A DNA stretch of 64,000 nt from Dehalobacter sp. (GTDB lineage: Bacteria > Bacillota > Desulfitobacteriia > Desulfitobacteriales > Syntrophobotulaceae). The stretch is from positions 62,001 to 126,000 of the forward strand of contig JAMPIU010000053.1 in assembly GCA_023667845.1 (NCBI GenBank), given 5' to 3'. The position numbers were made by a program, and so were the translations under genes. Below are positions 1 through 64,000 of the stretch, one piece after another. The notes under the pieces were generated by a model that saw nothing but the letters and a program-made list of their open reading frames with translations, was not told where the DNA came from and did no database searches. The first letter of the stretch is position 1, and every line of letters starts with the position of its first letter.

Positions 1-62
1 TAGACAGCACCGGTAAGATTTCCGGCTTATTCTAAGATAAAGTTTAATATTGTTTCCAATAA

Positions 63-97
63 GAATGAGATGGCAGCTTCGTACTACCATCTCATTC
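63..97. terminator. Hairpin, possible terminator of an upstream gene
   Basis: Inverted repeat GAATGAGATGG / CCATCTCATTC with a 13-nt loop. No clear T-run follows, so it may be an RNA end, a processing stem or an operator. It lies between an unseen upstream gene and fchA. Confidence 0.4.
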
Positions 98-148
98 TAT
101 AAATGCTCTTAATCTTTATTCACTGACGTTGTCTATGTATTACACAGA

Positions 149-165
149 CTAGTTTCTAGAACTAG
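149..165. promoter_or_regulatory. Palindrome upstream of fchA
   Basis: CTAGTT-n5-AACTAG forms a 17-bp inverted repeat in the 297-bp leader before fchA, 133 bp before the chosen start. It has the form of an operator. No regulator can be named from the sequence. The rest of the leader (166-297) is AT-rich and shows no riboswitch that I recognise. Confidence 0.35.
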
Positions 166-297
166 ATACCAGAATTTAAGCTTTGAGTATTTTGTAGAAT
201 ACTTGTCTTAAGATGACATGACTATGGGATCGCTATATATTGGTTGCTCACGCAATAATTTAGTAGCAAAAAAAATTAAGAACAGGAGATGAATATT

Positions 298-930
298 ATG
301 TTGAAAAAGAGCTGTATTGAATTTGTAAACGCTCTGTCTTCCAAAGAGCCGATTCCTGGCGGCGGCGGTGCTTCTGCTTATGTTGGCTCCATCGGCATGG
401 CGCTGGGTGTCATGGTAGGAAGTTTAACTGTCGGCAAGAAGAAATATGCTGATGTTGAAGCCGATGTACTCGTCCTGATGGAAAAAGGCCAGAAGATCAT
501 TGAAAAACTGCAGGTTCTGGTCAAAGAAGATGCTGATGCTTTCTATCCGCTTTCCCAGGCTTACGGACTGCCTAAAAATACTGAAGAAGAAATCCGGGCC
601 AAAGAAGAAACCTTGCAGGCCGCTTTGGTTAAAGCAACACTTGTACCGCTCGATATTGCCAGATGCTGCGCTGACGGCATCAATCTTCAGGAAGAATTCG
701 CTCAGAAAGGCACCCGTATTGCGATTAGCGACGTCGGTGTCGGCGTAACCTTCCTGAAAGCTGCGCTCGAAGGTGCCAAACTGAATGTCTTAATCAACAC
801 CCAGATCATGAAAGATCAGGTTCTAAAACAGAAAATTGAGACTGAACTGAATGAACTTGTCACCACATATACCGCCAAAGCCGACCGCATCTTTGCGGAA
901 GTTCAGAATGCAATCACAGGAGGTAAATAA
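298..930 (+). CDS. fchA: Methenyl-THF cyclohydrolase / formiminotransferase-cyclodeaminase family
   Basis: A cytosolic enzyme of 210 residues, the usual length for stand-alone FchA. It has the glycine-rich stretch PGGGGASAY near residue 20 that is typical of the cyclodeaminase fold. In acetogens this family serves as 5,10-methenyl-THF cyclohydrolase in the methyl branch of the Wood-Ljungdahl pathway. I chose the ATG at 298 over the one at 289 because ACAGGAG lies 9 nt before it, while the earlier ATG abuts that site. The stop is 5 bp before folD, whose ribosome site sits in the fchA end, so the two are probably co-translated. Cyclohydrolase rather than deaminase activity is inferred from context. 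Confidence 0.88.
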   Translation: MLKKSCIEFVNALSSKEPIPGGGGASAYVGSIGMALGVMVGSLTVGKKKYADVEADVLVLMEKGQKIIEKLQVLVKEDADAFYPLSQAYGLPKNTEEEIRAKEETLQAALVKATLVPLDIARCCADGINLQEEFAQKGTRIAISDVGVGVTFLKAALEGAKLNVLINTQIMKDQVLKQKIETELNELVTTYTAKADRIFAEVQNAITGGK

Positions 931-935
931 GCAGC

Positions 936-1784
936 ATGACTCAGATTCTTAACGCTAAACCCGTTGTTCAGGCCATGAAAGAAAACCTCCAGCAGGAAGT
1001 TGCGGCTTTAAAAGCTGAAGGCATCAACCCGACCTTAGGCATCATTCGCGTCGGCAGCCGTCCGGACGACGTTTACTATGAAAACAACATTATTAAAAAC
1101 TGCGATAATCTTGGCATTGCAACCAAGACCTATCCTTTGGACTTAAATATCAGCATGGAAGAATTCACAAAAGTCATGACGGGGGTCAACAATGACAGTA
1201 CCGTTCATGGCATCATGCTGTTCCGTCCGCTACCGAAACAGCTGGACGAAGAAGTCATCAAGCACCTGATCTCGGCAGATAAAGACATTGACTGCATGAA
1301 TCCGCTGAATCTGGCCAAAGTATTTGAAGGCGATATGAGCGGACTCCTGCCCTGCACGCCCGCAGCATGTATGGAAACCTTGAGCCATTACGGCTACAAT
1401 CTTAGCGGCGCGAATGTAGTGGTCATGGGAAGAAGCCTCGTTGTCGGCAAACCGCTGGCCATGATGCTCTTAAAAGAAAATGCGACCGTGACGATGTGCC
1501 ATTCCAAGACCAAAGATATGGCCGGAATTGCGAAGAAAGCGGACATCATCATTGCTGCGATGGGCAGAGCCAAAATGATCGATGACAAATACGTATCCGA
1601 AAACACCGTTGTCATCGACGTTGGCATCAACGATGCCGGAGACGGCAAGATGTGCGGGGATGTCGATTATGATGCAGTCGTGGACAAAGTCAGTGCGATC
1701 ACCCCTGTACCGGGCGGCGTAGGTTCGATTACCACCGCGATTTTGATGAAAAACTGTCTGCGGGCAGCCAGAAAAAAACACTGA
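936..1784 (+). CDS. folD: Bifunctional methylene-THF dehydrogenase / methenyl-THF cyclohydrolase
   Basis: A 282-residue FolD of normal length. It has a catalytic-domain stretch with YYENN around residue 48, the KDIDCMNPLN segment, the Rossmann stretch VVMGRSLVVGKP near residue 165, and the C-terminal signature TPVPGGVGSITTAIL. It interconverts methylene-, methenyl- and formyl-THF in the cytosol. AGGAGG at the end of fchA serves as its ribosome site. Together with fchA it covers the middle of the methyl branch. Formate-THF ligase and methylene-THF reductase are not in the window, so they must be elsewhere or upstream. Confidence 0.95.
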   Translation: MTQILNAKPVVQAMKENLQQEVAALKAEGINPTLGIIRVGSRPDDVYYENNIIKNCDNLGIATKTYPLDLNISMEEFTKVMTGVNNDSTVHGIMLFRPLPKQLDEEVIKHLISADKDIDCMNPLNLAKVFEGDMSGLLPCTPAACMETLSHYGYNLSGANVVVMGRSLVVGKPLAMMLLKENATVTMCHSKTKDMAGIAKKADIIIAAMGRAKMIDDKYVSENTVVIDVGINDAGDGKMCGDVDYDAVVDKVSAITPVPGGVGSITTAILMKNCLRAARKKH

Positions 1785-1882
1785 TAAACCTTGTTGACCC
1801 AGCAATCTAAATAGTCTATGAAAGATAAAATATTTAGGATACTTTTATTTTTAGAATATAGCGTACTTTGTCGAAAAAGATA

Positions 1883-1911
1883 TTGACCATATGTAGAAAC
1901 AATGTTAAACT
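1883..1911 (+). promoter_or_regulatory. Sigma-A-like promoter before the methyltransferase gene
   Basis: TTGACC (1883-1888), a 17-nt spacer and TAAACT (1906-1911) make a good match to the housekeeping consensus, about 50 bp ahead of the methyltransferase start at 1962. It implies that this gene has its own transcript separate from fchA-folD. Confidence 0.5.
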
Positions 1912-1924
1912 CTAAGCGTATACC

Positions 1925-1934
1925 TGTATATACA
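1925..1934. promoter_or_regulatory. TGTATATACA palindrome, possible operator
   Basis: TGTATATACA lies just downstream of the promoter at 1883-1911, inside the likely transcript start region. The same core, extended to TTGTATATACAA, recurs at 4056-4067 before cooS. A repressor of GntR type could bind such sites, but that is inference. Confidence 0.4.
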
Positions 1935-1961
1935 AATTTCATGAAGGAGTGAATTTGATAG

Positions 1962-2765
1962 ATGATTATTATTGGTGAAAAAATCAATGGTACAATCCCT
2001 ATCGTAAAAAAAGCGATTGAAGAAAGAGATGCTGACTTTATCCGCCAGCGTGCGATTGACCAGACCAATGACGGCGCCCACTACCTAGATGTCAGTGCCA
2101 GCACATCACCTGACGTTGAAGTGGAAACACTGAAATGGTTAATGGATATTGTTCAGGATGCCGTTGACACTCCCCTCTGTATTGACAGCCCCAATCCGCG
2201 TGCAATTGAAGCCGTTTTTAAATATGCCAAGAGACCGGGGCTTATCAATTCCGTTTCCATGGAAGGCGACAAATGCGATGTCATTTTCCCGCTTATCAAG
2301 GGAACGACCTGGGAAGTCATTGCGCTGACTTGCGACAATGACGGAATTCCGAAAGACGTTGACACCAGAGTCAGAATTGCTAAGCAAATGGTTGAGGAAG
2401 CTGCTAAATATGATATTACTCCTGACAGGATGCATGTCGACCCCTTGGTTATTGCTTTGTCTACTGATAACAATTCTATGTACTCCTTTAATGAAAGCAT
2501 GACAAGAATCAAAGAAATGTACCCGACAATCAAGATCACTTCCGGTTTGAGCAACATCTCTTTTGGAATGCCTTTAAGAAAAGTTGTGAACCAGAACTTC
2601 CTGGCCCTGGCTACTTTCTTTGGTATGGATTCCGCAATTATGGATCCCTGCAGCAGAGATATGATTGCAACCCTGCTCGCAACTGAAGCATTAATGGGTA
2701 AAGACAAGAACTGCAGAAAGTTCAGCACCGCTTTCAGACAAGGTAAAATTGGTCCTGTGAAATAA
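1962..2765 (+). CDS. Methyltetrahydrofolate:corrinoid methyltransferase, AcsE/MtrH-like (first copy)
   Basis: A 267-residue pterin-binding TIM-barrel protein. It opens with IIIGEKINGT and has DGAHYLDV, PLCIDSPNP and the SGLSNISFG region seen in AcsE/MtrH enzymes that pass a methyl group between methyl-THF and a corrinoid protein. It resembles the acsE product at 10512-11297 but is clearly divergent, so it may serve another corrinoid partner such as the lone one at 16534-17172. AAGGAG lies 12 nt before the ATG. It has its own promoter and a hairpin after it (2792-2824). Methyl donor and direction are not decided by the sequence. Confidence 0.8.
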   Translation: MIIIGEKINGTIPIVKKAIEERDADFIRQRAIDQTNDGAHYLDVSASTSPDVEVETLKWLMDIVQDAVDTPLCIDSPNPRAIEAVFKYAKRPGLINSVSMEGDKCDVIFPLIKGTTWEVIALTCDNDGIPKDVDTRVRIAKQMVEEAAKYDITPDRMHVDPLVIALSTDNNSMYSFNESMTRIKEMYPTIKITSGLSNISFGMPLRKVVNQNFLALATFFGMDSAIMDPCSRDMIATLLATEALMGKDKNCRKFSTAFRQGKIGPVK

Positions 2766-2791
2766 AGATAGACAAGAAAAATGAAATTTGT

Positions 2792-2824
2792 GACCACTAG
2801 AAAGGCGTTCCCCTTCTGGTGGTC
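2792..2824 (+). terminator. Hairpin after the methyltransferase gene
   Basis: GACCAC-t-AGAA pairs with TTCT-g-GTGGTC around a loop of about 11 nt. There is no strong T-run. It may be a weak terminator or an mRNA-stabilising stem before the amidohydrolase gene. Confidence 0.45.
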
Positions 2825-2854
2825 CGCAAAACCTTTTAAAGCCAGGTGAATAAA

Positions 2855-3763
2855 ATGATTAAAAACATATTGGTTGACGCCCATGTTCATTTGGCTTTGG
2901 ATGGAATAGCTTTTAAAGAGGCACGTCTGCTGCACAAAGATAACCCCAATTCAACTATAATCACCAATTTCCTTAGGAAATATAAAAAAATGGGCATTTG
3001 CGCACTACGTGACGGGGGAGACAACTTAAATGTATCTCTTCTGGCCAGGGAACTGGCCCTTGAAGAAGGAATGATTCTCCGGACCCCTGGTTTTGCGATC
3101 TACAAACAAGGATGCTACGGCAGCTTTTTGGGCAGACCGGTTGCCGATATAGCTGATTTCAAAAATGTTTTTAAAAAGCTGCTTGCGTTAAAGCCCGATC
3201 ATCTTAAGATACTACTGACCGGACTTGTAGATTTTGATCAATTCGGGAAAGTTGACGGCTCACATTTCAGTTATGATGAAATGTACTACATGATACAGAC
3301 AGCAAGGGATCAAGACCTTCCCGTAATGGTCCACACTAACTCGGCAGAAGCAGTTGGTATCGCTGTGAGAGCCGGTGCAAATACAATTGAGCACGGTTAT
3401 TTTTTGACAGAACATGAATTGCAGCTGATGCTGGAACACGATGCCATCTGGGTCCCTACATTAGCACCTTTGGGCAACCTGATTACTTCAAAAGACAGCC
3501 GCTTTACAGACCAATTGCCGAATATTGCCCGGATTTATGATACGCAGAAAGCCCAGGTCAAAAAAGCCTTTGAATTAGGCGTAAAAATCGCCGTTGGCAG
3601 CGATGCTGGTTCATACGGGGTATCCCACGGAAAAGGTTTCTATGATGAAGTCGGTCACATGGTTATGACAGGAATAAGCAAACACGCCGTTTTGGAACTG
3701 GCCACTGCAAACGGAATCAGTGCTTTAAATCTCAATAATAAAGAATTGGATTATATCTCCTAA
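2855..3763 (+). CDS. Metal-dependent amidohydrolase, imidazolonepropionase-like
   Basis: A 302-residue amidohydrolase of the TIM-barrel hydrolase superfamily. Metal-site motifs seen are DAHVH at residues 7-11, KILLTG (the usual position of the bridging lysine), MVHTN, EHGYFL and GSDAGS. The start at 2855 follows AGGTGA, while the GTG at 2846 would overlap that site. Such enzymes hydrolyse cyclic amides, and the substrate cannot be read from the sequence. Its place between a methyl-THF methyltransferase and cooS is unusual. A role in opening or clearing a C1 or N-containing substrate is a guess. Confidence 0.75.
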   Translation: MIKNILVDAHVHLALDGIAFKEARLLHKDNPNSTIITNFLRKYKKMGICALRDGGDNLNVSLLARELALEEGMILRTPGFAIYKQGCYGSFLGRPVADIADFKNVFKKLLALKPDHLKILLTGLVDFDQFGKVDGSHFSYDEMYYMIQTARDQDLPVMVHTNSAEAVGIAVRAGANTIEHGYFLTEHELQLMLEHDAIWVPTLAPLGNLITSKDSRFTDQLPNIARIYDTQKAQVKKAFELGVKIAVGSDAGSYGVSHGKGFYDEVGHMVMTGISKHAVLELATANGISALNLNNKELDYIS

Positions 3764-4430
3764 GCAAAAAAATCGATTGAATTGAGAAATTATGATAAAG
3801 ACAACAGTGATTTGTTGTGAAATGTTGAAAAACGAGCTTTCTACCATCATCGAAAAACTAGCATACACTAATCCTGTCGTCTGGATCTCCTCGGAATATC
3901 ATAACATCCTGAGACCCTAACCCTACGTGCTAAATTACTAAGTGAAATCAATAAGTATTATTTTGTAAAAAAATTCTTTTTAAGATATTAAAAAGCAAAT
4001 ACCACAATTGTTTATAATAAATTTTGTATTTATTAAAGCAAAAGTGTCATAATCCTTGTATATACAAAGATATACAAACCTATACAGGTAATTTTTTAAT
4101 TTTTTATTTATATACAAGTATATATAAATTATGCTGTTAAGAATTGAATAATTGCTATTCAGCCTCCCATTTCGTTCATTAACAACGGATCAATATATTC
4201 CCGAAAAATTTCGTACTATAATAATCTTAAATTTACACTGTCTATTTTATACCATTTTTACTGCCAGAGCTCTAATCCTTATATTTTTAAAAAAGTTTGT
4301 GAATTTACTCATAAAGGACCCGATTTCGAGTTAAAACCTCAGTACACGACACTTTTTACTTTAAGTATTAGCTATCTGTAGCAGCTAAACGATTTAAAGA
4401 CAACGTATAGTTATTGAAGGAGGAAACGCA
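3764..4430. other. Long AT-rich regulatory region before cooS
   Basis: 667 bp without a credible gene. It holds TTGTATATACAA at 4056-4067, a further TATACAA half-site at 4071-4077 and TATACAAGTATATA at 4111-4124. A short open frame at 4152-4334 has no recognisable content. The cooS ribosome site AAGGAGGA is at 4417-4423. The length and clustered palindromes suggest a regulated promoter for the CODH/ACS operon. Confidence 0.5.
4056..4067. promoter_or_regulatory. TTGTATATACAA palindrome before cooS
   Basis: A perfect 12-bp palindrome with a second TATACAA half-site immediately after it. Its core matches the site at 1925-1934, suggesting one regulator for the methyltransferase gene and the CODH/ACS operon. 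Confidence 0.45.
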
Positions 4431-6413
4431 ATGGACGAAAAACTACAGGATGAAAAAAAATTACTGGACGAAACAACACTGTCAGTAGATTTAGCTACTC
4501 AAGAGCTTTACGTCAAGGCCCGGAATGACGGTTCCGAAACACTCTGGGACAGAAAAGCCGCTCTCAAAAACCAATGCGGTTTTGGTGAGCAAGGTGTCTG
4601 CTGCCGGATTTGTACCATGGGTCCTTGCCGCGTCAGCCCGATTCCAGGAAAAGGCGTTCAAAAAGGTATTTGCGGCGCCACTGCGGATGTTATTGCTTCC
4701 AGGCATTATGCCCGAATGGTAGCAGGCGGTTCATCTGCACACTCCGATCACGGCAGACATATTGCCCATGTACTTCATATGGCAAGTCCGGACGGAGATT
4801 ATCAAATCCGTGACGAGAAAAAACTGCTGAATGTTGCAGCCAGATGGGGTGTGGCTACAGAAGGCAAAGATATCTACCGGGTTGCCCATGAAGTTGCTGA
4901 AGCAGCTCTGAATGATTTTGGCAAGCCTTTTGGTTCGATGGTTATTCCGCCAAGTATTACTAAACAAAGATTAAAAGTCTGGGAAGATAATGATATCCTC
5001 CCCGATGCTATTGACAAAGAAGTTGTATCGATTATGCATGCTACACATATGGGCTGTACCGCTGATGCTGAAAGCATGATCAATCTTTCTATGCGGACAT
5101 CTTTGACCGACGGTTGGGGCGGTTCCTATATCGGTACTGAATTCAGCGATATTATCTTTGGAACCCCGATGCCGAGAGAAATCGAAGCCAACATGGGTGT
5201 TATTGAGAAAAACATGGTGAACATTGTCTTGCATGGTCATGAACCCAGTTTATCGGAAATGATCGTTATTGCCGCTGATGACCCTGAGCTGAAGGCTCTG
5301 GCCAAGAGTGTCGGCGCAGAGGGAATCAACCTGGTCGGCATTTGCTGTACCGGCAATGAAGTCGCGATGCGTCATGGCATTAAAATTGCCGGGAATTTCA
5401 ATCAGCAGGAGCTCGCGATTGTTACCGGCGCCGTTGAGGCCATGATTGTGGACGTTCAATGTATCTTCCCTGCCCTGGCCAACCTGGCTCAATGTTACCA
5501 TACCAAATTTATCACAACCTCAAGACTTGCAAAAATTAAAGACGCCGTTCATATCGAATTTGATGAGAACAACGCCTATGAATGCGCAAAGAGAATAATT
5601 CGGAAAGCAGTAGAGAACTATACAAACAGAAAGCACGAAAAGGTTTCCATCCCAACACATAAATCAACCGGCACGATCGGTTACAGCAACCAGGCTATTA
5701 TTGGCCAGTTGGACCGCGTTGTCAATTCTTATACGCATAAGCCAGGCACGTTTGAACCATTGGCGCAATGCTTAGTTTCTGGTGTATTAAGAGGCGCAGC
5801 CGGTGTCGTCGGCTGCAACAACCCGAAGGTGAAAGGTGACCATAGCCATATCGAGATCATTAAAAAGATGCTCGCCAATGACGTCATTGTTGTTGTTACC
5901 GGCTGTGCGGCTCAGGCTGCTGCCAAAGCTGGTCTCTTAAGCAAAGATGCTGTCAAGTATTGCGGAGTAGGCTTACAAAAAGTATGCGAACTGGCCGATA
6001 TCCCTCCTGTTCTGCATATGGGCTCCTGTGTTGACAACAGTCGTATCCTTGAACTGGTTGGTGAAGTAGCCAAGATTCTGGGACTCGATATGAGTGAATT
6101 GCCGGTTGTCGGCGCAGCTCCGGAATGGATGTCCGAAAAAGCTATCGCCATCGGTACCTATGTAGTAAGCTCTGGAATTGATACCTTCCTGGGCGTTGTT
6201 CCTCCGGTAACTGGAAGCCCGGAAGTTACAGATATCCTGACCAACAAACTGGAAGACTGGGTAGGAGCAAAATTCTACTTTGAAACAGATCCGGCTGTAG
6301 CCGCAGAAAAAATGCTGGCCAGAATTGAAGAAAAGAGAGCCAAAGTCGAAGCCCTTAACGTTCAGAGAATGAATGTCACCGGCTATGACGACTTAATTCC
6401 TGCCGGCTTTTAA
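4431..6413 (+). CDS. cooS: Carbon monoxide dehydrogenase catalytic subunit (CODH of the CODH/ACS complex)
   Basis: A 660-residue Ni-Fe-S enzyme (also called acsA) that interconverts CO and CO2 in the cytosol. The N-terminal cysteines CGFGEQGVCC, CTMGPC and GICG supply the B and D clusters. C-cluster ligand regions are present: VLHGHEP, GICCTG, DVQCIFP, VGCNNPK, TGCAAQ and MGSCVDN. No key cysteine is missing. It has a strong ribosome site and opens the operon cooS-cooC-cooC-acsD-acsC-acsE-acsB-acsV. The adjoining acsB makes CODH/ACS coupling the likely role, rather than respiratory CO oxidation. The long upstream region suggests regulation. Confidence 0.96.
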   Translation: MDEKLQDEKKLLDETTLSVDLATQELYVKARNDGSETLWDRKAALKNQCGFGEQGVCCRICTMGPCRVSPIPGKGVQKGICGATADVIASRHYARMVAGGSSAHSDHGRHIAHVLHMASPDGDYQIRDEKKLLNVAARWGVATEGKDIYRVAHEVAEAALNDFGKPFGSMVIPPSITKQRLKVWEDNDILPDAIDKEVVSIMHATHMGCTADAESMINLSMRTSLTDGWGGSYIGTEFSDIIFGTPMPREIEANMGVIEKNMVNIVLHGHEPSLSEMIVIAADDPELKALAKSVGAEGINLVGICCTGNEVAMRHGIKIAGNFNQQELAIVTGAVEAMIVDVQCIFPALANLAQCYHTKFITTSRLAKIKDAVHIEFDENNAYECAKRIIRKAVENYTNRKHEKVSIPTHKSTGTIGYSNQAIIGQLDRVVNSYTHKPGTFEPLAQCLVSGVLRGAAGVVGCNNPKVKGDHSHIEIIKKMLANDVIVVVTGCAAQAAAKAGLLSKDAVKYCGVGLQKVCELADIPPVLHMGSCVDNSRILELVGEVAKILGLDMSELPVVGAAPEWMSEKAIAIGTYVVSSGIDTFLGVVPPVTGSPEVTDILTNKLEDWVGAKFYFETDPAVAAEKMLARIEEKRAKVEALNVQRMNVTGYDDLIPAGF

Positions 6414-6436
6414 AAAACGCGGCCATGGTCGTTTTG

Positions 6437-6461
6437 TTGCAAGAAGAATTTCTTCTTGCAA
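6437..6461 (+). other. Perfect palindrome between cooS and cooC
   Basis: TTGCAAGAAGAA, one central T, then TTCTTCTTGCAA: 12-bp perfect arms in the 86-bp gap. As RNA it could form a stem that protects the cooS message or attenuates read-through into the maturation genes. As DNA it could bind a protein. Confidence 0.5.
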
Positions 6462-6499
6462 CCAATAACAAAGATAAATCGTGCATCGGGGTGATTTAA

Positions 6500-7270
6500 A
6501 TAAAAATAGCAATTACAGGTAAAGGTGGCGTCGGCAAAACAACTTTTGCAGCAATTCTAAGCAGACTGTATGCAGCGGAAGGCTACCGGGTCCTGGCAGT
6601 TGATGCCGATCCTGATGCCAATCTGGCTTTGGCCCTTGGTTTTCCTGACGAGATTATTTCCAAGATCGTACCGATCGCCGAGATGAAAGAACTGATTGCC
6701 GAAAGAACAAGTACCCCGACCGATTCCTTTAGTAAAATGTTTAAATTGAATCCGCAGGTAGATGATATCCCGGACAAATACTGTACCCGCTATAACGGTG
6801 TAAATCTGTTAACGATGGGTACCGTCGAAAGCGGCGGCAGCGGCTGCGTTTGCCCGGAACATGTCCTGTTGAAAAGACTTACTTCTCATTTAGTCCTGCA
6901 AAATAAAGATGTTGTCGTTATGGATATGGAAGCCGGGATTGAGCATCTCGGCAGAGGAACAGCCCAGGGTGTGAATGCCTTTATTGTGGTCATTGAGCCC
7001 GGAGCCAGAAGCCTCCAGACGTACCACAAGATCAAGAAGCTGGCTTCCGATATCGGCGTATCGAAAATTTATGCCGTGGGCAACAAGATCAAAAACGATG
7101 CAGATAAAGGGTATATCCTCGACAATATCGATTTTGAAGCCTGCCTGGGTTTTATCTCTTACAACGCAAACGTCGTCAATTCTGATCGGGCAGACCAGTC
7201 TCCTTTCACGGACAATAAGATTGTTGAAGAAGTTAAAGCAATTAAGATTAAGCTCAATGCTTTGATATAG
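6500..7270 (+). CDS. cooC: CODH nickel-insertion ATPase CooC (first copy), apparent AUA start
   Basis: A MinD/ParA-type P-loop ATPase that loads nickel into the CODH C-cluster. The frame begins after a TAA at 6497-6499. The codon where family members have Met is ATA at 6500, giving (I/M)KIAITGKGGVGKTT, so the P-loop is only complete if translation starts there. GGGGTGAT (6488-6495) is an excellent Shine-Dalgarno match at the right distance. No ATG, GTG or TTG exists between the stop and the P-loop. The next ATG (6629) would remove the ATP site. The metal-binding CxC motif is present as GCVCPEH. Product is 256 residues. A sequence error changing ATG to ATA is the main alternative. Confidence 0.88.
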   Translation: MKIAITGKGGVGKTTFAAILSRLYAAEGYRVLAVDADPDANLALALGFPDEIISKIVPIAEMKELIAERTSTPTDSFSKMFKLNPQVDDIPDKYCTRYNGVNLLTMGTVESGGSGCVCPEHVLLKRLTSHLVLQNKDVVVMDMEAGIEHLGRGTAQGVNAFIVVIEPGARSLQTYHKIKKLASDIGVSKIYAVGNKIKNDADKGYILDNIDFEACLGFISYNANVVNSDRADQSPFTDNKIVEEVKAIKIKLNALI

Positions 7271-7286
7271 AAAAGAGGCAATTTAG

Positions 7287-8054
7287 ATGGGAAGAACAAT
7301 TGCGGTAGCCGGTAAAGGCGGAACCGGAAAAACAACCATTACAGGCCTTTTGATCGATTACCTTGTCAAAAATAAGCAAGGACCTGTACTTGCCGTCGAT
7401 GCTGATGCCAATGCCAATTTGAATGAAGTGCTGGGAGAAACAATCGAAGTTACGCTTGGAGAAATCAGAGAAGAAGTAAACTTAAGAGAAACCATGCGTG
7501 ATGGCTTCCCCGGAGGAATGACCAAGGCCCAGTACCTTCAGTACCAACTGAATACCGGGATCACCGAAGGAGATGGTTATGACCTCCTCGTCATGGGAAG
7601 ATCCGAAGGCAAAGGCTGCTACTGTTTTGTTAACGGGATTTTGCGGGAACAGCTTGACAAAGTCTCTGATAAATACAACTATGTTGTGATCGATAATGAA
7701 GCCGGCATGGAGCACTTGAGTCGGGGAACGGCAAGAAACATTGATATTCTGATCCTCGTTAGCGACTGCTCGCGCCGCGGCATTCAGGCCGTTGGCCGAA
7801 TCAACAAGTTGGTTAAAGAATTAGGTCTGAAAGTAGCTCAACAATATTTGATTGTCAATAAAGCCCCAGATGAACAATTAAGCGAGGGGATTACTGAAGA
7901 AATATCTTTGCAGGGGTTGGAACTGCTGGGGATCATTGCCCTGGATCCATTGATATATGCGTATGATTCTCAGGGAAAAGCCTTGGTTAATTTGCCTGAT
8001 GACAGTTTATCAAAACGGGCAATTAAAGATATCTGCCAAATAATTGGTTTATAA
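7287..8054 (+). CDS. CODH nickel-insertion ATPase CooC/AcsF-type (second copy)
   Basis: 255 residues. It has the deviant Walker A AGKGGTGKTT at residues 8-17, the Walker-type VIDNEAGMEHLSRG stretch and a CxC motif (KGCYCFVN) that would bind nickel between two subunits of a dimer. It lies 16 bp after the first cooC and 19 bp before acsD. In acetogens two CooC-like ATPases next to CODH/ACS are thought to mature CODH and ACS separately. Which copy serves which enzyme cannot be told here, although its place before acsD suits an AcsF-like role. Confidence 0.85.
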   Translation: MGRTIAVAGKGGTGKTTITGLLIDYLVKNKQGPVLAVDADANANLNEVLGETIEVTLGEIREEVNLRETMRDGFPGGMTKAQYLQYQLNTGITEGDGYDLLVMGRSEGKGCYCFVNGILREQLDKVSDKYNYVVIDNEAGMEHLSRGTARNIDILILVSDCSRRGIQAVGRINKLVKELGLKVAQQYLIVNKAPDEQLSEGITEEISLQGLELLGIIALDPLIYAYDSQGKALVNLPDDSLSKRAIKDICQIIGL

Positions 8055-8073
8055 GAAGAAGGAGGAGATTCTA

Positions 8074-9018
8074 GTGGCTTTTAAAACCTCAGTCCAAAAG
8101 TATAGTGGAAGCATTTACAACTTGGAATTAGGGACAGGGGAGAACACCTTAGCTCTCGGTGGACAGAATGTGTTTCCGTTTTACAGTTTTGACGGTGACA
8201 CCGGCAGCGGCGTAAAGATTGGTTTGGAAATACTCGATATTTACCCAGAAAATTGGGCAGATGGTCTTAAGTCCATCTATGGTTCAGCTGCAGAAAATAC
8301 TGTGGAATGGGCCAAATATGCTGAAGAAAAGTTTGCACCTGATTTCATTTGCTTACGGTTTGAAGGCGCAGATCCGAATGGTCTAAATAAATCCGTTGAA
8401 GAATGTGCCACTCTGGCTAAGAAAGTTGCCAATGCTGTTAAACTGCCTCTTGTTATTGCCGGGACACAAAATTATGAGAAAGACCTTAAATTATTTGAGA
8501 AAGTAGCCGAAGAGCTGGAAGGTAAAAATATCCTTTTGTTATCCGCTGTTGAAGATAACTATAAGACTGTTGCCGCAGCTGGCGTAACAGCTTATAAACA
8601 TAAAGTAGCGGCTGAGTCCTCGGTTGACATCAACCTGGCTAAGCAATTAAATATTTTAATCAACCAACTGGAAGTCAAAAACGAAAATATCATAATGAAT
8701 GTTGGGACCGCACCTGTCGGTTACGGTTTTGAGTATGTCGCTTCGACCATTGACAGAATCAGACTGGCCGCTTTGGGTCAAAATGATAAAACCTTACAGA
8801 TGCCGATTATTACACCCGTTTCTTTTGATACTTGGAACGTTAAAGAGTCTGCCTCTACAGAGGAAGATTCTCCGGAATGGGGCTGCCAGGAAGAGCGTGG
8901 AATTGCTATGGAGGTTTCTACAGCCGCCAGTGTTATTGCCGTCGGCTCCGATGCTGTTGTTCTACGTCATCCGCGTTCAGCAGAGACAATCCGTGCTTTC
9001 GTGGATAACCTGAAATAA
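8074..9018 (+). CDS. acsD: Corrinoid iron-sulfur protein small subunit
   Basis: 314 residues forming the TIM-barrel small subunit of the CFeSP, which carries the methyl group from AcsE to acetyl-CoA synthase. I chose the GTG at 8074 because AAGGAGGAG lies 6-8 nt before it. An upstream in-frame start at 8044 would overlap the cooC end and lacks a site. Conserved features seen are the LGGQNVFPF and FDGDTG segments near residues 30-45, and DTWNVKES and EWGCQEERGI late in the protein. acsC follows after 45 bp. The two subunits form a heterodimer. Confidence 0.93.
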   Translation: MAFKTSVQKYSGSIYNLELGTGENTLALGGQNVFPFYSFDGDTGSGVKIGLEILDIYPENWADGLKSIYGSAAENTVEWAKYAEEKFAPDFICLRFEGADPNGLNKSVEECATLAKKVANAVKLPLVIAGTQNYEKDLKLFEKVAEELEGKNILLLSAVEDNYKTVAAAGVTAYKHKVAAESSVDINLAKQLNILINQLEVKNENIIMNVGTAPVGYGFEYVASTIDRIRLAALGQNDKTLQMPIITPVSFDTWNVKESASTEEDSPEWGCQEERGIAMEVSTAASVIAVGSDAVVLRHPRSAETIRAFVDNLK

Positions 9019-9063
9019 TTAATATTTAAGAATTTTGATACTACTTTTGATTCAAGGAGGAAA

Positions 9064-10425
9064 ATGAAAATGGCAATGTCCGGATTGGATATCTATAAAC
9101 TGACTCCCAAAACCAACTGTAAAGAATGTGGCTTTCCTACCTGTATGGCTTTTTCGATGAAGGTAGCAGCTGGCGGTGTAGAAATAAGCAAGTGCTCGCA
9201 CATGAGTGATGATGCGATGGCAAAGCTCTCTGAGTCCACTGCTCCCCTGATGAAGGTCGTGACTTTCGGCAAAGGAGAAACCGAATGTAAACTTGGCGGT
9301 GAAATTGTTCTTTTCCGTCACGAGAAAACCTTTGTCAACCGCAACAGATTTGCTGTACTGCTTTCCGATGCGATGTCCCAGGAACAAATCGATGCGAAGA
9401 TCGCCAATATGAAAAACGTCGACTATGTCCGGATCGGCGAAGAAATGAGAGCTGAAATTGCTGCCCTACAGTATGTTGGCAACAAAGACGCTTATCTCTC
9501 TTTAGTCAGTAAAGTTAAAGCTTCCGGTTTAAAAGTAGCCTACATGCTGGTATGCCCCGATGTTTCCGTGCTGAAAGAAACTTTGGAACTGGTCAAAGAT
9601 GAACTCCCGATCGTATTCGGCGCTGACAGCAACAACTATCAGGAAATGGTTGCTTTGGTCAAGGATCTCAAACTCCCTCTCGGCTTAAAAGCACCCTCAC
9701 TTGCCGAATTGTATGATCTGGTCGAAAATGTCCAGAAACTTGATTACAAAGAATTACTGCTGGATATCGGCAGCGCTTCTGCACGTGAAGCTTTTACCAA
9801 CGCTGTACAGATCCGCAGAACAGCTCTAAAAGAGCAAGACAGAACCTTTGGTTATCCTTCCGTAGTCTTTGTCAACGAGCTGGCCAAAGGTGACAAATTT
9901 ATGGAAGTTGCTCTGGCCTCCCTGTTCACCATGAAATATGGTTCCCTTATTGTTATGGACGATATGGATTACGCCCGCGCTCTCCCGCTCTTCGGTTTAA
10001 GACAGAATATCTATACTGACCCGCAGAAACCGATGAGAGTTGAACCGGAATTCTATCCGATCAACAACCCCGGCGACAGCTCACCTGTTTTGATTACGGT
10101 TGACTTTGCTCTGACTTACTTCGTTGTTTCCGGTGAAGTGGAGAGATCCAAAGTACCGGCCTGGCTGGGAATCCCTGATGCCGGCGGTTATTCCGTCCTT
10201 ACAGCATGGGCCGCAGGCAAGTTCAGCGGTTCGGTCATTGCTAAATTCATTAAAGAATCCGGCATTGAAAGTAAAACAAAATGCAGAAAGCTTATTATTC
10301 CTGGAAAAGTTGCCGTTCTGAAAGGTGACATCCAGGACAGCCTTCCTGACTGGGAAGTTATCATTGGTCCTGATGAAGCCATGCATCTTCCTAAATTTTT
10401 AAGAACGATGGAAGGCATTAACTGA
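9064..10425 (+). CDS. acsC: Corrinoid iron-sulfur protein large subunit
   Basis: 453 residues. The N-terminal [4Fe-4S] domain has NCKECGFPTC and a fourth cysteine at EISKC (within residues 18-46). A central TIM barrel and a C-terminal cobamide-binding domain follow. The Fe-S cluster passes electrons to reactivate Co(II). The cobalamin domain accepts the methyl group and presents it to AcsB. AAGGAGG overlaps the region just before the ATG. Length is normal for the clostridial protein and no cluster ligand is missing. Confidence 0.95.
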   Translation: MKMAMSGLDIYKLTPKTNCKECGFPTCMAFSMKVAAGGVEISKCSHMSDDAMAKLSESTAPLMKVVTFGKGETECKLGGEIVLFRHEKTFVNRNRFAVLLSDAMSQEQIDAKIANMKNVDYVRIGEEMRAEIAALQYVGNKDAYLSLVSKVKASGLKVAYMLVCPDVSVLKETLELVKDELPIVFGADSNNYQEMVALVKDLKLPLGLKAPSLAELYDLVENVQKLDYKELLLDIGSASAREAFTNAVQIRRTALKEQDRTFGYPSVVFVNELAKGDKFMEVALASLFTMKYGSLIVMDDMDYARALPLFGLRQNIYTDPQKPMRVEPEFYPINNPGDSSPVLITVDFALTYFVVSGEVERSKVPAWLGIPDAGGYSVLTAWAAGKFSGSVIAKFIKESGIESKTKCRKLIIPGKVAVLKGDIQDSLPDWEVIIGPDEAMHLPKFLRTMEGIN

Positions 10426-10511
10426 ACTGAAAAAGACACGAATTGACCTAAAGTATTAATTTATTAATCTAAAGTGTTCCGTTCTCAATAAAAATTGGAG
10501 GTGCTCCTAAC

Positions 10512-11297
10512 ATGGACAGATTTTTAGTCATTGGTGAAAGAATCCACTGTATTTCTCCGGTCATTCGGCAGGCTATCGCTGACCGTAATCCTGCCCCAAT
10601 TTTCCAGAGAGCAAAAGAACAGCTAGATGCCGGTGCTGTTTATCTTGACCTGAATATCGGACCTGCTGAAAGGGACGGCGAAGAAGTCATGGCCTGGGCC
10701 GTTCAGCTTCTGCAGAATGAATTTGATAATGTTCCAATTTGTTTAGATACGGCCAATAAAAAAGCCATTGAAGCCGGTATCAGGGTCTACAACCGTTCCA
10801 AAGGCAAACCGATTATCAATTCTGCCGATGCCGGTCCGAGACTGGGACTCTTAGAAGTCGCCGCCGCCAACGATGCCATGGCTATTGCCCTGTGTGCTAA
10901 AGAAGGTATTCCTTCTGACGTCGAAGAGCGCATCACTTATTGTACCGAAATGCTGGAAAAAGCAATGATGCTTGGTATCGACCCAATGGATCTCTTATTT
11001 GACCCGCTGTTCCTAGTCATCAAAGGCATGCAGGAAAAAGCAACGGAAGTCCTTGAGACCATTCGTCAAATTACGGAGATGGGCCTCAGAACCAATGCTG
11101 GCTTAAGCAATGTCTCCAATGGCGCTCCGAAACATGTCCGTCCGATCATTGACGCTACTTATTGTGCAATGGCCATGCAATGCGGTCTGACCGCAGCCAT
11201 TGTTAACCCTTGCGATCAGAGGCTTATGGAGACAATCAAAACCTGCGACATGATTAAAGGCAATATGTTATATGCCGATTCCTACCTGGAGCTATAA
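10512..11297 (+). CDS. acsE: 5-methyltetrahydrofolate:corrinoid/iron-sulfur protein methyltransferase
   Basis: 261 residues, the standard AcsE length. It opens with FLVIGERIHC and contains AGAVYLDLNIGPAERDG, VPICLDTANK and TNAGLSNVSNG, which form the methyl-THF site on a TIM barrel. It moves the methyl group from methyl-THF to the cobalt of AcsCD. It sits between acsC and acsB, so it is the dedicated enzyme of the pathway. The divergent homologue at 1962-2765 is a separate gene. The ribosome site is GGAGGTG ahead of the ATG at 10512. Confidence 0.95.
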   Translation: MDRFLVIGERIHCISPVIRQAIADRNPAPIFQRAKEQLDAGAVYLDLNIGPAERDGEEVMAWAVQLLQNEFDNVPICLDTANKKAIEAGIRVYNRSKGKPIINSADAGPRLGLLEVAAANDAMAIALCAKEGIPSDVEERITYCTEMLEKAMMLGIDPMDLLFDPLFLVIKGMQEKATEVLETIRQITEMGLRTNAGLSNVSNGAPKHVRPIIDATYCAMAMQCGLTAAIVNPCDQRLMETIKTCDMIKGNMLYADSYLEL

Positions 11298-11352
11298 TTG
11301 ATAGCCTCGTCTTGCAACGGCCTGGGGGAATTCTACGGAAAGGGGAATATAC

Positions 11353-13479
11353 ATGAATTTATATAGCACCATATTTGCAGGCGCCAAGCAGGCTCTCGAT
11401 ACTGCTGCCGAATATGTTGAAAAAGCAATCTCCTTAAAAGGAAGAGAGCATAAAGTTGCTTTTCCGGACACCGCTTACTCCCTGTCCCTTATTTATGCCA
11501 TTACCGGCAAAAAAATAGGCACCCTGGGAGAACTTGAAGGTGCTTTAGACCTTGTCAGAAGCCTTATTGTGGAAAAAGAGCAGCTTCGAGAAGCAGAGAA
11601 TGCCGGTATGGCAGCTGCTGTCTCTTCCGAAATTATTGAAGCTTTAAAGTATGTCATGGACGAAAAGCCCTATGAAGCTCCGTGCATGGGTTTTCTGACG
11701 GATGCGATTATCCGCGGCTGGGGTGTTGGTCTCGTAATGGACGATATCCCGGGGCAGGCGGTTATCATTGGTGAGTTTCCGGACCCCGAATCAGCCGCCA
11801 AAGTCATCAAAGAATACCAAGCTAAAGGGCTTTTAACCTTCCTTGTCGGTAAGGTCATCAATCAGGCCATTGAAGGCGGGGTCAAAGTAGGACTTGAGTT
11901 CAGGGTCATGCCTTTAGGTTATAACATGACCTCTGTAATCCACGTCGTTACGGTAACCATCCGCGCTGCCTTAATCTTCGGAGCCTTGACCCCCGGCGAC
12001 TGGGAAGAATTCAAGCGTTATACCTATAAAAGATTGAAAGCTTTTATCAATGCCGTAGGCCCTTTAAGCAATTACAAAGTTGCTGCAGGCGCAGCAGCGA
12101 TTAACCTTGGCTTCCCAGTTGTAACCGACCAGGATGTTGCCGAAGTCCCGATGAAGCTTATCACCCAAAAAGATTACGATAAAATGGCTGCAACTTCCCT
12201 TGAGATCAGAGGCATTAAGATAAAGATCACAGAAATTCCTATTCCGGTTGCTTTTGCTGCTGCTTTTGAAGGAGAGAGAATCAGAAAAGATGCTATGTTT
12301 GTTGAATTCGGCGGCAGCAAAACAGATTCCTGGGAGCTTGTTACGCAAAGAGAAGCCAGTGAGATTGAGGATCATAAGATTGTGCTCATTGGTGACGATA
12401 TTGACACCGTACAGCAGGTACCCGGAAGAATGCCTCTGGCAGTACTCGTCGAAGTAGCCGGCAAGAGCATGCATTCAGATTTTGAACCGGTTCTGGAAAG
12501 AAGAATTCACTATTTTATGAACTATATTGAAGGCATCATGCACGTCGGCCAGAGAGACACCACCTGGATTCGTATCAGCAAGGATGCTTACGAAAAAGGC
12601 TTCAGACTACGCCATTTTGGTGAAGTGCTGTATGCCAAGATGCTGGACGAGTTTGGCGCAGTCGTGGATAAATGTCAGATTACAATTATCACTGATGCTG
12701 CCAAAGTCAAAGAAGTAAAGGCCCAGCAGGTGGTTTCCAAGTATGCAGCAAGAGACGAACGTATTGCCAGTCTGACTGATGAAAGTGTCGACACTTTTTA
12801 TACCTGTATTCTCTGCCAGTCCTTTGCCCCTTCCCATGTGTGCATTGTTACACCGGAAAGACTAGGATTATGCGGCGCCGTAAGCTGGCTTGATTCCAAA
12901 GCTACTTTTGAGCTCGATCCAACCGGTCCTTGTCAGCCAATTACCAAAGGTCTTGTTGATGATCCCGTCAAAGGTATCTGGCAAGAAGTCAACAAAACCG
13001 TGGAACGGCACTCCCAAGGCGCTTTGAGCCAGATCACGCTGTATAGTTTACTGGAAGATCCGATGACTTCCTGCGGCTGCTTTGAATGTATCGCCGGCAT
13101 AATGCCGGAAGCCAATGGCATTGTCATCGTGAACAGAGAGTTTTCCGGCGTATCTCCGGTAGGTATGACATTCGGCGAACTGGCTTCCATGACAGGCGGC
13201 GGCGTTCAGACTCCCGGATTTATGGGACATGGCAGACAGTTTATTTCCTCTAAGAAATTCATCTCAGCTGAGGGCGGTCCCGGACGTATTGTCTGGATGC
13301 CGAAAGAACTCAAGGAATTCGTTGCTGACAAACTGAATGCAACTGCGAAAGAAATGTATGGAATTGATAACTTTGTCGATATGATTTGCGATGAAACCAT
13401 CGCTTCAGAGTCCGAAGCAGTCTTAGAGTATCTAAGTGAAAAAGGCCACCCTGCACTAACAATGGATCCGCTGATGTAG
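11353..13479 (+). CDS. acsB: CO-methylating acetyl-CoA synthase
   Basis: 708 residues. It condenses CO, a methyl group and CoA into acetyl-CoA at the A-cluster. Visible ligands are C485, C488, C497 and C507 for the cubane and C574-G-C576 for the distal nickel. The spacing (3, 9, 10, then 67 and 2) equals that of Moorella ACS (C506, C509, C518, C528, C595, C597) with a constant 21-residue shift, so the protein appears fully functional. The N-terminal CODH-docking domain is present. acsV follows after 51 bp. AAAGGGG precedes the ATG. Confidence 0.96.
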   Translation: MNLYSTIFAGAKQALDTAAEYVEKAISLKGREHKVAFPDTAYSLSLIYAITGKKIGTLGELEGALDLVRSLIVEKEQLREAENAGMAAAVSSEIIEALKYVMDEKPYEAPCMGFLTDAIIRGWGVGLVMDDIPGQAVIIGEFPDPESAAKVIKEYQAKGLLTFLVGKVINQAIEGGVKVGLEFRVMPLGYNMTSVIHVVTVTIRAALIFGALTPGDWEEFKRYTYKRLKAFINAVGPLSNYKVAAGAAAINLGFPVVTDQDVAEVPMKLITQKDYDKMAATSLEIRGIKIKITEIPIPVAFAAAFEGERIRKDAMFVEFGGSKTDSWELVTQREASEIEDHKIVLIGDDIDTVQQVPGRMPLAVLVEVAGKSMHSDFEPVLERRIHYFMNYIEGIMHVGQRDTTWIRISKDAYEKGFRLRHFGEVLYAKMLDEFGAVVDKCQITIITDAAKVKEVKAQQVVSKYAARDERIASLTDESVDTFYTCILCQSFAPSHVCIVTPERLGLCGAVSWLDSKATFELDPTGPCQPITKGLVDDPVKGIWQEVNKTVERHSQGALSQITLYSLLEDPMTSCGCFECIAGIMPEANGIVIVNREFSGVSPVGMTFGELASMTGGGVQTPGFMGHGRQFISSKKFISAEGGPGRIVWMPKELKEFVADKLNATAKEMYGIDNFVDMICDETIASESEAVLEYLSEKGHPALTMDPLM

Positions 13480-13530
13480 TTTAAGCAGTACTGTTATAGG
13501 ACTGTCCTATCAGAAGGAGTATGGTGCAAC

Positions 13531-15465
13531 ATGTTTAAAGTAAAATTTATGCCTGAAAACACCGTTGTGATTGCCAAATTAGGTGAGACGCTGTTCGATG
13601 CGGCCCGCAAAGCTGGTATCTTCCTTGATGCGCCTTGTAATGGACTCGGATCATGCGGCAAATGCAAGCTAAAGGTTCTTAAAGGCAGTGTAAATTTTCG
13701 TAAAAGCCATCACATTACTGAATCTGAACTAGCACAGGGTTTTGTTTTAGCATGTAATTCCAAAATTAACGGTGATATCACTGTTGAGGTACCGGCGATC
13801 CAAACGTCCGTCTTAAGCGGTATGAAAGTTGAAGATTTGGCTGGAACAAAAGATCAGCATATCATCGACAGCGTTATTAACATGGCTGCCAAGAATCATA
13901 TTCTGTTTAGCTCTCCAGTTCAAAAGGTCTATATGGAGTTAGACCTGCCAAGCCTTGATGACTGCCTCTCCGACTGGGACAGAATCCAAAGACATCTGCT
14001 TAAAAACAGCGCTTATCACAAAGTCGTCTGCCAACTGCCTATCCTCAAAAAAATCCCTCATATTCTAAGGGAAAATGATTTTCAGGCGACCGTAACGTAT
14101 TTCGCAGAAACCAGCGAGCGAATCAGAGTCATTAATATTGAGCCCGGAGATACATCCGACAAGCTGTATGGGGTAGCTATAGATGTAGGCACTACATCTG
14201 TAGCTGCCATTCTGGTCGATCTTCATAACGGACAGATTATTGCCAAATCCTCTGCCGGAAACGCCCAGATCAGATATGGCGCTGATGTGATCAGCAGAAT
14301 TATCCACTCAACCAAAAAAAATGGCTTACAGGAATTAACCAATGCAATTATCAAAGAAACAATTAATCCTTTGCTTAAGAAAATGAGACAGGAAATTGGT
14401 ATTTCCAAAGACGCGATCAGCGTGATCGTCGCCTCAGGAAATACAACCATGATGCACCTCATGCTCGGGGTTTATCCGGACTATTTGCGGAAGGATCCCT
14501 ATATTCCCGCTTTCCTTAGTTCTGAATACCTTAAAGCTGGCGACCTCGGATTAGAGGCTTATGCTGAAAGCATTATCTACATATTGCCTTCAGTATCAAG
14601 CTATGTTGGCGGAGACATTACTGCCGGCGTGCTCGCTTCTGGCCTGTGGTCGGAAGATCAAAATATTCTTTTTATGGACTTAGGTACCAATGGTGAAATT
14701 GTTTTTGGCAATAAAGACTTCTTGCTCACTTGTGCCTGTTCAGCCGGACCTGCATTTGAAGGCGGAGAAATAAGTTCCGGAATGCGTGCGGCACCAGGCG
14801 CGATTGAAAATATCAAGATCGATAGAAAAACTTTTGAACCTACTATAGATACAATTGATAATCAACTGCCGCTCGGCTTATGCGGCTCAGGGATCATCGA
14901 CGCCATAGCCGAAATGTTCAAGGCAGGGATCATTGACAGCCGGGGCCGTCTGAACCGCCATCTGAAAACCCACCGTATCCGTTCTGATGAATATGGGATC
15001 GGCGAATATGTGCTGGCTTTCAGCAGAGAATACCATATCCCCAAAGATATCACGATTACCGAAATTGATCTGGAAAATTTTATTCGGGCCAAAGGTGCTG
15101 TCTACTCTGCCGTGGTCGTATTATTAAAAAGCATGGGTATGGATTATTCCGGAATAGACAAAATATATATAGCTGGTGGGATCGGCACGAATATCAATAT
15201 GAATAACTCAATTACGATTGGGCTTTTCCCGGACCTTCCGGTCGAAAAGTTTGAATATCTCGGCAATAGTTCCTTGTTAGGCAGTTATCTGACTCTGCAA
15301 AGCACTGACGCCAGAAAAAAAGCCGAGGATATTGCCTCCCATATGACTTACCTTGAACTCAGTGCCGACAGCTCCTACATGGGAGAATTCATATCTGCCT
15401 GTTTCCTTCCCCACACTGAAATTGAAAGATTCCCAACCGTTAAGAACCAGCGAAAAATCGTCTAA
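13531..15465 (+). CDS. acsV: Reductive activator of the corrinoid protein, ferredoxin-ASKHA ATPase
   Basis: 644 residues. The N-terminal plant-type [2Fe-2S] domain has CNGLGSCGKCKLKVLKG near residues 36-52 and a fourth cysteine at ACN near 80. A linker region follows. The C-terminal ASKHA ATPase domain (DUF4445 / RACo type) has AIDVGTTSVA, MDLGTNGEIVFG, GLCGSGIIDAIAEM and YIAGGIGTNI. It uses ATP to reduce inactive Co(II) in the CFeSP back to Co(I). It lies directly after acsB, as in other acetogen clusters. The ribosome site is GAAGGAG. Its substrate is inferred to be AcsCD from this position. Confidence 0.92.
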   Translation: MFKVKFMPENTVVIAKLGETLFDAARKAGIFLDAPCNGLGSCGKCKLKVLKGSVNFRKSHHITESELAQGFVLACNSKINGDITVEVPAIQTSVLSGMKVEDLAGTKDQHIIDSVINMAAKNHILFSSPVQKVYMELDLPSLDDCLSDWDRIQRHLLKNSAYHKVVCQLPILKKIPHILRENDFQATVTYFAETSERIRVINIEPGDTSDKLYGVAIDVGTTSVAAILVDLHNGQIIAKSSAGNAQIRYGADVISRIIHSTKKNGLQELTNAIIKETINPLLKKMRQEIGISKDAISVIVASGNTTMMHLMLGVYPDYLRKDPYIPAFLSSEYLKAGDLGLEAYAESIIYILPSVSSYVGGDITAGVLASGLWSEDQNILFMDLGTNGEIVFGNKDFLLTCACSAGPAFEGGEISSGMRAAPGAIENIKIDRKTFEPTIDTIDNQLPLGLCGSGIIDAIAEMFKAGIIDSRGRLNRHLKTHRIRSDEYGIGEYVLAFSREYHIPKDITITEIDLENFIRAKGAVYSAVVVLLKSMGMDYSGIDKIYIAGGIGTNINMNNSITIGLFPDLPVEKFEYLGNSSLLGSYLTLQSTDARKKAEDIASHMTYLELSADSSYMGEFISACFLPHTEIERFPTVKNQRKIV

Positions 15466-15538
15466 ATTAATGCTAAGCAACTGGATTGAAGCCCCGTCTG
15501 ACAGGCATAAAAATAACTGTTAAGAAAGGTGATTTAAT

Positions 15539-15730
15539 ATGTGTGAATCTAACGCTTATGTTCTGACTCCTAATGGAGAGAAAATGGTTATGGAAAATGT
15601 TGCGAACATGAAGGTTGACTCTGGTAAGATCTTTTTAACAGGTTTATTGGGAGACGAAAAAACAATTAGCGGCATCATTCAGGAAATAAAACTCTTGGAA
15701 CATAAAATCCTGATCACTGAAAAAGCGTAA
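15539..15730 (+). CDS. CooT-like small nickel-binding protein
   Basis: 63 residues beginning MCESNAYV. The family-typical Cys2, then the pattern of a short beta protein (ENVANMKVD, IFLTGLLGDEKTISG, IQEIKLLEHKILI) match the CooT / DUF2097-type nickel chaperones found beside CODH genes. It would bind Ni(II) through Cys2 as a dimer and help CODH maturation. AAAGGTGAT precedes the ATG and the next gene starts 12 bp later. Family assignment is from sequence pattern only. Confidence 0.72.
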   Translation: MCESNAYVLTPNGEKMVMENVANMKVDSGKIFLTGLLGDEKTISGIIQEIKLLEHKILITEKA

Positions 15731-15741
15731 AGGAATAGCAC

Positions 15742-16347
15742 GTGCCTGATACACCTATGCACTATGAATATATTCGCGCGAAACTCAAAGACTGTGACCC
15801 TGTGGAAATATCCCGGAAATCGGGAGCAACGTATGACAGGCAAAAGCAAGAGTTTCGTGTTTTATTAATGGGCACAACTTATTTTGTCTCCTACCCTTCA
15901 GGGGAAATCTGTGATTCTGACGGTGCCAAAATTACAAACTTTCCGGTTCTAACATTAATCCTGCGTTACCTGGTCAACGCCAAGGGTACAGCACCTACCC
16001 AAAGGGACATCACCTATCGGGAAGTCTCGGGCGGACAGGTTTACTACCCGAATTTTTACGGCCGTTGTATCATGCGGCTTGCCAGGATGTTCGGCAAGGA
16101 TTTTCCTGCCTTGGAACGCGGGATGCAAAAGCAGAATGCAGTGAAAACAACGTACGGAGACCTAAGTTATCGTTTTCAGTTTATTAACAATATTTATGTC
16201 ACCTTTATTCTCTGGAACGGCGATGAGGAATTTCCAGCGGGAGCCAATATTCTTTTTGATGCCAATACACCAGATTACTTTAATGCTGAAGATCATGCTG
16301 TTGTCTGCGATATTGCGCTAAGCTTTTTGAAGGAACTTGCGAAGTAA
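15742..16347 (+). CDS. DUF3786 family protein
   Basis: 201 residues starting with GTG after AAAGGA. It matches the DUF3786 pattern: SYPSGEICDSDG, the LILRYLVNAKGT stretch and a C-terminal half ending near ILFDANTPDYFNAEDHAV. These proteins of unknown function often lie near corrinoid or CODH/ACS genes in anaerobes. It is soluble and has no cysteine cluster. It closes the + strand island, before the hairpin at 16429-16466. A maturation or sensing role for CODH/ACS is inferred from position only. Confidence 0.7.
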   Translation: MPDTPMHYEYIRAKLKDCDPVEISRKSGATYDRQKQEFRVLLMGTTYFVSYPSGEICDSDGAKITNFPVLTLILRYLVNAKGTAPTQRDITYREVSGGQVYYPNFYGRCIMRLARMFGKDFPALERGMQKQNAVKTTYGDLSYRFQFINNIYVTFILWNGDEEFPAGANILFDANTPDYFNAEDHAVVCDIALSFLKELAK

Positions 16348-16428
16348 ATAGATCATTATAACATGAATCCAAACAAGCTAGACAAGGACGCTTCCTTATA
16401 TTGAAACTTTTTTGCAGCTCCAAACAGC

Positions 16429-16466
16429 GATAAGGGAAACAGTCCCAGCGGACTATTTCCCTTATC
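16429..16466. terminator. Strong convergent terminator
   Basis: GATAAGGGAAA pairs with TTTCCCTTATC, and an inner stem AGTCC / GGACT extends it around the loop CAGC. It separates the + strand acs island from the - strand corrinoid protein gene and can end both. Confidence 0.75.
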
Positions 16467-16533
16467 ACCTTGCTAACATCCAAAACGCCTTAGCTTTTCT
16501 GAACGTGGTCGCTTCGGCTTATACACCAGATAT

Positions 16534-17172
16534 TTACTTTACCCAGCTCTGGCAAATCTTAACACCTTCGGCTGCATTCGTGGTAAATGCATCTGCACCA
16601 ATTTGCCTGCAGGCTTCTTCTGTTACAGGGTTTCCGCCAATAATAATTTTGAGGCTGTCACGCACACCAGCAGCCTTCAATTCATCTACCGTCCTTTTCA
16701 TCGCTTCCAGGGCTAGCGTCAGTACACCGCTCATCCCTACGATATCAGGCTGTACTTCTTTGACTTTTTCAATGAAGGCGCTTGGGCTTTGGTCGATTCC
16801 CAAATCAAAGACTTCAAATCCGGCTGCTTCAGACATGCTTCTGAAAATGTTCTTGCCGATATCATGCAAATCACCTTCGACAGTGGCCAGTACGATCTTG
16901 CCTACTTTGGCGGATTCGTCGCAGCCGATTACCGGTTTCAGGATATCGATGGACTGGGTTAAGAGCTCACCAGCAAAAATCAAATCGCCTACAAAGTATT
17001 CGCCGCTTTCAAACAGTTCGCCTACTTTTGCCATCCCCCGCTGGCAGGCCGTAACGACGGACTGAGCCTCTTCTTCGGTAGGTTTTGATGCAACAAAGTC
17101 ATTCAGCATCCCCATCAGTTTATCTTCGTCTAGGTCACCTACGGCATTTGTTAACACTTTCAGATCAATCAT
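16534..17172 (-). CDS. Methyltransferase cognate corrinoid protein
   Basis: 212 residues. The N-terminal helical cap domain (B12-binding-2, about residues 1-85) and the C-terminal Rossmann-like B12-binding domain have the cobalt-ligand motif DLHDIG (in EGDLHDIGKN), then GMSGVLTLALEAMK and IIGGNPVT. Such proteins carry the methyl group between a substrate-specific methyltransferase and a methyl-THF methyltransferase. No substrate methyltransferase (MtaB, MttB or UroD type) lies next to it. The AcsE/MtrH-like enzyme at 1962-2765 is a possible partner. AAGGAGG lies before the ATG. Confidence 0.88.
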   Translation of the reverse strand: MIDLKVLTNAVGDLDEDKLMGMLNDFVASKPTEEEAQSVVTACQRGMAKVGELFESGEYFVGDLIFAGELLTQSIDILKPVIGCDESAKVGKIVLATVEGDLHDIGKNIFRSMSEAAGFEVFDLGIDQSPSAFIEKVKEVQPDIVGMSGVLTLALEAMKRTVDELKAAGVRDSLKIIIGGNPVTEEACRQIGADAFTTNAAEGVKICQSWVK

Positions 17173-17568
17173 TTATATTTCCTCCTTAAAATTAATAACG
17201 CAAAGCAATTATCAAAAAATTCGCATCCGCTTAATACTAATATCTTGTTTCTAGGACTGAAATAATATCCTCCGGTAACCGAGAGATCTTGCACTCCTCC
17301 TGTCTGGTACGTGTTTTTTAATCAAAGACTCCAGTTTCAAAACACATCTTTCCGCTATCGGTGTATAGCTGTATCTACAAGATGGTGAAAAAAATTATTA
17401 GCCCTCTCAAAACTTGAACGAGTCTAATCTGATTTAGTATTTGCATTTTTCCTACACACTATATATTTTACCATTAGACCGGGAGTATTCACAATAGAAA
17501 AGATGACCATTTTGACAAAAAACCGCCAAAATTTTCAGAATAATGCATCTCTCCGTTCGGTTTGCAGA
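17173..17568. other. Intergenic leader of the corrinoid protein gene
   Basis: 396 bp between the divergent-side leader of the corrinoid gene and the end of tatD. It carries the corrinoid gene's ribosome site. I looked for a cobalamin-riboswitch signature and saw none. A short + strand open frame that runs into tatD (17503-17694) looks spurious. Confidence 0.4.
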
Positions 17569-18366
17569 TCACTGAAGATTACTACCTACCTCACACTGAA
17601 GCTGATCCATTCTGAACAATCTGCGGGCATTTTCACTGCTCAGACGGGCTGCTTCCCTGATCTCCATTCCTCTGATTGCCGCAATTCTGGCTAGCACTTT
17701 ACACACATAAGCAGGCTCATTTCGTTTGCCACGATAGGGCTCAGGAGTAAGATACGGACAATCTGTCTCAATTAAGAACCTATCTTCCGGCACTTTCGCC
17801 GCGACTTCAGGGGCATGACGGGCATTTTTAAAAGTAAGCGGTCCTGAAAAAGACAAATAAAAACCCATGGCCAAAAGTTCTTTTGCCATTTCCCAGGAGC
17901 CTGAATAAGAATGAAAAACGCCGCCTGCCTCAGGAAGATGATTTTTAATAATTTGGAGAACATCCGCGTGTGCATCCCGGTTATGAATGATCACCGGTAA
18001 ACCGGCTTCATTGGCCAGTTTTAATTGATGAATAAACCACTTGCGCTGGTCATCCCGTGGCGAAATGTCCCTGTAATAATCCAGACCAATTTCTCCCCAG
18101 GCAACAACTTTCGGGTTCTTCGCCAATCTGAACAACGTTTCCCAGGTTTTATCCGTACAAGTTTCAACATCGTGCGGATGAATGCCTACTGCTGCATAAA
18201 TAAACGGGTATTCTTCAGCCAGCCTCACCGAATCCTGACTTGTCTTTTCGGTAGAGCCGACATTTACAATCGTCGTTACACCAGCTGCGGTAGCTCGGGC
18301 AATGGTCTCATCCCTGTCCGGGCTAAACTGGCTATCCTCTAAATGCGCATGCGTATCCCAGATCAT
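17569..18366 (-). CDS. tatD: TatD family metal-dependent DNase
   Basis: 265 residues, a normal YabD/TatD length. The metal ligands of the TIM-barrel nuclease are in place: DTHAHLED at residues 3-10, GEIGLDYYRD, IIHNRDAH, FHSYSGS and ETDCPYLTPEPYRG. These proteins act as 3'-5' exonuclease or endonuclease in the cytosol. The start overlaps the metG stop by 4 bp (ATGA), so it is translationally coupled to metG, as in Bacillus metS-yabD. Confidence 0.93.
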   Translation of the reverse strand: MIWDTHAHLEDSQFSPDRDETIARATAAGVTTIVNVGSTEKTSQDSVRLAEEYPFIYAAVGIHPHDVETCTDKTWETLFRLAKNPKVVAWGEIGLDYYRDISPRDDQRKWFIHQLKLANEAGLPVIIHNRDAHADVLQIIKNHLPEAGGVFHSYSGSWEMAKELLAMGFYLSFSGPLTFKNARHAPEVAAKVPEDRFLIETDCPYLTPEPYRGKRNEPAYVCKVLARIAAIRGMEIREAARLSSENARRLFRMDQLQCEVGSNLQ

Positions 18367-20360
18367 TTGACCTGAGCCCCTGTCGGAAGATCTTTCTGAA
18401 CATTAAGCACCTCCAGCTCTCCGTCCTGCGACGCTGCCAGAATCATTCCCTGGGACATGATTCCGCGGAGCTTGGCAGGCTTAAGATTCGCAACCAGAAT
18501 AACCTTTTTGCCGACAAGTTCTTCGGGGCTGTAATGCTGGGCAATACCAGATACAATCGTTCTACGCTCCCCACCCATTTCTACTTCCAGTTTTAACAGT
18601 TTGTCGGCTTTTTCTACTTTTTCTGCCTGCAGCACTTTAACAACCCTAAAATCCATTTTGGCAAACTCTTCAATGCTGATTTCTTCCTTGAGCGGAGCCA
18701 TCTCCGCCATGTGCTGCGAATTTTCCGGCTGCGAAGGACTGACTTCTAGATTTACTTCTTGTTGATGGTCTGTATTCCCCTGCACCTGCGTGACACACCT
18801 TTCTATTTCAGAATTGACCTGCTCAAGATATGCGGAGACATCGATTCTCGGGAAAATAGCTTCTCCCTTTCGGATGGCTGTGCCCGGCTGAATAACATTC
18901 CAGCTGTCTGCCTGTTCCCAGTCCTTGAAGAAATCTGTATCTCCCAGGAGGGGTTTGATTTTTCTCGGTACTCCCGGCATAAAGGGGGAGCATAAAATAC
19001 CTAGGATCCTGATGCACTCCATAAATGTATAAAGCACCGTATCCAGCCTGTCCTGATTATCCTCACTTTTTGCCAGATTCCAGGGAGCTGTCTCATCGAC
19101 ATATTTATTGCACCTGCTGACAAACTGCCAGATGACCTCAAGCGCAGCCGCCGTATCACAGGCCAGCATTTTTTCTTCTGTCCCTTGTTTTACCCTGCTG
19201 CTTAAATCTCTGATCTCCCTCTCCAGATCGGTATCTTCTCCGGGTCCTGGGACAATTCCATTCCGGTATTTTACGACCATGGCCAAGGTGCGAGACACAA
19301 AATTTCCAAGATCATTCGCCAGATCACTGTTTAATTTTTCGACCAGATCGTCCTCGGAGAAGGTACCGTCCAACCCATACTGTAGTTCTTTTAACAGGAA
19401 ATACCGAATGGGATCAGCACCATATCTCTGAATCAACTGAAATGAATCCTGAACGTTTCCTCTTGACTTGGATATTTTTCCACCTTCTTTATTTAAGAAC
19501 CATCCGTGGCCAAAAACCTTCTCGGGCAAAGGAAGATCAAGCGCCATCAAAATAATTGGCCAGATAATGGTATGGAAACGGACAATATCTTTGCCAACAA
19601 GATGAACATTGGCCGGCCAGTAAGTTTTGTATTTTTCGCCGTCAGGATAGCCCAGCGCAGAGATATAGTTGATCAGGGCATCGAGCCAGACATAGACCAC
19701 ATGTTTCGGATCAAAAGGGACCTTGATGCCCCACTGGAAGGTCGTACGCGATACACAGAGATCTTCAAGCCCTCCTTCAATAAAGCGGATCATTTCATTT
19801 CTTCTCGAAGCAGGCTGAATAAAATCGGGATGGTCCTGAATATATTGCAGCAGTCTGCCACTGTATTTGGACATCCTGAAAAAGTAACTTTCTTCTTTCA
19901 GAAGTTCCACATGTCTTCCACAATCCGGATTCGGACATTTTCCGTCAACAAGTTTGTTCTCTGTCCAGAAAGTTTCACAAGGTGTACAGTACCAACCTTC
20001 GTATTCAGATTTGTAAATATCGCCCTTTTCATAAAGCCTTGTAAATATTTGCTGTACGACTTTGGCATGCCGTTCTTCTGTTGTTCGAATAAAATCATCA
20101 TTGGAAATGTCAAGCAGTCTCCAGAATTCCTTAAATTTATCGACGATTCCGTCAACATATGTAAGCGGATCCATCCCGGCATTTTCAGCAGTCCGTACAA
20201 TTTTTTGCGCATTCTCATCCGTCCCGGTCAAAAAATAGACATCATCGCCCTTCATTCTTCGCAGACGGGCCATCGCATCCGCCGCAATAGTCGTGTACGC
20301 AGTCCCGATATGAGGACTGGAATTGGGATAATAAATAGGTGTGGTAATATAATATTTCAC
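18363..20360 (-). CDS. metG: Methionyl-tRNA synthetase
   Basis: 665 residues. It has the class I signature at PNSSPHIGTAYTT (HIGH-type), a zinc knuckle CTPC / CPNPDC near residues 125-150 and the KMSKS loop as KISKSRGN near residue 300. An anticodon-binding domain follows, and a C-terminal EMAP/Trbp-like tRNA-binding domain begins near IEEFAKMDFRVVKV. The start is the GTG at 20360 (VKYYITTPIYY), with AAAGGAGG 9 nt upstream. The longer frame from 20393 has no ribosome site. Its own promoter is at 20441-20470. I saw no T-box. Confidence 0.96.
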   Translation of the reverse strand: MKYYITTPIYYPNSSPHIGTAYTTIAADAMARLRRMKGDDVYFLTGTDENAQKIVRTAENAGMDPLTYVDGIVDKFKEFWRLLDISNDDFIRTTEERHAKVVQQIFTRLYEKGDIYKSEYEGWYCTPCETFWTENKLVDGKCPNPDCGRHVELLKEESYFFRMSKYSGRLLQYIQDHPDFIQPASRRNEMIRFIEGGLEDLCVSRTTFQWGIKVPFDPKHVVYVWLDALINYISALGYPDGEKYKTYWPANVHLVGKDIVRFHTIIWPIILMALDLPLPEKVFGHGWFLNKEGGKISKSRGNVQDSFQLIQRYGADPIRYFLLKELQYGLDGTFSEDDLVEKLNSDLANDLGNFVSRTLAMVVKYRNGIVPGPGEDTDLEREIRDLSSRVKQGTEEKMLACDTAAALEVIWQFVSRCNKYVDETAPWNLAKSEDNQDRLDTVLYTFMECIRILGILCSPFMPGVPRKIKPLLGDTDFFKDWEQADSWNVIQPGTAIRKGEAIFPRIDVSAYLEQVNSEIERCVTQVQGNTDHQQEVNLEVSPSQPENSQHMAEMAPLKEEISIEEFAKMDFRVVKVLQAEKVEKADKLLKLEVEMGGERRTIVSGIAQHYSPEELVGKKVILVANLKPAKLRGIMSQGMILAASQDGELEVLNVQKDLPTGAQVK

Positions 20361-20440
20361 AGGAATAGACCTCCTTTTATTTACGGTAGACAATTCGTTA
20401 TCATCAGCAGTTTCAAGGTTTGCTTTGTTTGCATTTTCTT

Positions 20441-20470
20441 AATATAAGAAACTTCAGGAAATACTGTCAA
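20441..20470 (-). promoter_or_regulatory. Promoter of metG-tatD
   Basis: On the - strand, TTGACA (20465-20470), an 18-nt spacer and TATATT (20441-20446), about 80 bp before the metG GTG. Confidence 0.6.
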
Positions 20471-20574
20471 GGCCAATGAGATTGTTTCGACAAATTAAAT
20501 ATTATAATTTTGGATATCATGAATATACTATATATTTTTTGTGATAAAAAAGCGTTTTTAAAACTTTTCGCCTA

Positions 20575-20603
20575 TTGACTTTTTCAGGCATGATTGGTAA
20601 CAT
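20575..20603 (+). promoter_or_regulatory. Promoter of abrB
   Basis: TTGACT (20575-20580), a 17-nt spacer and TAACAT (20598-20603), 45 bp before the chosen abrB start. It is divergent from the metG promoter. Confidence 0.55.
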
Positions 20604-20648
20604 TAGGATGATATATGTCGAAACTTGTTGAGAAAGGGGATGAAAATT

Positions 20649-20915
20649 ATGAAATCCACAGGAATTGTGAGAAAAGTTGATGAATTGGGTCGGGTCGTAT
20701 TACCAATCGAACTTCGCAGAACATTAGGAATTGATGAAAGAGACGCTTTGGAAATATATGTTGACGAAGAAAAAATCATACTTAAAAAGTATGAGCCAGC
20801 TTGCGTCTTCTGTGGCAATGCTTCCAATGTTCAAGTATTCCGCGGGAAGAATGTCTGTCGTGAATGTGCCGCGGCAATGGGGGAAGCTGCTGCTTCAGAA
20901 AATAAAGCCGGTTGA
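20649..20915 (+). CDS. abrB: AbrB-type transition-state regulator
   Basis: 88 residues. The N-terminal swapped-hairpin DNA-binding domain reads MKSTGIVRKVDELGRVVLP. The C-terminal part holds two CxxC-type pairs (CVFC and CREC), which suggests a zinc-binding tail, seen in some clostridial AbrB proteins but not in Bacillus AbrB. The start is the ATG at 20649, with GAAAGGGG 9 nt ahead. The TTG at 20625 and the ATG at 20640 are badly placed. It is divergent to metG and convergent to rsmI, the same placement as Bacillus abrB. It would repress stationary-phase genes. Confidence 0.9.
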   Translation: MKSTGIVRKVDELGRVVLPIELRRTLGIDERDALEIYVDEEKIILKKYEPACVFCGNASNVQVFRGKNVCRECAAAMGEAAASENKAG

Positions 20916-20931
20916 ACATCTGGCTTTCCAG

Positions 20932-20964
20932 ACAGGAGGTAAATAGTTACTTCCTGTTTTTTTT
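20932..20964 (+). terminator. Terminator of abrB
   Basis: ACAGGA-g-GTAA / TTAC-t-TCCTGT hairpin with loop ATAG, followed directly by a run of T. Confidence 0.8.
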
Positions 20965-20974
20965 GTCCATTTTG

Positions 20975-21808
20975 TCACTTCTGATCCAGAAAAGCCTTAT
21001 AAATCATACTTTTACTCATACCATATTTTTTAGCAACCATTTTCATTGCTTCCTTGCGATCTTTGCCGTCTTTTTCAAATTTTCGGAGGTCCTCCATCCA
21101 AAGGGAAGGGTCCCCGGGATCAATGTTTTTTTCTGCAGGTGCCAGAATAATACAGCATTCACCTTTTACTGGTGCAAGCCGGAATTCCTGCAGAAGTTCA
21201 TTTGCGAGACCCCTGTGTACCGTTTGGTGCAGTTTAGTCAGCTCCCTGGCTACTGCAGTCTGACGGTCCCCAAGAATCTCCAGAATGTCTTCCAGCGTTG
21301 CTTTGATCCGGTGAGGTGCCTCATAGAGAATAATGGTGTAAGGAATTTCGGTCATTTTTCTCAGGATTTTTTTGCGCTCTGTTTTTGTTGAAGGCAAAAA
21401 TCCCAGAAAGAGAAAATTCTCCGCCGGCATTCCCGACAGAACAAGTGCTGTTAAAGCAGCATTGGCGCCAGGCAAAACGTCAACACAGATTTTTTCTTCC
21501 TGACAGCGGGCAATAAGTATATGACCGGGATCAGATATCCCGGGCATTCCCGCATCAGAGACCAACGCACCGCTTTTTCCTTCTTTTAAGAAGCGAACAA
21601 TCTCCTCGGCACGCGATTTTTCATTATGGTCATGGTAACTTAAAAGAGGGGTCTTAATCTGATAATGATCAAGAAGTTTTCTCGAATGCCTCGTATCTTC
21701 CGCGGCTATAAAATCGACTGCTTTCAGTGTTTCGAGCACCCGAAGCGTAATATCTCCTAAATTGCCGATTGGGGTGGCACAGACATACAAAATCCCTGTT
21801 TGCGGCAT
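20975..21808 (-). CDS. rsmI: 16S rRNA (cytidine1402-2'-O)-methyltransferase
   Basis: 277 residues, a tetrapyrrole-methylase-fold SAM enzyme. It has GTLYVCATPIGNL-like N-terminal content (here ILYVCATPIGNLGD), AEDTRHSRKLLDHY, SDAGMPGISDPG and LPGANAALTALVLSG. It methylates the ribose of C1402 in 16S rRNA with RsmH. The ribosome site CCGGAGGA lies before the ATG. It follows yabA in the same direction, as in Bacillus (yabC). The Bacillus genes yabB and yazA between them are absent here. Confidence 0.95.
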   Translation of the reverse strand: MPQTGILYVCATPIGNLGDITLRVLETLKAVDFIAAEDTRHSRKLLDHYQIKTPLLSYHDHNEKSRAEEIVRFLKEGKSGALVSDAGMPGISDPGHILIARCQEEKICVDVLPGANAALTALVLSGMPAENFLFLGFLPSTKTERKKILRKMTEIPYTIILYEAPHRIKATLEDILEILGDRQTAVARELTKLHQTVHRGLANELLQEFRLAPVKGECCIILAPAEKNIDPGDPSLWMEDLRKFEKDGKDRKEAMKMVAKKYGMSKSMIYKAFLDQK

Positions 21809-21823
21809 GATATCCTCCGGTCG

Positions 21824-22132
21824 TCAGTCTTTACGAAGAAAAGCATTGCAGAAAAGGCAGCTTCCTTCAACGGGTTCGCCGAAATAAATATGGCAGACAT
21901 GAAAACCTTCCTGATAGAGCTTTTCGAGATTTTCCTGTGCTTCCTTTTGGATTTTGGCTGCATTTTTCTGTACCCTGACCGTATCTGCCTCTGAGACGGC
22001 ACAAAGCTGCCTTTTTAGTTTGACGTTTTCTTCTTCCAGATACTCAACATATTGTCTAAGGCTTTTTACTTCACTTAAAAGCGTTGAGATATTTTCTTCA
22101 ACTTCCGTAATTGCCTGATATAGCTGGCCCAA
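21824..22132 (-). CDS. yabA: Replication initiation control protein YabA
   Basis: 102 residues. The N-terminal half is a coiled coil with heptad-like leucines (ENISTLLSEVKSLRQYVEYLEEE). The C-terminal zinc domain has CHIYFGEP and CLFC, the ligand pattern of YabA. In Bacillus it tethers DnaA and DnaN to limit initiation. It starts 2 bp after ricT ends, inside the holB-ricT-yabA-rsmI operon. Confidence 0.9.
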   Translation of the reverse strand: MGQLYQAITEVEENISTLLSEVKSLRQYVEYLEEENVKLKRQLCAVSEADTVRVQKNAAKIQKEAQENLEKLYQEGFHVCHIYFGEPVEGSCLFCNAFLRKD

Positions 22133-22134
22133 CT

Positions 22135-22887
22135 CTATTCCTCCGCTTCTTCGGCAACAAGTTTGCGCAATTCTTCTTGGCTCTCCTTATCATATACCTC
22201 AGAGAAAATTCGATTCTCTTTGGGTCCCTTATTTAATGTGTTGTGGCATTCATAGCAGCTATTCTCATATTTAAGACAGCACATCAGCCTTCCGCAGATG
22301 CCGGAAATTTTTGTCGGGTTAAGCGAAAGATTCTGATCTTTGGCCATCCGGATCGATACCGGTTCGAAATCTCCCAGGAAAGAGCTGCAGCACAGTTCCC
22401 TGCCACAGGAACCGAGTCCTCCGAGCATCTTCGCCTCATCCCGCACCCCGATCTGTCGAAGTTCTATGCGGGTACGGAATACGGAGGCCAGATCTTTCAC
22501 CAGTTCCCTGAAATCCACCCGGCCTTCGGCTGTAAAAGAAAAAATAATCTTATTGCCATCAAAAGTATATTCTACATCAATCAGTTTCATCGGAAGCTGA
22601 TGGGCATGAATTTTTCTGAGGCATATCTGAAAAGCCTCTTTTTCTTTCTTCTCATTGTTTTGATAGATTTCCTCATCTTCGGGTGTTGCTAAGCGCAGCA
22701 CCTCTTTGAGCGGCGATACCACTTCCTCTTCGGAAATCTCTTTTAATGAAATGACCGCTTTACCGTATTCCATTCCCCGTACCGTCTCCACAATAACACC
22801 GTCGTTCGGCTTTATATCGAGGCTGCCGGGAAGAAAATAATAGATCTTGCCGGCTTTTTTGAAACGAATACCAACAACTTTAGCCAA
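22135..22887 (-). CDS. ricT: PSP1 domain protein RicT (YaaT)
   Basis: 250 residues of the PSP1 family. Six or more clustered cysteines in CGRELCCSSF, GICGRLMCCLKYE and SCYECH match the sites that hold [4Fe-4S] clusters in the Bacillus RicAFT complex, a factor for RNase Y-dependent mRNA processing and for the sporulation phosphorelay. Its start overlaps the holB end by 8 bp. RicA and RicF are not in the window. Confidence 0.92.
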   Translation of the reverse strand: MAKVVGIRFKKAGKIYYFLPGSLDIKPNDGVIVETVRGMEYGKAVISLKEISEEEVVSPLKEVLRLATPEDEEIYQNNEKKEKEAFQICLRKIHAHQLPMKLIDVEYTFDGNKIIFSFTAEGRVDFRELVKDLASVFRTRIELRQIGVRDEAKMLGGLGSCGRELCCSSFLGDFEPVSIRMAKDQNLSLNPTKISGICGRLMCCLKYENSCYECHNTLNKGPKENRIFSEVYDKESQEELRKLVAEEAEE

Positions 22888-23725
22888 TATCGGTTCCTCC
22901 CAATTTCAAATGTTTTAGGGCCAGTACTTCCAGCGCCAGCCTGTGATTAACCTGTCTGCGGACGGCTTCTGTCATTTGTGTAATTTCTTTAAGAACCTGA
23001 GGTGACTGCTGCCCTTTAATCACCATTTCTTTCAGGACAACAGCCAGGACCTGCAGAAGAAGCTGGCCTTCTTCTCTTTCCATCGGAAAAAGCGCAAACA
23101 TTTTCAGGAAATCTTTTTTTTCGATGGCCTCCAGATAGTTTCCCGACAGGCTCTTGATCCGGCTTAGACCAACCTCCTGGATTTTCCTTGCCAGATCTGG
23201 ATCTCCGCCGCTAAGCCGGAAAGCATCCGTCTCCTCCAGCCAATCGCTTTCTGCCGGTGAAGAGAAATAGACTTCCTGAGCACGGCTCCTTAAGGTATTA
23301 ATAATTCCCTCGGCATTTCCTGCACTTAAGACAATTAACGTATGATCTGGTGGCTCCTCGGCCAATTTAAGCAACGCATTCGCAGCAGGGAGCGTAAGCT
23401 TGTCTGCCTGGTCAACCAAACATATCCGGAATTTCCCTTCATAGGTCTTACGATATAGTTTCCCCTGAATCTGAATAATCTGTTCGATGCCAATCGATGT
23501 CTTTTGCGGCCTGATCATATGAAAATCAGGGTGATTGCCGGATAACATTTTTCTACAATCCGGACACTCCCTGCAGGGTTTGTTTTCTTTTCTACAGTTT
23601 AACATGAGAGCAAGATCTCGAACAGCCCTTTCTCTTTCGATCATCCCGCTACCGTGAAATAAGAGAAAATGGGCCAGTTTTCCTTCAAGCGCTGCTTTTG
23701 TTAATAATGTATAATTGATCCCCAT
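22880..23725 (-). CDS. holB: DNA polymerase III delta' subunit
   Basis: 281 residues. It has the clamp-loader fold with the zinc module CRKENKPC-RECPDC near residues 50-62, then KLTLPAANALLKLAEEPP and the SRAQEV segment. As usual for delta', the P-loop is degenerate (FHGSG). I start it at the ATG at 23725 because AAGGTGG lies 8 nt before it. An upstream GTG at 23737 overlaps that site. It directly follows the PLP decarboxylase gene, whereas Bacillus has tmk, yaaQ and yaaR between them. Confidence 0.93.
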   Translation of the reverse strand: MGINYTLLTKAALEGKLAHFLLFHGSGMIERERAVRDLALMLNCRKENKPCRECPDCRKMLSGNHPDFHMIRPQKTSIGIEQIIQIQGKLYRKTYEGKFRICLVDQADKLTLPAANALLKLAEEPPDHTLIVLSAGNAEGIINTLRSRAQEVYFSSPAESDWLEETDAFRLSGGDPDLARKIQEVGLSRIKSLSGNYLEAIEKKDFLKMFALFPMEREEGQLLLQVLAVVLKEMVIKGQQSPQVLKEITQMTEAVRRQVNHRLALEVLALKHLKLGGTDIG

Positions 23726-23738
23726 GATCCTATCCACC

Positions 23739-25184
23739 TTAAATATTCACTGCGAGAATTTCTCCGCGTTCCGAACCATCCCACCCCTGCCAATTATACT
23801 CCCTGGCCCTGTTCAGATATTCCAACACATAAGAGGTGATCTCTTCTCCTCCTGCAATAAGCGGGATGCCGGGGGGATAAATCGAAATAGTTTCTCCGGA
23901 AATTAAACCAAGGGCATCCTTTAGTTTCACCGGTTTCTTGGCTGCCAGCCATGCTTCCCTCGGTGTCAAATGCATCGGAGGGATAAGCAGAGTGGAGCCT
24001 GATCTGGCAGAATTCTGAGATTGATCCGTTCTTCGCTCCTTTTGCTGTCCTGCCGGCCGACGGTACTTGCCCACCAGGTATTCTAGCGCCTTCGTCAAAT
24101 GACGTACGTCCTCGGGCCTGCTGCCTGCGCCGAGCATAAAAAGAATATTTTCTTTGTCCCATAATTCAGGCTCAATCTGGAATACCTTTCTTAAAAAATC
24201 TACAGCTTCAAACGCAGTCAAGCCCAAACCCGAAACATTGATCAGAATTTTGGACCAATCAACATCATAAATACCATATTTCCCGGAGTCCTTACCTGTA
24301 AGTATCCGAAAAGGTCCCTCCAGTTTTCGGTGCAGCAGACATACTTCCACGTAAAGATCCTGCCAGATCTGTGTCTGTGTTAATCCTTCAAGCGCCGTTT
24401 CCAGAGAAGCCATCAAAAGATAGCTCGGACTGGAAGTCTGCAGAAATTCCAATGATTTTTTTAGGGACGTGCGGTCAACTCTGCTGCCCTGTACATGGAG
24501 CATCCCGGCCTGAGTGAGCGCCGCGAGGGTCTTATGGGAACTATGGAGTACCAGGTCTGCTCCTTCGGCTACGGCACCGGCAGGGAACAGCTCTCCCTGC
24601 AAATGGGAGCCATGGGCTTGATCCACCAGGATCGGAACAAACGGAGCATTCCCGTCCCTTTGCTTGATGATTGTTTTGAGATCTGTGACCGTTCCGTAAT
24701 AACTTGGACTCGTCAGATGCAGTGCCCCAATTCCTGCCAGATCGTCGGAATATTCTGCCGCATCCATTCCTAGAGCCAAATGAAAATCCGGATGAATAAT
24801 CGGAGCAATATATTCGGGAACAACCCCCGACAGAATCAAGGCACCAAAAACGGATCGGTGTGCCCTGCGGTCAATTCGGACTTTTCTGTCTGTCAGCCGC
24901 GTGCCGGCCATCAGCGCGGCAAACATAGACTGGTTACCCGCAGTACCTCCGTTAATCAGAAAAAAGGTCTCTTCCGATCCATAAGCTTCCGCAGCTTTTT
25001 TCTGTGCTTCAGCGATAATCCCATGTGGATGGTGGAGCATATCCAACCCTGGAAGTTCCGTTAAATCATAATCCGGAAACATCATTCCGGACAGTAGTTC
25101 CTTACTGCCTTTATGACCAGGCGTATGAAACGAAATCATACCCTGCCCACAGTAGTCATCAAGTCCTTTTCTCAGTGAATCCAC
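23739..25184 (-). CDS. Orn/Lys/Arg decarboxylase family PLP enzyme (YaaO-like)
   Basis: 481 residues of the fold-type I basic amino-acid decarboxylases. It has the family opening SFHTPGHKGS near residue 19, GSEETFFLINGGTAGN, VDQAHGSHLQG, and the PLP lysine in SSHKTLAALTQAGML. The substrate (Arg, Lys or Orn) cannot be decided. I chose the GTG at 25184 since GGGGAGG lies 6 nt upstream, while the ATG at 25211 has no site and would place that motif inside the gene. It takes the position of Bacillus yaaO, next to csfB and holB. Confidence 0.88.
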   Translation of the reverse strand: MDSLRKGLDDYCGQGMISFHTPGHKGSKELLSGMMFPDYDLTELPGLDMLHHPHGIIAEAQKKAAEAYGSEETFFLINGGTAGNQSMFAALMAGTRLTDRKVRIDRRAHRSVFGALILSGVVPEYIAPIIHPDFHLALGMDAAEYSDDLAGIGALHLTSPSYYGTVTDLKTIIKQRDGNAPFVPILVDQAHGSHLQGELFPAGAVAEGADLVLHSSHKTLAALTQAGMLHVQGSRVDRTSLKKSLEFLQTSSPSYLLMASLETALEGLTQTQIWQDLYVEVCLLHRKLEGPFRILTGKDSGKYGIYDVDWSKILINVSGLGLTAFEAVDFLRKVFQIEPELWDKENILFMLGAGSRPEDVRHLTKALEYLVGKYRRPAGQQKERRTDQSQNSARSGSTLLIPPMHLTPREAWLAAKKPVKLKDALGLISGETISIYPPGIPLIAGGEEITSYVLEYLNRAREYNWQGWDGSERGEILAVNI

Positions 25185-25250
25185 CGGGTTCCTCCCCACA
25201 ATAGGTATCATTTTATTTTAGCATATTTTCACTTGTATTTCACCTTTGTT

Positions 25251-25472
25251 TTAGCGATTTGACTGTCCACATATGTAATCAGCAGACTGTCCGTATAGGA
25301 CTTTCCGTATAAGCAGTAAATTCTCCTGATACGTTGGGGTCCGGACATCGGCTGTCATAATTTGTTCTTCACAAGCTGAGCAAATAAACTTTCCGGCAAG
25401 GCGAAGCCCGTCATACAGACCATTTAAGGGAGTATTCCGGCACAGTGAACAACGTGGATAAATATTATGCAT
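25251..25472 (-). CDS. csfB: Anti-sigma factor Gin (CsfB)
   Basis: 73 residues with two CxxC pairs (CSLC at about residues 8-11 and CSAC at about 31-34), the zinc-binding layout of Gin/CsfB. Gin inhibits sigma-G (and sigma-E) to time forespore gene expression. Its place just before the yaaO-like gene matches Bacillus csfB. GAAAGGA precedes the ATG. It suggests that the organism has, or recently had, a sporulation program. Confidence 0.85.
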   Translation of the reverse strand: MHNIYPRCSLCRNTPLNGLYDGLRLAGKFICSACEEQIMTADVRTPTYQENLLLIRKVLYGQSADYICGQSNR

Positions 25473-25517
25473 TGAGACTCATTCCTTTCGGTTAACCAAA
25501 ATGCTTACTGTTTATTT

Positions 25518-25652
25518 AGTACCTTGTCAACCCTAAAATTATTATATAATGGGATCAGATTTTTTTAAGGCAAGTAGCTGCAAGACACGCAGTATTAAAA
25601 GAAATCTGCCACCAGGATATTATAAGATCTAGGGTTGATATGGTACTTGATG
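25518..25652. repeat. Dispersed repeat, copy A
   Basis: About 130 bp. The ends are inverted (ACCTTGTCAACCCTA against TAGGGTTGATATGGT) and the core contains GGCAAGTAGCTGCAAGAC. The same arrangement of blocks recurs at 47411-47556 (copy B). It lies in the 319-bp gap between csfB and PFOR. It could be a MITE-like or structured-RNA repeat, and I do not recognise a named family. Confidence 0.6.
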
Positions 25653-25712
25653 CTTATAGTATATTCTTCCCTTAAAAAAGAGTTATTAGTACCCTTTTGC
25701 CGGATATGGAAA

Positions 25713-25763
25713 CTAAAAAAAGAGGCTGCCGCGGCAAATGTTCATCATCTGCCTGCAGCAGCT
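25713..25763 (-). terminator. Terminator of the PFOR gene
   Basis: On the - strand, GCTGCTGCAGGCA pairs with TGCCGCGGCAGCC (one central mismatch region), followed by CTCTTTTTTT. Confidence 0.8.
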
Positions 25764-25791
25764 TCATTGTTTGTTCTCCAATTTTGCAGTG

Positions 25792-29623
<3,832 letters not shown>

Positions 29624-29878
29624 TTATATTCCTATTAATTGCAGAACAGCAAGCACAATTACCCCAGGAAATCCAAGTATCGCGACAACACTCACGGTAA
29701 AAATATTAATCGGGATCTCAAATGAAAAAATGCTTAACAGCAAATCCACGACCCATAAACCGACAATTCCGCCAAGGATGTGAATGAAGAGCTTAATCAG
29801 TTTATTGGGTTTTCTTAATGAGGCCACGGTCACCAATATTAATAGGACAATAAACAACCCTAAAAAAACGAACGTCAT
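29624..29878 (-). CDS. bofA: BofA family pro-sigma-K processing inhibitor
   Basis: 84 residues, nearly all hydrophobic. It has a first membrane segment FVFLGLFIVLLILVTV, the conserved middle stretch NKLIKLFIHILGGIVGLW, and a C-terminal segment ending in GFPGVIVLAVLQ. In Bacillus BofA holds the SpoIVFB protease inactive in the outer forespore membrane. The start at 29878 follows GGGAGGA. The longer frame to 29992 has no site. It lies downstream of recR as in Bacillus. Confidence 0.85.
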   Translation of the reverse strand: MTFVFLGLFIVLLILVTVASLRKPNKLIKLFIHILGGIVGLWVVDLLLSIFSFEIPINIFTVSVVAILGFPGVIVLAVLQLIGI

Positions 29879-30023
29879 GATGATGATTCCTCCCGCCGTA
29901 TATCCTGTTATCAGGCTATGCCGACAGTGGACAAGATAGAACCAAAATAGCAAAGGGAGTATCCCAAATTCAGATACTCCCACAATGATCAATACAATCT
30001 AAAAATACGGACCGACATCTGAT

Positions 30024-30620
30024 TTACAGCTGACGTCTGCCTTCGAGCGCCCGGGCAATGGTGACTTCATCCGCGTATTCTAAATCTCCGCCTACCGGCA
30101 GGCCATGCGCGATCTTTGTCACTTTAATCTCGATGGGTTTTAGGAGCTTTGAAATATACAATGAGGTGGCCTCACCTTCAACCGTTGGATTCACTGCCAG
30201 TACAACTTCCTGAACCCCTTCCAGCCGGTGGAATAATGGAGATAGATTAAGCTGCTCCGGCCCGATCCCTTCCATTGGCGACAGTACACCGTGTAAGACA
30301 TGATAAAGCCCTTTATATTCGCCGGTCTTCTCCAGCGCAATCACATCGCGGGGCTGTTCTACGACACAAAGAAGCGTTCTGTCCCTGCGCTCCCCTGAAC
30401 AAATTTTACATGGATCAATATCGGTATAATTCCCGCAAACCGTGCATTGTTTGATTTCCTGCAACGCTTTTGTCACTGTCTGCGTCAGATCACCGGCTTG
30501 ATCCGGATGCCTCAAAAGATAAAAGGCAAGGCGCCCTGCAGTCTTCGGCCCAACCCCAGGCAAGCGAGAAAATGCCGCAATCAAATCGGATACTGGCTGA
30601 GGGTAATATAGATAATCCAT
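30024..30620 (-). CDS. recR: Recombination mediator RecR
   Basis: 198 residues, the standard length. It has an N-terminal helix-hairpin-helix ([20 protein letters not shown]), a C4 zinc finger [16 protein letters not shown] and a Toprim domain with VVEQPRD and [11 protein letters not shown]. It works with RecO to load RecA on gapped DNA. It is in an operon with ybaB and dnaX upstream. Confidence 0.97.
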
Positions 30621-30701
30621 AAAATGTATACTCTCCAGAATTTTTCTAGTCCCTTGTCAACCTTAAACTGATTAGATTTAGCGTTAAACGGTATCAATGT
30701 T

Positions 30702-31040
30702 TTAGAATAATCCGGGAATATTGAATCCTCCGGTTGCTTTGGCCATGCCGTTCTCGACCATCGCCTGGGCATTCCTAAGTCCCTGGTTGATTGCAGCTTT
30801 AATCATGTCCTCGAGTAGTTCAGCGTCATCCGGATCAATCGCTTCCGGCTTTATTTTAAGTTCCAGAACTTCCATTTTACCGCTGACAACGACTTCCACC
30901 ATGCCGCCGCCTGAAGATGCCTGAATACTTTGACTTTCCAGTTCTTCCTTCGCTTTCATCATATTCTCTTGCATCTTCTGTGCCTGTTTCAGCATCTGGT
31001 TCATATTGCCCATTCCGCCACCGCCTTGTTTAAATCCCAT
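30702..31040 (-). CDS. YbaB/EbfC family nucleoid-associated protein
   Basis: 112 residues. The glycine-rich start [15 protein letters not shown] leads into a coiled helix [17 protein letters not shown]. The conserved [20 protein letters not shown] and [11 protein letters not shown] segments follow. It forms DNA-binding tweezer dimers. It lies between dnaX and recR, the usual position (yaaK). AAGGAGAG precedes the ATG at 31040. An in-frame ATG at 31049 is less well placed. Confidence 0.93.
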
Positions 31041-31148
31041 GAATAACACTCTCCTTATTCGACTATTCTTTTTTTGCTATTGCTTGATTCTTTTTTCTAA
31101 CATTCGTTTGCTCGCTTATGGCTCGCTTAAAGCTGTCTATCATCTATA

Positions 31149-32825
31149 TTACTTTTCTTTTCGCACCTGCACAAGCTGATCTCCAAATAATTCGCGGGCT
31201 TTTTGGACCAAATAGTCGTCTTCAGCTGGTCCCATCCGGTCCGTTACTCTTTTTTTTGACTCTGTAGAATCCGCAGCTTCAGCCGGCAGAGCCTGAACCT
31301 CACTTTCAATAAGGTTGTTCAGACTGAGTTTTTTACCAAATGTTTGCAGAAGTACTTCTTCCACAACATTTTTATTTTCTACCTGATTGAATTTGTCCCG
31401 GTGGAAAGAATAGCCGTCTTTAAAAACCAAATAGACCTGATCATCTTTTACGGCAAGCGGTTTTCCCTCCAGCAGGAAAGCATGGGTAGATCTTTTCCGT
31501 TTCCGGACTTCCTCGAGTATTTCCGGCCATTTATCCTGGACCGTCTGGAAGTTGACACTGCCTTGTTCAGCAGCAGGTAAGGTTTCAGCCATATTCTGGT
31601 CCTGTTCGGTGGTTTCAACTGCCTTCGTTGGAGCCTCATCCTTACTTTCAGCCGGATGTTTACCGGCCGTCTGCACGGCCTTTTGCGGCTGTTTAACGTG
31701 CGTTTCTTTAGGCCGGTTTTCGGTTGTATCAGTTGAACCCCCCGCTATATCTGCTCCAAAAATGGTCTGCACCAGAATCATTTCCGCTGCCAGACGGGCA
31801 TTTGTCGCGTAGCGCAATTCCCCTTCACCCTTCAGAAGGACATTGATCCAGCAGAGAAGCCGGTTCAGACCGATTGCCTGACTCTGCGCAACAAGCCGCC
31901 GGGTCATCTCAGGTGCCATCAAAGGTTCCTGACCGCCGGTCAAATATAACAGCGCCTGCCGCAGATAGTCCAACAGTTCGCGGATGATTTGCCGGGGATC
32001 CCGACCCAGAGAAATTCCTTCTCCGAGCTTAGCCAGGGTCAAAGCATAATCTTGATTCAGCAGGGAATCCGTCAGATCTGCACTGAATGTTTCCCCAACC
32101 ATGCCGATCACCTGATAAACATGCTCCATCCTGATAGGATCATCCTGCAGTAGACACTGGTCGAGGATGCTTAATGCATCGCGCAAACCACCTTCGGCCT
32201 TAGCCGCGATAACCCGCAGTGCTTTGGTCTCGATATCCCGCCCTAAAGCCTGACACACCTCCTGCAGTCTCATCGCAATGCCTTCCGCGGAAATGCGGTG
32301 GAACTCAAATCTCTGCACTCTGGATAAAATCGTCAGTGGCACTTTATGGGCCTCCGTCGTTGCCAAGACAAAGACAACATTGACCGGTGGCTCCTCCAAT
32401 GTTTTGAGCAAAGCATTAAAAGCCTCAGGTGTGAGCATATGGACTTCATCGATAATATATACTTTATATTTGCCGCCGGACGACGCCAGCTTTACTTTCT
32501 CTCTTAAATCCCGGATTTCATCAATGCCCCTGTTGGAAGCGGCATCGATTTCCAGAACATCCATCGCATTTCCCTGGTCAATATCCAGACACGATGCACA
32601 CCGGCTGCACGGTTCAGCGCCATCCCGGTCGGAGCAGTTCAGTGCTTTCGCCAAAATCTTCGCTGCCGAAGTCTTTCCTGTACCCCGGGGTCCGCTGAAC
32701 ATATAAGCATGCGCGACCTTATTCTGGTTCAGTGCATTAGTCAAGGTTATTTTGACATGTTCCTGGCCCACCATCTCACTGAATTTTTTGGGCCGCCACT
32801 CTCGATAAAGTGCAAGATATGCCAT
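31149..32825 (-). CDS. dnaX: DNA polymerase III gamma/tau subunit
   Basis: 558 residues. It has the AAA+ clamp-loader core with Walker A GPRGTGKTSAAK near residue 45, zinc module CSDRDGAEPCSRCASC, Walker B IIDEVHML and sensor LSRVQRFEF. A low-complexity, Gln/Thr/Glu-rich linker (about 360-415) leads to a C-terminal tau-like domain. The start MAYLALYREW at 32825 is the family-typical one. The SRP RNA gene lies upstream, as in Bacillus scr-dnaX. Confidence 0.96.
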   Translation of the reverse strand: MAYLALYREWRPKKFSEMVGQEHVKITLTNALNQNKVAHAYMFSGPRGTGKTSAAKILAKALNCSDRDGAEPCSRCASCLDIDQGNAMDVLEIDAASNRGIDEIRDLREKVKLASSGGKYKVYIIDEVHMLTPEAFNALLKTLEEPPVNVVFVLATTEAHKVPLTILSRVQRFEFHRISAEGIAMRLQEVCQALGRDIETKALRVIAAKAEGGLRDALSILDQCLLQDDPIRMEHVYQVIGMVGETFSADLTDSLLNQDYALTLAKLGEGISLGRDPRQIIRELLDYLRQALLYLTGGQEPLMAPEMTRRLVAQSQAIGLNRLLCWINVLLKGEGELRYATNARLAAEMILVQTIFGADIAGGSTDTTENRPKETHVKQPQKAVQTAGKHPAESKDEAPTKAVETTEQDQNMAETLPAAEQGSVNFQTVQDKWPEILEEVRKRKRSTHAFLLEGKPLAVKDDQVYLVFKDGYSFHRDKFNQVENKNVVEEVLLQTFGKKLSLNNLIESEVQALPAEAADSTESKKRVTDRMGPAEDDYLVQKARELFGDQLVQVRKEK

Positions 32826-32965
32826 GTTATCACCCGTCACTTCCTAAATTCATAAAGAATACTTGGCCGACGCCAAGCCGTTGGCGGAAGCCTTAGTTGC
32901 ACTTAGATATATCAAAAAGCAATATACTTTCGGATATACGACCAGAAACTTGAATTTTCTGATAC

Positions 32966-32996
32966 ACCAAAAAAGATGGTCTCCAAAACCACCTTA
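32966..32996 (-). terminator. Terminator of the SRP RNA
   Basis: On the - strand AAGGTGGT and GACCATCTT form a stem, followed by a run of T, just after the predicted RNA 3' end. Confidence 0.7.
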
Positions 32997-33006
32997 TATG
33001 AATAAA

Positions 33007-33277
33007 GACCGTGCACCTTTGATCGAACCAAAACCTCCGGACGTTAACCCTGCTCAAATGTTCATTCCCGGTCACCTCGCGGCACACAGAACTAACTCCT
33101 TAGTGCTGCTTCCGTCAGGATCTGACACGGTTCAAAGCGTTCCGTTGCGCAAGACCAGAAACTCATCACATTCAAACATGGACTGCTCCGACGACCAGAT
33201 CCTCATCAAAGGAATTAAACCCCGCTATAGCGGATTGCGGGTTACAAGGAACCGCTGACTCCCCGTCTAGCACGGTC
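33007..33277 (-). ncRNA. ffs: Signal recognition particle RNA, large (Alu-containing) type
   Basis: On the - strand the 5' end reads GACCGTGCTAGACGGGGAG, then AGCGGTTCC and TGTAACCCGCAATCC, which is the Alu domain of Bacillus-type scRNA. The S-domain tetraloop region and the GGAAGCAG segment near GACGGAAGCAGCAC follow. The terminal helix closes through GACCGTGC (5') and GCACGGTC (3', 33007-33014), giving about 271 nt, close to the 271-nt Bacillus RNA. TATAAT at 33284-33289 serves as -10. It guides membrane protein targeting with Ffh. Confidence 0.93.
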
Positions 33278-33283
33278 AAACTT

Positions 33284-33289
33284 TATTAT
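33284..33289 (-). promoter_or_regulatory. -10 element of the SRP RNA promoter
   Basis: TATAAT on the - strand, about 7 bp before the RNA 5' end. A matching -35 is not clear. Confidence 0.5.
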
Positions 33290-33317
33290 ACCATGAAAAA
33301 GAAAGTAAATAAATAAA

Positions 33318-33338
33318 AAGCCTTAAATGTCAAGGCTT
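33318..33338 (-). terminator. Native terminator of the interrupted tRNA-Ser gene
   Basis: AAGCCTT / AAGGCTT hairpin with a 7-nt loop, followed on the - strand by a T-rich run. It lies directly downstream of the left tRNA remnant. Confidence 0.75.
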
Positions 33339-33350
33339 CGAATAATGTCA

Positions 33351-33438
33351 ATGGCGGAGAGAGTGGGATTCGAACCCACGACACAGTTCATCACCATGTA
33401 CCCGCTTTCCAGGCGAGCGCCTTCGACCAACTCAGCCA
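33351..33438. repeat. Left attachment repeat (att, 88 bp)
   Basis: Identical over 88 bp to 41870-41957. It holds the 3' part and most of the body of a tRNA-Ser gene. The chromosome (SRP RNA, dnaX) lies to the left and the element to the right. Confidence 0.9.
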
Positions 33439-33445
33439 AACCCGC
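33352..33445 (-). pseudogene. tRNA-Ser remnant with replaced 5' acceptor strand
   Basis: The 3' part, variable arm, anticodon arm (GGA) and D-arm are present, but the 5' acceptor strand reads GCGGGTT, which cannot pair with TCTCTCC. The native 5' end was swapped for element DNA on integration. A general tRNA scan might call this a gene, but it should be inactive. Confidence 0.85.
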
Positions 33446-33696
33446 ATTCTATAAGGGTTTTACGCCATTAGCATCAATGCTTTTCATATTCCTGTTGGCT
33501 CGTTTTATTACACACCTACTTTGAATACTATATCATAAAAAATAATTTTGACAACACTAATGTGTATGTAATATTCCCCATTTAAGCAATTTGGTCTTAA
33601 ATAAATTTATAAAAAGTGGGTACAGATTATTCTGTACCCGCTTGATATTCAAGTAGTCTATAAAAGGAGCATCTGACTTAATAAATGAGACTTTGG

Positions 33697-34533
33697 TTAG
33701 ATATTTTCTTCGAAAATTTCAAACCCTTTCGGAATTCTTTTCCGTATCACAATAAATCCAAAACTAACAAATACTATAGATAAAAATATAGAAAGATAAA
33801 GTGAAAAAGTTTTACCTTCTACTGTTAATTCTGTTACGCTATTTGGAGCAAATAAGGCCAAAGAAAGTAATAGCAATCCCATTATTATATAAAATATACC
33901 AAACCATTTTCTAAAATTTTTCCTTTTCATTATTAAATCTATTATGTCTATTGCCAAGAATGGTCTAATAAACTTTTGATGCTTTTTTCGAGTATTTACT
34001 TTCCCAGCACTTTTTATTGTTCCGCAAAATTGAATGTCGTTTGAAGAATTGCCAGTGTGTAATACCTGAATGACAGCTCCTTCTTCAAAATCTAAATAAT
34101 CAAATTCAATAGCATAACTTTTCCCTTGCTCAATTTGGTGCAATTTTACGTCATTTGATTCCTTCTTAGTATATATTATCTTTGCTTCTAAAATTAGATA
34201 ATCATCTTTACATTTTATCAGTAATGGATCTGCTGAAGCAATATCACTATTATTTATAGTATCCTTACCATCATTCCATAAAGCAATTTTTGTTACTGTA
34301 ACATTTGGTATTTTATTTCCATTGTACAAAATTTGTAATCCGTTAAATTTTTCTACTGAATCACGTAATAAATTTATACTTCGTATTTGAACCTTTGGGT
34401 TCTTTGTCTTTTTACTTTTGATGAAAAATATTATTCCTAGGATTAGACTAAGAATACCAATGAAAGTCGAGATAATTGCTAGCCACGGGTTTGTAGCTAA
34501 TCCATATATTAAACTATTTATTTGTACATGCAT
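33697..34533 (-). CDS. Membrane protein of unknown function (element cargo)
   Basis: 278 residues. A membrane segment near residues 15-36 (LAIISTFIGILSLILGIIFF), a soluble beta-rich middle of about 160 residues, and two C-terminal membrane segments (FGIFYIIMGLLLLSLALF and LYLSIFLSIVFVSFGFIVI). I do not recognise a family. It lies at the left end of the element, where cargo is common, and is AT-rich like its neighbours. The ribosome site before the ATG is GGAGACAG-like. Confidence 0.7.
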   Translation of the reverse strand: MHVQINSLIYGLATNPWLAIISTFIGILSLILGIIFFIKSKKTKNPKVQIRSINLLRDSVEKFNGLQILYNGNKIPNVTVTKIALWNDGKDTINNSDIASADPLLIKCKDDYLILEAKIIYTKKESNDVKLHQIEQGKSYAIEFDYLDFEEGAVIQVLHTGNSSNDIQFCGTIKSAGKVNTRKKHQKFIRPFLAIDIIDLIMKRKNFRKWFGIFYIIMGLLLLSLALFAPNSVTELTVEGKTFSLYLSIFLSIVFVSFGFIVIRKRIPKGFEIFEENI

Positions 34534-34844
34534 CAGCTGTCTCCTTTATCCAATTGTTTTGGGAAAATTAATATAAGAATTAACATAATAAATAGCTTCA
34601 AATCAAAAAAAGTTATTCGTCGCTTTCATTATCTGTCACATATTTCATAAATAAATACGACACTATTCTGTAAATTCCTGTTTATTTAGAAATTTATCGT
34701 GATATAGCTCATATTCGAACTATACTAACAGAGGTGTCTACCTTGGTGTACTTAACGACTTGCACAGAAATAATTAAGACCATTTAATGTAAACTACCCC
34801 CCACCAAAAAAGAAGAGGCTATATCCCTTCTTCAAGATTATTTG
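34534..34844. other. Intergenic gap in the element
   Basis: 311 bp between the membrane protein and the resolvase, AT-rich. No gene or clear repeat seen. The T-rich stretch AAAAAAGAAGAGG near 34806 may be part of a weak terminator for the resolvase. Confidence 0.3.
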
Positions 34845-35429
34845 TTATTTTGGTAATCCAGCCTTCCGTTTCCTCATTTCCCTTGTTAAAGTCGCCTTAC
34901 TAATTTTGGTCATTTCTGCAACCTGAGTATAAGAGTATTTCTCCAACAAATCTAAAGCATGGTTTATTTGAGTATCAGTAAATAATTTTGGTCTACCTTC
35001 TTTAAATCCTGCTTTGGTTTTTGCTATTGCCTTACCAGCTTGTGTACGTTCAACAATCATATCACGCTCAAATTCTGCAAATGCACTCATTACAGTTAAT
35101 GTGACTTTCCCTATAGGGGAATCCTCTACCATTCCCATATTAAGTATATTTACGCCAATACCTTTAGCCATCAATTCTCTAATTAAATTAACGCCTTCTG
35201 TGGCTGTCCTTGCAAATCTATCAAGCTTTGTAACTATAAGAGTATCGCCAGATTCGAGTGTATTCAGCATTTCATTAAACACTGGTCTATCTGTTTTTGT
35301 GCCAGTATAACTTTCTTTGAAAACTTCTGAACAGCCTTTTTCCTTTAATGCTTTTTCTTGATCTTCTAAACTGTTCCCACAATTCGCCTGTTGTCTTGTG
35401 CTAACTCTGGCATAGCCTATAGTTTTCAT
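34845..35429 (-). CDS. Serine recombinase, resolvase/invertase family
   Basis: 194 residues. The catalytic domain opens [11 protein letters not shown] with the nucleophile at Ser10. It continues with the [19 protein letters not shown] and [17 protein letters not shown] motifs. A C-terminal helix-turn-helix ([21 protein letters not shown]) completes the small-resolvase layout. It would recombine short paired sites, either to resolve dimers or to invert a segment. No partner transposase is present. It is a second recombinase beside the tyrosine integrase. GAGGTAAATATT precedes the ATG. Confidence 0.92.
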
Positions 35430-35589
35430 AATATTTACCTCTTTTCAGATCATAGTTTTGACCATATGTTTTGATTACGCTCTATGCCTTTATTTTACTA
35501 CAACAAAAAATCATAGTCAATACTGTTAAGTTATGACTATTACAATTAATTACTTTCAAGTAATTATCCGTTTAATATTTGGCTCAATA

Positions 35590-36138
35590 TTATTTTAATT
35601 TTATATTTATCTTATGAAGTAAATTGATTATTTCTGAAAAACCAAACATAAAAATACCTGTAATAATACAACCAATAATATACGGTAAAGCAATTCCAGT
35701 ATTACTACCTGTCATTAGAATTCCAATAATAATACCAAAGATGATAGTAATCCATCCTAAAACTTTTATAATAGTAGCAATAGTATTTGAGGGGTTAACA
35801 TAATCTGCTGTTTCTTTAATATTAAGGCTTAACATTTCTCTAGGATTTATTTTCTTCCCGCAATCTGGACAGAATTCAGGAACTTGATCTGAATCATTTT
35901 TGGTTATTATCGCTTCACAATATGGACAGGCTTTTACTTTCATTGTCTTTTCTCCCTGCTTTTTTGGAGCTTTGATATTTCCGTCTTCAATATTTTTTAT
36001 TTGACTTTTTGAGTATGTTGCCTCTTGGCTTGATGGAAACTCGCTGATAATCTGATTGTAAAGTTTTAAGGCCTCTTTATAATCGCCTTCTTCATAATGA
36101 AGATGATACGCTTTTTGGTAGATATCTGACGGATTCAT
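35590..36138 (-). CDS. TPR / zinc-ribbon membrane protein
   Basis: 182 residues. An N-terminal TPR-like helical pair (IYQKAYHLHYEEGDYKEALKLY), a zinc ribbon with CPYC and CPDC near residues 73 and 91, and two C-terminal membrane segments (IIKVLGWITIIFGIIIGIL and IIGCIITGIFMFGFSE). Function unknown. The layout suggests a membrane-anchored binding protein. It follows the possible replication origin of the element. Confidence 0.72.
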   Translation of the reverse strand: MNPSDIYQKAYHLHYEEGDYKEALKLYNQIISEFPSSQEATYSKSQIKNIEDGNIKAPKKQGEKTMKVKACPYCEAIITKNDSDQVPEFCPDCGKKINPREMLSLNIKETADYVNPSNTIATIIKVLGWITIIFGIIIGILMTGSNTGIALPYIIGCIITGIFMFGFSEIINLLHKINIKLK

Positions 36139-36417
36139 TTACTATCATCCTTTCTTATTCTTTAATAATGGAATTAATTACATTGAATACCACTATATCC
36201 TATTAATAGTTAAATTCTCCGAATATGTAATAACTCCTTTCGAATAAGAAGGAAAAAAACACGGTATAGAGTATTATATCGTCTACAATTCCCAAAACGC
36301 AATTTACCAAGGTTTTCAGCCATAAATATGGTAAAAAAATGATCATATTGTTCGCATCATATAACATCATTTTTATAGCAGAAGTGATAAATTTACTCAA
36401 ATCATCAAAATAAAGTC

Positions 36418-36641
36418 GGTCTTGCAGTCCGAACACCTTTCAGAAAACGCCCTATTCAAGCGTGTTTCAGCATTCAAGACCACAAGACCGCACATTTTCA
36501 AAGTATGACACATTAAGATTTCTAGTAAAAATATCCCTTATATTTATTATATTATTCTTTGGTCTATCGGTCTTATACCCCTCAAACGCTTGATAATACT
36601 GACTTTTTACGAGACCGCTCCGAGACCGCAAGACCAAGACC
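36418..36641. repeat. Cluster of AGACC/GGTCT motifs, possible replication origin
   Basis: Nine copies of (A/G)AGACC or its complement in 224 bp: GGTCTTG at 36418, CAAGACC at 36475 and 36483, GGTCT at 36561 and 36569, GAGACC at 36611 and 36622, CAAGACC at 36629 and 36635. They lie between the replication-type ATPase gene and the TPR gene, in a 508-bp gap without a credible gene. The arrangement resembles iterons of a replication origin. Confidence 0.5.
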
Positions 36642-36646
36642 AACCT

Positions 36647-38047
36647 TTATAAATCGCTCAAATCAATAACTTCATTCAAATTATATCTGTCTACCAACTC
36701 CTTTAATTGATTAGTGGATATGCTATAAAGCCTTGTCTTTTTACTGTTTATCGTAAGTCTTTCACAACTAATATTAAATTTATTATTTAGCATCGTAGTT
36801 AGATAATTTTTAGTCTTTAACCAACCAAACTCCTCGGTTTTTTTGAATTTCTCAAATACTTCATCTGAATCATACAATTTATTTTCGCCATCAATTTTCT
36901 TTGGCTTCATCGTCGGAATGATGTCGATAAGAACGCTGATTAATTTATAAGAATCATTCTTTTCAATATTGACCTTTGATCTTTCCTTACTGGAATCAAG
37001 GGAGAATTCATTCAATATCTGTTCAAATGACGTTTTGTGCTTGCTATCAATGAAATTGGCGATTGAGAATAATACTTCCCAAATGTCTTTTTCCCTATCA
37101 GACAATTCATTTGGTAATCTTATAAGATTGCTGTCGTATATTCTCTTGATACTATCTGCATATTGAAGACCACAAATATATAGTTCATCTCTCAATTCTC
37201 TGAGAAATTCCTGTGTTTCATTGTCTAGCTTATATCTATCGATATTTATCCCTTTGGGCTTTTTGAATATCTTTATTTTGATACATCTATCCATTAAAAC
37301 GTCCGATATATCATCTATACCAGCAAAGACTTTTGGAGAGTATGATGAAAATGGAGTTGGCTTAAAAGAATCGCCTTGTCTGTCATTTCTGATTACTGAT
37401 GCTTCTGCATTGAAACCGCTATTTAAAAGAGTCATTATGCCCTGCTGATTATCCTTTTTAAGCTTCTCAAATTCATCGATCAATAATGTTGCACCATCAA
37501 CGTCAACAAGTCTAAATACAGAGGCTTCAGAGTGGTTTACAGCCATCACAGCGTTAAATGCGAGGGGTAATATTACTTCCATGACCCTTGTCTTTCCGCT
37601 TCCTTTATCGGCATTAAGCCAAATATATGGGTAATATCTAAAGATTTTATAGAAATATGTACCTATCACCCATAAGGTTAAAATAGTAAATATTCTATTG
37701 TCCTCAAAAACAACGTACTTTTTCATGTGAGAAATTATATTATTAAAACACTCCAAAATATTAATGCTATTTTCACCTTTAATAAAATTGACTGCTGATA
37801 CTGCTCTAAAATTACACATAGCAGGGACATTATTATTTCTGAGTTTTATGCCTTTATCCTTTAAATCGGAATACTTTATAACCTTTTTATCTGAACCGAC
37901 AAGGTAATATAGATCATCGTTTGTGAATGTATATACTAAATTATTATTGCAATAATCTTGTGATGGATTAATGACCAGCGTTTGCTGAGTATCCTTTAAT
38001 TCGTCCAGAATTCCTTTGGTATAGTCATCAATTTTCTGCTTCTTCAA
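36647..38047 (-). CDS. P-loop ATPase, replicative helicase/primase-type (DUF3631-like)
   Basis: 466 residues. The central ATPase has Walker A NADKGSGKTRVME (about residues 174-186) and Walker B GATLLIDEFEKL (about 217). A segment VFAGIDDISDVLMDRCIKIKI resembles the DUF3631 / phage-type replication ATPases. The first 130 residues have no visible motif. It starts at TTG after AAGGAGG, 12 nt upstream. It lies next to the AGACC-motif cluster. Role as the element's replication initiator or helicase is inferred. Confidence 0.72.
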   Translation of the reverse strand: MKKQKIDDYTKGILDELKDTQQTLVINPSQDYCNNNLVYTFTNDDLYYLVGSDKKVIKYSDLKDKGIKLRNNNVPAMCNFRAVSAVNFIKGENSINILECFNNIISHMKKYVVFEDNRIFTILTLWVIGTYFYKIFRYYPYIWLNADKGSGKTRVMEVILPLAFNAVMAVNHSEASVFRLVDVDGATLLIDEFEKLKKDNQQGIMTLLNSGFNAEASVIRNDRQGDSFKPTPFSSYSPKVFAGIDDISDVLMDRCIKIKIFKKPKGINIDRYKLDNETQEFLRELRDELYICGLQYADSIKRIYDSNLIRLPNELSDREKDIWEVLFSIANFIDSKHKTSFEQILNEFSLDSSKERSKVNIEKNDSYKLISVLIDIIPTMKPKKIDGENKLYDSDEVFEKFKKTEEFGWLKTKNYLTTMLNNKFNISCERLTINSKKTRLYSISTNQLKELVDRYNLNEVIDLSDL

Positions 38048-38064
38048 AGCTATTTATTTCCTCC

Positions 38065-38508
38065 TTATTCTTCATATGAAATGATAATTTTAATTTGTTT
38101 ATTGCCATCTAGGTCAGCTTTAAAATGAATGTCATTATTACTATTCTTAGCTTTTATTGGCTTATTTGTTGGCTTACTTTTTTTCTTATTGTCATCATTG
38201 ACAACAAAACAATTTTCTGGGCTGAAACCAATAGTCATATCTTTTCTTTGAATCTTTGACTTCCCAGGTATGTACCCATAGTCTATATGCCAGATATAAT
38301 ATCTAAGAAAACCCATCTCACCTGACCATTCATTACACATACCTGCATTATAATCTGTTAATGTTTTTCTCCCGCATGGTGAATTTTTTTTGCCATGACT
38401 TGAATTTGCTATCCATGAAGCTCTTATTTTTTCCATATAGGGATGGGATTCTTTTATTTTTTTAGACAGAGGGATATTATCATTATTTTTATTGGGCTTT
38501 TTATTCAT
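38065..38508 (-). CDS. Phage-type protein related to HNH-like family
   Basis: 147 residues. The order RASWIANSSHGKKNS, then ECNEW-like MCNEWSG, WHIDYGYIPG and GFSPENCFVV resembles phage proteins with the pattern W-n-(M/S)..C...GY..G..LDR.D..G.YSPENC that are linked to HNH nucleases or AP2-like homing proteins. The usual HNH histidines are not clear, so activity is doubtful. It is 17 bp upstream of the ATPase gene, in the same operon. Confidence 0.5.
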   Translation of the reverse strand: MNKKPNKNNDNIPLSKKIKESHPYMEKIRASWIANSSHGKKNSPCGRKTLTDYNAGMCNEWSGEMGFLRYYIWHIDYGYIPGKSKIQRKDMTIGFSPENCFVVNDDNKKKSKPTNKPIKAKNSNNDIHFKADLDGNKQIKIIISYEE

Positions 38509-38634
38509 TTAATAATTCTCCTTTTATTATTAAAAATGGGTAGATTTAATCAAGGGATATAAATCTATACCCCTTAATCACAATTTTATTGATATGTCCG
38601 TGAAAATCATGTAATATTAGTTTGCAAATAATTC

Positions 38635-38934
38635 TTACATGCCTACTGCTTTGGGGGCATGTTCTTTTTTATATTCTTCTTTAAATTCTTGTTTTTGTTT
38701 TGAGCGTGCTTTAGCAACACGATCTTCTGCTAGATAAAGACCTTTTGATTGAAAATCTCTTCTAACCCTTGAAATGGTTTCATAGGAAACAATAGTTTCA
38801 ATTGGCGGTAAAATCATTCCATAATAGATTTGAGCGTAAAGTCTAAATAGATAGTTATCATTGTTGCGGGATTCTGGATATTCACTAAGGAGTTTAGCGA
38901 CTTTATCATGAACTTTTGATATTTTTGACATCAT
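38635..38934 (-). CDS. Phage-associated protein of unknown function
   Basis: 99 residues, mostly helical and charged. The core LLSEYPESRNNDNYLFRLYAQIY followed by TISRVRRDFQ and a C-terminal Lys/Glu-rich tail resembles a small family found in phage genomes. No catalytic motif. A ribosome site GGAGGTGAT sits just before the ATG. Confidence 0.6.
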   Translation of the reverse strand: MMSKISKVHDKVAKLLSEYPESRNNDNYLFRLYAQIYYGMILPPIETIVSYETISRVRRDFQSKGLYLAEDRVAKARSKQKQEFKEEYKKEHAPKAVGM

Positions 38935-39036
38935 ATCACCTCCTTTCTAGTAAATTATGACTTTTAAAACTATATCTAAAAACAATATCTTATCAATTAT
39001 AATTACCAATAATCATGAGGTATTATCTTCCTCTGA

Positions 39037-39408
39037 TCAGGCGTTAATTCCAAGTTGTTTTGATAATGTTTCAAAGAGTTTATCATCCTCTTTATACATA
39101 TCAGTGGTAATATCTGGGTAGCAATCTTCTTTAATAGGTTTAACATAGTCATCCATGTCATAGATGGTAACAACTCTCAAAATATCGTCTCTAAATTGAA
39201 GCACTAATGAAAATGAAAAACCTTCATCATCTAGGAATTCGACCTCGTATACTCTAAGTGGTTGATTTGTTTCTTCATCAATAAACCATCCTTCATTTAA
39301 TTCTTTTAATGATAATCTTGTTCCACTATTATCAGCATATTTTTTTAACTTGAAATAATCATATTCTTCAAGATATCTATCAAAACAAATATAGTTCGTG
39401 TTACTCAT
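39037..39408 (-). CDS. Hypothetical protein
   Basis: 123 acidic residues, soluble, no recognised motif. The middle (LRVYEVEFLDDEGFSFSLVLQF) looks like a beta sheet. It is flanked by the regulator gene and the phage-type gene in the same direction, with AGAGG before the ATG. Codon use is AT-rich like the element. Confidence 0.6.
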   Translation of the reverse strand: MSNTNYICFDRYLEEYDYFKLKKYADNSGTRLSLKELNEGWFIDEETNQPLRVYEVEFLDDEGFSFSLVLQFRDDILRVVTIYDMDDYVKPIKEDCYPDITTDMYKEDDKLFETLSKQLGINA

Positions 39409-39426
39409 AATTTTAAAACCTCTTTT

Positions 39427-40005
39427 CTACTTCAAAATTATATCTATTTCAATTGTCAAGCCATTAGTAAATTCTAAAACGTAAATTTTATGATTAATTT
39501 TATTCCCTCTAAAAATTACTTTTTCTAACATTTTATAGTCAAATGAGAATTTATCATATTGGCTATTATTTTTGATAATTATTTTATTTTCTTGTACTCC
39601 TATTGACCCCCATTCAAATACTAATTTTGGAATTTCCATATTCGAGGCTATCATTTCTAAAACAATTCTTTTGTAATCTCTAAAGGAATTACTTTCTATA
39701 TCTTGTAAAAAGTTTTCTAAATCTAGAATTTCGTCTTCAGAGAACATTATTGTTTCAGATCTTGACTTTGATAATTTGCTTTGGTAATACTGCTTTAATA
39801 TTTCATTCTTGTCTTCGGAAGTAATTTCATTCTTAGTCAGAAACATAACGTTAATACCCAAAAAATTTGCTATCTGATTATTATATTTTCTAGGATTTTC
39901 CGATTTATAGACAACATTCAACGATTGAGATGAAATACCCAAATACTTAGATACATCCTTTTGTTTCACTCCTAACATTTGAATTATTTTTTTAATTTGA
40001 TTCAT
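39427..40005 (-). CDS. HTH regulator of the element
   Basis: 192 residues. The N-terminal HTH is of XRE type (IKKIIQMLGVKQKDVSKYLGISSQSLN). The rest is unrecognised. I start it at the ATG at 40005 with GAGGTG 6 nt upstream. A longer frame to 40047 lacks a site. It may act as repressor or activator for element genes, or as a phage-type immunity repressor. Confidence 0.7.
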   Translation of the reverse strand: MNQIKKIIQMLGVKQKDVSKYLGISSQSLNVVYKSENPRKYNNQIANFLGINVMFLTKNEITSEDKNEILKQYYQSKLSKSRSETIMFSEDEILDLENFLQDIESNSFRDYKRIVLEMIASNMEIPKLVFEWGSIGVQENKIIIKNNSQYDKFSFDYKMLEKVIFRGNKINHKIYVLEFTNGLTIEIDIILK

Positions 40006-40134
40006 GAACAACACCTCTGAAAGTATACTAACATAAGAAAATAACAACTACAACTAATATATTTATATAATAAACTGATACATTTATATTACATTTATAA
40101 GAACGTTTATAGAATATATGTAATTAAATGAATA

Positions 40135-40169
40135 CCCCTCAGAAGTACCTCTTTTGTGGCTCTGAGGGG
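40135..40169 (-). terminator. Hairpin with CCCCTCAGA arms (copy 1 of 3)
   Basis: CCCCTCAGA / TCTGAGGGG with a 17-nt loop, at the end of the 40213-40476 gene. Two diverged relatives follow at 40541-40577 and 40691-40723. Confidence 0.65.
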
Positions 40170-40212
40170 TAAGATTAAGTGAATATAATTCTTTTATTAC
40201 TAAGATAAAAAT

Positions 40213-40476
40213 TTAATAAATAAGTGCTTTAATAATAAGCTTAACTGCATCCCTAAAACCCTTCTCATAGGAAATTTCAGAATGAATAGACCCTATGCAA
40301 CCAGAAGCCAGTTCTAGTTCCTCTATAAAACTACTCTGTTCCTGGCTAATGTCTTCGGCTTTAAGCTTATTCCATAATTCACTGGTTTGATTTAAATATT
40401 TCTGGTATTCATCATTACTTATAATCATTTCATTTAGTTCTTCTTCATGATTTTTTATTAGGTTTAAAATTGACAT
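40213..40476 (-). CDS. Small hypothetical protein
   Basis: 87 residues, acidic and helical (HEEELNEMIISNDEYQKYLNQ), soluble, with no motif that I recognise. GGAGGAAAAAAGTT stands before the ATG. It lies between the integrase and the regulator and could be an excisionase-like or accessory protein by position only. Confidence 0.6.
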   Translation of the reverse strand: MSILNLIKNHEEELNEMIISNDEYQKYLNQTSELWNKLKAEDISQEQSSFIEELELASGCIGSIHSEISYEKGFRDAVKLIIKALIY

Positions 40477-40540
40477 AACTTTTTTCCTCCACTACTTATT
40501 TAATTATCTCTAGTTTTTATAAGCTTTATTAATAAAAAGC

Positions 40541-40577
40541 CCGTACTGAAAAGTGCCTTTCTTGTGGCTTTGAGGAG
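40541..40577 (-). repeat. Diverged hairpin repeat (copy 2 of 3)
   Basis: Shares the block GGCTTTGAGGAG and AAGTGCCTTTCTTGTGG with the hairpin at 40135-40169 (GGCTCTGAGGGG and AAGTACCTCTTTTGTGG). Arms pair less well. Confidence 0.5.
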
Positions 40578-40690
40578 TATTTAAGTTATCTAATCTGATT
40601 GTTTTGCTTTCACAACAAAATCTTTTAAGAGGGTTATAGCTGTCAAAATCACTCTTCAAATCATCTAATCTACTAATAACTAATGAATTA

Positions 40691-40723
40691 CACTCAGAAG
40701 GCCATTTTGACGCTCTGAGAGGC
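40691..40723 (-). repeat. Diverged hairpin repeat (copy 3 of 3)
   Basis: CACTCAGAAGGCC and GCTCTGAGAGGC form a stem like that of copy 1, just downstream of the integrase stop. Confidence 0.5.
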
Positions 40724-40741
40724 ATTGATAATATAAATAGT

Positions 40742-41725
40742 TTATTTTCGTTTTATCCTGCTTTTATGGCTGTACTCGTCAATTATTGAAAACTTTTCAA
40801 AATCGTTAGTCAAATCATTACCGTAAAGGTTAACATATTGTCTGGTTATCTCCATCCCAGAATGCCCTAACAATAACTGTAATTTAAAGGCATTACCACC
40901 CTTTATAATATAATTTTTAGCAAAGGTATGTCTAAATGCATGAATCGAAGTTTTTTCAACCCCTCTTCTCTTGTTGTAACGTGATATAGCGTTTTGTATT
41001 GCGTTTCTCGTAAGTTGTTTTCGTTCAAAGTTCGGAAACAAATAATCTTCACGATTAAGCTTCCAAGTCTCAATATATTCGTATAGCACTTTTGAAAATG
41101 ATTCTGCAATGGGAGAAAACATTTGCTTCCTGTTTTTTGTTTTTCTTAATTTGACTATGTGTTCTGGAAAACCCACGTCCTCCACTTTAATATTAATCAC
41201 CGAATTTAGTCTATTTCCAGTTTCCAGAAAATATTGAACCATCACCCAATCACGGTATTCTGAAAACGAACATTTTTTTAAGTCAGGTTTCTTGAGCAGC
41301 TTGATTATTTCGTCATCGTTATAAACTTCTTTGATATGTCTCTCTAGCTTAATGAGCCGAATGTTGAATTTTGGTACATACTCTGATTCCATCGCATATT
41401 TCAAAAATGTTCTTGTTGCTCTCAGATAGGTGTGAATTGTAATCTTGTTTTCATATATTTCCTGAAGGTTGACAATAAAGTCATCAATATCTTCCTTCGT
41501 GATACTATTAATATAGTGAATACCATTGTTAACTAAGTAAAGGTTTAAAGCCTTCAGATTCCATTTATAAAAGTTTATTGTGGCCTCTGAAACTCCAAGA
41601 ACCTTCCTGGAAGTAATAAACCTTTCATAGTACTCACCATATGTCAGTTTTTTATTTTCCGCCCTTTTAATTTTTTTATCGCTTTCCTTTGACCATCGAT
41701 AGACATTTGAACTTTGAATACTCAT
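40742..41725 (-). CDS. int: Tyrosine site-specific integrase
   Basis: 327 residues. The N-terminal SAM-like core-binding domain (TYGEYYERFITSRKVLG) is followed by a catalytic domain with the Arg in ETGNRLNSVINIKVEDV, a Lys in RKTKNRKQM, HAFRHTFAK (HxxR), LLGHSGMEITRQY (His, then the likely nucleophile Tyr in RQYVNLY). All catalytic residues are visible. GGAGGTG precedes the ATG. It sits 145 bp from the intact tRNA-Ser and reads away from it, the usual arrangement for tRNA-targeting elements. It would integrate and excise this element. Confidence 0.95.
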   Translation of the reverse strand: MSIQSSNVYRWSKESDKKIKRAENKKLTYGEYYERFITSRKVLGVSEATINFYKWNLKALNLYLVNNGIHYINSITKEDIDDFIVNLQEIYENKITIHTYLRATRTFLKYAMESEYVPKFNIRLIKLERHIKEVYNDDEIIKLLKKPDLKKCSFSEYRDWVMVQYFLETGNRLNSVINIKVEDVGFPEHIVKLRKTKNRKQMFSPIAESFSKVLYEYIETWKLNREDYLFPNFERKQLTRNAIQNAISRYNKRRGVEKTSIHAFRHTFAKNYIIKGGNAFKLQLLLGHSGMEITRQYVNLYGNDLTNDFEKFSIIDEYSHKSRIKRK

Positions 41726-41822
41726 CCCTACACCTCCAAATAAATAATTAAAAATATGTCAGGTGTGTAAGAATTTAGTGTACTCGCTTCTTTGTCATTG
41801 CTAAGAGCAGAAAAACAAAAAA

Positions 41823-41854
41823 ATCAATGCTTCAAAATTATTCAAAGCATTGAT
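41823..41854 (-). terminator. Element-borne terminator for the restored tRNA-Ser
   Basis: ATCAATGCTT / AAGCATTGAT with a 12-nt loop, followed on the - strand by a long T-run. It supplies the tRNA with a new terminator after integration. Confidence 0.8.
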
Positions 41855-41869
41855 ATTACTGGTTTTATT

Positions 41870-41957
41870 ATGGCGGAGAGAGTGGGATTCGAACCCACGA
41901 CACAGTTCATCACCATGTACCCGCTTTCCAGGCGAGCGCCTTCGACCAACTCAGCCA
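41870..41957. repeat. Right attachment repeat (att, 88 bp)
   Basis: Identical over 88 bp to 33351-33438. The chromosome lies to the right, the element to the left. Confidence 0.9.
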
Positions 41958-41964
41958 TCTCTCC
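41871..41964 (-). tRNA. tRNA-Ser (GGA anticodon), intact
   Basis: 94 nt with encoded CCA. The acceptor stem GGAGAGA pairs with TCTCTCC. The D-arm is GGCTGAGTTGG. The anticodon loop is CTGGAAA. The long variable arm (class II) and TTCGAATC T-arm are present. The 3' part was supplied by the integrated element and the 5' end is native. It has an element-borne terminator. Confidence 0.95.
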
Positions 41965-42075
41965 GGGTCTGAAACAGTAATTATTTCATTAATATCAGTT
42001 TTTCGCAAAAGATTTAACAAAGTCGCAAATGTTATTATACTGGCTCGGACAGCGGACGTCAACTCTAATTCAATA

Positions 42076-42720
42076 TTAATGTTTCTGCAGCTTTTGCCCG
42101 TTCTGCTCATCAGCCAAATTTACTTTCAGTTCTGTCAAATTAGCTAAACTTGCTTCCTGCTTTGTATTGCTTAACGGTTCAACGGCCCCGAAAATGAACA
42201 TATTCAGGAATTCCAATCCGACCTGTTCAAAAGACATGCCGCTCTTCAGGATAAACTCAGGACTGAGAATCTCTGACATCGCTGTTAACAGTGATGTCTT
42301 AAAAATCCCGGAATCTACCCGTAAACGCAGTTTACTGCTGACCAGAAGGTGATCGATCAGCCTGTCAATCTTTTTCTGACGGATCTGGTCAATTTTTTGC
42401 CAGAGCATCGGATAATGATGGCTTAAATCAGCTAAAAACTGAGGATTGATCAGATAAGAAATATTCTGAAGGGCCCCGACAATGATCGTATTGATATCTT
42501 TTGAATCGGAAAGCCTCAAATTCCTGGCAATAATTTCATCCGTTACCTTATCAATCGTTGCTTCAAACAAGTCTTCTTTGCTGACAAAATGACGATAAAT
42601 CGTCCTTTTGCTTACTCCGGCCGCTTTAGCCAGCTCTTCCATAGAAAGACGAGAAAAACCCAGCGCATTTTTTATGGCTAGCTGTTCACAGGCTAGAATG
42701 ATTTTTTCCCTGGTATTCAC
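42076..42720 (-). CDS. TetR/AcrR family regulator
   Basis: 214 residues. The N-terminal HTH domain reads LSMEELAKAAGVSKRTIYRHFVSKEDLF (residues about 23-50). The C-terminal ligand domain is unrecognised. It starts at the GTG at 42720, with AAAGGGAG 8 nt upstream. It is the last gene of the HlyD-ABC-ABC-permease operon and probably controls that operon through the palindrome at 46631-46654. Ligand unknown. Confidence 0.88.
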   Translation of the reverse strand: MNTREKIILACEQLAIKNALGFSRLSMEELAKAAGVSKRTIYRHFVSKEDLFEATIDKVTDEIIARNLRLSDSKDINTIIVGALQNISYLINPQFLADLSHHYPMLWQKIDQIRQKKIDRLIDHLLVSSKLRLRVDSGIFKTSLLTAMSEILSPEFILKSGMSFEQVGLEFLNMFIFGAVEPLSNTKQEASLANLTELKVNLADEQNGQKLQKH

Positions 42721-42784
42721 GATAATTACTCCCTTTAATCTAATTTCATGCTTAAATTGTACAGCTAAAATTTTAGGTAAATAA

Positions 42785-43900
42785 TCAGACAATTTTCTTC
42801 TTAAACTTCAGAATACTGATCGTAAGAAACAACACTGAAAATAAAATCAGGCAAATGACCTGGCTGACCAGGTAGGAGAAACCAATTCCTTTCAGAACAA
42901 TTCCTCTGATGATGTCCAGGTAATATGTCAGCGGAATCACATCGCTGAGATAGTAAATGATCCTGGGCATGGCGTCCCGCGGGAAAAGAAAACCCGAAAG
43001 CATAATACTCGGAAGCATGATAAAAAAGGACATCTGGAAGGCCTGCATTTGATTTCTGGCGATATTGGATATCATAATCCCCAGGCCCAGGGATGCAGTA
43101 ATAAAAAACAATGTTAAACCATATAGTTCCAGCAGACTTCCTTTGATCGGTACTCCAAACACCAGGACCCCGACCAGTAGGGCAACGGTAATCTGAATAT
43201 AGCCCAGAAAGATATAAGGAATGATTTTTCCGATCATCAGCTCATACGACTTGATCGGCGTAACGATAAGCTGCTCGAGCGTTCCCTTTTCCCTCTCCCG
43301 GACCAGGGACATCGATGTCATCATCACCATGGAAAGTGTCACAACAATTCCCAGGATCCCGGGCACCATATAATAAGCAGTGATTCCATCTGGATTATAC
43401 CAGGCCCGTACTCGGATGTCGTACGGCGGATTGGTCAGATCGATATGCAATTTCTGGGTAATGATTTCCTGTGATTTCAGCAGGCCGATGGAATTAGCTG
43501 TCGCCATAGCCTGGTTCGCAACCATATTATCGCTCGCATCGACAATCACCTGGACAGAGGCGGATTCGCCCTTTTGCACATTATTAGCAAAACCAGGCGG
43601 AAACACGATTCCGACCTTTGCCTTGCCGCTGTCTATCATATCATTCACTTCCTGAAAACTGTTGGCCGCATAAAGGACGTCATAATACCCCGAAGCGCTG
43701 AAAGCCTCCAGTAAATCTCTACTCTCCCCGCTTAGGGACTGATCAAATACCACCGTTGGAATATGTTTGACTTCCGTTTGGATCGCATAACCAAAAAGAA
43801 GCAGCTGAATTAGAGGAAGCATAAACACCAGTCCCAGCGTCAGCCTATCTCTGCGAATATGTAGGAATTCCTTATAAAGAACAGCCTGAATTCTTCCCAT
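42785..43900 (-). CDS. ABC-2 type transport permease
   Basis: 371 residues of the YhgE/YbhR type. An N-terminal membrane segment after RRDRLTLGLVFMLP, an extracytoplasmic domain of about 140 residues (SGESRDLLEAF to NPPYDIRVRAWY), then five membrane segments. The family motif EREKGTLEQLIVTPI lies near residue 200. It pairs with the two ATPases upstream. GAGGAGG precedes the ATG. Substrate unknown, probably a drug or lipid-like compound. Confidence 0.9.
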   Translation of the reverse strand: MGRIQAVLYKEFLHIRRDRLTLGLVFMLPLIQLLLFGYAIQTEVKHIPTVVFDQSLSGESRDLLEAFSASGYYDVLYAANSFQEVNDMIDSGKAKVGIVFPPGFANNVQKGESASVQVIVDASDNMVANQAMATANSIGLLKSQEIITQKLHIDLTNPPYDIRVRAWYNPDGITAYYMVPGILGIVVTLSMVMMTSMSLVREREKGTLEQLIVTPIKSYELMIGKIIPYIFLGYIQITVALLVGVLVFGVPIKGSLLELYGLTLFFITASLGLGIMISNIARNQMQAFQMSFFIMLPSIMLSGFLFPRDAMPRIIYYLSDVIPLTYYLDIIRGIVLKGIGFSYLVSQVICLILFSVLFLTISILKFKKKIV

Positions 43901-43915
43901 TCGTATCCTCCTCTT

Positions 43916-44839
43916 CTATTCGGCGTATCCCGAGGTTCTTTGCTGTTTGGCCAAAGTTACAAAAACATCTTCCAGGGAGGGCATAATGATTTGAGGTTCG
44001 CAATCCAAGTCCTGCTCCAGCTGTGAAACATCGTCTGCTCCTGTCAGCAGAACGTGAAGGAGTGCTCCGTGGACCGTACATTCCTTAACATAAGGTATTT
44101 TTCCAATTTCCTTTACGCGCTGCATACCATCCTTGAGATTTAGCTCAACCATGCAGCCTTGAATTGTTTTCTTTTTGAGTTGATCCGGACTATCCACCGC
44201 TATAATTTTCCCGCCGGAGATAAACGCGGCTCGATGACAGCGTTCTGCTTCATCCATAAAGTGGGTTGTTACCATGACCGTGGTTCCCTCATTTGTCATT
44301 TTTTTTATGATCTGAAAGAACCTTCTGCGGCTGGTCGGGCTAACCCCGCTGGTCGGTTCATCCAGGAAAAGCAGCGGCGGTTTGGCAATGATAGCGCATC
44401 CCAAGGCAAGCCGCTGCTTCCAGCCCCCGCTTAAGTTACCGGCAAGTTCATTTTCCCTTCCTGTCAGATCGGCCATCGCAATCATTTCATCCATTCTCCC
44501 GGATAAATTTTTGCGTGGAATTCCATATAAGCCTGCATAGAACTTTAAATTTTCTTTCACTGTCAGATCATCATAGAGGCTGAATTTTTGCGACATGTAG
44601 CCAATGTTTTGTTTAATTTTTTCGGCTTCCTTCCGGAGATCATAACCCAGGACTGCCGCCGAGCCCCCGGTTGGTTCCAAAATGCCGCAGAGCATCCGGA
44701 TTGTCGTCGATTTGCCTGCGCCATTCGGACCTAGAAACCCAAAAATCTCCCCTCTTCTGACCTGAAGCGAGACGTTGTCAACCGCGGTAAAGTCACCAAA
44801 TTTTTTTGTCAGGCCTTCGGTAATAATCACATTTTCCAT
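43916..44839 (-). CDS. ABC transporter ATP-binding protein (second)
   Basis: 307 residues. Walker A GPNGAGKSTT (about residues 37-46), Q-loop near YMSQKFSLYDDL, signature NLSGGWKQRL (LSGGW variant) and Walker B LLFLDEPTSGV. It begins one base after the previous ATPase gene, whose last codons carry its ribosome site AGGAGG. The pair acts with the ABC-2 permease, like the YbhF halves. The C-terminal region beyond the core (about 215-307) is typical for this family. Confidence 0.93.
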   Translation of the reverse strand: MENVIITEGLTKKFGDFTAVDNVSLQVRRGEIFGFLGPNGAGKSTTIRMLCGILEPTGGSAAVLGYDLRKEAEKIKQNIGYMSQKFSLYDDLTVKENLKFYAGLYGIPRKNLSGRMDEMIAMADLTGRENELAGNLSGGWKQRLALGCAIIAKPPLLFLDEPTSGVSPTSRRRFFQIIKKMTNEGTTVMVTTHFMDEAERCHRAAFISGGKIIAVDSPDQLKKKTIQGCMVELNLKDGMQRVKEIGKIPYVKECTVHGALLHVLLTGADDVSQLEQDLDCEPQIIMPSLEDVFVTLAKQQRTSGYAE

Positions 44840-45754
44840 CTATTTACCTCCTGCCATGATGACAAAAACATCTTCAATGGATGGAGCTGTTTTTTGCAGC
44901 CTGCCGAGAGTACAGCCCTTCGCCGTAAGGGTCTGTTTGATTAAGGCTTCCGCTTCGGCGTTCTTGTCTATGATCAAACGGTACTTATCTCCAAACAGGG
45001 AATAATCCAGAATTCCATCTGCTTCCCCAAACAACCAGGGTTCTTTTGTATCGGCCATAACCTCCCAGACCTGATAAGGAAATTTTCCCTTCAGGCCCAC
45101 CGGCGTATCCAGCGCATGAACGCTTCCCTCATTCATGAACGCTACTCGGGTACAAAGTTCCGCTTCATCCATATATGGGGTAGACACCAGAATGGTCATT
45201 CCTTCCTGGTTCAACTGATATAAAATCTTCCAAAACTCTTTACGGAACTCCGGATCGACACCATAGGTCGGTTCATCGAGAATCAACAGTTCCGGCCTGG
45301 TGACAAGCGCGCAGGTCAGTGCCAGTTTTTGCTTCATTCCGCCGGAAAGTTGATCCGCAAATCTTTTTTTAAACGCAACGAGATTGGTAATTTCCAGAAT
45401 CTCTTCCGAACGCTGGATAATGACTTCTTTTTTAAGGCTATACATCGATCCGAAAAAAAGTAAGTTCTCCATAACCGTAAGGTCGCCATAGAGGCTGAAA
45501 CGCTGAGGCATATAACCAAAATTTCTGGCATCGGCGTCTTTTCCTTTTTCCCGTTCTCTATCCGTGGTGCCCAAAACCCTCACTTCACCGGCATCCGGGG
45601 TCAGCAGTCCGCAGATAAGCCGGATGAGCGTCGTTTTGCCTGCTCCGTCCGGACCAATTAAACCAAAAATTTCTCCCGTGTTGACGTTCAGATTCACATC
45701 GTTAACGGCCAGCAAAGATCCAAATTTTTTAGACAGCTGATTTACCTTAATCAT
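44840..45754 (-). CDS. ABC transporter ATP-binding protein (first)
   Basis: 304 residues. Walker A GPDGAGKTTL near residue 34, Q-loop YMPQRFSLYGDL, signature QLSGGMKQKL and Walker B LLILDEPTYGVDPEF. It overlaps the HlyD gene end by 8 bp and directly abuts the next ATPase gene. Together the two ATPases could form a heterodimer driving the single permease. In some relatives the two are fused in one protein. Confidence 0.93.
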   Translation of the reverse strand: MIKVNQLSKKFGSLLAVNDVNLNVNTGEIFGLIGPDGAGKTTLIRLICGLLTPDAGEVRVLGTTDREREKGKDADARNFGYMPQRFSLYGDLTVMENLLFFGSMYSLKKEVIIQRSEEILEITNLVAFKKRFADQLSGGMKQKLALTCALVTRPELLILDEPTYGVDPEFRKEFWKILYQLNQEGMTILVSTPYMDEAELCTRVAFMNEGSVHALDTPVGLKGKFPYQVWEVMADTKEPWLFGEADGILDYSLFGDKYRLIIDKNAEAEALIKQTLTAKGCTLGRLQKTAPSIEDVFVIMAGGK

Positions 45755-46535
45755 CGGCCGTCTCTACCTTCTTGATCATAACATCTGCCGGCATGCCCGG
45801 TTTCAATAATCCTTCGGAATTGTCCACTGCAATTTTGACTTTGTAGACAATATTGGCCCTTTCTCTTTTGGTTTGAATCGTTTTGGGGGTAAATTCTCCC
45901 TGGCTGGCAATTTCTGCAATCGTGCCTGTAAATACCCTGTCTAGACCACTGATCGTGAAATCCGCTCTCCCTCCTAATTCTATAAAAGGCAGGTCATCTG
46001 TCGGTATATATACGTTAATCCAGACCTGGTCCAGATTAACAACCGTGGCCAACGTCGATCCGGCCGTGACATATTCACCAATTTCATAATTTTGGGTTTG
46101 AATGGTCCCGTCAATCGGGGATTTTATCTGCAGATCAGCCAACTGGGCTTCCGTTACTTTGACAACAGTTTGCATCATCTTTACCTGATCTTCGGCAGTT
46201 ATAATGATATGGTCACTGCTTCCCGACGGCAAAGCATCCAGATTGTTTTGTGCAATTGCAACATTCAGTTTGTCTCTTTCCAGCTGCGCTGTCAGATCAT
46301 TACGCTGTATCTCGGCAATGATATCCGCTTTTTTGACCTTGTCCCCGGATTTCCCCTGAAAATTCTGAACCTTGCCGGCGATCATTACACGCAAGTCCAC
46401 GGTGGTAGCTTCAATCGTCCCGGATGCCTCAACCATCCTGTCATTGGAAGCATAAAAATACTCCCACCCCAGGTAGCCTGAAAGCAATACAACTGCAGCA
46501 ATAATGGCTGCCACAATTTTCTTTTTTTTCGCCAT
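45747..46535 (-). CDS. HlyD/YbhG-type membrane fusion protein
   Basis: 262 residues. An N-terminal membrane anchor KIVAAIIAAVVLLSGYLG, a lipoyl-like hairpin region split by a coiled coil (DIIAEIQRNDLTAQLERDKLNVAIAQ), then a beta barrel (STLATVVNLDQVWINVYIPTDD). It opens the efflux operon and overlaps the first ATPase gene. In a monoderm it would link the permease to the outside or assist substrate hand-off. The TetR-type palindrome lies upstream. Confidence 0.9.
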   Translation of the reverse strand: MAKKKKIVAAIIAAVVLLSGYLGWEYFYASNDRMVEASGTIEATTVDLRVMIAGKVQNFQGKSGDKVKKADIIAEIQRNDLTAQLERDKLNVAIAQNNLDALPSGSSDHIIITAEDQVKMMQTVVKVTEAQLADLQIKSPIDGTIQTQNYEIGEYVTAGSTLATVVNLDQVWINVYIPTDDLPFIELGGRADFTISGLDRVFTGTIAEIASQGEFTPKTIQTKRERANIVYKVKIAVDNSEGLLKPGMPADVMIKKVETADD

Positions 46536-46630
46536 TTTCGCTTCCCCTTTTCAAATATGCTTTTCTTTTTCTCTGCCGTTTCAGCAATATCATACAGGAT
46601 GTGATGCAGTTTATCTATACTATTTTATAC

Positions 46631-46654
46631 TAAAGTCACGAATTTATGACTATA
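46631..46654. promoter_or_regulatory. Imperfect 24-bp palindrome, likely TetR operator
   Basis: TAnAGTCAnnAATTnnTGACTnTA, matching its own reverse complement at 18 of 24 positions. It sits in the divergent gap between the efflux operon (-) and the lipoprotein gene (+), about 96 bp before the HlyD start. Confidence 0.55.
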
Positions 46655-46749
46655 GTGACATTGTAGCACAGCAACATATTTTTGCAAGATTTTTGGTATA
46701 CTGATAATAATATTGTATCATTTATTAAAGTGCCAAGGAGGTTGATCCA

Positions 46750-47412
46750 ATGAAAATTGTTCCTAAACCTATCGAACATATATTAAAGAAAAAGAACATT
46801 CTTTGGAGCATGATCGTTTTGGTTTTCTTGTTTTTTAGCGGATGTTCTCCTGCCGAACCTAAATCGTCCCCTTCTCCCACCGACAGACAGACTGAAAATA
46901 TTGCCGCATACATTCCGTTGAGCGTCGGCAATTATTGGCTCTATGAAGGAATTGGAAACGAATATGCTTCGTATACAGAAAAGGTTACATACCAGCAGCG
47001 TAATCAATACCAGGTCATAATTGACAATGGCGGTACTGTTACCACTAACAGGTATGAAGTTGCAGCAGACCGTATCGTTAATACCTTCAGACAGTCTGAG
47101 TTCTATGAAGATAAAAATATTTTGGATCAACCATCAAATATTAAGGCTATCCTTCTGCAATCACCGCTTACCGCAGGCAATTCGTGGACCAGTGAAGGAA
47201 ATTCATATGAGATCATTGACACGTCCGCCACGGTAGAAGTACCAGCTGGTATTTTTGAAAATTGCCTGACTGTAAAAATCACGTATCCTGAAAGCAGAAA
47301 TTACAGCTTATATTACTATAAGAAAGACGTCGGTCTAATCAAATCTGAGTATGTGATGCCGGAAAACGAAAAAGTAGTCTCGCAGCTTAAAGAATACGAT
47401 GTCCAGCACTAG
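46750..47412 (+). CDS. Lipoprotein of unknown function
   Basis: 220 residues. A signal peptide ends at the lipobox FFSGC (Cys at about residue 35), so it should be attached outside the membrane. The mature part contains IPLSVGNYWLYEG and TAGNSWTSEG, which recur in secreted clostridial lipoproteins. The N-terminal part before the hydrophobic core is long (about 18 residues). AAGGAGG precedes the ATG. It is divergent from the efflux operon and the function is not known. Confidence 0.8.
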   Translation: MKIVPKPIEHILKKKNILWSMIVLVFLFFSGCSPAEPKSSPSPTDRQTENIAAYIPLSVGNYWLYEGIGNEYASYTEKVTYQQRNQYQVIIDNGGTVTTNRYEVAADRIVNTFRQSEFYEDKNILDQPSNIKAILLQSPLTAGNSWTSEGNSYEIIDTSATVEVPAGIFENCLTVKITYPESRNYSLYYYKKDVGLIKSEYVMPENEKVVSQLKEYDVQH

Positions 47413-47556
47413 TGCCTTGTCAACCCTCTAATTCATGTAAACCACCGAGGAAAACTCTGTATGGCAAGGAGCTGCAAGACAACGCCGTATACGCCGTATA
47501 CTGAAATTTTACCAGCAGGAATATGTAGATTTAGGATAGGCATGATACTAAATAAA
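47411..47556. repeat. Dispersed repeat, copy B
   Basis: Block order matches copy A at 25518-25652: AGTGCCTTGTCAACCCT at the start, GGCAAGGAGCTGCAAGAC in the middle, then a segment ending GATTTAGGATAGGCATGATACT. The inverted ends are more decayed than in copy A. Two short repeats of CGCCGTATA occur inside. Confidence 0.6.
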
Positions 47557-47599
47557 GAGGGTTTGCTCTGAATCAATGTTCAAACAGCAAACCCTCTTT
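47554..47599. terminator. Convergent terminator, lipoprotein and cotH
   Basis: Perfect 14-bp arms AAAGAGGGTTTGCT / AGCAAACCCTCTTT with an 18-nt loop. Serves the - strand cotH gene and the + strand lipoprotein gene. Confidence 0.8.
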
Positions 47600-47603
47600 A
47601 TAT

Positions 47604-49346
47604 TTAGATCGAATGTTTGTTTCTTTTTTTCAGGATAGCCAGACTTAAAATCATAAGCACGAATGCCGCACCGCCAATAAGATAATCTTCTCGACGGTTT
47701 ATCCATCTATTATTAGGATCCTGACCGGGCGCTTCCTGCCAATTCATGCCCGGCATCTTTTGCTTATAATCCATTCCTTCTGGCATATTTCCCGGTGGCT
47801 GCATGCCTGACTGATCTTGTCTTATATCAGGATGTATTCCCTGCAGCCCTTGCTCTGCCCGTTGTCCCCATTGCGCCTGTTGTCCCTGTCTTGTCGGCGG
47901 CGGCTGTAGCCCACCTGCATTTTCACCGGCCGCATCCTCTGTTGTTCCCGATGAAGGCAGTTCCCCGCTTAGCTGTTTGGAGACATTATCAATCCGGTCA
48001 CGAATAAATGTAGCCAGTCCTATCAAATTTCCGCTTCCCGGCATATTCTTTCCAGCCCCAAAGCCGCCTCGGGATGTGGTCTTACTGTCTGTTATAGGTT
48101 CCTGAGAAGAGCCTTCGCCGATTGCTTGTTCAAATTGTTCCAGCGTATAGAACTTTGTTGGGTCACTTGTGACATAAGGTCTAATCAGATCAGCGGTTTT
48201 CTCGATTTTAGCCGTCATTTTCTCCAAAGCAAAAGGCCCTTGGATAAATGCTTTCATGTATTGGTGATAGACATCCTTATACGCCTGTACTTCGAGTAGT
48301 TTGCCCAGCAGTGGGCGCTGGTCTAATGTCGTTCCGGAAACCGGCTGATCAATCGACAGCGCAGTACCTCCGCCAAATCCACCAAAGGACAAATTATAAT
48401 CCCAGGGGAGGAAACTGAATACACCGTCCTCCTCATATAAATAATAATTGTGGGTAAACTGTCCCTGATAGCTGTCCATATTGACTAGTATGGTGTTAAC
48501 TGCAAAATATCGCAGGATCTCGTCAATATTTAGGTACGTTTCTAAATTCCCGCCTTCATCCAGTGCTTTGATCATCTTGACTAAAGCCTCATTGCTGCCT
48601 TCTTTCAAGGCGGTCACAGCTTGCAGGCCGCTGTAGGATTCAATATTGTCATCACTGTAAACCAGATCGTTTCCTTCACCCCGATCGCCATACGGTTTAT
48701 AGAGTGTCCCATGGTCCTGGCCAAAGTACCTTTCCGCATATGCTTCTTCAACGCCCTCAACTGCCAGATACAAACCTGCTGGATGATCATTGATATAAAG
48801 GTTCGCGTAGCAATAAGCAGGAACAGGAACGTCCATCTCTTTCAGCAGTGAGTAGGATAGATATTCCCGCATGCAGGACGCATCACCCCAGCCATTATTC
48901 AAATTCAGTTTGGTCAGTCCCGAGAGGCTTTGCCCTTCAATATAATGATCAAAATCAATTTTGAGGCTATAGCGGTCGGAATTGCTTCTCAGGACTGAAT
49001 TAAGACTGGAATTGCCTTTGGTACGGATTCCGACATTTTTTGTCTTAACGCCATTGATCACAACCTGAGCCTCTTTATATTCTTCCTCTGCAGGATTTTG
49101 CAGCATGTCCTGATAATCCGCCTCAGGGATTGAAATGCGAATTTCAATGACTTTGTCCGGATCGAAGAAACGTTCCGTATAAGCGGAATAAACAGACTCT
49201 GCAGAGGAGCTGCCTTTTCCTGTTTTTTCAGTGTTCAAACGGACATTGGCACTATCTCCCTGCTTGTAAGACAGTGCCGCATAGGCGGTCGTTAAGGTGC
49301 ATACTGTAAGCAGGGCCGCAACCACCCCTGTAAATTTTTTGTCCAT
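47604..49346 (-). CDS. CotH-like kinase-fold protein with signal peptide and C-terminal membrane anchor
   Basis: 580 residues. The N-terminal signal peptide VVAALLTVCTLTTAYA leads to a CotH kinase-like domain with VGIRTKGNSSLNS near residue 105, YHIEGQSLSG-like and NLNNGWGDASCMREYLS, and LPWDYNLSFGG near residue 315. The C-terminal third is Gln/Gly/Pro-rich and of low complexity, then a membrane segment YLIGGAAFVLMILSLAIL. In Bacillus, CotH phosphorylates spore coat proteins. Here extracytoplasmic anchoring suggests another substrate. The neighbouring genes form a module with it. Confidence 0.85.
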   Translation of the reverse strand: MDKKFTGVVAALLTVCTLTTAYAALSYKQGDSANVRLNTEKTGKGSSSAESVYSAYTERFFDPDKVIEIRISIPEADYQDMLQNPAEEEYKEAQVVINGVKTKNVGIRTKGNSSLNSVLRSNSDRYSLKIDFDHYIEGQSLSGLTKLNLNNGWGDASCMREYLSYSLLKEMDVPVPAYCYANLYINDHPAGLYLAVEGVEEAYAERYFGQDHGTLYKPYGDRGEGNDLVYSDDNIESYSGLQAVTALKEGSNEALVKMIKALDEGGNLETYLNIDEILRYFAVNTILVNMDSYQGQFTHNYYLYEEDGVFSFLPWDYNLSFGGFGGGTALSIDQPVSGTTLDQRPLLGKLLEVQAYKDVYHQYMKAFIQGPFALEKMTAKIEKTADLIRPYVTSDPTKFYTLEQFEQAIGEGSSQEPITDSKTTSRGGFGAGKNMPGSGNLIGLATFIRDRIDNVSKQLSGELPSSGTTEDAAGENAGGLQPPPTRQGQQAQWGQRAEQGLQGIHPDIRQDQSGMQPPGNMPEGMDYKQKMPGMNWQEAPGQDPNNRWINRREDYLIGGAAFVLMILSLAILKKRNKHSI

Positions 49347-49401
49347 GTTTTAATCCCTCTTTTTTCAGGTGTCGGATGTAATGCTGCTTAAGGGAGGATG
49401 A

Positions 49402-50118
49402 TTATACTGCAAGCTCTCCGTTATAACTTACCAGGACGACATCATTTACACCTTCTATAGCTGCCAAGGCATTAACAAAATCCGTATTGTCAACTCTTAA
49501 TCGCACTTCAATGGTAAGTTCGATTCCCTGTCCGCCGCGAACCGCTTTTGATTTAATTTTCATTCTTTTGACATGCTCCACCAGCTTTGTTAGCAGCATT
49601 TTTTCTGCCTCGCTATTACTGCAGTTTACAACCACCATATAGGGAATTTCATTGGTTGTTTTACTTGTAAAAATGATCAGCATGATTCCGATGACAATCG
49701 ACCCGCTAATGGCAAGCAGATACTGCCCGGCACCACTGACGATTCCCGCTGCGATAGCCCAGAAGATAAAGATGATGTCCATTGGGTCTTTGATCGCTGA
49801 TCTGAAACGTACGATACTTAAAGCTCCGACCATACCGAGAGAAAGAACGATGTTAGATGTGACACCCATGATAATGAGTGTGGTAATCATCGCCATACCT
49901 ACTAGAGAAACATTAAAGTTCCTGGAATACATGACCCCATTGAACGTCTTCTTATACACCGCATAGATAAACAGTCCGAGTAGAAAAGAAATTAGCAACG
50001 TAATCGCCACATCAACAATAGAAAAATTTGTGACTGCGTTTTCGAGAAAACTGTTTTTAAAAATATCTGCAAAGGTAAATGTTTGATCTGTAGTAACCGC
50101 ACTGGTTGTTGCATCCAT
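49402..50118 (-). CDS. DUF4956 membrane protein
   Basis: 238 residues. Four membrane segments in the first 150 residues (FSIVDVAITLLISFLLGLF, VSLVGMAMITTLIIM, NIVLSLGMVGALSIVRFR, IIFIFWAIAAGIVSG), then a soluble tail with a beta pattern. DUF4956 proteins co-occur with VTC-type polyphosphate polymerase and CotH genes. The start at 50118 follows GGAGG 8 nt upstream. Function unknown, possibly the membrane part of a polyphosphate or phosphoprotein system. Confidence 0.85.
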   Translation of the reverse strand: MDATTSAVTTDQTFTFADIFKNSFLENAVTNFSIVDVAITLLISFLLGLFIYAVYKKTFNGVMYSRNFNVSLVGMAMITTLIIMGVTSNIVLSLGMVGALSIVRFRSAIKDPMDIIFIFWAIAAGIVSGAGQYLLAISGSIVIGIMLIIFTSKTTNEIPYMVVVNCSNSEAEKMLLTKLVEHVKRMKIKSKAVRGGQGIELTIEVRLRVDNTDFVNALAAIEGVNDVVLVSYNGELAV

Positions 50119-50175
50119 GATACCATCCTCCAATGTATTCTAATTTATTCAGTGATTAAATCCATTATGGAGCTT

Positions 50176-50856
50176 TTATCCGTATTTTCGACATATAACA
50201 TACTTTGAGATCGCTGCCTTCTGTCTGCTGTCCAATTGAATCAGGTTCGCAATATGGCTAGGCAGGTAACAGTCATATTTGATTTCCAGAATTGCCGTAT
50301 TGCTCGCTAAAGCATTGGCCAGCGGGGTGGTGAAATCTAAAAAGCTGGTCGCGGCGAATCCGGTTTTTACATCACTGTCAATTGTGATTCTTACTCTACC
50401 CGGCTCCCATATATAGGCCTGACGCCGGTACTCTACAATTGTTTTCGGCTTAAACAGACCGGTTCTCATTTTTGTATAAAGGTGCCGGCATACAGCTTCC
50501 GGACGATTTCGTAAAAATTGATAGTCACCGTTGATTAAGTCTTGACATCCCTCTTCGGTCAAAATCGCACTCTCTTTAAAGCCTGACCCATCGTTCTTGA
50601 CCTTCTTCTCAAGCCGGATGATTGCGGTGGAATGATCATATGTTCTAATTCTGAATTTTTCCCGATATTTAACCCCTATCAACTTCTCCAATAATGCCGT
50701 ATCATTAATATCATCAAAGTAGAGACTTCTAACGGTATAAAATCCTTCCGACCCGGTATGTTTGTCCTTAGGAAGCACCCTATTCAAACGGTTGACCAGT
50801 ACTACTCTGTCGAAGTTATTGATGCTCATTTTAATTTCCTGCCGATATTTGCTCAC
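50176..50856 (-). CDS. VTC-domain polyphosphate polymerase-like protein
   Basis: 226 residues. A triphosphate-tunnel fold with the charged strand motifs YRQEIKMSIN, TVRSLYFDD, FRIRTYD and IRLEKKVK, and ITIDSDVKTGFA. In yeast the VTC4 domain of this family makes polyphosphate from ATP. Bacterial members often lie beside DUF4956 and CotH genes, as here. The protein is soluble. No second polymerase domain is present, so it may act with the membrane protein encoded after it. Confidence 0.82.
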   Translation of the reverse strand: MSKYRQEIKMSINNFDRVVLVNRLNRVLPKDKHTGSEGFYTVRSLYFDDINDTALLEKLIGVKYREKFRIRTYDHSTAIIRLEKKVKNDGSGFKESAILTEEGCQDLINGDYQFLRNRPEAVCRHLYTKMRTGLFKPKTIVEYRRQAYIWEPGRVRITIDSDVKTGFAATSFLDFTTPLANALASNTAILEIKYDCYLPSHIANLIQLDSRQKAAISKYVICRKYG

Positions 50857-50972
50857 TTGATCACCCCTGTCGTATTATTCCAGTGATCTTTTGATGATGC
50901 TATTTTATCCACTCTATGTGTCATTAATGTGAACGCTGGTTAACAAATTTGTGAAGAATTTAGGTGATGGTT

Positions 50973-52220
50973 ATGTTAAGAAAACGTTGGCTTCCTGTAT
51001 TTGCAGCGGTGGTCTTACTTCTTAGTCTTACCGTTTGGGAAAAAACCAAGACGCCGCTGGCTTCTGAATCCACAGAATTGATGCCTGCCGCCGAAAGTGC
51101 TACTTCTGAAAGCGATTCGTCAGAGACTGCTGCTTCTGAACCTGAGGCTGCTGAATCTACGCAAATGAAACTTACGCTGCTTGGGGATATCATGTGCCAC
51201 CCAACACAGTACGAAGCCGCCCAGACAAGCGGAGGCTATGATTTCAACCCTTCTTTTGAAGAAATCGGAAAAGATACAAGGCTCGCGGACCTAACAATCG
51301 CCAATCTTGAAACGACCTTGGCCGGCAAGGAGATGACTTACAGCGGTTATCCTTCTTTTAATACTCCGGAACAAATGGCTGATGCTGTCCGGAATACACT
51401 TGGTGTGGATGTTGTCTCTAGCGCCAATAATCACTCTTTAGATCGGAATTTTTCGGGCTTAAGCCAGACGATTAATTTTCTGGATCAATATGGTCTGAAA
51501 CACACCGGAACTTATCAGACCGCCGAAGACAGTCAGGAAATTTTGATCCAGGAAATTTCCGGCCTGCGTATCGCTTTCTTAAGCTATACCTATGGCACCA
51601 ATGGGGTTACCCTGCCTGAAGGTAAAGCTTTTGCCGTGAATTATCTGGACCGGGAAAAAATTCTTACCGATGCTAAGATGGCACGAACCCTGGGAGCAGA
51701 TTTAATTATCGCTTCTTTGCACTGGGGAACGGAGTATGCCACAAAACCGTCCACTGAACAGGTCAGTCTGGCCACCTGGATTTTTGAAAATACGGAGGTT
51801 GACATCATTGCGGGCAATCATGTCCATGCTGTCCAACCGATCACCTTCCTCCAAGTAAAAAGCAAGACCACTGGCAAAGAAAAAGAAGGATTGGTGATCT
51901 ATGCCCAGGGAAATTTTATCTCTGATCAGAAAACAGATACGGCGAATATGGGTATTATGGTTGATATCTTTCTGGATATCCGTTCTGCTAAAAAACCAGT
52001 TATTACGCATGTTGCGTACTATCCGACCTGGGTTGATGAAACTCCGGGAGCCGGTCCTAAGACATATCGCGTCTTAAATGTGACAAAGGCCCTGGCCGAT
52101 TATCAGTCAAGGCAGGACCCGCTGCTGAACAGCGCAGATTATGCGGAAATGCTCGCCTATGTATCTCAAATTAAGCAAACTATCCCTTCTGGAAATAAGA
52201 TTCGCTTCGCCAACGAATAA
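50973..52220 (+). CDS. CapA / PgsA-type metallophosphatase-like protein
   Basis: 415 residues. A membrane signal anchor (LPVFAAVVLLLSLTV) is followed by a Ser/Glu/Ala-rich linker. The PGA-cap domain has LLGDIMCHPTQ, ANLETTLAG, ANNHSLD, SLHWGTEY and GNHVHAVQP, which matches metal-binding sites of calcineurin-like phosphoesterases. The start at 50973 follows AGGTGAT. Upstream frames start inside that site. It stands alone and divergent from the VTC gene. Bacillus CapA helps make polyglutamate capsule, but the other capsule genes are absent here. Confidence 0.85.
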   Translation: MLRKRWLPVFAAVVLLLSLTVWEKTKTPLASESTELMPAAESATSESDSSETAASEPEAAESTQMKLTLLGDIMCHPTQYEAAQTSGGYDFNPSFEEIGKDTRLADLTIANLETTLAGKEMTYSGYPSFNTPEQMADAVRNTLGVDVVSSANNHSLDRNFSGLSQTINFLDQYGLKHTGTYQTAEDSQEILIQEISGLRIAFLSYTYGTNGVTLPEGKAFAVNYLDREKILTDAKMARTLGADLIIASLHWGTEYATKPSTEQVSLATWIFENTEVDIIAGNHVHAVQPITFLQVKSKTTGKEKEGLVIYAQGNFISDQKTDTANMGIMVDIFLDIRSAKKPVITHVAYYPTWVDETPGAGPKTYRVLNVTKALADYQSRQDPLLNSADYAEMLAYVSQIKQTIPSGNKIRFANE

Positions 52221-52251
52221 TGTATACAGTATATCTCTCTGTATACATTAT
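52217..52251 (+). terminator. Terminator of the CapA-like gene
   Basis: ATAATGTATACAG / CTGTATACATTAT hairpin, starting at the gene's own stop codon, followed by TT-rich sequence. Confidence 0.7.
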
Positions 52252-52306
52252 TTATCATTGTTATCTCTTTACAGTCTGCTGAATGTTCATTATATTTTTC
52301 TTAGGC

Positions 52307-52367
52307 AAAGAAGCCATAAAAGAAGACAGCCTGCAAGCAGTCTTTTTTTGAGGCTTCTTTTTTTGAT
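52307..52367 (+). terminator. Nested hairpin with T-run
   Basis: Outer stem AAAGAAGCC / GGCTTCTTT encloses an inner stem AGAC / GTCT and is followed by a T-run. It lies between the CapA-like gene and amtB and may be a second terminator or an attenuator of amtB. Confidence 0.5.
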
Positions 52368-52522
52368 GTCTACGGACGACGGCACAGGAAGCGCGGAGGC
52401 GTTCAAATAGCCTTCACGGTGTCGAATGATGACAAAATTATCCGACTGGACGAATGTGGCGGTGCCATAAATGGCAAGGAGCTGCTGGCAAGGATGACAA
52501 AGATAAAAAGGAGAGATTGTAA
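52368..52522. other. Leader of amtB
   Basis: 155 bp. It contains GGCAAGGAGCTGC at 52474, a piece of the dispersed repeat seen at 25.5 and 47.4 kb. No known ammonium or glutamine riboswitch is recognised. The amtB ribosome site AAAAGGAGAG is at its end. Confidence 0.35.
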
Positions 52523-53785
52523 ATGAATTATGGCGATATTGCCTTTATGCTTTTCAGCACCGCTCTAGTTTTCTTAATGATACCCGGACTCGCTTTTTTC
52601 TATGGAGGGCTGGTAAAAAGACGCCATGTCCTGTCCATCATGATGCAAAGCATCGCTGCAATCGGAATTATCTCGATTCTCTGGATTGTCATTGGTTATA
52701 CCCTGGCTTTTGGGCCGGATATCGGGCATTTGATCGGTGGATTGGATTATGCGGGTTTGAGGGGTGTCGGCCTGGATCCCAAAGGGGAGGGTGCGACGAT
52801 TCCCCATCTATTGTTTATGCTCTATCAGAAGATGTTTGCGATTATCACCCCGGCCATTATGACCGGTGCTACAGCGGAAAGGCTGCGCTTTCCTGCCTAT
52901 ATCCTTTTAATATCCCTGTGGAGTCTTTTGGTTTATGTGCCCCTTGCTCATTGGGTATGGGGCGGAGGATGGCTGGCTAATCTGGGCGTCTTGGATTTTG
53001 CTGGAGGGATTGTCGTTCATATTAGTTCGGGTTTTTCGGGCTTGATTGCGGCTTTATATATTGGCAAACGCTATCATAAAGATTCAGAGCAAGCTATCCC
53101 GCATAACATTCCTTATGTGGTCCTTGGCGGAGGTCTCCTGTGGTTCGGCTGGTTCGGGTTTAATGGTGGCAGTGAACTTGCTGCAGACGGTATTGCTGTA
53201 CTTGCCTCTGCCACTACACACCTGTCTGCCTGTGCCGGTCTGCTGGGGTGGATAATTATTGAAAAACTGCTTCATGGTAAACCAACTGTACTCGGTGCTG
53301 TCTCGGGCATGGTTGCCGGGCTCGGTGCCATTACACCTGCCTGCGCTTTCGTAACCCCGCTTGCCGCTGTCTTGATCGGACTGGTTTCTTCAGGTTTGTG
53401 CTACTTTGCAGTCGCTTGGCTGAAAGTTAAACTGGGTTACGATGATGCACTTGATGCTTTTGGCATTCACGGTATCGGCGGGACCTGGGGAACCCTAGCT
53501 GCCGGAATTTTCTGCACCACAGCCCTGAATCCCAATGGTGTGGATGGACTTTTCTATTCCGGGTCCTTTTCCCAAGCAGGGATACAACTTTTGGCCATCC
53601 TCGCAACTTACGCTTATTGCGGCGTGATGACCTTCTTGATCCTTAAAGTCATCAGTCTCATTACTCCTCTTGCAGCGACAACTGAAGAACAGGAAACAGG
53701 CCTTGATATCAGCCAGCATGGCGAAAGCGCCTATCCGGACATTGAAGGGATGACTTCCGATTCTGCCTGGAATATGGTCAATTAA
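52523..53785 (+). CDS. amt: Ammonium transporter
   Basis: 420 residues with eleven expected membrane segments. It has the twin-histidine positions (His in VVHISSGFSGL near residue 170 and in DAFGIHGIGGTWG near 320), and the family start GDIAFMLFSTALVFLMIPGLAFFYGGL. It conducts ammonia/ammonium across the cell membrane. No glnB/glnK gene is next to it, which is unusual for amtB. Long transcript leader noted. A strong terminator follows at 53837-53877. Confidence 0.95.
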   Translation: MNYGDIAFMLFSTALVFLMIPGLAFFYGGLVKRRHVLSIMMQSIAAIGIISILWIVIGYTLAFGPDIGHLIGGLDYAGLRGVGLDPKGEGATIPHLLFMLYQKMFAIITPAIMTGATAERLRFPAYILLISLWSLLVYVPLAHWVWGGGWLANLGVLDFAGGIVVHISSGFSGLIAALYIGKRYHKDSEQAIPHNIPYVVLGGGLLWFGWFGFNGGSELAADGIAVLASATTHLSACAGLLGWIIIEKLLHGKPTVLGAVSGMVAGLGAITPACAFVTPLAAVLIGLVSSGLCYFAVAWLKVKLGYDDALDAFGIHGIGGTWGTLAAGIFCTTALNPNGVDGLFYSGSFSQAGIQLLAILATYAYCGVMTFLILKVISLITPLAATTEEQETGLDISQHGESAYPDIEGMTSDSAWNMVN

Positions 53786-53836
53786 TAAATGACTGTACAA
53801 GATATATCAGATAGAACTTCTTCTATCTGAACCACT

Positions 53837-53877
53837 AAAAAAGGATTTTCACCGTGATCACGGTGAAAATCCTTTTT
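53837..53877. terminator. Convergent terminator of amtB
   Basis: AAAAAGGATTTTCACCGT / ACGGTGAAAATCCTTTTT, 18-bp perfect arms around GATC, ending in T-rich sequence. Confidence 0.85.
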
Positions 53878-53923
53878 AGGTTTTGCCAGGAAAAAGTATA
53901 CTTAAAATTTTTGAATGTAACAA

Positions 53924-54565
53924 TTATTGGGCAAAAGAACGACTTAAAGATTTGACTTGAACTGCATAAGCCGATTTGTAATGCCCATTATTCTCGTAAA
54001 AGGTCAACCTCCCGTTGATCCCCAATCGATATGCCGTGTACGATTCATATTTATTCATATAGACATCCTCTAAATACTTCAGATATCCACCGGCTAAGTA
54101 GGTTGCATAATATTTGTCTGCTGACAGGAGTTCCCCGTTGGGATAAGGGATCTCTTTATGATAATATTCGGTGATGGCCATGTAGGCCGTTTTAGCTGTA
54201 GCCAATTTCATTTGGGTCGTATTGTAGGATAAGGATCCTCCATCCATATTGGTGGCAGGTACATATTTTGATTCTTGGGCAATTAAGGCAAACAGTTCAT
54301 AAGGTTCCAGCTGAAAGGTCTCTTCAACGCTCGCAATATACGCTAGATATTCGGGGTCGACCTGATAGTCTCTGGCAATTCGTGCTAAATTCTCTTGTCT
54401 GTATGTTTGATCTTCTTTTGCACTAACGACGTTACATTCTTCTTCGCTTACTTTTTCCCTGTCTTCGGCAAAGGCGGCTGTCCCGACAAACATCGCCTGT
54501 GCAGCAATCGTAAATGCTACCAGGAACATAGCCAGGAAACGGCCAATCCTTTTCTGTTGAAACAC
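53924..54565 (-). CDS. Lytic transglycosylase-like secreted protein
   Basis: 213 residues. The signal peptide FLAMFLVAFTIAAQAMFVGTAAFA is followed by an SLT-like domain with ELFALIAQESKYVPATN (the catalytic Glu in QESK) and MDGGSLSYNTTQMK. A C-terminal helical part with YYATYLAGGYLKYL follows. It would cut peptidoglycan strands. Stop of the - strand gene is near the amtB terminator. Ribosome site CTTAAGGAGGAG lies before the ATG. Confidence 0.78.
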   Translation of the reverse strand: MFQQKRIGRFLAMFLVAFTIAAQAMFVGTAAFAEDREKVSEEECNVVSAKEDQTYRQENLARIARDYQVDPEYLAYIASVEETFQLEPYELFALIAQESKYVPATNMDGGSLSYNTTQMKLATAKTAYMAITEYYHKEIPYPNGELLSADKYYATYLAGGYLKYLEDVYMNKYESYTAYRLGINGRLTFYENNGHYKSAYAVQVKSLSRSFAQ

Positions 54566-54801
54566 GGTCTCTCCTCCTTAAGGACTTTTTGACAGCTTAT
54601 CGCCATCATCTTTTGTTATTTTGTCAGAATATAATTATCCTATACTTGAGATCCTCCCATAATTTTTATCTTGTATCTCAAGTGACAAAATTCTACATTT
54701 TTTTACTTCAACCGATTTTACCACATCAAACCAAAAAACGCAAAAAAGAGGACCATTAATTTCCTCAAATACCATTATATATGCGGTTATTTTTTGATTA
54801 A

Positions 54802-54820
54802 AGGCGTCTTTAGAACGCCT
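54802..54820 (-). terminator. Terminator-like hairpin of the XRE gene
   Basis: AGGCGTT / GACGCCT stem with a short loop on the - strand, followed by TTTAATC and a later T-run. It lies downstream of the XRE gene at 54849-55217. Confidence 0.5.
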
Positions 54821-54848
54821 CATATCCGTTTAAAGGCTGGTCTGCGGC

Positions 54849-55217
54849 TCAGGAGAGGTCGGAATCCCTGATCTTCTTTTTTATTTGCAGATACGTCAGC
54901 AGTTCTTCCTGATCTTTTTCTTCCCAGAAATCAAAGTCTTCTAATTTCTCTAAAACTTCCCTAAAATGGACGCTTTTATCCGCCAGCGAATAAATCTCAG
55001 GCTCTGAACCCGCATCCATCGTTTGTTCCCCTAAAAGGTAGGATATCGATACACCTAGACCCAGGGCAATATCTGTCAACCGGTCCAAAGAAGGCCTTCT
55101 TCTGTTTTGTTCAATATCACTCAAATAAGAGATGGAAATACCGCTTCTTTCAGAAAGCTTACGAAGTGTAAGCTTCTTTTCTTTTCTTTGCTCTTTAATC
55201 CGATCACCGACAGTCAA
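54849..55217 (-). CDS. XRE family regulator, SinR-like
   Basis: 122 residues. The HTH is TLRKLSERSGISISYLSDIEQNRRRPS. The C-terminal part (REVLEKLEDFDFWEEKDQEELL) resembles an oligomerisation tail. It starts at the TTG at 55217 with GGGGGAA upstream. The frame from 55232 has no better site. It is divergent from the small XRE gene, sharing the gap 55218-55437. Confidence 0.8.
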   Translation of the reverse strand: MTVGDRIKEQRKEKKLTLRKLSERSGISISYLSDIEQNRRRPSLDRLTDIALGLGVSISYLLGEQTMDAGSEPEIYSLADKSVHFREVLEKLEDFDFWEEKDQEELLTYLQIKKKIRDSDLS

Positions 55218-55395
55218 CGCAATTTCCCCCAAATTTTCGATAATAGCGAATTAATACTAGTATAATCGTTGAAAAACGCCAGGTCTACTGAATTGCTATA
55301 CATTTTTGACGTAAATATGTGCAATGTGGAAGAATATCCTATATTTTCTTGGGATTGGAACCTATTTTTGGCAGACGGCTAAATTTAACTGTTGC

Positions 55396-55420
55396 ATAAT
55401 TACGCTATATGCGTAATTAT
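55396..55420. promoter_or_regulatory. Perfect 25-bp inverted repeat, XRE operator
   Basis: ATAATTACGC-n5-GCGTAATTAT, 17 bp before the small XRE start. Such placement favours autoregulation by the XRE protein, and possibly control of the divergent XRE gene. Confidence 0.65.
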
Positions 55421-55437
55421 TAGAAAGAGGTGGTGTT

Positions 55438-55641
55438 ATGTCCCTTGGTTCAAAAATCCGGGAAATCCGGAAGAAAAAGCATTTAAAACAAAAGGAACTG
55501 GCTGAGATTGCCGGTATTTCCGTTTCTTATCTATGTGAAATCGAAAGAGATAAAACAAATCCATCTATTAAAACACTTTTCCATCTTACTCAAGCCCTTG
55601 GAGTTCGTCTGTCGACGCTCCTCGGCGATCAGGAATATTAG
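55438..55641 (+). CDS. Small XRE family regulator
   Basis: 67 residues, a bare HTH domain: IREIRKKKHLKQKELAEIAGISVSYLCEIERDKTNPS. No extra domain. Start after AAGAGGTGG. The perfect palindrome upstream suggests autoregulation. It lies before the MATE gene in the same direction, but a hairpin (55672-55703) and a separate promoter stand between, so it may or may not control that gene. Confidence 0.82.
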   Translation: MSLGSKIREIRKKKHLKQKELAEIAGISVSYLCEIERDKTNPSIKTLFHLTQALGVRLSTLLGDQEY

Positions 55642-55671
55642 GAACAGAATAATATTAGTATTTTTCAAATG

Positions 55672-55703
55672 AAAAGGATTTTTCTATGGAATGAAGTCCT
55701 TTT
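55672..55703 (+). terminator. Terminator of the small XRE gene
   Basis: AAAAGGA / TCCTTTT hairpin, loop about 18 nt, followed by TTATTTTTTT. Confidence 0.6.
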
Positions 55704-55746
55704 ATTTTTTTGACAAATGCATACAAGAATATTTCAAAAAAAATCC

Positions 55747-55775
55747 TTGAAATATTTAAACAAAAATGCTAATAT
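55747..55775 (+). promoter_or_regulatory. Promoter of the MATE gene
   Basis: TTGAAA (55747-55752), 17-nt spacer, TAATAT (55770-55775). Transcript start would fall near 55782. Confidence 0.6.
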
Positions 55776-55781
55776 AAATAA

Positions 55782-55824
55782 TTGTCGTTTTTCCGATAAT
55801 CTGTTTAGAGAATAAAAACGACAA
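55782..55824 (+). promoter_or_regulatory. Leader hairpin I of the MATE mRNA
   Basis: Perfect 11-bp arms TTGTCGTTTTT / AAAAACGACAA with a 21-nt loop, beginning at the expected transcript start. Could be an RNA regulatory stem or an operator. Confidence 0.5.
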
Positions 55825-55838
55825 GTGGAAATCTTTAA

Positions 55839-55861
55839 TTTACCTGAGTTCTTTAGGTAAA
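55839..55861 (+). promoter_or_regulatory. Leader hairpin II of the MATE mRNA
   Basis: TTTACCT / AGGTAAA with a 9-nt loop between hairpin I and the MATE start at 55905. No known riboswitch family recognised. Confidence 0.4.
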
Positions 55862-55904
55862 AATGTAGCCCAGTTTATGAAGAAACTGTAGAAGGGGACT
55901 GTAC

Positions 55905-57266
55905 ATGGATAAAAGTTTTGAATTCGGTAATAAAAGCATCGGGAAGCTATTATGGCAATTTTCCTGGCCGGCGATTGTCGGTATGTTGGTGAATGCCTTA
56001 TATAATATTGTTGACCGGATTTTTGTGGGCCGTGGCGTCGGTACACTTGCGATTGCTGCAACGACAGTGGCCTTCCCAATTATGCTTCTGTTTATGGCAC
56101 TTGGGATGCTCGTTGGTATTGGTGCAACAGCATTAATCTCCATTCGGCTCGGAGAACAGAAAAAAGAAGAAGCCGAGAAAATTGTAGGTAATGCACTTAC
56201 TCTCTTGATTATGCTTCCGCTCCTTTTTATGGCCTTCTATTTCTCATTTTCTGAACAGCTTTTGGTCTTTTTTGGTGCTAATCAGGAAGTATTGCCCAAT
56301 GCACTTGCTTTTACCAATATTATTGTTGCGGGATCCGTTTTTGGCGCAATCGGTTTTGGCATGAACAATTTTATCAGAGCTGAAGGAAACCCCAGAATTG
56401 CGATGCTGACGCAAATTCTTGGCGCTGTGATTAACGGGGTGTTGAATTACATTTTTATTTTCCATTTGGGATTAGGTATAGCGGGCTCCGCACTTGCAAC
56501 GGTCTCAGGCCAATTCATTACGTCGCTTTGGGTATTGGGCTATTTTCTTCTCGGCCACAGCACACTTAAGCTTCGCCAAAAAAATTTAAAACCGGATTTT
56601 TCGATCTATCTAGTCATATTGTCCATTGGCTTTGCTCCGTTTGCGATGCAACTTGCCAACAGTTTGCAGAATATGCTTCTGAATAAGAGTGTCATGCTTT
56701 ATGGCGGCGACCTGGCGCTGTCTGCCGTCGGCGTCATTATGAGTATTTCAACATTGTTCTTTATGCCGATTATCGGTGTCAGCCAGGGTGCTCAGCCTAT
56801 CATAGGCTTTAACTATGGAGCCGGGCAGTTTGAAAGAGTTAAGGCAGCGTTGAAGAAGGCCATTATCGCGAGCACCTGTATTGCTGTTGTCGGTTATCTG
56901 GTCATACATCTCTGGCCCGAACAAATTATTGGCTTGTTCAGTGACAACGATACGGCGCTTACAGTACTGGCAACTCACGTGATACTGATATTTTTTACCA
57001 TGTTCCCGCTGATTGGTTTTCAAATTATTTGCTCAAGTTACTTTCAGGCAGTCGGCAAACCGCTTCAATCATCTGTTCTGAGCCTTTCCCGGCAGGTACT
57101 GCTCTATATACCGCTTCTTTTGGTCTTGCCTCATTTTTGGGGAATTGAGGGTGTCTGGCGAGCTGCACCGATTGCGGATATCTTATCCGTTCTGATCACA
57201 GCAATGTTGATAACGCTGGAAATAAAACGGCTTAGCAAAAATCAGCCCGCTGTCAGCGTAGGATAA
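55905..57266 (+). CDS. MATE family efflux transporter
   Basis: 453 residues, twelve expected membrane segments. It has the MATE start FGNKSIGKLLWQFSWPAIVGMLVNALYNIVDRIFVGRGVG and NFIRAEGNPRIAMLTQILGA, and a second half-repeat with PIIGVSQGAQPIIGFNYGAGQ. It would export drugs or metabolites in exchange for Na+ or H+. The promoter, two leader hairpins and the GAAGGGG site lie upstream. A very strong terminator follows. Confidence 0.92.
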   Translation: MDKSFEFGNKSIGKLLWQFSWPAIVGMLVNALYNIVDRIFVGRGVGTLAIAATTVAFPIMLLFMALGMLVGIGATALISIRLGEQKKEEAEKIVGNALTLLIMLPLLFMAFYFSFSEQLLVFFGANQEVLPNALAFTNIIVAGSVFGAIGFGMNNFIRAEGNPRIAMLTQILGAVINGVLNYIFIFHLGLGIAGSALATVSGQFITSLWVLGYFLLGHSTLKLRQKNLKPDFSIYLVILSIGFAPFAMQLANSLQNMLLNKSVMLYGGDLALSAVGVIMSISTLFFMPIIGVSQGAQPIIGFNYGAGQFERVKAALKKAIIASTCIAVVGYLVIHLWPEQIIGLFSDNDTALTVLATHVILIFFTMFPLIGFQIICSSYFQAVGKPLQSSVLSLSRQVLLYIPLLLVLPHFWGIEGVWRAAPIADILSVLITAMLITLEIKRLSKNQPAVSVG

Positions 57267-57290
57267 TTCAGGCTGATATAAAACTGATAT

Positions 57291-57345
57291 ATCTAAAATA
57301 CGAACAAGGGCTTCACAACTGTGAAGTCCTTGTTCGTATTTTAGA
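57291..57345. terminator. Very strong convergent terminator
   Basis: 26-bp arms with a single mismatch, ATCTAAAATACGAACAAGG.. / ..CCTTGTTCGTATTTTAGAT, closing on loop AACT. It separates the + strand MATE gene from the - strand lactate permease gene. Confidence 0.85.
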
Positions 57346-57425
57346 TGACCCGTTCTTTCTCAGAGATCGGGACACTGAAGGATCATATTTTAGCATAGAC
57401 TCTTATTTACGATATGATCTCCCGA

Positions 57426-59033
57426 TTACACCAGGAACTTAAGCAAGGCGACCACCACAGCAGCAGTCACTGCTGACATGATGAGCGCAAAAATAAAGGC
57501 AACGCGTATCACTTTGTTTTCTTCACCAAGTTTATCAATAGATGCGGCCGCATTTTGGAGTTTTGCCGGGGAAATTACGCTGGCTAGTCCTCCACCAAAG
57601 GCTAACCCGGCTGTAACGATGATAATACCCTTAAGTCCCCAGTTAAGATTCGTTGCTGTTGACATGGTATATTTCGCAAACATCGCAATCGTCGAAGCTT
57701 CACTTCCGGTAATGAATCCTCCGAATAACCCAATAAAGCTTACAATAGCTCCGTAGGCTCCATGAAAAGCCTGCGCGGAATAGTCTGCGAGTACTTTCAC
57801 CATACTTGGGCACAGTGTTTTCGGCATTGCGGCATTGAGATTGGAAGCCATATTAAATCCAGACATATTCATGACTTCACCGATCGCAAAGAAGATCGCT
57901 GCTGAGAAAACAGGTTTTGGTGCCCTTCGCCACCAAACTTTTATTGAATCTCTAATTTGGGCGGCTTTCGGGCGCATAATCGGAATCGAAATCAAGATGC
58001 TGACCAGAATCCAGGTGTAGGCATTCCATAAAGCTCTGGTTGCTATCGGCTTGCCGTCTGCAGATAAGCCCGGAATGCTGAGCGTCAGTGTCCGGTATAA
58101 ATAATCGAATGATTCCTTCGGCAGGTTCAGCGCCAGAATCAGAACGATCAAAAGCAGCCAGGGCATAATGGCTTTCCACAAAGGATATTCTTTTTCATAG
58201 GCAAGTTCTTCCGGCGTCAGCCGGCTTCGATCAATAATTTTTTTACCCGTCAGCTTAAGATACAGGATCATTACAAGAATGACTGCAAAACCACTTAAGA
58301 CTCCTGTGAGGACAACCAGATTGTCATAATGATTGGTAAAATAAGCGACAATCGAAATGGTAATGCCCGTAACCAATACCGGGACAATCCCTTCTTTGAC
58401 GGCTTTCCACTTTCCGACAATCCAAAGCATCGAAAAGCCAATCAAGGTGGATACAAACGGCAAAAACATAAAGAAGATACTTCCGGCCTGAGAAAGGGTA
58501 ATTTCATTGCCTTTTCCCAAAAAGCTGTTCGCAATATCCACAAATACCACGATCGGGGCACCGAGTAAGGCATACGTACACAGGGCGTCATATCCGATCG
58601 CAGGCAAAGCTATGGCCACATACGTAGAGTACCCCATCGCAATCAAGATAGGCGGCAGAAGAGATACGGGAGTTGCCCCGACGGCAACCATCAGCGTTCC
58701 AAATCCAATGTTGATCATCATGATCTGAACGGCTCTGTTTTCACTGGCTAAGGTCTTAATAAATATAATAATTCGTTTTAAAGCCCCCGTCTTTTCCATA
58801 TAGGCCATTTGAAGTAGTGACGTGGCTACGATCAGTGAAACTGAAAAAGATTTAATCAGACCGGCCAGGGTTGAGCGGACAATGACTTCTCCCGACGTCT
58901 GGAAAAACAAAAACGCCACAAGAGAAACAGCAAGCCAACCCACAATTCCACTGGTATGGGCTGGCTTTTTAAACACAATAAGCATAACAACAATGACTAC
59001 TATTGGCAGCAGTGCAAGCAGTAGTGACAACAT
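57426..59033 (-). CDS. lctP: L-lactate permease
   Basis: 535 residues, mainly hydrophobic with twelve or more membrane segments. Family blocks seen are FQTSGEVIVRSTLAGLIKSFS, ILIAMGYSTYVAIALPAIGYDA, TGSEASTIAMFAKY and ISPAKLQNAAASI. It takes up L-lactate with protons. The ATG at 59033 (MLSLLLALLP) follows a GGATGGGAGAGA site, while the frame from 59051 has none. No lactate dehydrogenase genes lie nearby. With PFOR, lactate would feed acetyl-CoA metabolism. Confidence 0.93.
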   Translation of the reverse strand: MLSLLLALLPIVVIVVMLIVFKKPAHTSGIVGWLAVSLVAFLFFQTSGEVIVRSTLAGLIKSFSVSLIVATSLLQMAYMEKTGALKRIIIFIKTLASENRAVQIMMINIGFGTLMVAVGATPVSLLPPILIAMGYSTYVAIALPAIGYDALCTYALLGAPIVVFVDIANSFLGKGNEITLSQAGSIFFMFLPFVSTLIGFSMLWIVGKWKAVKEGIVPVLVTGITISIVAYFTNHYDNLVVLTGVLSGFAVILVMILYLKLTGKKIIDRSRLTPEELAYEKEYPLWKAIMPWLLLIVLILALNLPKESFDYLYRTLTLSIPGLSADGKPIATRALWNAYTWILVSILISIPIMRPKAAQIRDSIKVWWRRAPKPVFSAAIFFAIGEVMNMSGFNMASNLNAAMPKTLCPSMVKVLADYSAQAFHGAYGAIVSFIGLFGGFITGSEASTIAMFAKYTMSTATNLNWGLKGIIIVTAGLAFGGGLASVISPAKLQNAAASIDKLGEENKVIRVAFIFALIMSAVTAAVVVALLKFLV

Positions 59034-59165
59034 TCTCTCCCATCCTTCCATTCTACAAGTATATTTTTTTATTACTACCTACTTATAATATATGATTATG
59101 TTCAAAAAAAAAAGAACTTTTTTTGCTTTTTACTTTTTGCGTTTTATGTTTCAGACCAACAGAAA

Positions 59166-59193
59166 GGCCCGCTTTTCACATGAAAAACGAGCC
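59166..59193 (-). terminator. Terminator of the fibronectin-like gene
   Basis: GGCTCGTTTTTCA / TGAAAAGCGGGCC-type hairpin on the - strand, imperfect, followed by TTTCTGTTGG. Confidence 0.55.
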
Positions 59194-59213
59194 AAAACTG
59201 AAGATTTTCTCAG

Positions 59214-60482
59214 CTAAGGGATCCTGACATATTGCGCGGGACCCGGAACAATGATCCATCCATCGTAAATGATACTGATACTGAAATAGTAGTACTCACC
59301 GGAAACTAAATTACCCTGGATATCACCCTGATAATAAGTGTCAGCGTTGATTGTCACTGAAGTCCTGTTCCGGTCGGTAATCCACTCCAGATAACCGTCA
59401 TTTGGATATTTTGGGTTAGGATTACTCTTTGAAATGACCACTTTGTAGCCTTCAAAATTCGCTGCTTCCGAAGCTGGCCAGCTTAAAATCAAATTACTGC
59501 CGCTGGCTGTTGCCGATATGGCAATCGGATCCAGGCTCTGTTGGACACTTTCCTTCTCAGCTAGTGGATCGTATCCATCGGCCGGATACGTGACACGGAC
59601 GGCATTTCCGGCAACCTTGCCATCGCTGTATAAAGCCGTCACACTAACGTAATACGCCTGTCCGGGAGTCAGATAACTGCCAAAGTCTCCGCCGTGATAC
59701 GCTGTGCTGTTGTCGATTACCCATCGGCTGGTGCTTTGATTGGTAATGTAGGTCAAATAACCGCTACTGGGATAGGCCGGCCTGGAATTATTTTTGGAAA
59801 TAACGACCTTATAGCCCTGGAAGCTTTCACTGTAAATCGGATTCCATTTGACAATGAGCCGGTTGTCGTCCGTAGAAACGGTTACCTGAGGCGCCTTTGA
59901 AGAGGGAGATACAGCCGGTTTGACAGCAGGTTTTGTTTCTGTAGCCGGTGTTTCCTTGGTGGGTTGCGTTGTTTCGGTTGGCGTTGCGATAGCTTCCTTG
60001 GCAGGTTCCGGTGAAGAGACAGCCGTACCGACCGGATATGTCAGTTGCAGACTGTCACCCGGAACGGTCTTATCCGAATAAAGCACCGTAATGCTAAAAT
60101 AGTATTTTTCACCAGGGACAAGTTTCTCGCCAAAGTCTCCGTTTTTATAAGCTTCACTGTTATTGATCACCGCACTGGTCGTGGTCCTGTCGGTAATGTA
60201 GTATAAATACCCGTCGTCAGGATACTTCGGATTCGGGTTGCTCTTTGAAATCACCACTTTATAGCCGGAAAATTTAGGATGATCAACCTGATCCCAATGT
60301 AAGATAAGTTTATCGCCGGAAATCTCCCCGTTCACTGCCACAGCAACATAAGGAGTTTTATCTTCGCCTATTTTTAATCCGGGCCAGGAAGCATTTTGCG
60401 CATAACCATAGGTGACTATGCCTAAACAAAAAATGACTGCACATATCGCGATTGCAATATTTCTGGATAAACGAGGTTTCAT
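59214..60482 (-). CDS. Secreted protein with three fibronectin type III-like repeats
   Basis: 422 residues. The signal peptide IAIAICAVIFCLGIVTYGYA is followed by three related repeats of about 90 residues. Each has the core (F/S)-x-GYKVVISK, then YP-x-x-GYL-x-x-ITD/N and a (G/Q)D(F/I)xxxLxxGxxYYxS(I/V) end. A Thr/Pro/Glu-rich linker lies between repeats 1 and 2 (about 155-200). No catalytic motif. Start at 60482 after AAAGGAG. Likely a surface or secreted binding protein. Confidence 0.85.
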   Translation of the reverse strand: MKPRLSRNIAIAICAVIFCLGIVTYGYAQNASWPGLKIGEDKTPYVAVAVNGEISGDKLILHWDQVDHPKFSGYKVVISKSNPNPKYPDDGYLYYITDRTTTSAVINNSEAYKNGDFGEKLVPGEKYYFSITVLYSDKTVPGDSLQLTYPVGTAVSSPEPAKEAIATPTETTQPTKETPATETKPAVKPAVSPSSKAPQVTVSTDDNRLIVKWNPIYSESFQGYKVVISKNNSRPAYPSSGYLTYITNQSTSRWVIDNSTAYHGGDFGSYLTPGQAYYVSVTALYSDGKVAGNAVRVTYPADGYDPLAEKESVQQSLDPIAISATASGSNLILSWPASEAANFEGYKVVISKSNPNPKYPNDGYLEWITDRNRTSVTINADTYYQGDIQGNLVSGEYYYFSISIIYDGWIIVPGPAQYVRIP

Positions 60483-60768
60483 GGTCTTTTCTCCTTTCAT
60501 ACCACCGTTTGCATACGAGTAACTTACTCTCAACTAAAAATAACGTAAAGAAATAAGATCAACTATGTAAAATCTATAATTCTACAGTATTAATTTAATT
60601 CCTTTTTCTTCCTTAATATTTAGGAATTAAGTCCCATCAAATTAGGAAATATGGATTTGCACAATCCCACATGTATAGTTTGATACGATGGAGAGGAGTA
60701 TGTCATTTAATGTCGAATCATTGATTCTAAATAAACTTAATTAATTTTTCCAAAGGAGAGGAGGGAAT
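60483..60768. other. Divergent intergenic region
   Basis: 286 bp between the fibronectin-like gene (-) and the diguanylate cyclase gene (+). AT-rich. A possible -35 TTGCAC at 60657 with a weak -10. No repeat or RNA recognised. Confidence 0.3.
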
Positions 60769-62175
60769 ATGATGAAAGAACCGGTTGAGTTGATTCAATC
60801 AAATCAAACATTTTTAATTAGACGTACCTTAGAATATGCAAAAATGCATAATTATACAAAATATACCTCTACTCTGGAAGAAGCTTGGCGTACATCAATT
60901 AACGGGTTATCCGAAGCTTTAATCTCAGTTCTCAAGTCCTGTGAATTTATACCTGAATTAAATGTGGATGAAGATTATGCAAATGATCCAATTGGTTCTT
61001 TTGGGATACTTGAGGCACAGCTTCATCGTAAACGTGGAGTTACCCTGGAGATGTTTTTAGGATTGATGAAATATTATCGTCAATCATATCTCGATCTGAT
61101 AATAGAAACCTATAGGAAAAAAAATATAGATTGTGATTACTTTTTATTGTTTATTAATCGGTTTTTTGATCGCGTAGAATTAGCTTTTTGCAGTGAGTGG
61201 ATTAACGAGAAGAAGGAAGTACTTACGTTAAGTCTTCAAAATACGAATCGTATGATGACGAATGAAAAAAATAAATATTTAACAATATTTGAAAGTATTC
61301 CAACTCCTTCGATCATTTTGGATAGTAATAATATGATTGACAATATGAACAATGCAGCTAAAGAGTTCCTCAAGTCTGCAGGAATTGATGGGACATCTTA
61401 TTATTCCAATGAAAGACATGAAATATATTTAGTACATGTATTACCTTGGCTTGCAGAAGAATTTACTGCTTTTATCAACGGAAATGATATTGAAGTATCC
61501 ATTGAAAAGAATTTGATGATGCTCGAATTAGGAACCAGGAATCTGGTTATAAACTTTCACCGCATGCTGGACGTAAGTGAAAAATATAAAGGTACAGTGA
61601 TCATATTTACGGATTTAACATATAGAAAACAAATTGAGGACAGGTTAAAATTTATCAGTTTTCACGATGATCTTACAGGATTATACAACAGAGCATTCTT
61701 TAATGAAGAATTGTTAAGACTGTGTTCAGGCAGGTCTAATCCAGTAGCGATTATAGAATGTGATGTTGACGGGCTTAAAGTGGTAAACGATACTTTGGGA
61801 CATCATGCCGGAGATTTGCTTATTACTTCCACTGCTTCAATACTTCGTCGTTCTGTCCGAGAAAACGACGTTGCTGCCCGGGTAGGTGGTGATGAATTTG
61901 CAATTGTTTTACCAAATTGCTCATCTGGCTCATTAAAAGAGGTCTGTCAGAGAATCGAATTTGAACTCGAAAAACATAACAAAGAAAACTCTTATTTGCC
62001 TGTGAGTTTTTCCATTGGTGCTGCATTAGGGGATGCTTATAATGGCAGCTTAGACCACATTTATAGGAATGCCGATAATGAAATGTATAAAAATAAACAA
62101 GAAAAGCGAGAGCAATACAAGCTTTGGTTCAACTCGTTATATGCTGAGTATGGGGATAAACTATTTAATAACTAA
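60769..62175 (+). CDS. Diguanylate cyclase with RsbR-like N-terminal and PAS-like domains
   Basis: 468 residues. An N-terminal helical domain (RsbRD_N-like, about 1-150) with the W-x3-I and FLGLMKYYRQ pattern is followed by a PAS-like domain (FESIPTPSIILDSNNMI to IIFTDLTYRKQ, about 165-285) and a GGDEF domain: FHDDLTGLYNR near 298 and the intact active site VGGDEF at 372-377. The RxxD inhibition site is present five residues ahead (REND). It should make c-di-GMP with product inhibition. GGAGGG precedes the ATG. The signal sensed is unknown. Confidence 0.88.
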   Translation: MMKEPVELIQSNQTFLIRRTLEYAKMHNYTKYTSTLEEAWRTSINGLSEALISVLKSCEFIPELNVDEDYANDPIGSFGILEAQLHRKRGVTLEMFLGLMKYYRQSYLDLIIETYRKKNIDCDYFLLFINRFFDRVELAFCSEWINEKKEVLTLSLQNTNRMMTNEKNKYLTIFESIPTPSIILDSNNMIDNMNNAAKEFLKSAGIDGTSYYSNERHEIYLVHVLPWLAEEFTAFINGNDIEVSIEKNLMMLELGTRNLVINFHRMLDVSEKYKGTVIIFTDLTYRKQIEDRLKFISFHDDLTGLYNRAFFNEELLRLCSGRSNPVAIIECDVDGLKVVNDTLGHHAGDLLITSTASILRRSVRENDVAARVGGDEFAIVLPNCSSGSLKEVCQRIEFELEKHNKENSYLPVSFSIGAALGDAYNGSLDHIYRNADNEMYKNKQEKREQYKLWFNSLYAEYGDKLFNN

Positions 62176-62216
62176 TTTACTTTGCCGCCAGGCCATGGAT
62201 GACAGCAGGAGCGGCC

Positions 62217-62305
62217 GCCCGTTCAAATCCCACCTTCTTCTTTATTAAAATAAGCTTCATCTTGCGATGAAGCTTTATCTTCAGTGGCGGAGAAGGTGGG
62301 ATTCG
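62217..62305. repeat. tRNA-Ser 3'-end duplication, unit A
   Basis: An 89-bp unit of a tandem pair with period 160 bp (unit B 62377-62465). It holds GCCCGTTCAAATCCCACCTTCTT, a terminator stem AAGCTTCATC / GATGAAGCTT and a tRNA 3' end (GGCGGAGAAGGTGGGATTCG). The arms GAAGGTGGGATTCG and CGAATCCCACCTTC around 62291-62396 are inverted. Confidence 0.7.
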
Positions 62306-62376
62306 CTCCGCTCGCCTTCGGCTCGCTTTCACGCCGGGGTGGGAAAACCCTCCCATGGGTCGGCTTTTCTTCATCC

Positions 62377-62465
62377 GCCCGTTCGAATCCCACCTTCTTA
62401 TTAATATAAGCTTCATCTTACGATGAAGCTTTATCTTCAGTGGCGGAGAAGGTGGGATTCGAACC
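62377..62465. repeat. tRNA-Ser 3'-end duplication, unit B
   Basis: Same block as unit A, with a few base changes (TTACGATGAAG in place of TTGCGATGAAG). Unit B runs into the tRNA-Ser(CGA) body at 62441-62501, so it is the parental copy. Confidence 0.7.
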
Positions 62466-62501
62466 CACGTGCCCTCGCGGACAACCGCATTTCGAGTGCA
62501 A
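62441..62501 (-). pseudogene. tRNA-Ser (CGA) 3' fragment
   Basis: On the - strand: anticodon loop CTCGAAA, 3' anticodon strand TGCGG, variable arm, T-arm GGGTTCGAATCCC, acceptor 3' strand TTCTCC and CCA. The D-arm and 5' acceptor strand are missing and are replaced by unrelated DNA. The 5' anticodon strand TTGCA still pairs through G-T, as expected for an att site. The intact tRNA should be at the other end of the element, outside the window. Confidence 0.82.
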
Positions 62502-62710
62502 CTATAAAAGTCGAAAATAGTGGAAGTTAGCAGTAAATACCTGTAGATAAAAATCGCCAAAAACCTTATGGAATCAGGGTCACCGAGAATTTTTCCCGTG
62601 TTTACAAGGAAAGCTGAGCATGGCAAAAAACCAACGAAAAATTGAATCAAAACCTGTTTTTGGATAGAACTCGGATAGAACTAGAAAAATTTATCATTGT
62701 TAACACAAAG

Positions 62711-62764
62711 ATTTGCTTTCACTCGCTTGCCGTTGACAAATTTGAGAAAGTGAGTGAAGCAAAT
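62711..62764 (+). promoter_or_regulatory. Inverted repeat over the HTH gene start
   Basis: ATTTGCTTTCACTC (62711-62724) and GTGAGTGAAGCAAAT (62750-62764) are inverted copies. The second arm includes the first two bases of the ATG at 62763 and its ribosome site region. It could be an operator or an RNA stem that hides the start. Confidence 0.5.
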
Positions 62765-63341
62765 GAATTTTAACGAATATTGTTCTTCAGTAATTGATCG
62801 TTATCCCGAATATGTCACGCAAAAAGAAATGTGCGCTATCTTGGGTATTTGCACATCCACTGCTTACTCCATTCAGAAAAAAGGCATGATTCCATTTGAA
62901 TATATAAACACATCAGAAGGAAGAAGACAACGGATAAAGATTACCGACATCCTGCGATACCAATACAAAACGCTGTGCTTCGCTGAATCAGAAAATGTGT
63001 TTATTGAAGGTTTGCGCCGTTATTACCAAAAGCAATTGCGTAAATTCTCTAAACTGCTTTTGGTTTCAGATGTAATGCGTTTTACCGGATATTCAAAAAC
63101 AGCAGTAAACAATTGGATACTGCGCAATGAATTGAAGCCTCTAAGCTTCAAAAACAAGCGAATACAATCATTTCGTAGAGGTAAGGGGTCCGTTATAACA
63201 AAAGATACTTTCCTTGATTTTTTAACCGGCCCGTATTATAGGAACATAACAAGGAAATCAGACGTGCATAAAGAGCAAGCCAGACAATATGAGCAACTCT
63301 TTGACACTTTCAGGTCAAAGCGAGGTGCTGTGAGTGTCTGA
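62763..63341 (+). CDS. HTH protein with two excisionase-like domains (copy 1)
   Basis: 192 residues. Two MerR/excisionase-like HTH stretches: VTQKEMCAILGICTSTAYSIQKKGMIPFEYI (about 18-48) and KLLLVSDVMRFTGYSKTAVNNWILRNELKPL (about 97-127). The opening YCSSVIDRYPEYVTQKEMC resembles that of the next protein. I start it at the ATG at 62763. The stop overlaps the next start by 8 bp. A DNA-binding or excisionase role for the second element is inferred. Confidence 0.7.
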   Translation: MNFNEYCSSVIDRYPEYVTQKEMCAILGICTSTAYSIQKKGMIPFEYINTSEGRRQRIKITDILRYQYKTLCFAESENVFIEGLRRYYQKQLRKFSKLLLVSDVMRFTGYSKTAVNNWILRNELKPLSFKNKRIQSFRRGKGSVITKDTFLDFLTGPYYRNITRKSDVHKEQARQYEQLFDTFRSKRGAVSV

Positions 63342-63882
63342 CTATAGCTTTCTAATAGATAGGTATCCCGAATTTATAACGAAAGATCAATTCTATAAGA
63401 TATGCCATATTAGCAAAAATACAGCGCGTCATTATCTAGAAAATGGCTTTATCCCTTGCATTGATTCTGGCAAAAAGACACGCAGATATAAAATTGCGTT
63501 GAAAGATATTATTTTATTTTTAGAAGATAGAGACAAAAATCCTGAAAAATACTATCTGCCGAATCATTATAACAATCCTTTTTTACCAAGCGAAATTAGG
63601 CAGTATAAGGCCAAACCACGGCCTGATACTTATAAATATGCTTATAAGCTAAAAGGCTTAAAAGAGGTCAAAGATTATCAGAAATATCTTGAACAGCAAT
63701 TTGCAGATTATCCAGATATGATGACCAGTTTACAAATACAGCAAGTTACGGGACATTTAATAAGTACAATAGTTTCATGGTGTAAATCTGGAAAGGTAAA
63801 ATGTATCAGGCACCATAACGCTAACCTTCTACAAAAAAAAAGCGTTATCAGCTATCTGTTCAATCAAGAACAACAACAATAA
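63334..63882 (+). CDS. HTH protein with two excisionase-like domains (copy 2)
   Basis: 182 residues, beginning with GTG inside the end of copy 1. It has the same layout: FITKDQFYKICHISKNTARHYLENGFIPCI (about 14-44) and MTSLQIQQVTGHLISTIVSWCKSGKVKCI (about 128-158). DRYPEF at residues 8-13 matches DRYPEY in copy 1. The two are diverged duplicates and are translationally coupled. They may act as a heterodimer. Confidence 0.7.
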   Translation: MSDYSFLIDRYPEFITKDQFYKICHISKNTARHYLENGFIPCIDSGKKTRRYKIALKDIILFLEDRDKNPEKYYLPNHYNNPFLPSEIRQYKAKPRPDTYKYAYKLKGLKEVKDYQKYLEQQFADYPDMMTSLQIQQVTGHLISTIVSWCKSGKVKCIRHHNANLLQKKSVISYLFNQEQQQ

Positions 63883-63889
63883 TGACTCA

Positions 63890-63932
63890 AAAAGGCCGTT
63901 TGCTTTTTCCCATATTAAACAGACGGCCTTTT
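63890..63932 (+). terminator. Terminator of the HTH pair
   Basis: AAAGGCCGT / ACGGCCTTT hairpin with a 25-nt loop, followed by TGG and a T-run at 63939-63949. Confidence 0.7.
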
Positions 63933-64000
63933 GGTGTCTCTTTTTTTATATATCATTTCACTGGATTAATGGAAATAAATTCATATAAGTAATATAATCA

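Follow-up and report, generated by a model that had tools for sequence, protein, structure and literature searches.

The window, meaning the whole stretch of 64,000 nucleotides analysed here from a Dehalobacter sp. contig, contains three genes on its minus strand that encode a VTC-domain protein, a DUF4956 membrane protein and a CotH-family protein. The preliminary description had placed these families side by side on one strand, and three open reading frames with the corresponding Pfam matches indeed occupy exactly the interval it had given. The features of the locus are as follows:

47604-50856, minus strand: three-gene operon VTC-DUF4956-CotH
50176-50856, minus strand: VTC-domain protein, 226 aa, GTG start, predicted cytosolic triphosphate-tunnel polymerase fold (Pfam PF09359, E 6e-36)
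49402-50133, minus strand: DUF4956 membrane protein, 243 aa from a TTG (Pfam PF16316, E 4e-10)
49801-49809, minus strand: invariant RxR, Arg109-Phe110-Arg111, at the end of a DUF4956 membrane helix (R109 and R111 invariant in 63 sequences)
47604-49346, minus strand: CotH-family secreted, membrane-anchored kinase-fold protein, 580 aa (Pfam PF08757, E 1e-68)
49278-49346, minus strand: signal peptide-like N-terminal stretch of CotH, residues 1-23 (sequence, hydropathy)
48120-49028, minus strand: CotH kinase domain, residues 107-409 (Pfam)
48399-48476, minus strand: CotH stretch with two Asp, D291 and D316, invariant in 36 operon CotH
47667-47966, minus strand: Gln/Gly/Pro/Met/Asn-rich low-complexity spacer of CotH, residues about 461-560
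47631-47684, minus strand: C-terminal membrane anchor of CotH, followed by KKRNKHSI (sequence, hydrophobicity)
50964-52220, plus strand: PGA_cap (CapA-like) gene, divergent from the operon and conserved in sister species (PF09587, E 3e-64; synteny)

The intergenic gaps of only 42 and 55 bases, together with a good ribosome-binding site (AGGGGTGA) upstream of the VTC GTG, argue that the three genes form a single operon. For DUF4956, translation could alternatively begin at codon 6, an ATG in the same frame (about 50118). The gene order and its neighbours are retained in three sister species, and codon-level comparison with two of them indicates purifying selection (dN/dS 0.07-0.11 for VTC and 0.21-0.23 for CotH). 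Promoter and terminator scans returned no more than scans of shuffled sequences. The PGA_cap gene is treated here as a neighbour and, at most, a candidate member of the module. Downstream of CotH, on the opposite strand, 46750-47412 encodes a short, genus-conserved, exported lipoprotein-like protein with a weak DUF3108-like match. A CODH/ACS (Wood-Ljungdahl) gene cluster at window positions 4431-13479 suggests that the host is an acetogen-like anaerobe.

The VTC protein most closely resembles the yeast polyphosphate polymerase. Its profile ranks Vtc4 first (3g3q, E 8e-22), its AF2 model (pLDDT 94.9) finds Vtc4 as the best Foldseek match (3g3r, E 2e-14), and it is a single-domain protein of 226 aa in which sequence, Pfam and model reveal neither an SPX domain nor a fused VTC1-type membrane domain. 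Residues K9, R69, R71, K85, K94, R145 and E191 are invariant and K218 is 98% conserved; these align with Vtc4 positions K200, R264, R266, K281, K294, R361, E426 and K458, so that 8/8 active-site positions are kept. The PF09359 assignment thus comes with both the tunnel fold closest to Vtc4 and its Lys/Arg/Glu set. A Vtc4 R264A/R266A/E426N mutant has served as a catalytically impaired enzyme (PMC9911596). On fold and residues, VTC is a predicted polyphosphate polymerase. Because members of the superfamily differ in function, and because the model is also matched, albeit more weakly, by triphosphatases and adenylyl cyclase-like proteins, VTC could conceivably be another triphosphate-tunnel enzyme that makes no polymer, in an operon for phosphate or nucleotide signalling; given the wide margin by which Vtc4 ranks first in both profile and fold, and the complete set of aligned active-site positions, we consider this highly improbable.

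DUF4956 scores 40.1 bits against a PF16316 cut-off of 30.6. Its AF2 model has 4-5 membrane helices followed by a cytosolic ACT-like domain, and Foldseek matches this C-terminal part, weakly (E 2e-3), to the C-terminal domain of M. tuberculosis MgtC (2lqj), which is the arrangement of MgtC/SapB proteins. Conversely, MgtC-like proteins are recovered by the DUF4956 profile, while the MgtC families themselves match it below their cut-offs: PF02308 (E 0.07; score 14 vs 31.4), PRK09977 MgtC/SapB (E 4e-7) and NF007431 (29.8 vs 214). DUF4956 thus appears to be a distant MgtC relative below the family cut-offs; a sequence search found no relatives with a solved structure. By charge count, the RFR end of its helix would lie on the cytosolic side. 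The nearest named relative of the window gene is in a Peptococcaceae MAG. DUF4956 genes also occur on plasmids NZ_CP059541 (Planococcus) and NZ_CP043029 (Pseudobutyrivibrio); the former adjoins a polyphosphate polymerase gene, which means that the VTC-DUF4956 pair can be plasmid-borne.

The CotH profile matches B. cereus CotH (5jd9, E 5e-46). D316 is what we take to be the second catalytic Asp, and D291 aligns, given a four-residue construct offset, with D228, the residue replaced in the kinase-dead mutant D228Q (PMC7821199). Domain and catalytic Asp pair place the protein among the CotH kinases (PF08757), with putative kinase activity. The claim that it is unlike spore-coat CotH also holds: spore-type CotH in our survey are 364-373 aa without a spacer, whereas the operon protein has 580 aa, a C-terminal anchor and a spacer, and it is not one of the proteins of about 365 aa, lacking both, that sit in a spore-coat gene context.

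To what extent these genes belong together is evident from 398 genomes of the phylum, evenly drawn, with control genomes from other phyla added. Of the 398, the 64 with VTC are precisely those with DUF4956 (Fisher 1e-75, phylogeny ignored), and DUF4956 lies near VTC on the same strand, nearly always adjacent, at 72/77 VTC loci, the remainder including contig ends. CotH is found in 56 genomes, comprising 50/64 with VTC vs 6/334 others (Fisher 9e-44, phylogeny ignored), and is adjacent to or within 6 kb of VTC at 41/77 loci. These loci span about 30 families with a patchy presence. Among the controls, VTC and DUF4956 are both encoded by the same three genomes, from three other phyla and including one archaeon. 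Linkage of the families, whose absence in most genomes would by the preliminary description have refuted the proposal, therefore holds, and their grouping is not due to chance. In a separate collection, scanned at the contig level with the DUF4956 profile because the VTC profile was too divergent, eighty named loci have the same gene order with CotH or Cthe_2159 mostly as the third gene; we omit counts for these named loci, in which apparent absences of VTC or DUF4956 probably reflect the picking of longer antisense ORFs. Genes whose sequences read as a histidine kinase and as a regulator of the OmpR type are found beside 25/61 VTC-DUF4956 loci (L081, L087, L113, L114 and others), and in several of these kinases the outer segment is rich in proline or glycine; no two-component genes lie beside the window operon.

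Where CotH is missing, the usual gene after DUF4956 encodes Cthe_2159, a secreted beta-helix of a carbohydrate-binding family. All 14 VTC genomes without CotH encode it (P 3e-4 if independent), and consequently 64/64 VTC genomes have one partner or the other. Overall, Cthe_2159 is present in 39/64 VTC genomes vs 3/96 VTC-negative genomes. The controls follow the same rule, with Cthe_2159 in Bacteroides ihuae and CotH in Corynebacterium glutamicum and Methanosarcina acetivorans. Furthermore, the VTC and DUF4956 trees group by partner, with 5 and 4 changes, respectively, vs 13-20 in 300 shuffles, even though taxa are mixed and both types can occur in a single genome; these are quick trees with some long branches and uncertain fine placement. 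Partner exchange is suggested by two loci that fall within the CotH clade yet encode Cthe_2159, and at one locus (L114) both partners stand side by side. A minority third locus type encodes lamin-tail/LRR proteins, some of them fused to CotH. The proposed CotH-DUF4956-VTC module stands as regards its families, their strand and its non-spore CotH, but the place of CotH can be taken by at least one other exported protein, Cthe_2159, and the trio itself had already been published. Our search of the open-access literature yielded no paper on Cthe_2159 as the alternative partner. The same Dehalobacter genome also encodes an unlinked Cthe_2159 lipoprotein (G000:C206:165583-166575; L238:7909-9855) with a GGMGGR...GGGRGFKR-like C terminus and the same neighbours in sister species. 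In another genome (G270), a Cthe_2159 gene has two MgtC-like genes in its vicinity (L247:10785-12266), a hint that MgtC relatives may likewise pair with this exported family.

The two partner families also have a low-complexity spacer in common. Defined as a 40-residue window of which at least half is Gly, Pro, Met, Gln and Asn, it is present in 29/42 CotH and 22/25 Cthe_2159 vs 21/796 other proteins of VTC-DUF4956 neighbourhoods, and it is absent from the Pel-linked, lamin-tail and spore-type CotH of the survey. Thus, CotH and Cthe_2159, unrelated exported families serving one cytosolic pair, have the same kind of acidic and probably disordered segment. A basic, polyphosphate-binding tail had been considered for the spacer; the shared segments are net acidic in 45/49 cases, which weakens that idea and argues against simple polyphosphate binding.

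The Dehalobacter sp. genome encodes neither PPK1 nor PPK2, and 46/64 VTC genomes lack PPK1. Such a distribution might be expected if the operon served polyphosphate storage only, with VTC replacing the missing PPK, the DUF4956 ACT domain acting as a regulator and CotH being a passenger under a shared regulator. PPK1 is nevertheless present in the other 18 VTC genomes, and neither a strict exported partner nor partner-specific VTC clades would be expected of a storage system, and we regard this explanation as very unlikely.

A more substantial alternative arises from the Pel literature. Gram-positive Pel clusters have been described as carrying cotH-PPP-DUF4956 as accessory genes (PMC7112168). 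The S. intermedius trio (SIR_1592-1594) lies within such a cluster, where deletion of DUF4956 or CotH changes the amount of Pel and lowers aggregation; specifically, the DUF4956 deletion raised Pel and the VTC deletion had no reported phenotype (PMC12345266). In the C. perfringens NELoc-2 locus (CP4_0460 to CP4_0465), likewise, a glycosyltransferase lies near VTC genes and CotH (PMC2879425); the "tubulin/FtsZ" membrane genes between VTC and CotH may correspond to DUF4956, judging by size and place. Along with the carbohydrate-binding character of Cthe_2159, these observations are consistent with an accessory module that tunes how a matrix polysaccharide is synthesised or assembled, in which VTC and DUF4956 would constitute an MgtC-like cytosolic/membrane regulator, CotH or Cthe_2159 would modify or bind the polymer outside, and polyphosphate would be incidental. 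Yet PelG exceeds the cut-off in only 12/398 genomes and in 3/64 VTC genomes, two of which have it linked to the trio, with no enrichment; a Pel setting is therefore the exception in this phylum. The statement by the 2025 authors that the trio arrangement is not found outside Pel loci (PMC12345266) fails, as 61/64 VTC genomes lack PelG, this one included, and the window operon accordingly does not belong to a Gram-positive Pel cluster. In addition, no family recurs beside the operon within the genus other than an ABC exporter and housekeeping-like neighbours, and the polymerase active site is so strictly conserved that catalysis presumably matters. We consider this explanation unlikely, if the most credible of the alternatives.

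The reading we prefer, tentatively and at slightly less than an even chance, is that the operon is a bacterial module for polyphosphate synthesis and handover with a surface or matrix function, as opposed to simple phosphate storage. Firstly, VTC would make polyphosphate from ATP at the inner face of the membrane, as its fold and active site suggest. Secondly, DUF4956, the obligate genomic partner of VTC, would couple it to the membrane and most likely pass or gate the chain across it, by analogy with the membrane domains of yeast VTC. Thirdly, the exported partner would, from its location, act on the product outside: CotH presumably as an anchored kinase-fold enzyme at the receiving end, Cthe_2159 as a polysaccharide-binding beta-helix. 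None of these bacterial proteins has an activity known to us. Several observations count in favor of the synthesis-and-handover reading: 1) VTC and DUF4956 co-occur, 2) the partner rule holds, 3) both trees are sorted by partner, 4) the active site is kept, 5) PPK1 and PPK2 are absent from this genome, 6) the CotH catalytic Asp is kept, and 7) the S. intermedius deletions affect Pel and aggregation. Against it count the outcomes of the VTC and DUF4956 deletions in that species, the resemblance of DUF4956 to MgtC and not to the Vtc1 membrane domain, its conduit role being deduced from partnership, the net acidic spacers, and the fact that Cthe_2159 is not a kinase, which leaves a single common chemistry in the third slot unproven. 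The preliminary description had hinted at a polyphosphate-linked surface system, and such a role would fit the module. A more specific version, which we deem distinctly unlikely, has VTC-DUF4956 exporting polyphosphate as an energy-rich phosphate donor with which the anchored CotH phosphorylates surface proteins or polysaccharides; if true, polyphosphate export would power phosphorylation on the far side of the membrane, where little ATP is available.

Irrespective of its chemistry, VTC-DUF4956 plus an exported partner is a real and widespread functional module, partly described before. DUF4956 almost certainly gains a functional partner in VTC, and what was described as a Pel accessory emerges as a system that is widespread, stands alone and can exchange its exported partner. 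Should polyphosphate cross the membrane here, this would bear upon its route to bacterial surfaces and upon the phosphate supply of an exported kinase.

When compared with known systems, the operon shares three co-directional, adjacent families with the Gram-positive Pel accessory genes, but its genome lacks PelG and its CotH has a G/P/M/Q-rich spacer that the surveyed Pel-linked CotH lack. In NELoc-2, too, CotH is clustered with VTC genes, although with two VTC copies and a resolvase in a pathogenicity-associated locus. The spore-coat CotH kinases of B. subtilis and B. cereus have the same domain and catalytic Asp pair, whereas the operon CotH is exported, anchored, spacer-bearing, located beside VTC and longer (580 vs about 365 aa). 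MgtC/SapB proteins share the membrane helices and subsequent ACT-like domain of DUF4956, which is set apart by scores below the family cut-offs, its own invariant RFR motif and its obligate pairing with VTC. Finally, the yeast VTC complex (Vtc4/Vtc3/Vtc1) has the catalytic tunnel fold, the active-site residues and a membrane partner in common with the bacterial pair, which points to a bacterial counterpart of that complex, albeit one in which VTC has neither an SPX domain nor membrane helices of its own, an unrelated protein resembling MgtC stands as the membrane partner, and an exported third protein has been added.
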